Below are positions 1-35,941 of a stretch of DNA of 35,941 nt, one piece after another. The stretch comes from Gemmatimonadota bacterium (GTDB lineage Bacteria > Gemmatimonadota > Gemmatimonadetes > Longimicrobiales > Gaopeijiaceae), in the NCBI GenBank assembly GCA_030430625.1, contig JAUIKL010000016.1, positions 1 to 35,941 on the forward strand. Reading direction: 5' to 3'. A model generated the notes under the pieces. It was not told the DNA's origin and made no database searches. It saw nothing but the letters and a program-made list of their open reading frames with translations. The translations under genes and the position numbers were made by a program. Position 1 is the stretch's first letter. Each line of letters opens with the position of its first letter.

Positions 1-415
1 GGTCGCCGCTCGTAGCGAGCCGGTGCGCGGCGGCCAGAAGCGAAGCCACACCGCCCTTCATGTCGCACGATCCGCGACCGCTCATGCGTCCATCCGCGAC
101 TGCGGGAACCCACGGGTCGATCGTCATTCCCTCGACGCCGACCGTGTCGAGGTGACCGTTGAACAGCAGGCGGGGACCTCGGCCGGGCAGCTCGGCCACG
201 ACGTTCGGTCGTCCAGGCACAACTTCGATCACGCTTGTGGCGAAGCCCCATCGCTGGAGCAGATCGGCACACACCGCGGCCACCTCGCCTTCACCCTGAC
301 CACCGGGCGAGAGCGCCGGGTTCACGGACGGCGTCGCGACGAGCAGGGCCGCGATCGCGACGGGGTCTCCCGCCCGAGCCGTCTCAACCCAACGGGCCCG
401 TTCGTTGTCATTCAT
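1..415 (-). CDS. M20-family metallopeptidase (ArgE/DapE type), 3' part cut by window edge
   Basis: The open frame starts at an ATG on the minus strand at 415 and runs off the left edge, so only the first 138 residues are present. It shows the M20 metal-binding signatures GHLDTV (His88, Asp90) and GRGSCDMKGG (Asp118, the bridging aspartate). M20 enzymes are cytosolic di-zinc hydrolases that remove acyl groups or cleave small peptides, for example ArgE, DapE and carboxypeptidase G2. The visible part does not decide between these substrates. The gene is divergent from the small membrane peptide at 542. The N-terminus carries no signal peptide. Confidence 0.88.
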   Translation of the reverse strand, partial: MNDNERARWVETARAGDPVAIAALLVATPSVNPALSPGGQGEGEVAAVCADLLQRWGFATSVIEVVPGRPNVVAELPGRGPRLLFNGHLDTVGVEGMTIDPWVPAVADGRMSGRGSCDMKGGVASLLAAAHRLATSGD

Positions 416-541
416 ACGAGCGTCTCGTCATCGTTGCGCAATTGTTGCGATCCGGGCCCGCACGCCCGGATTCGTTTCGAAACATTGTGGCGGACCGATT
501 GTACGTGACGCGACAGAGTACGCCACCACAGAGGATGAGTC

Positions 542-709
542 ATGAAGAACTTCGCGATCGGGCTGCTGGGAGCAGCAGCCGTCGCGACGACGATCCTCCT
601 GGTGCGTCAGCAGAAGGACGTGGAGCCCAAGGACACTCGGTTGATACCAGCCGGGGAGACTCAGCCCGCCACCATTTCACTGGAACGCATTCGGGAGCTC
701 GGCCTATAG
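542..709 (+). CDS. 55-residue single-pass membrane peptide, unknown function
   Basis: This short frame begins at an ATG with a clear Shine-Dalgarno (GAGGA at 531-535, six bases of spacing) and ends at TAG 707-709. Residues 4-21 form a hydrophobic alanine-rich helix behind one lysine, and a charged tail of about 34 residues follows. That fits an N-terminally anchored peptide with a soluble tail. It stands alone between a divergent M20 peptidase and a convergent ferredoxin, and a hairpin terminator lies just behind it. I recognise no family. The ribosome-binding site and the terminator are the main support for a real gene. Confidence 0.6.
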   Translation: MKNFAIGLLGAAAVATTILLVRQQKDVEPKDTRLIPAGETQPATISLERIRELGL

Positions 710-732
710 CGCCAACGTCGTCCGCGTAGGAA

Positions 733-777
733 ACACAAGAGAGCGGCAGGGCCGATGCCCTGCCGCTCTCTTTGTGT
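733..777. terminator. Bidirectional intrinsic terminator between convergent genes
   Basis: A near-perfect inverted repeat pairs 733-752 with 757-777 around a CGAT loop, with one bulged base. On the plus strand it ends in CTTTGTGT and on the minus strand in CTTGTGTTT, so it may end both the 55-residue peptide gene (stop at 709) and the ferredoxin gene (stop at 804). The T-runs are short, but the 20-bp GC-rich stem is very strong. Confidence 0.8.
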
Positions 778-803
778 CTGCGCTCGACGTCGAGTCGAAG
801 GAC

Positions 804-1037
804 CTACTCGAAGTGGGTCCGGTTCTTCTCCACGTAGTTCGTCCACTCCGCCGGCACGTCCGTGTCCGGGAAGATGGCCTGGACCGGGCACTCCGGCTCG
901 CAGGCGCCGCAGTCGATACACTCGTCGGGGTGGATGTAGAACTGATCCTCGCCCTCGTAGATGCAGTCGACGGGGCAAACCTCGACGCAACTGGCGTCCT
1001 TCTCCCCGATGCAGGGCTCGGTGATGATATACGTCAT
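804..1037 (-). CDS. fdxA: Seven-iron (3Fe-4S/4Fe-4S) ferredoxin
   Basis: This 77-residue cytosolic electron carrier begins [17 protein letters not shown]. The cysteines lie at 9, 17, 21, 25, 40, 43, 46 and 50. By comparison with Azotobacter FdI, C9, C17 and C50 would bind a 3Fe-4S cluster, and C21, C40, C43 and C46 a 4Fe-4S cluster; C25 matches the extra free cysteine of that family. Longer upstream in-frame starts exist, but this ATG gives the family's standard N-terminus and has an AGG-type ribosome-binding site. No partner oxidoreductase is adjacent, so its redox partner cannot be read from context. The acidic C-terminus is usual for this class. Confidence 0.93.
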
Positions 1038-1227
1038 GACGACCTGGTGTCCGGTAGGGTGATTCTGCCAAGAAGCTGTACTCACCCGATCGCGGAGGTC
1101 AAGCGGCTTCGCGACGCTTCTTTCCGAGGAGCCCCGAGCCGTCCTGTACGAATTCGGCGACCGCGGCGTATGGTACCGGGCAGACCCGAGGCTCGGGTCG
1201 GGTGCGCGTCGGATCGAGGTGCAGCTG

Positions 1228-2550
1228 ATGAAAGCACGAACAGGACGTGTCAGCAGCTTTGCGACGGGGCTTCTGTTGGCCATGGTGGCGCCGGTCTTGG
1301 GGCAGACCGGAGCCATCGAGGGGGTCGTACACGACTCGCTGGCCGGGGGCCCGCTCAGCGACGCGGCCGTCTTCCTATGGGAGACCTCCTACCAGGCCGA
1401 CACCGACGACGAGGGTCGATTCCGCATCGAGGGTGTCCCGCCCGGCAGCTACAGCATCCTCTTCTTCCACCGGCGCCTGGGGGAGATGGGGCTGTCCGCT
1501 GGACCCCGCTCGATCGTCGTTGAGCCGGGGCGCACGATCGAGGTCGACCTGGCCATGCCCTCCCGTCGGACGATCACCCGCTCCGACTGCCTCATGGACG
1601 GCCAGCCACCCGAGGGTGGCATCGTGACCGGCCACGTGGTGGACTTCGAGTCGCAGATGAGCCTCGGCGGCGCAGGGGTGACGCTCAGCTGGCAGGAGGC
1701 GGACGACCCGACGCCCGGTCGTATCGACCTTCGCACTGGCCCCGACGGTCGCTTTCATGTGTGCGACGCCCCGAGGGGTGTGCCGATCCTCGTGTCCGCC
1801 GACTTCTACGGTCGACAGAGCCGCCGCCAGGAGATGGTGATCGACGACTCCGGCTTCATCGAGGCCCCGATCTCGGTCGAGCAGCTGGGAACATCCAGGC
1901 TTTCGGGTACGCTGCTCGACCGTGAGAGCGGACGTGGCGTGGAGGGGGCCGAAACGTGGATCCGCGGCACGTACTTCCGCGCTCTGACCGACTCGGACGG
2001 ACACTTCCTCTTCGAAAACGTGCCCGCCGGCACGTACATGCTGATGACCGACCATCTGGCCTACGGGACCAAGATGGACACGCTCGTGGTCCCGGATCGG
2101 CAACGCCTACTCGTCGAGATGCTGCTCGATACCCGACCGATCGAGATCGCCCCCCTGACGGTCACGGCGGACGCGCCCCCCGTCGAACTGGCGCGCCGGC
2201 GCGGTGGCATCGTCATCACCGAGGACGAGATCGACGAGGTGAGGCAACGATCCCGAGACGCGTCCGACATCCTGCGTTCACTCCACGTACCCGGCGTCCT
2301 GGTGCGTCACAACTCGAACGGCACGATCTGTGTCGGTTACATCACCGGGCAGGTGATGATGAACCAGGACGGATGCGTCGAAATGATGATCTACATCAAC
2401 GACGTGAGGGCGACCGACCCCAACCTCGCCCTTCGCCTCCCTCCGGACGCGATCCAGCGGATGGTCCTCTACAAGCCGGTCGAGGCCGGGAACCTGTTCG
2501 GACTGGGTGGCGGCAACGGCGTGTGGATGATCTACACGCGGGGGAACTAG
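1228..2550 (+). CDS. Secreted carboxypeptidase-regulatory-like protein with TonB-plug-like C-terminus and no barrel
   Basis: The product has 440 residues. The ATG at 1228 is chosen over a GTG at 1219 because GAGGTG (1216-1221) lies six bases upstream. A signal peptide covers about residues 1-25, ending ...VLGQ. Three beta-sandwich carboxypeptidase-regulatory-like repeats follow at about 28-105, 130-205 and 224-300, each with a DxxGxFxxxxxPxGxY-type core. Residues 308-440 resemble a TonB-receptor plug ([27 protein letters not shown]). The protein stops there, so no beta-barrel is encoded. It has exactly four cysteines (121, 179, 368, 383), matched in the paralogue at 15237-16583. It is probably periplasmic or outer-membrane associated; the role is unknown. 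Confidence 0.82.
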
Positions 2551-2597
2551 AGGACGGGATTTTGGGTGGTCGCTATCGGGCAGCGGGCGAGCCGTCG

Positions 2598-3158
2598 TCA
2601 GTCCGTCGGCTTTCTCCACTCGACGTCCGGTGCACCGTGCCGGTGATTGGCCAGTCTGGCGAACGCGAAGAGCAGGTCCGCGCATCGGTTCAGCCACGAC
2701 AAGACGGTCGGCGACACCTCGTCGACCTCGCTGAGCGATACGACGTCCCTTTCGGCCCGCCGACATACGGTGCGAGCCAGGTGTAGAGCCGCCCCTGCCG
2801 CCGAGCCGCCGGGCAGGATGAACGCCCGGAGCGCGGGGAGCTCCTCGTCGGCCTCGTCGATCCACGTCTCCATCTCGACGACCCGCTCGGTCGGCAAATC
2901 CGGCGTCTCGGGGCGCCGGCGGCCATCCGCAGGCGGCGGCGTCGCAAGGTCGGCGCCCAGCGTGAAGAGATCGTGCTGAAGCAGGAGCAGACGATCCCGA
3001 ATCGGGCCGTCGGGTAGTTGGGTCACGGCCCAACCGAAGGTGGCGTTCAGCTCGTCGACCGAACCGTAGGCCCGAACACGAATGTGGTCTTTCGACACAC
3101 GACCGCCGCCGAAGAGGGACGTCTGGCCGGCGTCTCCCGTGCGAGTGTAGATCTTCAT
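2598..3158 (-). CDS. PduO-type cob(I)alamin adenosyltransferase
   Basis: This 186-residue cytosolic enzyme transfers the adenosyl group of ATP to cob(I)alamin to make adenosylcobalamin. Family marks in order are the N-terminal TRTGDAGQTSLFGG ATP-binding loop, VDELNATFGWA, the RTVCRRAER motif that helps bind ATP, and LNRCADLLFAFAR near the C-terminus. The length is usual for single-domain MMAB/PduO proteins. It is the last gene of a minus-strand operon. Its ATG overlaps the stop of the 83-residue gene by one base (TGATG), which suggests translational coupling. No cobalamin-dependent enzyme is in view. It belongs to the PduO/MMAB family, not the unrelated CobA/CobO family. Confidence 0.93.
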   Translation of the reverse strand: MKIYTRTGDAGQTSLFGGGRVSKDHIRVRAYGSVDELNATFGWAVTQLPDGPIRDRLLLLQHDLFTLGADLATPPPADGRRRPETPDLPTERVVEMETWIDEADEELPALRAFILPGGSAAGAALHLARTVCRRAERDVVSLSEVDEVSPTVLSWLNRCADLLFAFARLANHRHGAPDVEWRKPTD

Positions 3159-3409
3159 CAGCGAAGCTTCGTCAGCTTTCGGATGCTCTGCGCCTTCTCG
3201 AGCAGCGAAATGGTCTTGTCCGTCGAGTCCTCGTCGGCCGGCATCAGCAGGGAGCGGATGTCCAGAAGCACCTCCAGCTGGAGTTGATCCCGCTGGTAGT
3301 CGAGGTCGAGCTTCGCCATCTGGGAGGCGTCACCGTCACGCTCCGCGGAGGTGAACGCATCGACGTACACCTTCTCCAGACTCTGGAGCACACGGTCTCG
3401 GCTTCTCAC
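3158..3409 (-). CDS. Small helical protein coupled to adenosyltransferase, unknown
   Basis: The product has 83 residues and begins at GTG (3409). It is charged and predicted almost fully helical, with heptad-like hydrophobic spacing and many Lys, Arg, Asp and Glu, so a coiled coil or helical hairpin is likely. It has no signal peptide, no membrane segment and no cysteines. I recognise no family. It sits between an alpha/beta hydrolase (26-base gap) and the cobalamin adenosyltransferase (one-base overlap), so it is co-transcribed and probably co-translated with the latter. An accessory role to one of those enzymes is only inference from position. Confidence 0.6.
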   Translation of the reverse strand: MRSRDRVLQSLEKVYVDAFTSAERDGDASQMAKLDLDYQRDQLQLEVLLDIRSLLMPADEDSTDKTISLLEKAQSIRKLTKLR

Positions 3410-3435
3410 TGGTCGACCCCCTGGCTGCGCTACGG

Positions 3436-4080
3436 CTACACGGTCAGGAGCGCGCGCGCCCCGGGACCCGACTCAAAGTAGCCCCGAACCGCTCCGCGAA
3501 GCTCGTCGAGCCCCCCTGCGAAGTAGTGATCGGAGCCCGGCACACGCACGAGGGAGATGTGGCTGCCGAGGGGTGCGAGTGCCTCGGCGACCTGCGCACC
3601 GCTACCGAACTCGTCCTTCTCTCCCTGGACGACCAGGATCGGCTTCCCGGCGTCGGCCAGAAAGGAGTAGTCGTACCGCTCGTCCAGGTCGACGGGAAGC
3701 CCGAGGCCAAGGAGCGAGGTCACGCGCGCATCGTCGACCCCGACCGATAGGGCGACCATGGACCCGAAGGAGAAGCCGCCGAGGACGATCGGCAGATGGG
3801 GGTACTCGGACTCGACCCAGTCGACGGCGGCCCGAGCGTCATCCTGTTCGCCGACCCCCTCGTCGAAGCTACCCGTGCTCGTACCGACGCCCCGAAAGTT
3901 GAAGCGGAGCGTGATCAGCCCCGCATCGAGGAAGCCCTGCGCGGATCGATACACGGCCTTGGTGTGCATCGTCCCGCCGTGAATCGGGTGGGGGTGGCAC
4001 ATCACCGCCACACCGCGGGGCGTGTCGGTGGGCTGTTTCAACAGGGCCTCGAGGTGCCCGTGATCGACTGGAATCTTCAC
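3436..4080 (-). CDS. Alpha/beta hydrolase (COG2945-like)
   Basis: The product is a 214-residue cytosolic serine hydrolase. The N-terminal CHPHPIHGGTM is the oxyanion-hole region typical of this small-hydrolase group. GGFSFGS carries the nucleophile serine in the GxSxG elbow, EKDEF supplies the likely acid, and GSDHYF the catalytic histidine. The length matches the lidless core family annotated as alpha/beta hydrolase or dienelactone-hydrolase-like. The substrate is unknown; esters or thioesters are plausible. It starts at GTG (4080) and is the first gene of the three-gene minus operon ending with the cobalamin adenosyltransferase. Confidence 0.85.
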   Translation of the reverse strand: MKIPVDHGHLEALLKQPTDTPRGVAVMCHPHPIHGGTMHTKAVYRSAQGFLDAGLITLRFNFRGVGTSTGSFDEGVGEQDDARAAVDWVESEYPHLPIVLGGFSFGSMVALSVGVDDARVTSLLGLGLPVDLDERYDYSFLADAGKPILVVQGEKDEFGSGAQVAEALAPLGSHISLVRVPGSDHYFAGGLDELRGAVRGYFESGPGARALLTV

Positions 4081-4213
4081 ACTCTACGCCGTTGATCTCG
4101 GTGGCCGGTAATCCGGGAAGATCGGGTCAGACGCCGACTTACGGGTGCGGACGCCCTACCCCGGATGTTATCTTCCGCTCACGATCGTGATGGGTCAAGC
4201 CGATGGAGGGAGA

Positions 4214-4714
4214 ATGCACGCGTCCGAGGTCACCCCCGAAGTCATCGAGCGGGCCAACGAGTTGTACTGGACGACGGACCGCAGCGTGAACGGCCTCGCC
4301 GAGGAGCTGGACCTCTCGAAAGGCGCGCTGTACGGCGCGATCATCCCCCTCACCTCGGGTCTCGGATGCCCGCTGTGCGGTGACGAGGTCGGGTACGCAA
4401 ATCGCACGGCGCGCGACCGCGAGCACCTCGAGTGCGCAACGTGTGGGTGGGACGGAAGTCCACACGAGACCACGACTTACGACGCCGACGAAACCGCCGA
4501 CGCCGAAGAAGTCGAACGCCGGGAGAGGACGCCCCCGGTTCGTCGAGGCCCCGACGAGGTCGTGCGCGCTGCCGCAGGCGACCCACCACCGGCCCCTGCG
4601 TCCGACCCGCGTCCACGACCGCTCTTGAGCCCCCCGCTCGACTCGATCGCCAAGGGCGCTCTGGTCGGGGGAGCGATCGGGCTCGCGCTCGTGCTTCTCG
4701 TCCGGCGGCGCTGA
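4214..4714 (+). CDS. Zinc-ribbon protein with HTH-like N-terminus and C-terminal membrane anchor
   Basis: The ATG at 4214 is preferred because GGAGG (4205-4209) lies four bases upstream; ATG 4190 and GTG 4145 are in frame but lack this. The product has 166 residues. Residues 1-45 look like a small helix-turn-helix (TPEVIERANELYW, SVNGLAEELDLSKGALYG). Next comes a CPLC...CATC zinc ribbon of about 30 residues, then a Pro/Arg-rich linker, then one hydrophobic C-terminal helix ending in Arg-Arg-Arg. This resembles a tail-anchored regulator. It leads the plus-strand run that continues with the RDD protein 19 bases downstream. I do not recognise a named family. Confidence 0.65.
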   Translation: MHASEVTPEVIERANELYWTTDRSVNGLAEELDLSKGALYGAIIPLTSGLGCPLCGDEVGYANRTARDREHLECATCGWDGSPHETTTYDADETADAEEVERRERTPPVRRGPDEVVRAAAGDPPPAPASDPRPRPLLSPPLDSIAKGALVGGAIGLALVLLVRRR

Positions 4715-4733
4715 CCGCGCGGAGCATCGAGGG

Positions 4734-5969
4734 GTGGCTACCGGGAACCGCGATCCACGCAGCATCGTCACACCGGATGCTCTCGAGGTGTCGAGTGATC
4801 TGTACGGACGGCAACTGGCCACACCACGTCGGCGAGCGGCCGCGCTCGCCCTCGACGGGCTCGTCATCCTCTTCATCACCGCCCTGACGAACAGCTTCTC
4901 TCTGATCCTCGGTGTCGTGGCGGGCGCCTTCTTCATTCGGGCCGGGTTCAAGCGAACCCCGGTCCAGGGCAGCGTGTTCGGCCGCGCCATGCGCTTCTCC
5001 GTGGGCTGTCTCGGGCTGGTGATCGCTCTCGGAACCGCCGGCGCCTGGGCCATCTTCGGACCGAACCTGGGCCGAGGCGACTCCGACTTCGACGAGGTCA
5101 CCTCGATGGAGACGTTCGGGGCGCAGGTGGCCACAGGCCTGGCCGGTCTTTCTCTTCTCGAGAGTCTCGACCTCGGCGATTCCCGCGAGAGCGCCATCGA
5201 GGCGGCTTCGGACCTCATCGAAGCCGGGCGTGCGGCCGGCCTCGGGGACAACGTCCTGCGCGGCGTCTTGATCGAGGCCGCACCCTCCGAGGCCGACTGG
5301 TCGGTCGAGTGGGCAGCCACCGTGGACGAACTCCTCGTCCAGTTCGAGGCGAGCCCGTCCGGGGAGGACGCGGAGGCCGAGTCACAGACGAGCGTCGGTG
5401 CGGAACTGACGGATGTAGAGGCCCTGCAGGCACTCGCGGAAGAGCTCTCGGCCACGGACAGCCTCGATGAGCCGAGAGCCGACGCCCTCCGGTCGCGCCT
5501 CCTGGCGGTCGTGGCCACAGACACCCTGGACCGACTGGAGCGCCGGATCTCGTCGCTCCGAAGCGAAGGCTCGAGCCTTCGAGGCGAGTTGGCCTCGACA
5601 CGCGACGCTCTCGAGGAGGCAGAGGGTCGCAGCATCGCTGCCCGTATCCTCGACCTGGCCGACGAACTCGGCTTCGGCTTCGGGTGGGCCGCCCTCTACA
5701 TGACACTGATCATGTCGTGGTGGAATGGTCAAACCGTCGGGAAACGGCTCCTCGGCGTTCGGGTCGTTCGGCTGGACGGGGAACCGATCACCTGGTGGGT
5801 CGCGTTCGAGCGTACGGGTGGATACGCAGCCGGACTGTTCACCGGTCTCCTCGGCTTTGCCCAGGTGTGGTGGGACGCCAACCGACAGGCCATCCACGAC
5901 CGCATCGTGGGAACCGTCGTGGTTCGTGAGGGTGCGGAGAAGGTGATGGATTGGGAGGATGCCCTTTGA
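4734..5969 (+). CDS. RDD-family membrane protein with ~190-residue insertion
   Basis: This 411-residue integral membrane protein starts at GTG. An RDD domain begins at about residue 30 (RRRAAALALDG, with the conserved Arg and Asp) and has two to three helices up to residue 110. It resumes at about residue 315 with the diagnostic WNGQTVGKRLLGVRVV and ANRQAIHDRIVGTVVV. Between 112 and 300 lies a soluble, acidic, helical insertion that ends in a probable coiled coil (264-300). RDD proteins are usually 130-200 residues and some act in ion transport, but most have no assigned role. The gene is followed directly by the HD-domain gene. Confidence 0.8.
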   Translation: MATGNRDPRSIVTPDALEVSSDLYGRQLATPRRRAAALALDGLVILFITALTNSFSLILGVVAGAFFIRAGFKRTPVQGSVFGRAMRFSVGCLGLVIALGTAGAWAIFGPNLGRGDSDFDEVTSMETFGAQVATGLAGLSLLESLDLGDSRESAIEAASDLIEAGRAAGLGDNVLRGVLIEAAPSEADWSVEWAATVDELLVQFEASPSGEDAEAESQTSVGAELTDVEALQALAEELSATDSLDEPRADALRSRLLAVVATDTLDRLERRISSLRSEGSSLRGELASTRDALEEAEGRSIAARILDLADELGFGFGWAALYMTLIMSWWNGQTVGKRLLGVRVVRLDGEPITWWVAFERTGGYAAGLFTGLLGFAQVWWDANRQAIHDRIVGTVVVREGAEKVMDWEDAL

Positions 5970-5982
5970 GAGGACACACACC

Positions 5983-6807
5983 GTGAACGAGCAGGACGAG
6001 ATCCTCCGGGACGTCGAGGCCCGCTTTGCGCGACGACTCGAGATCAACGTGCCGTCCCGGCACAACGAGCGGCTCAAGGCGGTGGTGGCTCGCGTCAACG
6101 CGGACGAGGAGCTCTACGGCCTCTGGATCGCGGCCAATGTGAATGCCGTCGAGCGGCTCGACATGACCGACCACGGTCCCGTGCACGTGAAGATCGTGAT
6201 GAACCTGGCCGTGCGACTCCTTCGGCTGCTCGTCGACGCCGGGGTGGAGCCGGGCGTCACTCGTAACTACGGGATGGGACGGGAGAGTGCCGAGGTCGTC
6301 GTCGCGCTCGCTGCGCTCCTTCACGACGTCGGGATGTCGATCCACCGGGCGGACCACGAGGAGTACTCGCTGTTCATCGCTCGAGCCAAAATTCCCGAGT
6401 TGCTCCAGGGGATCTACAGCCCGCGAGAGATCGTCATCCTCCAGGCCGAGATCCTCCACGCCATCATCTCGCACCGATCCGGTGGTGTGCCCCTCACGCT
6501 GGAGGCCGGAGTCGTCCGCGTGGCCGACGCGCTCGACATGGCCAAAGGCCGCTCCCGCATTCCCTTCGAAGCCGGGTCGGTCTCCATCCACTCGGTTTCC
6601 GCGGCCGCGGTCGAGTCGGTGTCCCTCGAGTCCGGTGAGGATCGACCGGTCCTCGTCACCGTCGAGCTGTCGAACTCCGCGGGTCTCTTCCAGCTGGACC
6701 AGCTGCTACGCAACAAGCTGAAGGGCAGTGGCCTCGAGGAATGGGTGACGATTCAGGCGAAGGTCGGGGAGGAGGAGAAGCGACTTCTGACCGACTTCCG
6801 CCTCTAG
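5983..6807 (+). CDS. HD-domain phosphohydrolase
   Basis: The product is a 274-residue cytosolic protein. HD-superfamily residues are visible as DHGPVH (His64, His68), ALLHDVGMSIHRADH (His114-Asp115, His121, His125) and VADALDM near residue 190. This fits a divalent-metal phosphohydrolase; the substrate is unknown. The start is uncertain. ATG 5959 overlaps the RDD gene and its purine tract touches the start codon, whereas GTG 5983 has AGAGGA (5969-5974) eight bases upstream, so I prefer GTG. It is probably in one operon with the RDD protein upstream and ccdA four bases downstream. No effector domain is fused to it. Confidence 0.85.
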   Translation: MNEQDEILRDVEARFARRLEINVPSRHNERLKAVVARVNADEELYGLWIAANVNAVERLDMTDHGPVHVKIVMNLAVRLLRLLVDAGVEPGVTRNYGMGRESAEVVVALAALLHDVGMSIHRADHEEYSLFIARAKIPELLQGIYSPREIVILQAEILHAIISHRSGGVPLTLEAGVVRVADALDMAKGRSRIPFEAGSVSIHSVSAAAVESVSLESGEDRPVLVTVELSNSAGLFQLDQLLRNKLKGSGLEEWVTIQAKVGEEEKRLLTDFRL

Positions 6808-6811
6808 CTCG

Positions 6812-7549
6812 GTGGACGTCACCCTCTCGTACCCTCTGGCCTTCCTGGCCGGACTGGTCTCGTTCCTCTCGCCGTGCATCCTACCGGTCGTTCCGAGCTA
6901 CCTGGCCTTCGTCTCCGGTTTGACCTTCGGTGAGATGACCGAGGCCCCGACGGCTTCGGTTCGGCGGTCGGCGGCACTCAACTCCACCCTCTTCGTGCTC
7001 GGGTTCACCGGGGTCTTCATGACGATGGGTCTGGCCGCCACGTCGATCGGACCGCCGATCGCGCGCGCGCTGCCCTGGGTGAATCGTGTGGGAGGGGCCG
7101 TCATCCTCCTCTTCTCACTGCACCTCCTCGGTCTCCTCAGACTGCCGGCTCTCGAGATGGAGCGCCGGTTCGACATGAAGGGCCGGCCCGCAGGGCCGCT
7201 CGGTTCTCTGGCCGTCGGCATCGCGTTCGGCGCCGGATGGACCCCCTGCATCGGGCCGATTCTGGGGACGATCTTGCTGTACGCCAGCCTCGAAACGACG
7301 ATGCTCGAGGGTATGGCGCTTCTCGGGACCTACGCGGTGGGGTTGGGTATACCTTTCGTCGCCGCGTCGGTGGCGCTGAACGGCTTTCTGGCAGGTAGCC
7401 AGATCGCTCGGAGTTGGCTCCGTCCACTCCAACGGATCGCGGGAGCCGTGCTACTCGTGATCGGACTCCTCATGGTGACGGGCCGCTTTGCGACCCTCAC
7501 CTCGTTCCTGGCCGGAATGGGCCAGCTCATCAATCTGGAAGTGCAATGA
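6812..7549 (+). CDS. ccdA: Cytochrome c biogenesis protein CcdA (DsbD-type thiol transporter)
   Basis: This 245-residue inner-membrane protein has about six transmembrane helices. It carries the paired redox cysteines of the family: Cys22 in FLSPCILPVVPSY and the second in GWTPCIGPILG. CcdA moves reducing equivalents from cytosolic thioredoxin across the membrane to periplasmic thiol-disulfide proteins, for example in cytochrome c maturation. It starts at GTG four bases after the HD gene and overlaps the DsbA-like gene by ATGA. That neighbour is a likely periplasmic partner. The size and helix layout are normal for stand-alone CcdA. Confidence 0.93.
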   Translation: MDVTLSYPLAFLAGLVSFLSPCILPVVPSYLAFVSGLTFGEMTEAPTASVRRSAALNSTLFVLGFTGVFMTMGLAATSIGPPIARALPWVNRVGGAVILLFSLHLLGLLRLPALEMERRFDMKGRPAGPLGSLAVGIAFGAGWTPCIGPILGTILLYASLETTMLEGMALLGTYAVGLGIPFVAASVALNGFLAGSQIARSWLRPLQRIAGAVLLVIGLLMVTGRFATLTSFLAGMGQLINLEVQ

Positions 7550-8307
7550 AGACGATCCTCCGCGGGACGCTGACCTTCGGGCTTCTCCTCGCGATCGCTT
7601 GCGGCGCCCCGGAGGCGGAGAACGACAGCACGTCGGACCTCTCCCGGGACCTCCTCTCCCAGCCCGTGGGGGATGGTCGTTCGACACCGATCGGTGGCGG
7701 TGCGGGTGGTGCGCCCGAGGGCGACGCGCCGGTCGAAGTGGCACTTCTGGGGATCAACCGCGGCGCCACCTCGGCGCCCGTGAAGATCGTCGAGATGTCC
7801 GACTACGGCTGCGGGTATTGCCGCCAGTTCCACGAAGAGACCTTTCCAACTCTGGTCGACGAGTTCATCGACACCGAGATGGTCGAGTGGAAGTTCGTCC
7901 CGTACATCACCGGCATGTTCGGAAACTCCTTGCCCGCCACCGAAGCGGCCGAGTGCACCTTCGCCCAGAGCCGCGACGAGTTCGAGGTGCTCAACCGACG
8001 CCTCTGGAACGAGCAGTCGGCTTGGAAGGGCGCGGCCGACCCTGCCGGAGTCATCCGCCCATGGGTCGAGGAGTTGGACGTCGACATGTCCGCCTACGAC
8101 AGCTGCCTCGCGGACGATGAGCGGCTCGAACGGATCGCTTCGGCCACGACCCTCGCGCGCCAACTCGGCGTGCGCGGCACACCGACCTTCGTCGTGCTGG
8201 GGTACGCGCCGGTTCAGGGGGCGCTGCCCCTCGACACCTTCCGGCAGCTACTGGGCGCGGTCTACACGGACTTGACCCAGCGGACGGGCGAGGCGCCCAC
8301 GCCGTGA
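7546..8307 (+). CDS. DsbA-like thioredoxin-fold lipoprotein
   Basis: The product has 253 residues. The lipobox LAIAC places the lipidated cysteine at 19, so the protein is anchored facing the periplasm. A Gly/Pro-rich linker runs to about residue 65. The thioredoxin fold follows, with the active site CGYC (Cys89, Cys92) inside SDYGCGYCRQFHEE and the cis-proline loop GVRGTPTF near residue 215. The DSBA-like layout with a helical insertion resembles the BdbD/DsbA group of disulfide oxidoreductases. It is translationally coupled to ccdA, which suggests that CcdA keeps this protein reduced, making it a reductase or isomerase rather than an oxidase. That direction is inference. Confidence 0.9.
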   Translation: MKTILRGTLTFGLLLAIACGAPEAENDSTSDLSRDLLSQPVGDGRSTPIGGGAGGAPEGDAPVEVALLGINRGATSAPVKIVEMSDYGCGYCRQFHEETFPTLVDEFIDTEMVEWKFVPYITGMFGNSLPATEAAECTFAQSRDEFEVLNRRLWNEQSAWKGAADPAGVIRPWVEELDVDMSAYDSCLADDERLERIASATTLARQLGVRGTPTFVVLGYAPVQGALPLDTFRQLLGAVYTDLTQRTGEAPTP

Positions 8308-8364
8308 CCCGGGACGGGCTCGGCATCGCGCGGAATCGATCGCACGAGTCGAAGAGAGGCCCGA

Positions 8365-8895
8365 TCAGGGGTCGAGCAACCGCTCCATCAACGACGGCAG
8401 ATCCTCGGGAAGCTGATTCTCGGTCGCGTACGGTTCCAGAAGCGCGAGGGCTTCATCGGCCGACTGTACGCCGAGCGCTCGCAGGAGGAAGCGAATGTCG
8501 GACAACGCCTCCCGGCTACCGTCCGGCGTTTCGGTCTTGAGCGCGAGACACCGCATGGCGAAGACGTACTCGGCCGGTGCTTCGAACACCCGAACGCGGC
8601 TTCTCTGGATCCAGGGCTCGCGCGCGCTCGGGCCTCGCGGGACGAGGTTGCGAATCCACCCGAGCCCGGGGCCGTCCTTCCCGGCCCGCTGAGCGATCCG
8701 ACCGAAGTCGGAGAGGCTCGCGAAGAACGCCGAAGGCCTCCGAATCGAGCGGTCCGCCACGAACGGAACGGGAAACACGGCACCGCCGACTACACAGAGC
8801 TCCACCTCGAGTCCGTCCTGGATCAGGCCCTCCTCCAGTCGGCGCAGCGCGGTCTCGTACTCGGTCGCGAGGTGAAGGGGGGAGGTCGCCACCAC
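8365..8895 (-). CDS. Nucleotidyltransferase-fold protein (DUF6036-like), active site apparently lost
   Basis: The product has 176 residues and starts at GTG (8895), overlapping the upstream stop as TAGTG. ELCVVGGAV (Gly37-Gly38) resembles the glycine turn of nucleotidyltransferase-like proteins paired with small DNA-binding regulators. The C-terminal region (APAEYVFAMRCLALK, SDIRFLLRALGVQSADEAL) also fits that group. The Asp-x-Asp metal-binding motif expected about ten residues after the glycine turn is not there; the stretch reads ADRSIRRPSAFF. It may be a non-catalytic member. It is paired with the RHH protein upstream as a candidate toxin-antitoxin or regulator module. The assignment is from memory of the family pattern. 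Confidence 0.6.
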   Translation of the reverse strand: MVATSPLHLATEYETALRRLEEGLIQDGLEVELCVVGGAVFPVPFVADRSIRRPSAFFASLSDFGRIAQRAGKDGPGLGWIRNLVPRGPSAREPWIQRSRVRVFEAPAEYVFAMRCLALKTETPDGSREALSDIRFLLRALGVQSADEALALLEPYATENQLPEDLPSLMERLLDP

Positions 8896-9398
8896 TATCG
8901 GCCTCCCACCGAGGCGTCACCGTACGGCACAGGTACGTAGAGGCGGCGGCGCTTGAAGCTCGGAAGCGATGCACGCATCAGGTACGGACGAAGGCTCCGT
9001 AGCTCCCACGCGAAGTGTGGGCGTTCGAGCGGCTCGACCTCGGACACCCAGGCGGGTTCGGCCAGGCCCCGTTCGCGGCAGACGTGCTCGACCACGGCGG
9101 CCAGGCAGTTCTTCACCAGTGGTACGCGCCCCGACGGATCGATCGATCCGAGCGCTTCGGTCAGGTCCGCTTCCGCGAGGGTAGAGAGCGAGCGCATGAG
9201 GTCGGCCAGGGCCTCCGGACGCGTACGACGATCGGCGATACGGTCGACGGCCGAGAGAACGTCGTCGGGTCGTGTCGGAAGTGCCGAGTCGAGGACGTAC
9301 GCCGAGATGGAGACGCCGGCCCGCTCGGCCGCTTCTCGCAGCAACGCTTTCTGGGCCGGAGAGACCCGAATCTGCAGTTGGCTCGTCTTGGCTCCCAT
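8895..9398 (-). CDS. Ribbon-helix-helix protein (DUF1778/TacA-like N-terminus) with unusual C-terminal domain
   Basis: The product has 167 residues. ATG 9398 is chosen because a GAGG lies about eight bases upstream; an in-frame GTG at 9419 is weaker. Residues 5-40 read QLQIRVSPAQKALLREAAERAG then VSISAYVLDSAL, the beta-strand plus two-helix pattern of DUF1778/CopG-type DNA-binding antitoxins. Typical members are about 90 residues. Here about 120 more follow, ending in a basic segment (LPSFKRRRLYVPVP) that I associate with regulators paired with nucleotidyltransferase-like genes. The next gene overlaps its stop by one base. It may repress its own promoter in the 9399-9586 gap. Confidence 0.65.
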   Translation of the reverse strand: MGAKTSQLQIRVSPAQKALLREAAERAGVSISAYVLDSALPTRPDDVLSAVDRIADRRTRPEALADLMRSLSTLAEADLTEALGSIDPSGRVPLVKNCLAAVVEHVCRERGLAEPAWVSEVEPLERPHFAWELRSLRPYLMRASLPSFKRRRLYVPVPYGDASVGGR

Positions 9399-9586
9399 GC
9401 GGCAACCTCGACCCCTCACTGATCGAAGTCAATACAGCACGATGGCCAGAGACAGGGCAACGGTGGGTTGTACGCATGGGGAGGACCCAGCTGTCCATAC
9501 ACACGGCGCCGACGCGGTGGCGGCTCTGCTCCGGGTGATTCCGAGGCGAGGGTCGCGTGTGCGCGGCGGCCTGTACAGATTGGCCC

Positions 9587-10519
9587 ATGCTCATCCGTAT
9601 GGGGTTCCTGGTATTGGCTGTGGTCGCGGCCCTGGCCGTCGCGGCCTGGCCGTCCGAGGTCGAGGAGCCGCAGGGTCCCGTGATCGTGATGGCTCCCGAA
9701 GTGACCTGGGAGCCGGAGGAGCCCGGGGAAGGAACACTGTTCCGGATACGTGTGCGGGCGTCCGAACACACGCGAGTCCTCGGCGTCCACGGCACTGTGG
9801 CGGGAGAGGAGCTCCACTTTGCGCGGGTCGACGATCGGACGTTCGAGTCGATCGCCGTGGCACCGGTCGGCTCTCCGCCCACCGTGGAAAGCCGCCTTCG
9901 GTACGTGTACGCGGAGGCTCCCGAGGCGTACGACGAGGTGAGGATCCCCGTGATACCCGGGTCGTACGACCACGAGGAGCTGCGGGTGGCGCCACGCTTC
10001 GGCGCGCCGCCTTCGGCCGAAGACCAGGAGCAGCTCGACCGGGACCGGGCCAGGGCGCGGGCAGCCGCCGCCCGGGCACATCGGACTCGACCGCAGTGGA
10101 CCGGCGACCTGGTCATGCCCCGGGACAGTCGAGTGACGAGTGGCTTCGGGGACGGCCGTGTCTTCAACGGTCAGGTCTCGAGTCGACACATGGGGCTGGA
10201 TCTCCGTGGCGCCCGAGGGGATACGGTGCTCGCCGCGGCTCGGGGAACGGTCGAGGTCGTGGACCCGTTCTTGTTGGCAGGCAACGTCGTATACGTGAAC
10301 CACGGCGCGGGGCTGCTCAGCGCGTACTTTCACCTATCACGTCAACTGGTGTCGGTCGGAGACACGGTCGAGGCAGGACAACCCATCGGGCTCGTCGGCG
10401 CGACCGGACGGGTCACGGGTCCCCACCTCCACTGGGTCGTTCGGTACGGGATGACGAGTGTAGACCCGCGGAGCTTGCTGACCGTGCTGGCCCCGAGTAG
10501 AGGACGAGGGCGGCCATGA
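9587..10519 (+). CDS. M23-family (LytM/DD-endopeptidase) peptidase
   Basis: The product has 310 residues. The N-terminal segment MLIRMGFLVLAVVAALAVAA is a signal peptide or membrane anchor. Residues 25-125 form a beta-rich domain, and a Glu/Arg/Ala-rich helix follows at about 145-170. The C-terminal M23 domain shows SRHMGLDLRG (zinc His and Asp) and GPHLHW (catalytic and zinc His). M23 enzymes cleave peptidoglycan cross-links in the periplasm; with both HxxxD and HxH present it may be active. The helical stretch before the domain recalls regulated endopeptidases. ATG 9587 is taken as the start because it puts the hydrophobic segment at the N-terminus. Confidence 0.88.
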   Translation: MLIRMGFLVLAVVAALAVAAWPSEVEEPQGPVIVMAPEVTWEPEEPGEGTLFRIRVRASEHTRVLGVHGTVAGEELHFARVDDRTFESIAVAPVGSPPTVESRLRYVYAEAPEAYDEVRIPVIPGSYDHEELRVAPRFGAPPSAEDQEQLDRDRARARAAAARAHRTRPQWTGDLVMPRDSRVTSGFGDGRVFNGQVSSRHMGLDLRGARGDTVLAAARGTVEVVDPFLLAGNVVYVNHGAGLLSAYFHLSRQLVSVGDTVEAGQPIGLVGATGRVTGPHLHWVVRYGMTSVDPRSLLTVLAPSRGRGRP

Positions 10520-10548
10520 CGCGAACGAGGATCAACATTCTAATTCGA

Positions 10549-10593
10549 GGTCGGCACCCCTTCGGTCGGCAGCCCTTCGGCCGGCACCCCGTC
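10549..10593 (+). repeat. Three imperfect 15-bp tandem repeats
   Basis: Units lie at 10549-10563 (GGTCGGCACCCCTTC), 10564-10578 and 10579-10593, differing by one to three bases. They sit in the 109-base gap between the M23 peptidase and the next gene. Each half contains GGCxGGC/CCC blocks, so the array could also fold into GC-rich structure. It may be slippage-prone DNA or a binding array; no function can be read from it. Confidence 0.7.
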
Positions 10594-10628
10594 GGCTCGC
10601 GGCCCGAAGCGGGCGCGCGGTGGACAGG

Positions 10629-11618
10629 ATGAGCGACCGCGAGCTCGGTCGGCTCACCGAGGAGCAGGCCGCCCATCTCTGGCAACGGGCGGCGACCCTC
10701 CAGGCCGAGGCGGCCCGGGCGGCGGAGTCGGCGGACGACGAGGCGGACACGACCGCGCTCGTGCCCCACGAAGGCTACGAGCTCGATCACGTTCGCTCCG
10801 CGGCCATCGAAGCCGGGATCGGCGCGGAGTTCCTCGACGCAGCCCTCGCAGACATGCGGGCCGAAGTGGCTACTCGCCCAGCCAGGCCGAAGGGTGCGTT
10901 CGTCCGCTTCTTCCTCGGGGAGGACATGCCCGACTCCGTGACGGTTCGTCGAGTCGTCCGGGCCCCTCCGGTCGACGTCCTGAAGTCGATGGAGGAACTC
11001 GTCCCGAAGGAGCCGTACAAGCTCTCCCTCAAGGATCGGAAGGGAGACCCCCTGAATGGGGGAGTTCTCATCTTCGATATCATCGGCGCTTCGTTCGTCG
11101 TGACGGAAGGGGCGGGATTCACCACCCAGGCAGCCACGGCGGACCTCCGCGAGGTCGTCGTGTCCCTTCGACCACTTCAAGAGGGCGCCGCGTGCGAGGT
11201 GACCCTCCGGGGTCCAGTGGCGTGGGCCCAGCGGATCAACGCCGCGCTCGGCAGTGTGATGGTCGGGATCGGGACGGGTGCCGGTACGGGACTCGGGTGG
11301 CTGGCGGGATCGGTCGTCTCCGGTGCCCTCCTCGGGACGGGAGTCGGAGCGGGTGTGGCAGCGGCAGCAGCGGCGGTATCCACCGCGGGGGTGGTGCTCA
11401 CCTCCGGCGTGGCCTCGATGAAGGGCTTCCGTTGGATCTACCGGTACTCCCTTCGTCAGGGTGAGAAGGGGCTGGACCAGCTGGTGGGCGCGATCGCGGT
11501 CCACGCTCAGGGCGGTTGGGGACTGACGGACACGGACGATTCGACCGGCAATACGCCGCCCTCCCTCCCGGCGTCGGACGCCGACTCCTCCGAGTCCCTT
11601 CTCTCCCCAGGAGACTGA
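10629..11618 (+). CDS. Membrane protein with glycine/alanine-rich helices, unknown
   Basis: The product has 329 residues from ATG 10629; a GTG at 10620 is also possible. The N-terminus (1-70) is a charged helical region (LTEEQAAHLWQRAATLQAEA, then EGYELDHVRSAAIEAG) resembling a small helical module seen before membrane domains. Residues 85-205 form a mixed domain. Residues 205-265 are extremely Gly/Ala rich (GIGTGAGTGLGWLAG, GTGVGAGVAAAAAAV), like a glycine-zipper membrane hairpin. The C-terminal tail is acidic and Ser-rich. No catalytic motif is visible. It is followed 120 bases later by padR, but the gap suggests a separate transcript. Function unknown. Confidence 0.7.
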   Translation: MSDRELGRLTEEQAAHLWQRAATLQAEAARAAESADDEADTTALVPHEGYELDHVRSAAIEAGIGAEFLDAALADMRAEVATRPARPKGAFVRFFLGEDMPDSVTVRRVVRAPPVDVLKSMEELVPKEPYKLSLKDRKGDPLNGGVLIFDIIGASFVVTEGAGFTTQAATADLREVVVSLRPLQEGAACEVTLRGPVAWAQRINAALGSVMVGIGTGAGTGLGWLAGSVVSGALLGTGVGAGVAAAAAAVSTAGVVLTSGVASMKGFRWIYRYSLRQGEKGLDQLVGAIAVHAQGGWGLTDTDDSTGNTPPSLPASDADSSESLLSPGD

Positions 11619-11643
11619 CCCCTCCCACCGTTCCCATTGACAG

Positions 11644-11687
11644 CTTAGGGGGAGTGGGACGACCTTCCCCATGAGACCTTAGGGGAG
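11644..11687 (+). promoter_or_regulatory. Direct repeat CTTAGGGG(G)AG upstream of padR, candidate operator
   Basis: CTTAGGGGGAG (11644-11654) and CTTAGGGGAG (11678-11687) are repeated 34 bases apart in the short gap before padR. A TTGACA hexamer (11637-11642) overlaps the left copy, but I see no good -10 at 17 bases. The placement suits autoregulation by PadR, although this is not the usual ATGT-N8-ACAT PadR box. Confidence 0.3.
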
Positions 11688-11737
11688 ATCCCGAGCGCTT
11701 CCTGAGTGGGGTGATCGGGTGCAACGAGGGGGATGGG

Positions 11738-12076
11738 ATGACGAAGCGAGACCTGATGCAGGGCACGCTCGACCTGCTGATTCTGCGCACCCTGTCGGGT
11801 GGCGCACGCCACGGATACCAGATCGCGCGGGCCATCAAGGCCAGCTCGCAGGACGTGCTCCAGGTCGAGGAGGGAGCACTCTACCCGGCCCTGCACCGGA
11901 TCGAAGCTCGGGGCTGGATCGAAGCCAGCTGGGGGGTCTCGGAGAACAATCGACGGGCCAAGTTCTACGGGCTCACCGCAGAAGGTCGGGAGGCCCTCGA
12001 GGACAACGCGAGGAGCTGGGCCGAGTACGTGGAAGCCGTCTCCCGTGTGATGGAACACGCCCCGGAGGCATCGTGA
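11738..12076 (+). CDS. PadR-family transcriptional regulator
   Basis: This 112-residue winged-helix protein starts at the ATG preceded by GAGGGGGATGGG. The opening LMQGTLDLLILRTLSGGARHGYQIA and the wing region VEEGALYPALHRIEARGWI are textbook PadR. The C-terminal part (NRRAKFYGLTAEGREAL, then a dimerisation helix) is the short subfamily-2 type. It overlaps the ADOP permease gene by GTGA, so the two are translated together. PadR regulators in this arrangement usually control the adjacent export permease operon. The ligand is unknown. Confidence 0.93.
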   Translation: MTKRDLMQGTLDLLILRTLSGGARHGYQIARAIKASSQDVLQVEEGALYPALHRIEARGWIEASWGVSENNRRAKFYGLTAEGREALEDNARSWAEYVEAVSRVMEHAPEAS

Positions 12077-14682
12077 ACCCCGGCGACCGCGAGATCGATG
12101 CGGAGTTCGCCGCCCACCTGGCGCACCGTGTCGACGACCTTGTGGCTCAGGGGTGGGACCGAGAGGAAGCCGAGGCGAAGGCTCGTGAGGAGTTCGGAGA
12201 CCTACAGCGACTGAAGGCGGAGAGTCGTTCCGCTCGGGCACGAGGACGGAAGCGCTTCGGCCGTGCATCCAGACTCGATGGCGTGCTTCACGATCTGCGC
12301 TTCGCCGCCCGGCAGCTTCGTCGGCGTCCCGGCTTCACGGCCACGGCACTGGCCACGCTCGCGGTCGGTATCGGCGCCACCGTCACCATCGCCAGCCTCG
12401 TGAAGGCCGTGGTGCTGGACCCGCTGCCGTTCGACGAACCCGACCGGCTGGTCTTCGTCGACATGGTCACGCCCGAGGGCGCACGCTTCTCCGTCTCCGA
12501 GCCGGTGTTCGTAGACTGGGAGCGGGAGCTTCGCTCGTTCGAGAGCATCACCGCGCTCGTCTTCCGTGGTGCCACCCTGAGGAGCCCAGGTCAGCCGAGA
12601 AGCATCACCTCGGCCAACGTGAGCCACCGGCTACTCGACGTCCTCGGTCTCGAGCCGTTCGTCGGGCGAGGCTTCACCGCCGAGGAGGACCAGGCCGGTC
12701 AACCCGCGCGCGTCGCGATGATCTCCTGGGAGTCGTGGCGTACCGACTTCGGCTCAGACCCGTCGATCGTCGGTTCGCTGCTCAACCTCGACGGGGCACT
12801 CCATGAGGTCGTCGGCGTCATGCCCGAGCGCCTCGGCAAGATGTTGACGGGGACCACACCCGTCTTCGTGCCTCTTGGAGCCGACCCGACGCTCGATCGA
12901 GAGGATCATTACCTCGAGGTGCTGGCCCGGCTGGCCGACAACACCGACGAGGCCACAGCCTCGGCCGAGTTGGCCTCGCTACAACTGCGCATCAGTGAAC
13001 TCCACGGCGTCGATCTCGGATGGACGACCCGACTCCAGCCCGCGCGCGCACGGCTCATCGGGCCCACGGTCGAGCGTGCCGGCTGGGTCCTTCTGGCGGC
13101 CGCCGCCGTGCTTCTCCTGATGGCGTGCGTCAACGTCGCCAACCTCCTCATGGTGCGCGCCACGACGCGGGAAACGGAGATGTCTCTGCGCCAGGCGCTC
13201 GGGGCGTCTCGATCCCGCATGACACGACAGCTCTTCACCGAGAGTGCACTCATGGCGGCCGGTGGCGGCCTCCTGGGTGTCCTCGGCGCGTACACCGCCG
13301 TTCCCCTCGTTCGTCGACTCGGTGCGGCCCGGATCCCGCGCATCGACGAAGCCGTCGTCGACACCTCCGCTCTCCTGATCGGACTCGGGGTCGTCGGCGT
13401 GGTCACCCTCGCGTGTGGGATCGCTCCGATCGTTCAGCTCCGCTGGCGCTCCGCCGGTCCGTCGATCGGCACGGCCCGACGCGGCGCCAGCGATCCGGCT
13501 CGTCGTGTGCGAGGCGCACTCGTCTCGATGCAGGTGGCGATGACGGTCGTGCTCCTCGTCGGAACCGGACTCCTTTTCCGCTCGTTCGAAGCGCTCACCA
13601 GCGTCGATCCGGGCTTCCGGGCCGAAGGAACGCTGGCGCTGTCGATCAACATGCCGGACGACACGTGGGATTGGCGCGCCCGTGCCCAAATCGTTCCCGA
13701 GGTCATGGAGGCCGTTCAGGGGCTGCCCGGAGTCACCGCGGTGGGCGCCACACCCGTGGCTCCGTTCAGCGGTGGTGGATTGGCCAACTTCGTGGCTCCG
13801 CTCGACCGGATGCCCGACCGGGCGTCCGACTTCACTCCTGTGCATTGGCGCACAGTGACACCTGGCTTCTTCGAGGCGATGGGGATGGAGCAGCTCGCGG
13901 GCCGCGCCTTCCGCTCGGACGACGGGGCGGGGGATGCGTCCCCCGTCGTCATCGGCCGCAGTCTGGCGGAGCGGTCCTGGCCGGGTCAGGACGCCATCGG
14001 CCGGACGCTCGTCTGGGGGGACCCCGCCGGGTCACGAATGACCGTGGTCGGGGTTGTGGAGGATCTGCGTGACGTCCAGCTCGGCGAGACCCCGCCGATG
14101 ATCATCTACCGCCCGTACAGGCAGATCCCGTGGGCCACCATGACGATGATCGTGCGCTACGACGGAGCCGACCCGGCGAGCATCGCTGCCGGCATCAGGC
14201 CCCGCATTGCCGAAGTGGTTCCCGGGCTACCGATCGGCGAGGTGAGTTCTCTCACGGACAACCTCCACCGCGCCGTGGCCGAGCCTCGCTTCAACCTCCA
14301 GATCCTGAGCGGTTTCGCCCTCAGTGGGCTCCTGCTCGGGCTGGTCGGGCTCTACGGGCTCACAGCGTACGACGTCCGTAAACGTGTGCCCGAGATCGGT
14401 ATCCGGCTGAGCCTGGGGGCACGGCCCCGGTCCGTCATGGCGCTCGTGATGAAGGACCGCATCTGGACGACGGCGGCGGGCATCGTGGTCGGCGTCGGTG
14501 TGGCGGTGTTCGCTGCGCGAAGACTAGAGGCGCTCCTGTACGAGGTGGAGCCGTTGGACCCGGTGACGTGGGCCACGGCCATCGGCCTGGTGGTCGCCGC
14601 GTCCGCTCTTGCCACGTACGTGCCCGCACGGGGCGCGATGGCGGTGCAGCCGTCCCACGCGCTCAACGCCGACACCGACTAG
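12073..14682 (+). CDS. ADOP-type FtsX/MacB-like ABC transporter permease
   Basis: The product has 869 residues from a GTG that overlaps the padR stop. The N-terminal 75 residues are a soluble helical segment (REIDAEFAAHLAHRVDDL, EEAEAKAREEFGD) typical of acidobacterial duplicated orphan permeases. Two MacB_PCD plus FtsX units follow: helix at ~100, periplasmic domain 120-330, three helices at ~335-450, then a repeat with helix at ~485, periplasmic domain 515-735 and three helices 745-860. No ATP-binding cassette is encoded nearby, as is usual for these orphan permeases. The substrate is unknown; peptide, lipid or drug export is the family guess. Co-translation with PadR suggests inducible expression. 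Confidence 0.93.
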   Translation: MNPGDREIDAEFAAHLAHRVDDLVAQGWDREEAEAKAREEFGDLQRLKAESRSARARGRKRFGRASRLDGVLHDLRFAARQLRRRPGFTATALATLAVGIGATVTIASLVKAVVLDPLPFDEPDRLVFVDMVTPEGARFSVSEPVFVDWERELRSFESITALVFRGATLRSPGQPRSITSANVSHRLLDVLGLEPFVGRGFTAEEDQAGQPARVAMISWESWRTDFGSDPSIVGSLLNLDGALHEVVGVMPERLGKMLTGTTPVFVPLGADPTLDREDHYLEVLARLADNTDEATASAELASLQLRISELHGVDLGWTTRLQPARARLIGPTVERAGWVLLAAAAVLLLMACVNVANLLMVRATTRETEMSLRQALGASRSRMTRQLFTESALMAAGGGLLGVLGAYTAVPLVRRLGAARIPRIDEAVVDTSALLIGLGVVGVVTLACGIAPIVQLRWRSAGPSIGTARRGASDPARRVRGALVSMQVAMTVVLLVGTGLLFRSFEALTSVDPGFRAEGTLALSINMPDDTWDWRARAQIVPEVMEAVQGLPGVTAVGATPVAPFSGGGLANFVAPLDRMPDRASDFTPVHWRTVTPGFFEAMGMEQLAGRAFRSDDGAGDASPVVIGRSLAERSWPGQDAIGRTLVWGDPAGSRMTVVGVVEDLRDVQLGETPPMIIYRPYRQIPWATMTMIVRYDGADPASIAAGIRPRIAEVVPGLPIGEVSSLTDNLHRAVAEPRFNLQILSGFALSGLLLGLVGLYGLTAYDVRKRVPEIGIRLSLGARPRSVMALVMKDRIWTTAAGIVVGVGVAVFAARRLEALLYEVEPLDPVTWATAIGLVVAASALATYVPARGAMAVQPSHALNADTD

Positions 14683-14725
14683 AAGAACGACACACACCGG
14701 GTCGAAGGCGCCCCGGGCGGCTCGA

Positions 14726-15220
14726 TCAGCGGATCAGATCCGCCTCGAGGAGTCGTTCACGGAGGTCCTCGACCCGGCGTGCGTTGACGCCGCCGTCGCT
14801 CACGCCGACCCGGCTGGCCGACCGGACGACCAGTTCCCGGTCCGGCATGATCAGAAGCTCGAGGTCGTCGATGAAGCGGAAGACCCGCGAACGCACCTCG
14901 GCGTGGATGTACGAGTCGTTGCTCGTGATGATGCGCGTGCGCGGCATCGCCTGGACCACCTCTTCGAGGCGCGGCGGCAGCTCGCTTCTCATCAGTCCGC
15001 CCGTCATGAACATCCCCCGCGTACCGGCGGGATGGCGCAGGCCCGTGTGCACACAATTCGGTGTGCCCGGGCAAGGCGAGAGTTGGTTGTCCCGGACCCC
15101 GACCGTCGAGGGTGCCGGCGGCCAGATGAAGCGCGACAGTCCGAGCACGGCTACGACCGCCACCGCCGCCACGATACCCCAGCGACGCGCACGACCCGTC
15201 GCCCGAGCGTCATCTCCCAC
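14726..15220 (-). CDS. DUF1499-family membrane-anchored protein
   Basis: The product has 164 residues. One transmembrane helix lies at about 15-33 (WGIVAAVAVVAVLGLSRFIW). The DUF1499 signature LSPCPGTPNCVHT follows, then IITSNDSYIHAEVRSRVFRFIDDLE and VRSASRVGVSDGGVNARRVEDLR, the conserved core and tail of the family. The molecular function of DUF1499 is not established. I chose GTG 15220 because it starts 17 bases after the plug-protein stop (15237), whereas a start at 15283 would overlap that gene by 47 bases. It is probably the second gene of a two-gene minus operon. Confidence 0.85.
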   Translation of the reverse strand: MGDDARATGRARRWGIVAAVAVVAVLGLSRFIWPPAPSTVGVRDNQLSPCPGTPNCVHTGLRHPAGTRGMFMTGGLMRSELPPRLEEVVQAMPRTRIITSNDSYIHAEVRSRVFRFIDDLELLIMPDRELVVRSASRVGVSDGGVNARRVEDLRERLLEADLIR

Positions 15221-15236
15221 CGCGCGCCGTGCCCGC

Positions 15237-16583
15237 TCAGCGGGTGTAGATGGCCACGGCCCCGTTCCCCGCAATCGAGCCATACTGGAACTGGGCGTCG
15301 ATCGGGGAGAGGATCTCGATCCGGTCGATCACGTTCGGATCGAGGTCGCGGATGAGCTGGTCCGGGTAGGGGACGACAACGTCGTTGAGAGCCACCGCGG
15401 CGGGTGCACACCCTTCGCCTCCGGAGCGACGGCTGATCTCGATGCAGAGCCCCGGCACCATCACACCGGTCAGCTCGTCGACCGTGTACACGTCACGGAT
15501 CCGAAGCCCCGGCGTGTTCATGCTGCGGAGCAGGTCGGCGGTGGCCGTGATCCGGGGGAGGATCAGTTCGATCTCCTCCCGCGTGATGAAGTCGGCGCGC
15601 TTGGCGTCTCCGGCCAAACTCGTCCGTCCGAAGCGGGTCCGCGCCGTCACGACCAGCCCCTCGACCTCGAGCGCCTCGGTCGCCATCCGGACCTCGATGT
15701 CGACCGTCTCCTGGGAGAAGATCGTGACCGAATCCGTCCGCTCCTCGAACGCCAGGTGCTCGGTCGTCACGAGGTGGCGGCCCGGAGGTAGATCGTCGAG
15801 GATGAAGCGGCCGCTGGTGTCCGTCAGCGTCGAGCTCTCCGTGCCCATCACGCGGACCGTGGCCCCCGAGACCGGCTCGTTGGAGATGTAGTCCCGGACG
15901 TAGCCCGAGAGCGTGCCCTCGGCCGACATCAGAAGGACCAGGTCCTGTGTCCGGGCCGTGCCCGGCTGCATGTAGAGGTCGACGCTGCGGCCCGAGTTCT
16001 GACCGAACATCGCCTGGAGTCGAAAGTCCTGTTCGGCGTTGACCGAGCACATCCGGAAGTAGCCGGAGTCGTCGGTCCTGACCTCGATCGGCTGGATCCC
16101 GAGCGTGCGGCCGACCGGCTGAGCCCGGACGATGGCGCGGGGCATCGGCACCCCCGTCAGCGAGTCGGTCACCACGCCCGCCACGGCGGAGAAGCCCGGT
16201 GCCGGCTGTTCCGCGAGGCACCACCCGAGAAGGAGTGTCTCCTCGGAGGGGATGGAGAGCGTGAGATCGGAGACGCGGCCGTCGGAGAACTCGACCTGCT
16301 GGGACTGCGGGCTCACCCCGAGCTGCTGAAGACGGTCGTGGAAGAACGACACCCAGTGCGAACCCACAGGGACGTCGGGCAACTCGAACTTCCCGTCGGC
16401 ATCGGTCTGGCCGAGCACGTTGGTTCCGAGCACGGCCACGCGCGCGCCGGCCAACGGCTCCATGGCCGTGCTGTCGAACACCATGCCTCGTAGGGTGCTC
16501 GTTTGGGCTTCGACTCCGACCGCCATAGCCGACGCAACGAGCGCCAGGACAGCGGGTCGGAATGCTTTCAGTCGTGCGTTCAC
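15237..16583 (-). CDS. Secreted carboxypeptidase-regulatory-like protein with plug-like C-terminus, paralogue of 1228-2550
   Basis: The product has 448 residues. GTG 16583 is preferred because AAGGA lies seven bases upstream and the resulting N-terminus is a clean signal peptide ending VGVEAQ; GTG 16598 would add acidic residues. Three carboxypeptidase-regulatory-like sandwiches cover about 28-110, 133-215 and 222-300. A plug-like region (305-448) shows ITREEI, ADLLRSMNTPG, ALNDVVV and AGNGAVAIYTR, after which the protein ends without a barrel. Cysteines at 122, 179, 380 and 392 match the paralogue's 121, 179, 368 and 383. It is followed by the DUF1499 gene. Its role is unknown; surface binding or scaffolding is possible. 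Confidence 0.82.
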   Translation of the reverse strand: MNARLKAFRPAVLALVASAMAVGVEAQTSTLRGMVFDSTAMEPLAGARVAVLGTNVLGQTDADGKFELPDVPVGSHWVSFFHDRLQQLGVSPQSQQVEFSDGRVSDLTLSIPSEETLLLGWCLAEQPAPGFSAVAGVVTDSLTGVPMPRAIVRAQPVGRTLGIQPIEVRTDDSGYFRMCSVNAEQDFRLQAMFGQNSGRSVDLYMQPGTARTQDLVLLMSAEGTLSGYVRDYISNEPVSGATVRVMGTESSTLTDTSGRFILDDLPPGRHLVTTEHLAFEERTDSVTIFSQETVDIEVRMATEALEVEGLVVTARTRFGRTSLAGDAKRADFITREEIELILPRITATADLLRSMNTPGLRIRDVYTVDELTGVMVPGLCIEISRRSGGEGCAPAAVALNDVVVPYPDQLIRDLDPNVIDRIEILSPIDAQFQYGSIAGNGAVAIYTR

Positions 16584-16858
16584 CAAATCGTCCTTCACCC
16601 CGAGTCTCCCCGGGGGACCCCCTGAGTTCAAATCCCCGAACCCCACCTCATGGCTACATACGCGCCGGAACCGAGGCGATGACCGGGAGGGTGGGGGAGA
16701 GAGCGAAGCCCTCTGAAACGGGGATCCAGGTAGACCCCGAAGATAAGCTACGCGCGGCCCGCGAAAAGAGTTCGCGGGCAGCCGGGAGTAGCGATGCCGG
16801 CAACTGCACGACCCCTGGGGCGTATGTCAGGTGCGTGGACACTGAATTGGAGGAGGTC

Positions 16859-17323
16859 ATGCGAAGACGCGCGTCGGTCTCGGCACTCTCGTTGCTCCTT
16901 CCGCTCGGCACGGCCTCGTGCCTTGGAATCGCCGACCTGTCAGAGGAAGTGATCCTATCCGTTCAAGACCCTCAGATCGAGCTGATCAACGGCGATCGCG
17001 TGGCGATGTCCGTGGATGTGACGATCGCGAACAACACGTCCCGGCCTCTCGCATACGACACGTGCGCCGCTGGCTTCGAGCGCCTCACGAGTGAAGGATG
17101 GCGTTCCGCCGCGTACAAGGTCTGCAACAGTAGGAACAGACGGTGGGTAGACCCCGGAGCGAGCCCGATCGAAACGTGGTCCTCCAACCAGCGGATCGAC
17201 TTCCGCACCGACCCGCCCTTCGAGGGCCTATACCGCTTCGCCGCCCGGATCACGGACACCGAACTCGAGAGCCACACGATCATTTCTGACGTGTTCGAGA
17301 TCGATCACGTCCTGGTGAGGTGA
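16859..17323 (+). CDS. Probable secreted lipoprotein, unknown
   Basis: The product has 154 residues and starts at an ATG behind a GGAGGAGG tract (16849-16856). The N-terminus MRRRASVSALSLLLPLGTASC ends in a cysteine at a plausible but non-ideal lipobox (TASC), so it is a lipoprotein or a cleaved secreted protein. The rest is a beta-rich, immunoglobulin-like sandwich (MSVDVTIANNTSRPLAY) with two further cysteines (in DTCAAG and KVCNSR) that could form a disulfide. Similar small proteins act as periplasmic binding or stability modules, but no family is clear. The gene runs convergent to tetR with only 16 bases between stops. Confidence 0.7.
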   Translation: MRRRASVSALSLLLPLGTASCLGIADLSEEVILSVQDPQIELINGDRVAMSVDVTIANNTSRPLAYDTCAAGFERLTSEGWRSAAYKVCNSRNRRWVDPGASPIETWSSNQRIDFRTDPPFEGLYRFAARITDTELESHTIISDVFEIDHVLVR

Positions 17324-17339
17324 TCGGGGACGACCTGGG

Positions 17340-18002
17340 TCAGCCCCACACGTCGAAGAACTCGACTCCCGAGTCGGACTCTCCGGAGCCCGCGCCCCCG
17401 AGGTACCCGGCCAGGAGGGCCGTGCACTCCCGAACCAGAACGTCCTGCGGAAGCCGATCGGAGGAGCGACGCTCCTCGTCGACGACACCCACGACCGCAC
17501 GGAGCCCGAGGCGGACGGCCTGCTCGGCGTCCTCCCGGACGATGTCGTCACGACGCTTCATCAGGATCTCGGCCAGCCGAGCCAGCCGTTCCGTCCGAAA
17601 CTGTTCGTACGCTGGCGCACGGGAAGAGTTGGCCTGATCGAGCACCTCGAGGTAGGCCGATCGGGACCTCTGCGCCTCGATGACCAGCGTCACGGCCGTC
17701 TCGACAGTACGGGTCAGATCCATCTCGTCCCAGTCGGGCGCTGCGAGGTCCGCGTGCCACCGTTCCAATGCCTGCGTCCACACCCGCTCTGCCAGGTAGT
17801 CGAGCAGGTCGTCCTTGCCCTTGAACCGAGCATAGAACGAGCCTACTGAGGAGCCCGCCTTCTCCACGACCCGGTGAATCGTCAGGCCCTCTGCGCCTTC
17901 CGTGGCCAGGAGTTCGAGCGACGCGTCGACGATCCGCTCCAGCGTACGGCGGGATCGATTCTGCTTCGGGGTCTTGATCTGCGCAGGCTTCGGACCGGTC
18001 AC
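17340..18002 (-). CDS. TetR/AcrR-family transcriptional regulator
   Basis: The product has 220 residues and starts at GTG 18002. The N-terminal helix-turn-helix is typical: SRRTLERIVDASLELLATEG, GLTIHRVVEKAGSSVGSFY, then ARFKGKDDLLDYLAERV. The helical C-terminal domain (80-210) would bind an unknown small ligand and dimerise. A perfect 6-3-6 palindrome begins 14 bases upstream of the start codon and is a likely operator, so autorepression is plausible. The target may also include the divergent AraC/STAND operon starting at 18237. Its 3' end is convergent with the secreted protein gene. Confidence 0.92.
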   Translation of the reverse strand: MTGPKPAQIKTPKQNRSRRTLERIVDASLELLATEGAEGLTIHRVVEKAGSSVGSFYARFKGKDDLLDYLAERVWTQALERWHADLAAPDWDEMDLTRTVETAVTLVIEAQRSRSAYLEVLDQANSSRAPAYEQFRTERLARLAEILMKRRDDIVREDAEQAVRLGLRAVVGVVDEERRSSDRLPQDVLVRECTALLAGYLGGAGSGESDSGVEFFDVWG

Positions 18003-18015
18003 GCTCCACCTCGAT

Positions 18016-18030
18016 CAGAATAGAATTCTG
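18016..18030. promoter_or_regulatory. Perfect palindrome CAGAAT-AGA-ATTCTG, candidate TetR operator
   Basis: The arms 18016-18021 and 18025-18030 are exact reverse complements around a 3-base centre. The AT-rich palindrome stands out in GC-rich DNA and lies 14 bases upstream of the tetR start codon, a usual place for TetR autoregulation. Confidence 0.55.
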
Positions 18031-18116
18031 GTTCGTAGGATGAGGGGTGACGAGGGTGGGGTCAAGGCGGGTGACCGCGCGGGGGCCTGTCGAACCATTC
18101 CGGAGCCCCGCCTCAG

Positions 18117-18170
18117 CCGTTATCGCGGTGCCTTCCGAGAAAGGCTCGATCCGGAACGCGGCAATAACGG
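18117..18170. promoter_or_regulatory. Inverted repeat CCGTTAT...ATAACGG upstream of the AraC-type gene
   Basis: CCGTTAT (18117-18123) and its exact reverse complement (18164-18170) are 40 bases apart, each flanked by CGCGG-like bases. The site lies 67 bases before the AraC-type start codon. Spaced half-sites would suit an AraC-family or other dimeric regulator, but a chance repeat cannot be excluded. Confidence 0.28.
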
Positions 18171-18236
18171 GTCGATCACGAGGGGTGCCTAGGGTCAGTG
18201 ATCGATCCTGAACAGACCGCACCCGGAGGCGATTCC

Positions 18237-19103
18237 ATGGCGGCCCACACGCTCAGCATCCTCACACATCCGTACCGCCAGCTTCAGCCCGTGACCCGGG
18301 ATCGGGCTCAGCTGAAGGAGGCCGCGCGATTGCCGGGCAGCGCTCTGATCTGGCGGATGGGTCCCGAGAGACGGGAGGGGATCCACGCTCTCGTGGAGAA
18401 TCGACCGGGTGGGTTGTCGTTGATCGCGATCCTCCCGCCAGCCCGAAGCGTCGAGCGGGATCCGGAACTGGTTCGCCTCGTCAACCGCACCCGTCCGCAC
18501 GGTCTGCTGCCTCATCATGGCGAACCCCACCCCACGGACCTGGCCACCGTTCTCTCCCGACCGCCCCTCGACCTCTGTTCGGAGATCACGGACTACCTGG
18601 CCTGGAGAGGACTCGTCGTCGATCGAGATACCGCACAACTCCTCCGTCGCATCGTGGAGCTGTCGGCCGACCTGAGGACAGTGACTGCGTTGGCGCGGGG
18701 CCTCTACATGAGTCGCCGGGCACTCGGTCGCAGGCTGATGACCCGCGGACTCCCCGTCCCTTCGCATTGGCTCCAGATCGCGCGCATCTTGCGCGTGGCG
18801 GTCCGACTGCAGAATTCGGATGCCAGCATCGTGACGCTGGCCTATGCAGCCGGCTACCCCGACGGATTCTCTATGAGCAATCAGATGCATCGTCTCATCG
18901 GCTATCGGCCCAGCCAGCTCCGCGAGTACTTGGGCTGGGAGTGGATCTTCGAAGCCTGGCTGCGGGCGGAGGCGGAGAAGGGAGGCCTGGCTCCCGCATC
19001 CGCCGAGCGGATTCGAGTCGGGCCCAAAGCAAGCGCACCTCCTCCATCGACCTTCCCAGCCGCACGTCCGGGTCGGCCGCGTCGGAATCGGAGTGTGGCG
19101 TGA
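18237..19103 (+). CDS. AraC-type transcriptional regulator
   Basis: The product has 288 residues. ATG 18237 is chosen because GGAGG (18225-18229) lies seven bases upstream; an earlier in-frame GTG (18198) lacks this. The N-terminal ~130 residues form a mixed domain with no recognised family. Residues ~140-245 form the double helix-turn-helix of AraC proteins: LYMSRRALGRRLMTRGLPVP, then SIVTLAYAAGYPDGFSMSNQ and RLIGYRPSQLREYLG. A basic Pro-rich tail follows. Its stop overlaps the start of the STAND regulator (GTGA), so both are made from one message. The pair probably forms one regulatory circuit. Confidence 0.85.
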   Translation: MAAHTLSILTHPYRQLQPVTRDRAQLKEAARLPGSALIWRMGPERREGIHALVENRPGGLSLIAILPPARSVERDPELVRLVNRTRPHGLLPHHGEPHPTDLATVLSRPPLDLCSEITDYLAWRGLVVDRDTAQLLRRIVELSADLRTVTALARGLYMSRRALGRRLMTRGLPVPSHWLQIARILRVAVRLQNSDASIVTLAYAAGYPDGFSMSNQMHRLIGYRPSQLREYLGWEWIFEAWLRAEAEKGGLAPASAERIRVGPKASAPPPSTFPAARPGRPRRNRSVA

Positions 19104-22100
19104 CCGATCCTCCGAGCGTGAGGCTGTTCGGAGAACCAGAGCTTCGCACCGCTCGTGGAGTGGTCGACCTGACGCCCTATCAGCGGGCCTTTCTCAGCAT
19201 CGTGTTCGGAGAGGGGCAAGTCTCGAGGCCGCGGGTAGCCCGACTCGTATGGGGACGGGAAATCGACGGCCGCGCTCGCTCCGGCATCCGCCAACTCCGA
19301 CACCAGGTCAACCGAAGGGCCGGTACGGAAATCATCGGGGCCTGCGGAGATCAACTTGTGGCCGCAGCTGCCGTTCAATCCGATGTGCGAGTCGTCGAAG
19401 CCCACCTGAGCGATGACGAGCCGCACGCAGCCGCGATCGCGATCGCCCGTGGCTTCGTGACCGGAGACTTCGGCCAGGTATCGTCCCGCTTCGTCGACTG
19501 GCGAGACGATCGGGACGGCTCGTTCCGTCGGCGAGCCGAGGGCGCTTGCTCGGACCAGTGGGACCGTGCCATTCGCGACGGCGATTGGACCCGCGCTGTC
19601 GAGGCCGCTCAGGCCCTCGCGCGGCTGGACGGCCCGAGCCCCGAAGGGTACGCGCGGCTCATCGAGGCTCACGCGAGGGCTGGTTACGTTCGTGAGGCCG
19701 AGGCCGCGTATTCGGAATACAGGCGTACGTGCGAACGGGATGAGCAGGCCGAAGCCATGGACTCGCTCATGCTCAGGATCCGCAAGATGGCCCGGGAGTC
19801 GGACGCCACCCGCGGACTGGACGACATACCGTTCGTGGGACGCCAGGACGCTCTGGCTCGGCTCACCGCGGTGGTCGATACCATCGGCGAGGGTGGCTGT
19901 GTCCTGGCGGCCGTGACCGGCGAGGCCGGCATCGGGAAGACCAGACTCCTGCACGAGATCCGCCGTGTCGCGACGCTCGACGGAATACGTTGCCTCAGGG
20001 CATCACCGACCTCACTCGAACAAAGGATCTCGCTGAGTCCGATCTTCGACGCGTTGTCGACCATCGACCTCATGCCACACCTCGAGGCGATCGGCGAGCC
20101 GTGGCGCAGTGTGGCAACCTCGATGATGCCCTCGCGCTGGGACGTAGGCGAACGGCGGGAGCCACCGCCCATCGACGACACGGCACTCAACCGCCGCCTG
20201 CTCGAGTCGTTCGCTCTCCTGTTGCATAGCGTGGCGCAAGATCAGCCCACGCTCCTCATCATCGACGATCTCCACTGGGCCGACACCACCACGTTGTCGC
20301 TTCTCGACTTCTACCGACGTCGATGGGCTGAATCGTCCCTGGGCGTTCTCGTAGCGGCCAGGACCGAGTTGGTGACGGCTGGGTCCGCCGTGGAGGAGCT
20401 ACTGGGGGATGGGGTGGAGTTGTCCGAGTTGACGCCAACGGATGCCACGGCTCTTGCTCGTCACGCCGCAGCTTCCGACTTGAATGACGAGTCCGCGCAG
20501 CAGATCTGCCTGGTAGCGGGCCATCACCCGCTATCCATCGTGGAACTCGCAGCCGAATGGCTGGTGATGGGGGAGGGCCTTCCTTCTATCGTCGGCGTCG
20601 TAAGGCGCCGGCTCGGTCCACTTGGTAAGGTTGCCAGAGACGTCGCTCTGATTCTTGCCGTCGCCGAGCGCCCCGTTGGCGTCGCCGAGCTAACGGCCCT
20701 GAGTGAGCTAGACTACGAGTCCGTGGGTGTCGCAGTCGGCGAACTGGCGTCGGCCAACTTGGTTCGCCTAGACGCAGGCGCTGTCGGGTTCACCCACGGT
20801 CTCTTGCGACAAGCCGTATGTGAACTCGCCCCAGCGGCTTCTCTGATGCTTGCGCACTCAAGGTTCGCTGACCGGCTCGGTCCGTTTGCCGACGAGTCCG
20901 AACTCGCGACTCACTACAGCCGTGCAGGAATGCCCGAGCTGGCGGCCCGTTACGCATGGATCGCTGCTGAGCGAGCCGCGGCGCTGGGCGCGATGTCCGA
21001 CGCTGCCGAACTGTTCCGGCTCGCGGAGAGGAACGAAACAACACCCTCTAGAAAAGCGGAGGCCACGGCCCAGCAGGCGCAGGCGGTGTTCCTCGCGCGT
21101 GACCTAGAGCAGCGACTTCCAATCTTGGCACTCGCCGCAGACCGGCTACGGGTGCACGGAGCCGAAAGGCGAGCCCTGAGGGCAGACCTCCAATTCGTGG
21201 AGGCGGTGCTGTCGGTCGGGCACCTGCATCCAACCGAGACCCTAGCCCGTTTGAAGACGGTTAAAGACAGAGCAGCTACGCTTGACGACTGGGAGGCTGT
21301 GTCGCTGGCACTCGAAGTAGAATTGCGCATTGCGCAGTGGACGAACGATCGAGGACTTGCGAGGGCGGCCCTCCATGCCATGAAAGACATCGCTGGCCGC
21401 GACCGAGACCCCGCTGGTACGGTTGTTTGCCTAATGGGTCTTTCGATGGATGTCATCTTCGGTGAGGCCACCGGCCCGTTCGATGCCGTCAGCGCTGCCC
21501 GCGAGGCCGTTCGGCGAACCGCCTCTGGACTACCGTCCTACCGGCTTAGAGCTCTTCACAGACTACTTCTTGCTCTCCAACTCAGGGGGATGGTGTTCTC
21601 GCCGGAGACCATCGACGCTTTGGGGGAAGCCCGGGACCTTGCCGCAAGGAGCGGGGACGTCAGGACCCGATTGATGATCGAGCACAATCGGGCGGTAGCG
21701 CTCCTGGATTCCGGCGAACTGGACCGCGCGACCGCTCTAACTGACTCGGTGCTTGGACAGTTCGGTAGTGCGGACATGGACCTAACTCGGTTCAACCATT
21801 TCTGTACCCGAGGCGAGATCGCCATCTGGGAGGGTCAGTACGATCTCGGCTTGGCCCAACTTAAGATGGCTAGCACACTGTTGGGGCCTAGCACACCCGA
21901 GTACGCGGTGTCTTTCGTGGAGGCAGGAATTGGGCTCTGCGCGCTCGAGACTGGCCGACTTGGAGAATCGCGGCGTCGAGAGCGTAGGCTTGGTCAGTTG
22001 ACGGTGCCGTTCCTGTTGGACCCATCCGTAGTCCTGGAATTTCGGACTCGACTCCTCGAGCGGCGGGGCGAGGGGCAGGCTGCCACCAATGCCATCGTAG

Positions 22101-22300
22101 ATCGAGCACGTCCGTTTGAGCATCGATCGACGCTACGGTGGCTGAAGCTCGTAGCCTCACACGCACGCCGAGCCACCAGATGGGGCCAGTTGGATAGGGC
22201 TACCGTCGAACGCGCCCGCGACACCGCCGTCCGTCTTGGCCTCGAGCGGCGATCGGAAGAACTCTCTGACCTAGTTCGGACGTCCCAGGCTTCTTGCTAG
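19100..22300 (+). CDS. SARP/BTAD-type STAND ATPase regulator with TPR-like repeats
   Basis: The product has 1066 residues from a GTG overlapping the AraC-type stop. Residues 5-95 resemble a SARP winged-helix domain (VRLFGEPELRTARG, LTPYQRAFLSIVF). Residues 98-235 are BTAD-like helical repeats. A STAND ATPase follows with Walker A GEAGIGKT (274-281) and Walker B LLIIDDLHWAD (385-395), then winged-helix and TPR-like repeats to the end. Such proteins use ATP and ligand binding on the repeats to switch a DNA-binding head. From about 20.4 kb the codons contain more A and T than the N-terminal part. The 3' end overlaps the convergent HD-GYP gene by 30 bases. Confidence 0.85.
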   Translation: MTDPPSVRLFGEPELRTARGVVDLTPYQRAFLSIVFGEGQVSRPRVARLVWGREIDGRARSGIRQLRHQVNRRAGTEIIGACGDQLVAAAAVQSDVRVVEAHLSDDEPHAAAIAIARGFVTGDFGQVSSRFVDWRDDRDGSFRRRAEGACSDQWDRAIRDGDWTRAVEAAQALARLDGPSPEGYARLIEAHARAGYVREAEAAYSEYRRTCERDEQAEAMDSLMLRIRKMARESDATRGLDDIPFVGRQDALARLTAVVDTIGEGGCVLAAVTGEAGIGKTRLLHEIRRVATLDGIRCLRASPTSLEQRISLSPIFDALSTIDLMPHLEAIGEPWRSVATSMMPSRWDVGERREPPPIDDTALNRRLLESFALLLHSVAQDQPTLLIIDDLHWADTTTLSLLDFYRRRWAESSLGVLVAARTELVTAGSAVEELLGDGVELSELTPTDATALARHAAASDLNDESAQQICLVAGHHPLSIVELAAEWLVMGEGLPSIVGVVRRRLGPLGKVARDVALILAVAERPVGVAELTALSELDYESVGVAVGELASANLVRLDAGAVGFTHGLLRQAVCELAPAASLMLAHSRFADRLGPFADESELATHYSRAGMPELAARYAWIAAERAAALGAMSDAAELFRLAERNETTPSRKAEATAQQAQAVFLARDLEQRLPILALAADRLRVHGAERRALRADLQFVEAVLSVGHLHPTETLARLKTVKDRAATLDDWEAVSLALEVELRIAQWTNDRGLARAALHAMKDIAGRDRDPAGTVVCLMGLSMDVIFGEATGPFDAVSAAREAVRRTASGLPSYRLRALHRLLLALQLRGMVFSPETIDALGEARDLAARSGDVRTRLMIEHNRAVALLDSGELDRATALTDSVLGQFGSADMDLTRFNHFCTRGEIAIWEGQYDLGLAQLKMASTLLGPSTPEYAVSFVEAGIGLCALETGRLGESRRRERRLGQLTVPFLLDPSVVLEFRTRLLERRGEGQAATNAIVDRARPFEHRSTLRWLKLVASHARRATRWGQLDRATVERARDTAVRLGLERRSEELSDLVRTSQASC

Positions 22301-23695
22301 GACGGCTGCACGGCGTGCCATAGCCGGTGCCCAGACAGACGGAGGGGCCGAAGGGGAGGGAGCCAGGGGAATCGGGGGCTCCTCGATACGCCGTTCCAAC
22401 TCGCGCTCTCGGCGAACGGACTCGGCGAACCTATCTATGATGTTCGATCCCAGAACGGCATCAACGATGCTCGAATCGAACTGGGTCCCCGAGTGAATTC
22501 GTAGCTGCTCGAGTACGGTGTCGACCCCAAGAGCCCGACGGTATGGGCGATCAGACAGCATCGCATCTACCGCGTCGCATACCACAATTATCTTGGCGCC
22601 GATGGGAATCTGACTACCCACTAATCCCTCAGGGTAACCCCTCCCGTCCTCTCGTTCGTGGTGATGCCGGACCGCCAAGACCACCTCTTCGGGCACCGAC
22701 GAAAGGTCTCGAAGCAGAGTCTCACCCCTGACGACATGGTCTTCAATCGTCGCCCTTTCCTCGGGCGTGAGGGCGTCCGGCTTCCGCAGAATCTCCGTGT
22801 AGACCTCTTCGATCTTACCGATGTCGTGCAACAGGGCGGCCATGCGCACACGCTCCGCCGTCCGTCGATTCAGGCCGAGAAGGTCGGCAATTTTGCCTGC
22901 CAGCACTGAGACACGCTGAGAGTGACCGGAGGTGTACGGGTCTCTGGTTTCGATGGCCTTCACCAGCGCCGTCAACAGGTCTTCGTTCGCCTCACGCAAT
23001 TGCGCCGTCTGTAGGTAGGAGTACCTGACGAACAACATCGGGAGCACGATTACGAGAACCCCTCCCAGACCAAACTGCAGGTAGAGGAAGGCGACGGCCA
23101 ACGCCAGCGGCGCGACCAATAGGTCGTTGAGCTGACCACCAGAACTGTTCAGGAGCTGAGGTAGTACTCGCCTGAACGGCAGCTCCTGGCTCAGCGTGAT
23201 CGCCATCGATACAGCGGCGTGGTTGACCGCCAGAAAGATCAAGCCAAAGACGACGAACGGAGTCAGGTGGGCCAGGATCTCGGGGTCATCGACCCCATGA
23301 ATGGCATATCCACCTAGCATGGTGAACGCGGCGCCAGCCAGAGTTGTACTCACGGTCACTTGCGCGGCGTTGAACACAACCTTGATCCCGCGCTTTCGGC
23401 GGACGACGTAGTCCGTGAAAGCGAAAGTCGGGACAATTAGAACGATCCCCGCTACAGGTCCAAACAGCTGGACAGCTGCGAGGAGAGGGAGGAACGTTAT
23501 CGAACTCGTACCCCCGCTCGTATCGAGACCGATAGCTAGGGCTTCGGCCAGTAGAGCAATGCCGATGAGGGTTGCGAGACCAACCTGGCTATCAACCGGC
23601 AGTGCCCAGAGTGAATCCCAATCCGCACGCCACAAGCACGCGACTGCCGCCGCGCACATCAGGCCCACGTATATGTTGACTCGACTCTGTTTCAT
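22271..23695 (-). CDS. Membrane HD-GYP c-di-GMP phosphodiesterase
   Basis: The product has 474 residues. Residues 8-225 contain about six to seven hydrophobic helices, a probable membrane sensor of unknown type. After a short coiled linker, an HD-GYP domain covers about 240-415: TSGHSQRV (His258), AALLHDIGKIE (His290-Asp291), DHVVRGE, HHHEREDGRGYPEGL (GYP 353-355) and DAVDAMLSDRPYR. HD-GYP enzymes hydrolyse cyclic di-GMP in the cytosol. The metal and GYP residues are intact, so it should be active. The tail is Pro-rich. Its ATG lacks a clear Shine-Dalgarno and comes 28 bases after the 23-codon micro-ORF, which suggests coupling to it. Composition is less GC-rich than the flanks. Confidence 0.92.
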   Translation of the reverse strand: MKQSRVNIYVGLMCAAAVACLWRADWDSLWALPVDSQVGLATLIGIALLAEALAIGLDTSGGTSSITFLPLLAAVQLFGPVAGIVLIVPTFAFTDYVVRRKRGIKVVFNAAQVTVSTTLAGAAFTMLGGYAIHGVDDPEILAHLTPFVVFGLIFLAVNHAAVSMAITLSQELPFRRVLPQLLNSSGGQLNDLLVAPLALAVAFLYLQFGLGGVLVIVLPMLFVRYSYLQTAQLREANEDLLTALVKAIETRDPYTSGHSQRVSVLAGKIADLLGLNRRTAERVRMAALLHDIGKIEEVYTEILRKPDALTPEERATIEDHVVRGETLLRDLSSVPEEVVLAVRHHHEREDGRGYPEGLVGSQIPIGAKIIVVCDAVDAMLSDRPYRRALGVDTVLEQLRIHSGTQFDSSIVDAVLGSNIIDRFAESVRRERELERRIEEPPIPLAPSPSAPPSVWAPAMARRAAVLARSLGRPN

Positions 23696-23723
23696 GAGAA
23701 GGAGTAACCCCCCCGGTTGCCCG

Positions 23724-23795
23724 TCACCAGCCGACTACGCCGGTGCCCAGCAGGGACAGCACTGATCCGAAAACTTCGAATAGAGAGCTGAACAT
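23724..23795 (-). CDS. 23-codon hydrophobic micro-ORF with ideal ribosome-binding site
   Basis: The frame runs from ATG (23795-23793) to TGA (23726-23724). The peptide starts MFSSLFEVFGS, ends GTGVVGW, is hydrophobic and has a single charged residue (Glu7). It could lie in or on the membrane. AAGGAGG (23809-23803), a perfect Shine-Dalgarno, is seven bases upstream, the best such site I saw in the window. The HD-GYP gene follows 28 bases later and lacks one of its own. It is either a leader peptide that sets HD-GYP translation or a functional micro-protein. The evidence is the initiation site, not homology. Confidence 0.5.
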   Translation of the reverse strand: MFSSLFEVFGSVLSLLGTGVVGW

Positions 23796-23802
23796 GGGAG
23801 CG

Positions 23803-23809
23803 CCTCCTT
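23803..23809 (-). promoter_or_regulatory. Perfect Shine-Dalgarno AAGGAGG for the micro-ORF
   Basis: On the minus strand AAGGAGG is followed by seven bases and an ATG. It lies 108 bases upstream of the HD-GYP start, so it serves the 23-codon frame and not the HD-GYP gene directly. Confidence 0.6.
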
Positions 23810-23948
23810 TTAAGGAAAGTGTCAGTCACCCGAACTTCTTCCGCTGTGGGTGCTGCAAGCGCTTCGCTCGTCGCTCTTCTTCGCTTCGGCAGACCGAGGG
23901 GGTCCTGTTCCTCCTTAGCTTGAGACCTTGGGGGGGCGGCGAGGCCCG

Positions 23949-24677
23949 TTAGTCGACATGGCCACGGACCCAGCGGTCGGTGGCCTGAAGAGTTGCCAGG
24001 ATCGCAGCGCGATCCGTCGATTCATCTGTGACTGTGGTGCCTGCTAACCGTGCTACGTCCCGGCCGGACATGGCGTGGACGGCAACGAGCACGAACTTCC
24101 TGTCGAAGGCCTCGACGATCTTCACACCGTCGAGAGACAGATTCACCGCGCGGCGACCCTCCGAGATCTTTTCCTGGAGAGCGGACTCGACGGCTTGGAG
24201 TGTGGCGTTGGCTACGGCCTCGAGCTTGGGCCGGGGCAGATCGGCCGCACTGGCCTCCCCGGTGTAGCGATCCCCCATCCACTCGACTTCGACCCGATGT
24301 CGAACGTGGTTCGAGCGCTCGGTCTGAACCTGATGGCTGGAGTAGAGGAGCCGGCGCTGGTTGAGCGGGGCTCCGAGCTCGGGGACGAGCTGCACCGGAA
24401 GAGAAGGCTGGGCCTTCTGCGGTGCGTCTTCCTCCGTCTGAGCAACGGAGATCTTTCTATGGTCCACGCGCAGATCCAGATGGGCCTGGAGCGCCGATTC
24501 CACGTCGCGCACGGTCGACTTCGGCTTCACGGCCGATGTCGTGAGCACGTGGATCTCGTCGATCTCTCCACCGGGTCGAGCTACGACGCGAGCCGACACG
24601 ACGCCACGCAGCGACGTGATCAACTGCTCGGCCTCCTGTAGGGTCCAGCGCAGGCGTTGCTCGTTCGGCGCGGTCAT
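23949..24677 (-). CDS. Uncharacterised two-module protein upstream of the HD-GYP gene
   Basis: The product has 242 residues. ATG 24677 is chosen because AGAGGG lies a few bases upstream; in-frame codons further up to 24872 lack a ribosome site. Residues 12-80 form an alpha/beta module ending in a motif I have seen in actinobacterial unknowns (EIHVLTTSAVKPKSTVRDVE, then VDHRKISVAQ). A charged linker follows, and residues 125-240 form a second alpha/beta module with VRHRVEVEWMGDRYTGEAS and KLEAVANATLQAVESAL. No signal peptide, membrane helix or catalytic motif is visible. It is followed after 153 bases by the micro-ORF and then HD-GYP, so a role in that signalling cassette is likely but unproven. 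Confidence 0.75.
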   Translation of the reverse strand: MTAPNEQRLRWTLQEAEQLITSLRGVVSARVVARPGGEIDEIHVLTTSAVKPKSTVRDVESALQAHLDLRVDHRKISVAQTEEDAPQKAQPSLPVQLVPELGAPLNQRRLLYSSHQVQTERSNHVRHRVEVEWMGDRYTGEASAADLPRPKLEAVANATLQAVESALQEKISEGRRAVNLSLDGVKIVEAFDRKFVLVAVHAMSGRDVARLAGTTVTDESTDRAAILATLQATDRWVRGHVD

Positions 24678-24919
24678 GATTCCCTCTGAGCTCTTTCGAG
24701 CCCGGAATGGCAACCTGAGCCATGGATCTGGGGGGATGCTGCTGACGCCCGCTGAGTCCTCGGGCACCCATCCGCTTCTCGGGGAACTGCGGACACGCTG
24801 TACGACGCGTGTCGACCAACCCTCCACCGGGGGGGCTCCGTCATGGGTGACTGTCTTGGAGACACCCGACACGGGACCGGCAGAGACTTGGGGTACAAAT
24901 GTTTACGTGCCTTTGTGTA

Positions 24920-24949
24920 GGTATACCACGGGATTCAGCGACATGTCAA
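24920..24949 (-). promoter_or_regulatory. Strong sigma70-type promoter with extended -10
   Basis: On the minus strand TTGACA (24949-24944) is followed by 18 bases and TATACC (24925-24920). The bases just before the -10 are TGG, giving an extended TGnTATA form. Transcription would begin near 24913, leaving a leader of about 235 bases before the 242-residue gene. This is the clearest promoter in the window and sits in AT-richer DNA. Confidence 0.6.
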
Positions 24950-24973
24950 GCATCAAGGATTGACGCCAAAAGG

Positions 24974-25003
24974 GGTACGAGACCCCCTCTCGGAGGCCGT
25001 ACC
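24974..25003 (-). terminator. Probable terminator of the PafA-like gene
   Basis: GGTACG (24974-24979) pairs with CGTACC (24998-25003), and an inner CCTC/GAGG stem closes the loop. On the minus strand the hairpin is followed by CCTTTTGG, a short T-run. It begins 53 bases after the phosphatase stop and just before the promoter of the next minus-strand gene, where a terminator is expected. Confidence 0.4.
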
Positions 25004-25056
25004 AATGGGATAGGGGAGATGCAAAAACTACGCCAAATGTTCCTGGCGATTTTCCC

Positions 25057-26673
25057 TCAGTAGATGCGGCGCCCGTCCAGATCGTCGGGAACGCGCACGC
25101 CCGCCAAAGCGGCTAGCGTCGGCGCAAAATCGACCGTGTAGACCGGTTCGTCCGAAGAACCGTGGGTGACACCGTAGCCCATGAACACCATGGGAACCCA
25201 TCGGTCGTACCAGTAGACGGTCTCGTGGTTCGTACCCGTAGGAAAGCCGACGTAGTCCCCGTCTCCGAACCTCAGATCCACGCCCCAGCGCCCGAGATCG
25301 TCCCACGCGCGGCCCGGGTAGTACGAATTCCGGTAGAAGACGGCGAAGGAGTCGGGGGCCGGGCCCCGCGTCAGGCCGTGGTGGGTGTACGCCTGTTCGA
25401 CCGACTCCAGGTCGACCACAGCCTCGGCAATACGGTCGGCCAGGTCGACGGGCGCTCCCCCTCCGCCGGCCGCCTCGTTCAGCACCCCGGTCAGGGCTTC
25501 GGTAACCTGCGCCCGGAGGATGCGCTCGGCACCGGGAGAGCCGTGGGTCGCCGCATACTCCGGCATCGTGACGACCCCGTGGTCACTCGAGAAGCCGACG
25601 AGCCACCGACCCTCGCCGACCCGGGCATCGAGTCGGTCGAAGAGTTCGCCGAGCAACGCGTCGAGGTGGAGTAGAGTCGCCAGAACCTCGGGGGAAAGGG
25701 GCCCGTGCTGATGGCCGACCCGATCCGTGGCCGAGAAGGAGAGCGACATGTAGTCCGTGTGACCACGCTGCCCGAGCTCCAGTTCGTCGAGCGCGACCAG
25801 GGCCAACTCCTGCACAGCGCGATCGGCCTGGGGGCGCTCGGCGGCCCAGACGTTGTTGAGCTGCCACTCGGCGCTTTCGTCCGGATCGTCTTCCCCGAGT
25901 TCGTCACGCCGGACGTGGGGGAAGGCGGTGTGAACGCCGTCGAATTCGTAGACCGCCGAATCGGCCCTCGCCAACTCGAGATAGCGGGGCGGAATCCCGC
26001 TCTCCCACACCTCGGGCCCGAAGATTCTCGGCATCCGGTCTTCGTTGAAGTCTCGGAGCCACCCGGGGTAACGGTCCCGGTAGTACGTCGAGGTCACGAA
26101 CTGCCCGACCTCGGGGACGATCCAGTACACGTGTTCCGAATTGTGCCCACCCATCGGCACGGCCGCCCGATCTTTGCGGGATATGGAGACGACGCGTGCC
26201 TCCTCGTCGGCGGCCGCAAACCAATCGGGCAGCCCCTCGCGGAGCATCGTGGCCGGGGATCGACCCTCGAGGAGCTGGACGTCCTCGAAACCGAGAATGG
26301 GTTGGTTCGGGTCTCGCACCGCGTACCACAGGTCCCAGCGGTACCCGACGCGCTGGTACCACGAGTTGGCCACGACCCCGTGTCGAGACGGGAAGACGCC
26401 GGTGCTCAGCGTGGCGTGACCCGGCGCCGTCGACGTTCTCGCATGCGCATGCGACGCCTGGGTGAACTGGTATCCCGAGTCGATGAGTCGCCGGATTCCC
26501 CCCGTGAACGCCGCGTCGTACCGCTGGAGGAGGTCACCGCGGAGCTGGTCCACCACGACCGAAACGACCAGCGAGGGTGGTCCGTTCTGTGACGTCACGT
26601 CGGCCGGAGCGACCGCGAACAGGATCGCGACAGCCGCCAGGCGAAGGCCGTGAGATGTATGCGAGGGGGCCAT
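25057..26673 (-). CDS. PafA-like alkaline phosphatase / phosphodiesterase
   Basis: This 538-residue secreted enzyme has a signal peptide at about 1-29 (LRLAAVAILFAVAPADVTSQ). It belongs to the alkaline phosphatase superfamily, nucleotide pyrophosphatase/phosphodiesterase branch. VVDQLRGD gives metal ligand Asp42; HARTSTAPGHATLSTG gives the nucleophile Thr (about 80-82); SATDRVGHQHGP, FSSDHGVV and THGSSDEPVYTVDFAPTLAALAG give the remaining zinc Asp and His ligands. The length and motif order match PafA, a calcium-independent phosphatase that releases phosphate from monoesters in the periplasm. It stands alone, transcribed from the 26674-26865 gap that it shares with tdk. Confidence 0.9.
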   Translation of the reverse strand: MAPSHTSHGLRLAAVAILFAVAPADVTSQNGPPSLVVSVVVDQLRGDLLQRYDAAFTGGIRRLIDSGYQFTQASHAHARTSTAPGHATLSTGVFPSRHGVVANSWYQRVGYRWDLWYAVRDPNQPILGFEDVQLLEGRSPATMLREGLPDWFAAADEEARVVSISRKDRAAVPMGGHNSEHVYWIVPEVGQFVTSTYYRDRYPGWLRDFNEDRMPRIFGPEVWESGIPPRYLELARADSAVYEFDGVHTAFPHVRRDELGEDDPDESAEWQLNNVWAAERPQADRAVQELALVALDELELGQRGHTDYMSLSFSATDRVGHQHGPLSPEVLATLLHLDALLGELFDRLDARVGEGRWLVGFSSDHGVVTMPEYAATHGSPGAERILRAQVTEALTGVLNEAAGGGGAPVDLADRIAEAVVDLESVEQAYTHHGLTRGPAPDSFAVFYRNSYYPGRAWDDLGRWGVDLRFGDGDYVGFPTGTNHETVYWYDRWVPMVFMGYGVTHGSSDEPVYTVDFAPTLAALAGVRVPDDLDGRRIY

Positions 26674-26865
26674 GCGTGGCTTCGGATTCGTCGTGACTCG
26701 ATTTCCCGACCGCCCAACCCCACCACCACCGACCCTGTCGGTAGCCGTTCCGGTACGGGGCGCCTAAACTAGGCTTCCGTCTCGCCCGCGCCACGCCCGT
26801 CGTCTATCGGACACGGCGCGAACCAACCGGGTTCCCACACACGGGCCCGCACGCTACCAGCACGC

Positions 26866-27513
26866 ATGCACAGACGCACTTCGGACGGTTGGATCGAGGT
26901 CATCTCCGGGGTCATGTTCAGCGGCAAGTCGGAGGAGCTCATCCGGCGCGTTCGCCGGGCCGAGATCGCGCGGCGGCGGGTTCAACTCTTCAAGTCCCGG
27001 CTGGACACGCGCGGGGGGACGGCTCAGATCGTCTCCCACGACGGTTCGGAGATCGACGCACACGCCGTGAGCGGCTCACGGGAACTCCGCGAACTGGTGC
27101 ACCCCGAGACCGACGTGGTGGCCATCGACGAGGTGCAGTTCCTCGATGACGGGATCGTCGAGGTGGTCCAGTGGCTGGCCGACCGTAAAGTCCGAGTGAT
27201 CCTGGCGGGCACCGACATGGATTTCCGCGGGGAGCCCTTCGGGCCGATCGGGCGCCTTCTGGCCGTGGCCGAGGTGGTCGACAAGCTCCACGCGATCTGC
27301 GTGCAGTGCGGCGCCCCCGCGTCCCGAAACCAGCGACTCGTCGACGGTGAGCCGGCTCCTGCCGAGGCACCGGTGATCGAGGTCGGGGGCCACGGCATGT
27401 ACGAGGCGCGGTGCCGGGACTGCCACGAGGTACCGCCGGCTACACGGCATCAGACGGAACTGGACATCGTGTCGGAAGCGGACGCGTGGGCGGCCCGGGT
27501 CCAGTACTGGTAG
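26866..27513 (+). CDS. tdk: Thymidine kinase
   Basis: The product is a 215-residue cytosolic type II thymidine kinase that phosphorylates thymidine to dTMP for salvage. It has the P-loop GVMFSGKS (15-22), AIDEVQF with the catalytic Glu89, GTDMDFRGEPFGP, and a zinc site of Cys145, Cys148, Cys183 and Cys186 holding the substrate-binding lid. The DE(V/A)QF and lasso regions are intact, so it should be active. The starting ATG gives the standard short N-terminus. The 3' neighbour begins 138 bases later, so co-transcription is uncertain. Confidence 0.95.
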   Translation: MHRRTSDGWIEVISGVMFSGKSEELIRRVRRAEIARRRVQLFKSRLDTRGGTAQIVSHDGSEIDAHAVSGSRELRELVHPETDVVAIDEVQFLDDGIVEVVQWLADRKVRVILAGTDMDFRGEPFGPIGRLLAVAEVVDKLHAICVQCGAPASRNQRLVDGEPAPAEAPVIEVGGHGMYEARCRDCHEVPPATRHQTELDIVSEADAWAARVQYW

Positions 27514-27651
27514 AAGCTTCCTCGGGTGGGGTCGTGGAGGCCCGGCGGAAGACCGACCGAGCCTGGTGGCCGATCCAGCTATCGGTCCGCCCGATCCACC
27601 GGTTCAACGTAGGGGCCGAACCTCGACCGGAACCCTGTACCGGAACCCAGC

Positions 27652-28224
27652 GTGAACGACGCCTCCGAGCTCTTCGACGAGCGCACCCGCCCCGGCTTTC
27701 GTGAGCGATTCCAGACACTGACTCGGACGGCTACGGACATCGCGACCGCTGTCACGCGCATCAGGCTCGTCGCGCTCGACCTGGATGCCTCGCACTTCGA
27801 GCAGTTGGAGAACCAGCGCGTGCTCGTGGCCGAACTGAACGCTCTGACCCTCGACGCCGAGGCTCGCGGAATCGGATCCGACCCCCGTCGGGCCCCGCGG
27901 GTCGACCTGTACAAGGAGCTCCTCGAATCGGGTCGCCTGGAGATCCGCGCGGCCCCACTCGGTGGTTGGACCCCCGACTTCACGGTCTTCTCCAACAGCG
28001 GGGGTCCGTCGGCGGTACTGCTCGGACATCACTGGCTCGAGCACCCCTTTCCCCTACGCGGTCCCGCGCTGGGCTCGGTGCACTATGGACCGGCCGCCGA
28101 GTTGGCCGCCCGGCGGCACGCCGAGCTCTGGTCGAACGCCCACGACGTCGGCCCCGCTATCTGGTCGATCCTGTCGAAGGCGCGGGCCCGACGGACGATC
28201 GCGGTTCAGGCGCGGGCTGGTTGA
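27652..28224 (+). CDS. Uncharacterised protein, possibly a degenerate PLD-like domain
   Basis: The product has 190 residues and starts at GTG with a weak ribosome site. The N-terminal half is helical (TRTATDIATAVTRIRLVALD). The C-terminal half reads like the end of a phospholipase-D-type fold: GRLEIRAAPLGGWTPDFTVF, LLGHHWLEH, then a helix with ARRHAELWSNAHDV. The HxKxD catalytic motif is absent, so no phosphodiesterase activity can be claimed. It has no signal peptide. It lies just upstream of tRNA-Asn and may share its transcript. The fold assignment is tentative. Confidence 0.6.
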   Translation: MNDASELFDERTRPGFRERFQTLTRTATDIATAVTRIRLVALDLDASHFEQLENQRVLVAELNALTLDAEARGIGSDPRRAPRVDLYKELLESGRLEIRAAPLGGWTPDFTVFSNSGGPSAVLLGHHWLEHPFPLRGPALGSVHYGPAAELAARRHAELWSNAHDVGPAIWSILSKARARRTIAVQARAG

Positions 28225-28277
28225 CACTCCGGCGCGCTCGGAGCTTACTTTACGGCCCGCGCAAAAGCGCGGTTCGA

Positions 28278-28350
28278 TCCGGCGTAGCTCAGTTGGTAGA
28301 GCAGCTGACTGTTAATCAGCGGGTCACAGGTTCGAGTCCTGTCGCCGGAG
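28278..28350 (+). tRNA. tRNA-Asn (anticodon GTT)
   Basis: The 73-base cloverleaf has acceptor TCCGGCG/CGCCGGA, D-arm GCTC/GAGC, anticodon stem GCTGA/TCAGC with loop CTGTTAA (anticodon 28311-28313), and T-arm ACAGG/CCTGT with TTCGAGT. The discriminator base is G and CCA is not encoded. All stems pair fully. Confidence 0.98.
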
Positions 28351-28359
28351 TACGAAGAA

Positions 28360-28399
28360 GGCCCGACCCCTGGACGGGGGTCGGGCCTCTTTTTTTTTG
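28360..28399 (+). terminator. Strong intrinsic terminator after tRNA-Asn
   Basis: GGCCCGACCCC (28360-28370) pairs with GGGGTCGGGCC (28377-28387), followed by TCTTTTTTTTT. The minus strand reads TTCTTC after the same stem, so it may weakly stop the convergent gene ending at 28453 as well. Confidence 0.95.
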
Positions 28400-28452
28400 G
28401 GCCGTCCGGGCGAGCAGCCACCAGGGCGTCGCCGGGAAAACTCGGGGAAACG

Positions 28453-28845
28453 TCAGCCCTCGGCGCGCTTACCGACGAAGGGAGCCGCTTGGCCCATCTC
28501 GGCAATGTAGGCTTCGCCGACGATCTCGTCCCCATCGACGTCACCTTCGACCTCGACGGTGATCCACTGACCCTGTACCCCGACGTGGAGCAGGAACGAG
28601 ATGATCCCGTCCTCCACGAGGCCATCGCTGACCTGGAGGCTCTCGATCTCGGCCATGGAGCTGGTCGCGGTGCCACTCAGCTCGGACCCGCTCTGAGCGA
28701 AGTCGAAGTCGAAGACGACATCCCCTACGTCGGGCGACGTGACCGTCACGGTCCACTTCCCACTGACGTCCTGAGCCGACGCCGGTAGCGCGAGCGCCAC
28801 CAGAGCGAGCGCTGCGAACACGGTGCTCTTCCAAACTTGCCTCAT
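28453..28845 (-). CDS. Small secreted beta-rich protein, unknown
   Basis: The product has 130 residues. The ATG at 28845 is chosen because a GGAGG tract lies upstream and the residues that follow are a clean signal peptide (VFAALALVALALPASAQ). The mature part is an acidic all-beta sequence (DVSGKWTVTVTSPDVGD, SGSELSGTATS, IVGEAYIAEMG) with the rhythm of lipocalin-like or small beta-barrel proteins. No cysteines and no catalytic motif are visible. It is probably periplasmic or secreted. The 221-base gap behind its start contains no other gene. Confidence 0.75.
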   Translation of the reverse strand: MRQVWKSTVFAALALVALALPASAQDVSGKWTVTVTSPDVGDVVFDFDFAQSGSELSGTATSSMAEIESLQVSDGLVEDGIISFLLHVGVQGQWITVEVEGDVDGDEIVGEAYIAEMGQAAPFVGKRAEG

Positions 28846-29066
28846 CCCTCGTCCTCCATCGGCCGGCGGGTCGACACGAGTGCGGTCGGCCCGCCGCACA
28901 CGTCGTATTCGATTCCTCGGAACCCTACGGGCGTGAGCCCCATCGGGTTCCCCCGGAGGGCCCACGGACCGGTGCCGCGTTCGAGGCACGGGTTCCAGGG
29001 GCGGCTAGAGTAGACTGGTGATCGTGTCCGCCACAACCCGCGCAGCGTACACGCCGTCGACGCGGA

Positions 29067-29798
29067 TCAGTCCAATCGTCTGGCGACCCACACGGTCCGA
29101 TACACCGCCGTGGCCACGGTCCCGACCGCTACGAGCGCAATCAACGCCCACAGGAACACGCCTTCCCGCCACCCCATCGCGCTCGTCAGCGCCGGGTCGA
29201 AGACGCCCCCGAAGCCGACCAGAAGCAGGCGTTCGGCCCGTTGCATGACGCCGACCTTGGCCACGACCCCCAAGCTCTCACCCCGGGCCCGGGCATAGCT
29301 CACGAGAAGAGATCCGCCCATGGCCAGGACCACGACCGCCAGCCCCGGGGCGGAGGCGCGGAAGAACACGGCCAAGCCCACGAACGCACCGACCTCGGCA
29401 AACCGATCGAGGGTGGAGTCGAGGAACGCACCCGTCTCATTGGCCTTCCCCTGGGCTCGGGCGATCCGCCCGTCGAGCACGTCGGCGGCGCCACCGAGCA
29501 GCACGAACCACCCGCCGAGGTTCAGCGATCCGCCGGCGAACGCGTAGCCGGCCATGGCGCCAAAGACGACCCCGAGGACGTTGAAGGCGGTGGGGGAAAG
29601 GCCGAGCGCGAGTGACACGCGCTCGATCGGTCCGATGAACCAGTAGAACCAGGTGCGAACGAAGCCACCCAGGACGAAGCCCCCTCGATCGGCGATCTCG
29701 TGTGGATCGTGGCGGTTCTTGGCCACGACGGCATACACCGGCATCGAAGCGACGGCGGTGCCGAGAATCGAGAGGAAGACCAGCATGTCCGTCCTCAT
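29067..29798 (-). CDS. CDP-alcohol phosphatidyltransferase
   Basis: This 243-residue membrane enzyme has about six helices. It carries the full CDP-alcohol phosphotransferase motif: ADVLDGRIARAQG, then ETGAFLDSTLDR (D-x2-DG-x2-AR-x8-G-x3-D-x3-D). It joins the phosphatidyl group of CDP-diacylglycerol to an alcohol such as inositol phosphate, glycerol phosphate or serine; the acceptor is not clear. The N-terminal helix and the GPIERVSLALGLSP stretch recall the archaetidylinositol and phosphatidylinositol phosphate synthase group. It overlaps the Tam41-like gene by ATGA, so it is translated with the predicted supplier of its substrate. Confidence 0.9.
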   Translation of the reverse strand: MRTDMLVFLSILGTAVASMPVYAVVAKNRHDPHEIADRGGFVLGGFVRTWFYWFIGPIERVSLALGLSPTAFNVLGVVFGAMAGYAFAGGSLNLGGWFVLLGGAADVLDGRIARAQGKANETGAFLDSTLDRFAEVGAFVGLAVFFRASAPGLAVVVLAMGGSLLVSYARARGESLGVVAKVGVMQRAERLLLVGFGGVFDPALTSAMGWREGVFLWALIALVAVGTVATAVYRTVWVARRLD

Positions 29799-30763
29799 GA
29801 GCCGATCTCCTTGCGAGGGCGCGTCACGAGAACGTACACGGCGCGCGGCCAGAGAAAGAGGAGGGGAAGCTTCCGCTCCAGAAAGGTCAGCCGGATCGTC
29901 CTCCCCGTATGTCGCTCGACCTTACGCACCACGTAGGGAAGCCAGTTGGCGAAGGTCATCATGTGCTTCAACCAACGGAGCGTAGCGCGGACCTTCGATC
30001 GCCTGAAGTGCGACGCCCAGTACCGTGACTCGGAGTCCGTGGCGCGCTCGGCGAGCCTATAGCGGTGACCTTCCCGAACCAACCGGCCACCGGCCGCCGC
30101 CTCGACGAGGCCCGGAGCCAGCGCCTCACGGAAGTGATCCTCTTGCGCCTCGAAGATCGCGGTGGCGCGCCCCCGGGACTCGGGTCGAAGTTCACCCCGG
30201 TAGCAGACCTCGAGGAGGCGGCGTCCCAGTTCCGCGGCGTCGAAGGGCCCTTCCATATAGGGTGCCATCCAATCGAGAACCCGGGCGCGCGCATCGGCCA
30301 GGGTTCGGCGCACCCAGCCGTCGTCGGCCGCTCCCCGCGTCCATACGACCCCGACGCGCTGCACCATACGCCCGAGGAGGAAGTGATCCCGCGGCTTCGG
30401 AGCCAGACCGGCTTCGAAGTGTCGGGAGTCGAGCACGAGACACTTCGCAATCCCCCGTTGCCCCTCGTCCGGAGCAAAGGCGATCACGTTCGGAGGAAGA
30501 GCGGTCGCCATCGTCGTCATGAGGGTGACCGGACGGTGGAGCACTTCCCGCCCCGACAGACCTCGGTAGAAAGCGCGGTAGTCATCGACGATGACGACGA
30601 AGTCCAGGGCGCTGTGTCGATCGGGGTTGGTCTTGAGGAGTCGCGACCCGTACATGAGGATGGCACGCACCGAGGAGTCGCTCGCCTCGACGAGTTCGAC
30701 CGCGAGTTCGTAGGCCTCGGGCCAGAGCTCCCGAGCCCGCTCGGACGACGTCGGCCCGGTCAG
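29795..30763 (-). CDS. Tam41-like phosphatidate cytidylyltransferase (CDP-diacylglycerol synthase)
   Basis: The predicted protein has 322 residues and would convert phosphatidate and CTP to CDP-diacylglycerol. It has a nucleotidyltransferase core: LMYGSR (Gly39-Ser40), then ALDFVVIVDDY (Asp54, Asp60, Asp61), as in mitochondrial Tam41/TAMM41. Further matches are KCLVLDSRHF, HFLLGRMVQRVGVVW, VCYRGELRPES (human SYSGDFRM region) and a helix before HFREAL. It is unlike CdsA, which is polytopic. The first usual start codon (GTG 30670) would cut off the helix before GSR. CTG 30763 overlaps the upstream stop as CTGA and restores it. It is flanked by acyltransferase and phosphatidyltransferase genes in one operon. 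Confidence 0.75.
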   Translation of the reverse strand: MTGPTSSERARELWPEAYELAVELVEASDSSVRAILMYGSRLLKTNPDRHSALDFVVIVDDYRAFYRGLSGREVLHRPVTLMTTMATALPPNVIAFAPDEGQRGIAKCLVLDSRHFEAGLAPKPRDHFLLGRMVQRVGVVWTRGAADDGWVRRTLADARARVLDWMAPYMEGPFDAAELGRRLLEVCYRGELRPESRGRATAIFEAQEDHFREALAPGLVEAAAGGRLVREGHRYRLAERATDSESRYWASHFRRSKVRATLRWLKHMMTFANWLPYVVRKVERHTGRTIRLTFLERKLPLLFLWPRAVYVLVTRPRKEIGS

Positions 30764-31596
30764 CCTTCGGTCCCCGAGCTTCGGAGTTCGGCCAACCCCT
30801 CGATCATCTGCTCGCGGACCTTATCCATGAACGGAATCGGGTCGGCCTTCGGGTCCGTCCACTCCATCGATCCGAGGTAGCGAATTCTTCCGTCGATCCC
30901 GGACATACCGGCCATGAAGTCGCGGAAACGGGCCGTCTTCCAGTAGCCGTCGACGACGAGGATGTGCACGGTCCACGGCCCCTGCTGCAGCAGCTTCAGC
31001 AGGCCCCGAACCTTGAACTCACCGATCTCCCCATCGCGGGTGCGCGTACCCTCCGGAAAGAGGCCGATCGGCACCTCGGACTCCCGTGCCTGCTTGGCCA
31101 TCGTCCGGATGCTACGGAGGACCTCTTTCGCGTTTGCTGTAGGGTCGACCACGGGGTATTGATAGAGCCGAACCATATGCGAGATTAGCGGAATTCCGCG
31201 CATGTAGCGGGCTCGGGTCACGATCCGGGGATAGCCCCCCTTCACGCTTCGGACCATGAGCGGGATGTCCATGATCGACTGATGGTTCATCAGGATCATG
31301 GTCCGGGGTGCGCAGGGAATGACTCGAGGCGGGTCCTCGATGCCAACGCCCCCGATCGTGCGAAGCGGGCTCACCACCAGAGAACCCATCAGGTTGATCC
31401 ACCTCCCGAGCACCGGGATCCGGCGGGTCGGACGTAACCAGACCCAGGCCACGATCACGGTCCTCTGAACGAGGTCGCTGATGAGGAAGCCGAAGGAGAT
31501 GAATCCCAGGGCCAGGAAGCCGCGGAGCTTCAAAGCGGTGAGGTCCCCGATTTGTTGAGTACAGCGGTAGAGATTTGGAACGCTAACCGGATCCAT
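30760..31596 (-). CDS. plsC: PlsC-like 1-acyl-sn-glycerol-3-phosphate acyltransferase
   Basis: The product has 278 residues and an N-terminal membrane helix (about 24-55). MNHQSIMDIPL is the catalytic HxxxxD box and LFPEGTRTRDGE the substrate-binding FPEGTR motif. It acylates lysophosphatidate to phosphatidate at the inner membrane. It is the first gene of the minus operon and feeds the Tam41-like enzyme. The ATG at 31596 has no Shine-Dalgarno and lies only 23 bases from the divergent ATG at 31620. A TTG at 31533, with GGGGA nine bases upstream, may be the true start and would leave AT-richer DNA for promoters. Confidence 0.9.
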   Translation of the reverse strand: MDPVSVPNLYRCTQQIGDLTALKLRGFLALGFISFGFLISDLVQRTVIVAWVWLRPTRRIPVLGRWINLMGSLVVSPLRTIGGVGIEDPPRVIPCAPRTMILMNHQSIMDIPLMVRSVKGGYPRIVTRARYMRGIPLISHMVRLYQYPVVDPTANAKEVLRSIRTMAKQARESEVPIGLFPEGTRTRDGEIGEFKVRGLLKLLQQGPWTVHILVVDGYWKTARFRDFMAGMSGIDGRIRYLGSMEWTDPKADPIPFMDKVREQMIEGLAELRSSGTEG

Positions 31597-31619
31597 TCAC
31601 GATCATCAACCACATAGAC

Positions 31620-32291
31620 ATGGTAACTGACGACTACACCTACTACGGTTTCGACCTCTGTATCGGCGGCTACTTCGAAATGCCGACCGCCGACGCACGG
31701 AAGCTCCTGCCCGATCACCTGGAACCGGTCGAGGTCCAACACGAGCGGAGCATCCTCGCTATCACCGCGTTCCACTTCAACGAGAGCATGGTGGGCGAGT
31801 ACGACGAGGTCGTCCTCGCCGTCGTCGTGCCCCCGATGGTCGAACCGGGCAAGCCGCTTCCCAAGGCAGCGTTCTACCCCTTCATGGTCGGTACGTCGAC
31901 CGAAGCCTCGCGTGAGCACGCCATCGAGCGGTGGGCGCTGCCGCACTACATGAAGGACGTCGACGTCGACTTCACTCAGGACGGGGATCAGATGACGGTC
32001 ACCGTCACCGACGACGGTGCACCGGTCATGGAGATGACCGTCACCGGACGCGAGAGTGTGCCGGCCGGGAACACCTACCATTGCTTCACCGTCGAGCCCG
32101 ACACCCGGTACAAGGTGAACATCCTCATGGAAGCGGACCACACCGAGCACGAGGAGGAGACCGGCTCCCTCACACTGCACGAGCACCCGATGACCGAGGG
32201 TCTCGACCTCGACGACGTCAACTCCTACCCCTTCCGTGAGGAGTGGTACGGGAAAGGCCTTCAGACGTTCGACCTGATGGTGACGTTCTGA
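31620..32291 (+). CDS. Acetoacetate decarboxylase-like protein
   Basis: The product is a 223-residue cytosolic protein. The layout of short beta strands with MPTADARKLLPDHLEPVEV, then ITAFHF, ...VVLAVVVPP and ERWALPHYMKDVDVDF resembles the acetoacetate decarboxylase superfamily, where a lysine after a Gly/Pro-containing loop forms the Schiff base. Here a lysine sits in PHYMKD, but its alignment to the catalytic Lys is uncertain. The substrate is unknown. No ribosome site precedes the ATG. It overlaps the diacylglycerol kinase gene by CTGA or more, so it is co-transcribed with lipid metabolism. The function is open. Confidence 0.6.
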   Translation: MVTDDYTYYGFDLCIGGYFEMPTADARKLLPDHLEPVEVQHERSILAITAFHFNESMVGEYDEVVLAVVVPPMVEPGKPLPKAAFYPFMVGTSTEASREHAIERWALPHYMKDVDVDFTQDGDQMTVTVTDDGAPVMEMTVTGRESVPAGNTYHCFTVEPDTRYKVNILMEADHTEHEEETGSLTLHEHPMTEGLDLDDVNSYPFREEWYGKGLQTFDLMVTF

Positions 32292-33232
32292 GCGGGAAGC
32301 GACACTACGTCATCTTCAACCCCGCCTCGGGTCGCGGCCGGGGCGGGGCTCGCATCGAGAAGTACCGGCAGCTACTCACGGAGCACATCCCCGACGTGAC
32401 GTTCGGGACGACCGATCGCCCGGGTGGGGAGCGCGTGCTCGCGGAGCAGGCGATCGCCGACGGGTACGAGGTGGTCGTGGCGGTCGGCGGAGACGGGACG
32501 TGGAGCAACGTGGCGGACCGCGTCCTCGCGGTCGGTACGCCCGAAACGACGCTGGGTATTCTTCCGAGCGGTACCGGCAACGACTTCGGACGCAACTTCG
32601 GGTACGATCCGAAGAATCCCGAGGAGGCGGTTCGGGTCCTGGCGCACGGGGCTACGCGCCAGATCGACGTGGGTCGCCTCGAGACCCCGACGGCCTCGGA
32701 GCACCATCCCGATCTCGTCGAGCCACGGTACTTCCTGAACCTGATCGGCTTCGGCTTCGACATTGCAGTGATCGACGCCGCCGAAGGGGCCCGCTTCCTC
32801 AGGGGAGAGTTGCTCTACAAGGTCACGGCGCTGCAGCAGCTCTTCCGGTTTCCCGGTATCTCGGCCTCCGTTCGCGCCGGATCCGGCACCTCGGGTGACG
32901 GGCAGCAGCTGATGCTCACGGTGTCCAACGGTCGCTTTTTCGGTGGCGGCTTCCCGATTGCGCCGGGTGCGACGGTGGTGGACGGTCGGCTCCACGCCTG
33001 CCTCATCGGTGACGCCCCGCCACTGACTCGGCTCAAGCTCTTCAACCTGGCCGAGCGCGGTCGACACATCGAGTCGGATCGCGTGCGCATCATCGACGAC
33101 GAGAGCTTCGCACTCACCTTCCCCGAGCCACCGCGTTTCGAGATGGACGGGGATGTGCGCCGGGCCGACACGTCCACCCTCGAGGTGCGCTGCCTGCGCG
33201 GGGCCCTGCGGGTCGCGGCTCCCGAGGTCTGA
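32288..33232 (+). CDS. Diacylglycerol/lipid kinase (DagK/YegS family)
   Basis: The product is a 314-residue cytosolic kinase with the family motifs FNPASGRGRG, VVVAVGGDGTWSNV and LGILPSGTGNDFGRN, and the C-terminal beta domain (LTVSNGRFFGGGFPIAPGA, FEMDGDVRRA). It phosphorylates diacylglycerol to phosphatidate, or a related lipid alcohol. CTG 32288 overlaps the upstream TGA (CTGA) and gives the usual short lead before VIFNP. GTG 32243 is the nearest standard start; it would overlap by 49 bases and its purine tract is too close. It complements the divergent acyltransferase/Tam41 operon by returning diacylglycerol to phosphatidate. Confidence 0.9.
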   Translation: MSGKRHYVIFNPASGRGRGGARIEKYRQLLTEHIPDVTFGTTDRPGGERVLAEQAIADGYEVVVAVGGDGTWSNVADRVLAVGTPETTLGILPSGTGNDFGRNFGYDPKNPEEAVRVLAHGATRQIDVGRLETPTASEHHPDLVEPRYFLNLIGFGFDIAVIDAAEGARFLRGELLYKVTALQQLFRFPGISASVRAGSGTSGDGQQLMLTVSNGRFFGGGFPIAPGATVVDGRLHACLIGDAPPLTRLKLFNLAERGRHIESDRVRIIDDESFALTFPEPPRFEMDGDVRRADTSTLEVRCLRGALRVAAPEV

Positions 33233-33281
33233 CGTCGAGGACCACCAGGGCCTGACGCAGCCAGAGCAGGAAAGAAAACGC

Positions 33282-33311
33282 TTGGCCCGGAGAGAGTCCG
33301 GCACATACTTT
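33282..33311 (+). promoter_or_regulatory. Candidate promoter TTGGCC-N18-TACTTT
   Basis: A weak -35 (33282-33287) and -10 (33306-33311) lie 18 bases apart upstream of the membrane protein gene. The -10 overlaps the palindrome at 33307-33327, which would allow repression. Confidence 0.3.
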
Positions 33312-33327
33312 GCGTGACAAAGTCACG
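33307..33327. promoter_or_regulatory. Two overlapping palindromes, candidate operator
   Basis: ACTTTG-CGTGA-CAAAGT (33307-33323) and CGTGAC-AAA-GTCACG (33313-33327) are both perfect and overlap. They lie 34 bases before the membrane protein gene, whose operon partner is a winged-helix regulator, so autoregulation is plausible. Confidence 0.5.
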
Positions 33328-33360
33328 AGCGTCACCCCAGGTACGATCCGACAACCCCCG

Positions 33361-33972
33361 ATGAACTCTCCCATCCGCGACATCCGGGACAAGCAGCCCG
33401 TGGCGCTGCACGACCGGGCCATCGACAACATCCGGTACATCCGGGAGGCGATGGAGCGCTCAGGCTCCTTCACCCACGTCTCCGGGATCGGAGGGGTGGG
33501 CATGGGTCTGGTCGCGATCGGGGCTTCGCTCGTGGCCTGGACCGCGAACTCGAGGGCCGAGTGGCTCACGATCTGGCTCGTGGCGGCGGGGGCGTCGGTG
33601 GCCGTGAGCGTTTTGGCGATGGCCAGGAAGTCGCGGGCCGACGGGGTCACGCTGCTGACCGGGCCGGCTCGCAAGTTCGCGTGGAGCGTCACTCCACCCC
33701 TGGCAGCAGGGGGTGTATTGACGGTCGCGATCGTACGGTATCAGGCGTTCGACTTGCTGCCGGGTATGTGGCTGCTGCTCTACGGGGCGGCCATCGTCAC
33801 GGGCGGGTCCCACTCCGTCCGGTCGATTCCCTTCATGGGCGCTGCCTTCATGGGCGCGGGTGTCGGCGCCCTGCTGACGCCCGCGAGTTGGGGCAACGGA
33901 TGGATGGCCGTCGGGTTCGGTGTTCTTCACATCGTCTTCGGCGCCGTGATCTGGAGGAAGCATGGTGGGTAG
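33361..33972 (+). CDS. Polytopic membrane protein paired with a winged-helix regulator
   Basis: The product has 203 residues from ATG 33361. The N-terminus is soluble and helical (KQPVALHDRAIDNIRYIREAM). Five to six helices follow (VGMGLVAIGASLVAW; TIWLVAAGASVAVSVLA; LAAGGVLTVAIV; MWLLLYGAAIVTGG; AVGFGVLHIVFGAVIW). No transporter signature or catalytic motif is visible. Its stop overlaps the wHTH gene by 11 bases. Membrane proteins in such pairs may sense or buffer the signal for the regulator, but that is inference. Confidence 0.75.
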   Translation: MNSPIRDIRDKQPVALHDRAIDNIRYIREAMERSGSFTHVSGIGGVGMGLVAIGASLVAWTANSRAEWLTIWLVAAGASVAVSVLAMARKSRADGVTLLTGPARKFAWSVTPPLAAGGVLTVAIVRYQAFDLLPGMWLLLYGAAIVTGGSHSVRSIPFMGAAFMGAGVGALLTPASWGNGWMAVGFGVLHIVFGAVIWRKHGG

Positions 33973-34360
33973 AGACAGCGCCGCGAGGCGCCAGGTATCA
34001 CGAGAAGATGTCCGCGAACCCTTGGGCGCCGTGGAGGGAAAGCACCCCGAAGCGGGCGCCATCGACCTCGACCGGGTCATTCACGAACGTGTGCGCCTGG
34101 GCATCGTCAGCGCTTTGGCGGTCAATGGATCCCTGACCTTCACGGACCTGCGTGACCTCCTCGGCATCACGGACGGAAACCTGAGCGCTCACGCTCGACG
34201 GCTCGAAGAGGCCGACTACGTCGTGTGCGACAAGTCGTACGAGGGACGCACACCGAAGACGGAGTACTCCCTCACGAAGACGGGGCGCGCCGAGTTCGCC
34301 GCCTACCTGGACCACATGGAGGCCATCATTCACGCCACTCGGCAGACAGGTCGGAGTTGA
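33962..34360 (+). CDS. Winged-helix transcriptional regulator (PF13601-like, MarR/ArsR type)
   Basis: The product has 132 residues and starts at an ATG with GGAGG four bases upstream (33953-33957). A charged N-terminal extension (1-35) precedes the w[53 protein letters not shown], then the wing [16 protein letters not shown]. This is the small DNA-binding family often found beside a membrane protein. It probably binds the palindromes at 33307-33327. The next gene, uppS, starts nine bases after its stop, so it is in the same transcript or relies on read-through. Confidence 0.88.
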
Positions 34361-34368
34361 GCAGCCCC

Positions 34369-35061
34369 ATGACTCACGTCGCGATCATCATGGACGGCAA
34401 CGGTCGATGGGCCACGGCCCGGGGTCGGCCGAGAGAGTACGGTCACCGTCGGGGAGCCGAGTCCGTCCGTCATGTCGTCGAGGCCGCACCCGACCTCGGG
34501 ATCGATACCCTCACGCTGTATGCCTTCTCGTCGGACAACTGGAAGCGTCCGACGACCGAGGTTTCGGTCCTCATGAAGCTGTTCTCGCGGTACCTGCGGT
34601 CGGAAACGCCGAAGCTCTTGAACAATGGCGTGCGCTTGCAGGTCGTCGGGCGAAGAGATCGACTGGCTCCGAACCTCGTACGGCAGATCGAGGCGTCCGA
34701 GGACGCGACCCGAAGCCAAACGCGTCTGCTGCTCCGGCTCGCCGTCGACTATTCCAGTCGAGACCTCCTGCTCAAAGCAGTCCGCGCGGCCGTCGCGGCA
34801 TCGGATCTCGAGCGGCAGGACATGTCGACCCTCCTCGGAGAGGCGATGCACGGGGACGGCTCGGCGCCGGACGTGGACCTTCTGATTCGGACGGGAGGAG
34901 AGCGCAGGCTCAGTGACTTCCTCCTCTGGGAGTGCGCGTATGCGGAACTCCTCTTCACGCCGGTCATGTGGCCCGACTACGACGGAGCGCACCTGGCCGA
35001 GGCACTCGCCGACTTCCGGAGTCGAGAGCGGCGTTTCGGAGAGGTGGCGGCGGCCTCCTAG
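34369..35061 (+). CDS. uppS: Undecaprenyl diphosphate synthase (cis-prenyltransferase)
   Basis: This 230-residue cytosolic, membrane-associated enzyme extends farnesyl diphosphate with isopentenyl diphosphate to C55, the lipid carrier for peptidoglycan and other envelope sugars. [15 protein letters not shown] carries the catalytic Asp9. [19 protein letters not shown] and [18 protein letters not shown] (substrate Arg and Asp) follow, and the end is short. The ATG at 34369 gives the standard N-terminus; a TTG at 34357 overlapping the wHTH stop as TTGA is an alternative. It lies downstream of the wHTH gene and convergent with the Ada-type gene. Confidence 0.94.
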
Positions 35062-35083
35062 CGGCTTTCGCCCTCCTAGCGGC
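35054..35083. repeat. 12-bp direct repeat spanning both stop codons
   Basis: CCTCCTAGCGGC occurs at 35054-35065 and again at 35072-35083. The first copy contains the uppS stop TAG and the second the stop (as CTA) of the convergent ada-type gene. It may reflect a small tandem duplication. Confidence 0.6.
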
Positions 35084-35941
35084 CCGCGCCTTCCCGGGGG
35101 CTTGCGTCCTCCGCGCCGGACCCGGTCGGCCCTTCGACACCGGCGGTCTCGAGGTCGAGGAGTCGCTGCTTCCGCCACAAGCCGCCACCGTACCCGGCCA
35201 GTCGCCCGTCGGCGCCAACGACCCGGTGGCACGGGATCAGGACGGCGATCGCATTCATGCCGTTGGCCGTGCCGACCGCCCGGACCGCCTTGGGACGCCC
35301 GACCGATCGCGCCACATCGGCATACGACCGGCGCTCCCCGTAGGGAATCTCGAGTAGGGCCGACCACACGGTCGACTGAAAGTCCGTGCCGACCGGTGAG
35401 AGCGGGGTCGAAAACGCCTGCAGGGTGCCTTCGAAGTAGCCGTTCAACTCACGCTGGACGCGATCCGTGAGCTCCGTCGATCCGGGAACGAACACCGCTC
35501 CCAGCCGATCGCGGATCCGCGCGATCTGATTCGGGAGCATCCGCCGGTCCACGAACTCGAGCAGACAGAGCGCGTCCGCAGTGGTCCCCACCAGCATCGG
35601 GCCGAGGGGCGTCACGAGCCGGTCCACGTGGATCACCAGAGCGTCGTCGAGCTGCGTCGGCGGTTGACCGAAATACCGTCGAAAGGCGTCCTGGAAACCC
35701 GACAACGAATCGAAACCGGCCTCGAACGCGGCGCGGCTGACTCGTTGTCCGACTTGGACTTGGCCGAGTGCCGCCCCCAGACGACGCGCTCGGCTGTACG
35801 CCTGGAACGTCATCCCGTGGTTCTTCTTGAACCAGCGGCGGACCCGCTCGGGAGACAGGCCGCGAGATCGGACGTCCTGATCGGTCCAGCGGCGGGCGGG
35901 GTCGTCCTCGAGGTCGTCGAGAAGGGGACGGAGCCAGTCCG
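35076..35941 (-). CDS. ada: Ada-type AraC-HTH / methylated-DNA-cysteine methyltransferase, N-terminus beyond window
   Basis: The frame stays open to the right edge, so the start is not seen; about 288 residues are present. The first ~90 visible residues are an AraC-type helix-turn-helix (LSPERVRRWFKKNHGMTFQA, AFEAGFDSLSGFQDAFRRYFG). The methyltransferase domain has FQSTVWSALLEIPYGERRSY, GTANGMNAIAVLIPCHRVVG with the acceptor cysteine in PCHRV, and GYGGGLWRKQRLLDLE. It removes O6-methyl groups from guanine and may activate repair genes. Whether the zinc-binding phosphotriester domain of full Ada precedes it cannot be seen. A poorly conserved tail follows. It is convergent with uppS. Confidence 0.92.
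   Translation of the reverse strand, partial: DWLRPLLDDLEDDPARRWTDQDVRSRGLSPERVRRWFKKNHGMTFQAYSRARRLGAALGQVQVGQRVSRAAFEAGFDSLSGFQDAFRRYFGQPPTQLDDALVIHVDRLVTPLGPMLVGTTADALCLLEFVDRRMLPNQIARIRDRLGAVFVPGSTELTDRVQRELNGYFEGTLQAFSTPLSPVGTDFQSTVWSALLEIPYGERRSYADVARSVGRPKAVRAVGTANGMNAIAVLIPCHRVVGADGRLAGYGGGLWRKQRLLDLETAGVEGPTGSGAEDASPREGAGR

Follow-up and report, generated by a model that had tools for sequence, protein, structure and literature searches.

The window analysed here is a stretch of 35,941 nucleotides from a Gemmatimonadota genome (contig JAUIKL010000016.1), in which three minus-strand genes encode a PlsC-like acyltransferase, a Tam41/CpgC-like nucleotidyltransferase (TAM) and a CDP-alcohol phosphotransferase (class A), with two further genes running divergently from them (Table 1). 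The original prediction had read the three genes from the DNA letters as a compact phospholipid operon around a Tam41-type CDP-diacylglycerol (CDP-DAG) synthase, and its three open reading frames stand, the flanking products matching PF01553 and PF01066. It had also placed 4-base overlaps at both junctions: the downstream one is exact, and the upstream one holds only if TAM starts at a CTG codon. The first standard start codon in the TAM frame is a GTG at 30670, about 90 bases past the PlsC stop and located at the first core strand. A CTG start is plausible because the 4-base overlap between TAM start and PlsC stop is found in 29 of the 38 relatives with a PlsC neighbour (ATGA in 15, GTGA in 12, TTGA in 2).

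Table 1. Genes and features of the TAM locus (window coordinates)
Feature	Position	Strand	Match or conservation
PlsC-like acyltransferase	30760..31596	-	PF01553 (Acyltransferase), E 2.7e-13
Tam41/CpgC-like nucleotidyltransferase (TAM), 322 aa from putative CTG start	29795..30763	-	
CDP-alcohol phosphotransferase, predicted PIP-synthase type (class A)	29067..29798	-	PF01066 (CDP-OH_P_transf), E 8.2e-11
CTGA, PlsC stop overlapping putative CTG start of TAM	30760..30763	-	
ATGA, TAM stop overlapping phosphotransferase start (exactly 4 bases)	29795..29798	-	
Nucleotidyltransferase core, residues 31-62 (YGS + AxD)	30578..30673	-	G39, S40, D54 invariant
Lys107, aligned with Lys of Tam41 (IIKYG)	30443..30445	-	Invariant in A1, A2
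Arg132 (LLGRMVQ), aligned with Arg of Tam41 LAGRFQKP	30368..30370	-	Invariant in A1, A2
E191-x-R193 (CYRGELRPE), aligned with Tam41 SYLGDIR	30185..30193	-	Invariant in A1, A2
C-terminal helical region, residues 243-322	29798..30037	-	Common to CpgC-position proteins, beyond Tam41-aligned part
Acetoacetate-decarboxylase-like protein, divergent neighbour	31620..32291	+	PF06314, E 3.8e-9
YegS/DAGK-type lipid kinase, divergent neighbour	32243..33232	+	PF00781, E 1.2e-28

Two alignments were used for the middle protein, one of 40 TAM family sequences (A1) and one of 22 sequences including four proteins encoded at the position of cpgC in other bacteria (A2). Seven residues, G39, S40, D54, K107, R132, E191 and R193, are invariant in both (40/40 and 22/22), and the motifs quoted in the original prediction (GSR, LDFVVIVDDY, LLGRMVQR, CYRGEL) are all present and contain invariant columns of A1. 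The customary DxD motif reads AxD throughout A1 (40/40), with the first Asp absent and D54 invariant, and the four CpgC-position sequences of A2 likewise carry no acid at the first position. Tam41 is described in PMC11646218 as having a single acidic residue where three are usual, and the TAM family appears to keep the same one-acid active site, the position of the third acid being a putative assignment. In the C-terminal region K266, Y277, K281, R284, G287 and P300 are invariant in A2. The AF2 model of the window protein (pLDDT 91.3, pTM 0.89) predicts amphipathic helices at 243-286 and a hydrophobic helix at about 300-313; the 11-residue hydrophobic moments of helices 243-270 and 274-286 are 0.74 and 0.77, and helix 176-189 likewise reaches 0.77. 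The protein has no match to PF01148 (CTP_transf_1) at E<=1, in agreement with the earlier statement that it is not CdsA.

The predicted homology to Tam41 stood at the level of the family and its profiles and not for the window protein taken alone. TAM itself has no match to PF09139 (Tam41_Mmp37) at E<=1, its genome has none at E<=10, and single-sequence searches with TAM in Pfam, NCBIfam and PDB gave nothing useful. When 298 genomes of the phylum were searched directly with PF09139, none exceeded the curated cut-off and nine matched at E<=10, seven of them at TAM places and two that look like chance; Caulobacter gave no match in the control searches. Among the relatives, L051, which is 41% identical to the window protein, passes the curated cut-off (27.6 bits against 24, residues 23-220), PF09139 matches 14 of 40 family members at E<=1, and seven of 20 relatives scanned singly match at E<=0.1, L051 alone exceeding 24 bits. 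In five of these the match covers parts between residues 94 and 225. Profile comparison by hhalign gave a score of 38.5 for A1 against two Tam41 fragments, where the best of 200 column shuffles reached 21.9, and for A2 against Tam41 a score of 50.8 (E 7.8e-7) over 185 collinear columns; the Firmicutes Tam41 fragment alone aligned weakly with A1 (19.7, under the best shuffle of that pair). In PDB searches, Schizosaccharomyces pombe Tam41 was aligned over about 200 positions (E 0.041 and 0.0098). Because of this family evidence (L051, the 14 of 40 matches, the collinear profile alignment and the one-acid active site), the assignment of TAM as a distant bacterial relative of Tam41 is supported.

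A relationship was also detected with proteins whose genes occupy the place of cpgC in the sphingolipid clusters of other bacteria. TAM relatives occur in 15 plasmid records, and in the four loci read (4/4) the relative comes after a lipid kinase; in two Roseomonas loci the gene order is that of Caulobacter cpgA-cpgB-cpgC. In tblastn searches, the CpgC-position proteins gave E values of 5e-11 (Roseomonas) and 6e-12 (Pseudomonas), their identity to the window TAM is 23-29%, and hhalign aligned the plasmid proteins with the window family over 280 columns (probability 99.9, E 1e-35). PF09139 gave no match at E<=1 to any of four CpgC-position proteins. A cpgC gene is expected to come straight after that of a ceramide kinase, in a neighbourhood that holds lptFG and CpgA. 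The window departs from this setting: its kinase is divergent, and a Pfam scan of 20 window ORFs, all outside the 1-15 kb part, found no lptFG. The window kinase was considered as a CpgB orthologue and not supported as such, since BLAST detected no resemblance between it and the Roseomonas kinase.

Within the phylum, a TAM relative was found at E<=1e-3 in 51 of the 298 sampled genomes, a count that includes one weak partial match (G194, E 2.6e-4, with no match in a repeat search). The neighbourhood was examined in 44 loci, of which 41 are distinct (L002/L063, L003/L061 and L004/L062 having been fetched twice). The phosphotransferase follows TAM in 43 of the 44, a PlsC-like gene lies upstream in 38 and was not found beside TAM in the other six, the acetoacetate-decarboxylase-like neighbour is present in 40 and the YegS/DAGK-type kinase in 36. 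With 51 of 298 genomes carrying TAM and the phosphotransferase following it in 43 of 44 loci, the arrangement is more than chance. Among 47 genomes searched for both TAM and class A, 27 have both, 19 have neither, none has TAM alone, and the one with class A alone has it at a contig edge.

The best PDB matches of the class A phosphotransferase are PI(P) synthases, 5d91 (4.8e-17) and 6h53 (6e-15). The pocket residues of Mycobacterium tuberculosis PgsA1 described in PMC4634129 and PMC6506517 were compared in 44 class A sequences, the window and 43 of the loci examined: D68, D71, D89, D93, R94, S132, Y133, R152, R155 and R195 are kept in 44/44, Arg occupies the position of PgsA1 K135, and Arg or Lys that of R137. 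The NCBIfam models for PIP synthase (98.2 bits, cut-off 170) and archaetidylinositol (130 bits, cut-off 180) both score below their cut-offs. By its PDB matches and pocket residues the partner is of the PIP-synthase type. In 73 family genomes the two phosphotransferase classes are unevenly combined (class A only in 27, class B only in 29, both in 12, neither in 5; Fisher 4e-6), and class B adjoins the inositol-phosphate synthase in all 10 genomes with both positions listed. The window genome has an inositol-phosphate synthase, and class B is absent at that synthase locus. The inositol-phosphate synthase proved a weak marker: all 51 carriers have it, but so do most genomes overall (274 of 298; Fisher 0.02).

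A further gene pair is associated with TAM, the gene of an alpha-oxoamine synthase and, immediately following, a decarboxylase-like gene. The pair is present in 47 of 51 TAM carriers (47 of 50 if G194 is left out) and in 3 of 24 non-carriers (Fisher 1e-11), a comparison to be read with the 24 non-carriers being the author's choice and the genomes, of one phylum, not being independent. Four carriers have no linked pair, and it was found in none of the 10 class-B-only genomes searched. In 20 of the 51 carriers the pair is divergent from TAM at a distance of 0.6-1.2 kb. Four weaker synthase matches (251-294 bits) in the non-carriers G004, G010 and G019 were counted outside the group by score; a count by score alone (>=300 bits, 49/51 carriers and 4/24 non-carriers) was set aside, having mixed two kinds of synthase. 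In the window genome the synthase lies elsewhere than the TAM module (G000:C268) and scores below every serine-palmitoyltransferase cut-off. For L121, a relative of this synthase, serine palmitoyltransferase ranks best in PDB (280 bits, next type 254), whereas for five members NCBIfam rates a bioF-like identity almost equally (356-364 vs 337-367 bits), none over cut-off. In one Roseomonas the TAM relative at the cpgC position is beside a serine palmitoyltransferase that passes the NCBIfam cut-off (625 vs 500 bits).

From homology, active-site conservation, gene order and co-occurrence we infer an activity, a substrate and a product: TAM is probably a peripheral CTP:lipid-phosphate cytidylyltransferase of the Tam41/CpgC type that feeds an inositol-lipid synthase. 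It would use CTP to attach CMP to a lipid phosphate, with a CDP-lipid and pyrophosphate as products; the class A phosphotransferase would then replace the CMP by inositol phosphate, which the myo-inositol-phosphate synthase of the genome produces, to yield a lipid with an inositol-phosphate head. Supply of the lipid phosphate may be aided by the PlsC-like enzyme and by the YegS-type kinase encoded divergently, and in a ceramide-type version the serine-palmitoyltransferase-like synthase would make the backbone.

The lipid phosphate in question may be phosphatidate delivered by PlsC, TAM then acting as a second, dedicated CDP-DAG synthase for phosphatidylinositol-phosphate. This possible close alternative agrees with the frequent PlsC-like gene upstream, with its 29 overlapping junctions, with phosphatidate being the substrate of Tam41 according to PMC7018664 and PMC6362211, and with the use of CDP-DAG by PIP synthases described in PMC4634129, but it leaves the linkage of the synthase pair unexplained. 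Moreover, CdsA is encoded in the window genome (G000:C245:182493-183338) and in 296 of 298 genomes, among them 51/51 TAM carriers, and therefore a second CDP-DAG synthase meets no obvious need; compensation by Tam41 for a loss of CdsA was rejected on the same count. The self-contained route from phosphatidate through CDP-DAG to phospholipid put forward in the original prediction, for which the presence of cdsA was a proposed check, is consequently unproven, given CdsA, the serine-palmitoyltransferase-like pair and the CpgC relationship. Judged by the linkage of that pair and the relation to CpgC-position proteins, a ceramide-type substrate is indicated no less than phosphatidate, and we lean slightly, with the caution due to a tentative choice, to TAM making CDP-ceramide or a CDP-long-chain base from the phosphate formed by the YegS-type kinase, with class A producing ceramide phosphoinositol phosphate and the PlsC-like protein serving as the acyltransferase. 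The distribution of the pair between carriers, non-carriers and class-B-only genomes, the serine palmitoyltransferase ranking of one synthase member and the Roseomonas neighbourhood argue for it; the nearly equal bioF-like rating, the dissimilarity of the window and Roseomonas kinases and the sampling of the carrier comparison described above weigh against it.

It is unlikely that TAM activates a soluble head group, converting inositol phosphate to CDP-inositol. Clusters of Bacteroides and Prevotella have been proposed to use a CDP-inositol route (PMC9246714), and the genome does encode the inositol-phosphate synthase, but that proposal involves another nucleotidyltransferase family; TAM can be aligned with an enzyme that acts on a lipid phosphate, and it retains the conserved C-terminal region with its predicted amphipathic helices. 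Slighter still is the chance that TAM is an unrelated polymerase-beta-type nucleotidyltransferase, for example a relative of aminoglycoside adenylyltransferases, sharing with Tam41 nothing beyond the common core. Polbeta and Adenyl_transf match 16/40 and 11/40 family members at E<=1, and the generic nucleotidyltransferase 9xbd scores equal to or better than Tam41 in the PDB searches, over the first ~60 positions. Where their extent was seen, however, the Polbeta and Adenyl_transf matches are confined to the first ~85 residues, while PF09139 spans residues 23-221 in the relatives L050 and L051 and the alignment with Tam41 runs to about 190 columns; the AxD in place of DxD also speaks against it, as do the neighbours that recur in most loci, either lipid genes or that of the decarboxylase-like protein.

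As a Firmicutes Tam41 has been reported to make CDP-DAG (Kimura et al. 2022, as cited by PMC11646218), a bacterial Tam41 is already in print and the headline of the original prediction is not new. What is new is a Gemmatimonadota family that bridges Tam41, a known maker of a CDP-lipid, and the CpgC-position proteins. The mechanism of CpgC is called "unidentified" in a 2026 preprint, a 2024 paper suggested an activated ceramide for the step from an InterPro hit, and the term CDP-ceramide was not found in our literature search; with TAM relatives at the CpgC position, TAM suggests a testable answer for that step. We offer, as a speculation somewhat doubtful at present, that the Tam41/CpgC family includes CDP-ceramide synthases acting on ceramide-1-phosphate and CTP, which with the PIP-synthase paralogue would lead to inositol phosphosphingolipids in Gemmatimonadota, and that Caulobacter CpgC would carry out the equivalent step in forming ceramide phosphoglycerate. 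If so, there would be a CDP-activated sphingolipid route, and mitochondrial Tam41 would be one branch of an older CTP:lipid-phosphate family with differing backbones. Carrier Gemmatimonadota are predicted to make inositol phospholipids, the module replacing the usual PIP synthase in many of them.

Compared with Tam41/TAMM41 (PF09139; PDB 6ig2, 6ig4), the window family has a common core with one acid, Lys, GR and [DE]xR in the same order, collinear over about 190 columns at 18% identity in the profile alignment; it differs in that the window protein lies below Pfam detection, in its extra conserved C-terminal region and in its operon context. The bacterial Tam41-type protein of Firmicutes (PDB 7ecd, presumably the structure of Kimura et al. 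2022) is close to fungal Tam41 (E 1e-41), unlike the window family. CdsA (PF01148) would share its product with TAM if the substrate of TAM is phosphatidate, but it belongs to an unrelated integral membrane family and is a separate gene in the window genome. The class A partner shares with PIP synthases (PgsA1 6h53, RsPIPS 5d91) the complete set of four catalytic Asp and the larger part of the inositol-phosphate pocket, and differs by Arg at K135, Ala at P153, an additional N-terminal part and scores below the NCBIfam cut-offs. The plasmid CpgC-position proteins of Roseomonas, Pseudomonas and Qipengyuania, encoded next to a lipid kinase, carry the same invariant residues as TAM, Caulobacter CpgC (CC_1161 / CCNA_01219) being tied to these relatives by gene order only; relative to such loci, the window cluster is distinguished by its PlsC and its PIP-synthase-type partner.

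In this window (contig C244), a minus-strand cluster encodes a PlsC-like acyltransferase, a nucleotidyltransferase-like protein (the middle gene, TAM) and a CDP-alcohol phosphotransferase, and all three genes of the original prediction were found. The source genome (3.46 Mb, 294 contigs, 87.4% complete) has metagenome-assembled Gemmatimonadota as its closest named relatives. Of the two predicted 4-base overlaps, the downstream one is present as ATGA, whereas the upstream one exists only if TAM starts at a CTG codon. The earliest standard start is GTG at 30670, at the first core strand, and its use would remove the N-terminal helix. Of 38 relatives that have PlsC next to TAM, 29 show ATGA, GTGA or TTGA where the TAM start overlaps the end of PlsC, and the window reads CTGA at this junction, from which we infer a CTG start. 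Elsewhere in the window there is a 1177-aa ORF with an AAA_16 ATPase domain.

Coordinates of genes in the window and at two other loci of the source genome
Feature	Location	Positions	Strand
PlsC-like acyltransferase	window	30760-31596	minus
TAM, nucleotidyltransferase-like	window	29795-30763	minus
CDP-alcohol phosphotransferase	window	29067-29798	minus
Small secreted-looking protein	window	28453-28989	minus
Acetoacetate-decarboxylase-like paralogue	window	31620-32291	
Undecaprenyl-diphosphate-synthase-type gene	window	34225-35061	plus
ORF with AAA_16 domain	window	18767-22300	plus
Alpha-oxoamine synthase	L117 (G000:C268)	580-2088	minus
Acetoacetate-decarboxylase-like, overlaps synthase, extends past contig end	L117 (G000:C268)	8-589	minus
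Inositol-phosphate synthase locus	L100 (G000:C132)	~1500-4107	

The window TAM protein alone gave no useful match in single-sequence searches. A profile of 40 TAM sequences (28 invariant columns) matched S. pombe Tam41 in the PDB in order over profile positions 11-216 (E 0.041); a generic nucleotidyltransferase scored similarly (E 0.039), but over positions 8-56 only. Scanned singly, the 40 members gave matches at E≤1 to PF09139 (14/40), Polbeta (16/40) and Adenyl_transf (11/40), and one relative, L051, reached 27.6 bits over residues 23-220, above the PF09139 threshold of 24 bits. In profile-profile comparison with two Tam41 fragments the alignment scored 38.5 over 188 columns, against a maximum of 21.9 in 200 column shuffles and 10.8 for the reversed template; single templates gave 30.7 (S. 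pombe) and 19.7 (Firmicutes fragment). An alignment of 22 sequences, including four plasmid proteins at the CpgC position, scored 50.8 (probability 91.7, E 7.8e-7), and these four by themselves scored 29.0 (maximum of 60 shuffles, 19.7). Neither alignment shows any variation at G39, S40, D54, K107, R132, E191 or R193, and these residues align with their Tam41 counterparts, with Asp in place of Glu191. AxD replaces the usual DxD in 40/40 members of the larger alignment, consistent with Tam41, which is said in PMC11646218 to retain one of three acids. The AF2 model of TAM is confident (pLDDT 91.3, pTM 0.89). On sequence comparison we conclude that TAM is a distant Tam41 homologue, with the window member beyond the reach of the Pfam model; the predicted Tam41 homology is supported by the family profile and by L051, but not by the window protein alone. 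Bacterial Tam41 with CDP-DAG activity is already published, as cited in PMC11646218; in the literature searched, no paper combined Tam41 with a Gemmatimonad, and none contained CDP-ceramide.

The partner phosphotransferase (class A) has PI(P) synthases as its best PDB matches (5d91, 4.8e-17; 6h53, 6e-15). Ten M. tuberculosis PgsA1 residues, described in PMC4634129 and PMC6506517 as metal-binding or in connection with inositol phosphate, are identical in 44/44 class A sequences, all of which have Arg at the position of K135. Phosphotransferases of a second type (class B) adjoin inositol-phosphate synthase in the 10 genomes with both positions given; six class B loci were inspected, five from those ten plus G017, where the neighbour was recognised by its N-terminal motif. 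Among 73 family genomes, 27 have class A only, 29 class B only, 12 both and 5 neither (Fisher 4e-6). The source genome has an inositol-phosphate synthase, flanked by what we take to be prmC-like and tmk-like genes. At this locus the PIP synthase seen there in class B genomes is missing, with only a small ORF in the expected position; the usual PIP synthase is therefore probably replaced by class A in this genome. In the 47 genomes searched for both TAM and class A, 27 have both, 19 neither and none TAM alone; class A without TAM occurs once, at a contig edge.

Across 44 TAM loci (41 distinct; some absences are contig ends), the neighbours include the phosphotransferase (43), an acetoacetate-decarboxylase-like gene (40), PlsC (38) and a YegS-type kinase (36). 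The small secreted-looking protein has no Pfam match and has relatives in 10 of the 44 loci (8 distinct). Downstream of the divergent kinase lies the undecaprenyl-diphosphate-synthase-type gene (PF01255, E 2.4e-75), which recurs in stretches L001 and L003. A serine-palmitoyltransferase model was searched against the 51 carriers of TAM relatives and 24 non-carriers of our choosing, and no hit reached its cut-off of 500 bits. The fetched synthase matches are of two kinds, one at least 57% identical to one of three references and the other 34-42%. A decarboxylase-like gene directly follows the first kind in 50/50 cases and is absent after the other. In the source genome this synthase and decarboxylase-like pair is on contig C268. 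This pair is found in 47/51 carriers (all but G075, G127, G194 and G265) vs 3/24 non-carriers (Fisher 1e-11, related genomes not being independent counts), lies divergent from TAM at 0.6-1.2 kb in 20 carriers, and its synthase occurs in 0/10 class-B-only genomes searched. One first-kind member has serine palmitoyltransferase as top PDB match (280 bits vs 254 for the next type); NCBIfam, however, did not separate the two possibilities, five members scoring 356-364 bits for bioF vs 337-367 for serine palmitoyltransferase, none over cut-off. The decarboxylase-like gene of the pair has a paralogue in the window (37% identity, L120 copy), and in L121 the pair is followed by a relative of the small secreted-looking protein (E 2e-20).

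In the proposed mechanism TAM would probably convert CTP and a lipid phosphate to a CDP-lipid, whose CMP the class A enzyme would probably exchange for inositol phosphate. The original prediction of a self-contained CDP-DAG route is not supported in that form. PF01148 (CdsA) is present in the source genome (E 1.9e-56) and in 296/298 sampled genomes, including 51/51 carriers, and TAM is thus no replacement for a missing CdsA. Phosphatidate, the known Tam41 substrate, is slightly the less likely of two candidates for the lipid phosphate, and is favoured by the coupling of TAM to PlsC and by a partner enzyme of PIP-synthase type. A ceramide-type phosphate is, by a small margin, our tentative choice, short of being probable; the linked synthase pair, the occurrence of CdsA in every carrier and the relatives of TAM at the CpgC position point to it.

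Relatives of TAM were detected by tblastn in 15 of 72,556 plasmid records (12 Roseomonas, 2 Pseudomonas, 1 Qipengyuania; E 6e-12 to 1e-3), all on genes annotated as hypothetical, 6 also touching a glycosyltransferase. Gene surroundings were inspected for four, whose proteins align with Gemmatimonadota TAM over 280 columns (E 1e-35). In Pseudomonas and Qipengyuania a kinase directly precedes TAM; within 7 kb in Qipengyuania no further cluster gene was found except a DUF2141 gene shared with Roseomonas. L125 (Pseudomonas sp. JS425 plasmid pPNP1, 52000-96000) holds an apparent phosphosphingolipid cluster, surrounded by insertion sequences and a class 1 integron, with aminotransferase-type, carrier protein, epimerase, acyl-AMP ligase, kinase, CpgC-like, lptFG, phosphotransferase and cytidylyltransferase genes. 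CpgC is required for conversion of ceramide-1-phosphate to ceramide phosphoglycerate; an activated ceramide was suggested from an InterPro hit (PMC11324152), and papers of 2025 and 2026 call its mechanism unidentified. Caulobacter gave no signal in PF09139 control searches. Two Roseomonas plasmids carry phosphoesterase, CDP-alcohol phosphotransferase, DAGK-family kinase and TAM in order, followed by an aminotransferase-type gene and ACP, directly in one and one gene further in the other; the first of these aminotransferase-type genes scores 625 bits with the serine-palmitoyltransferase model, above its cut-off of 500. This order matches the Caulobacter cpg cluster, given in PMC11324152 as CC_1158 phosphoesterase, CC_1159 CpgA, CC_1160 CpgB ceramide kinase, CC_1161 CpgC and CC_1162 spt, and it is by gene order alone that Caulobacter CpgC is tied to TAM.
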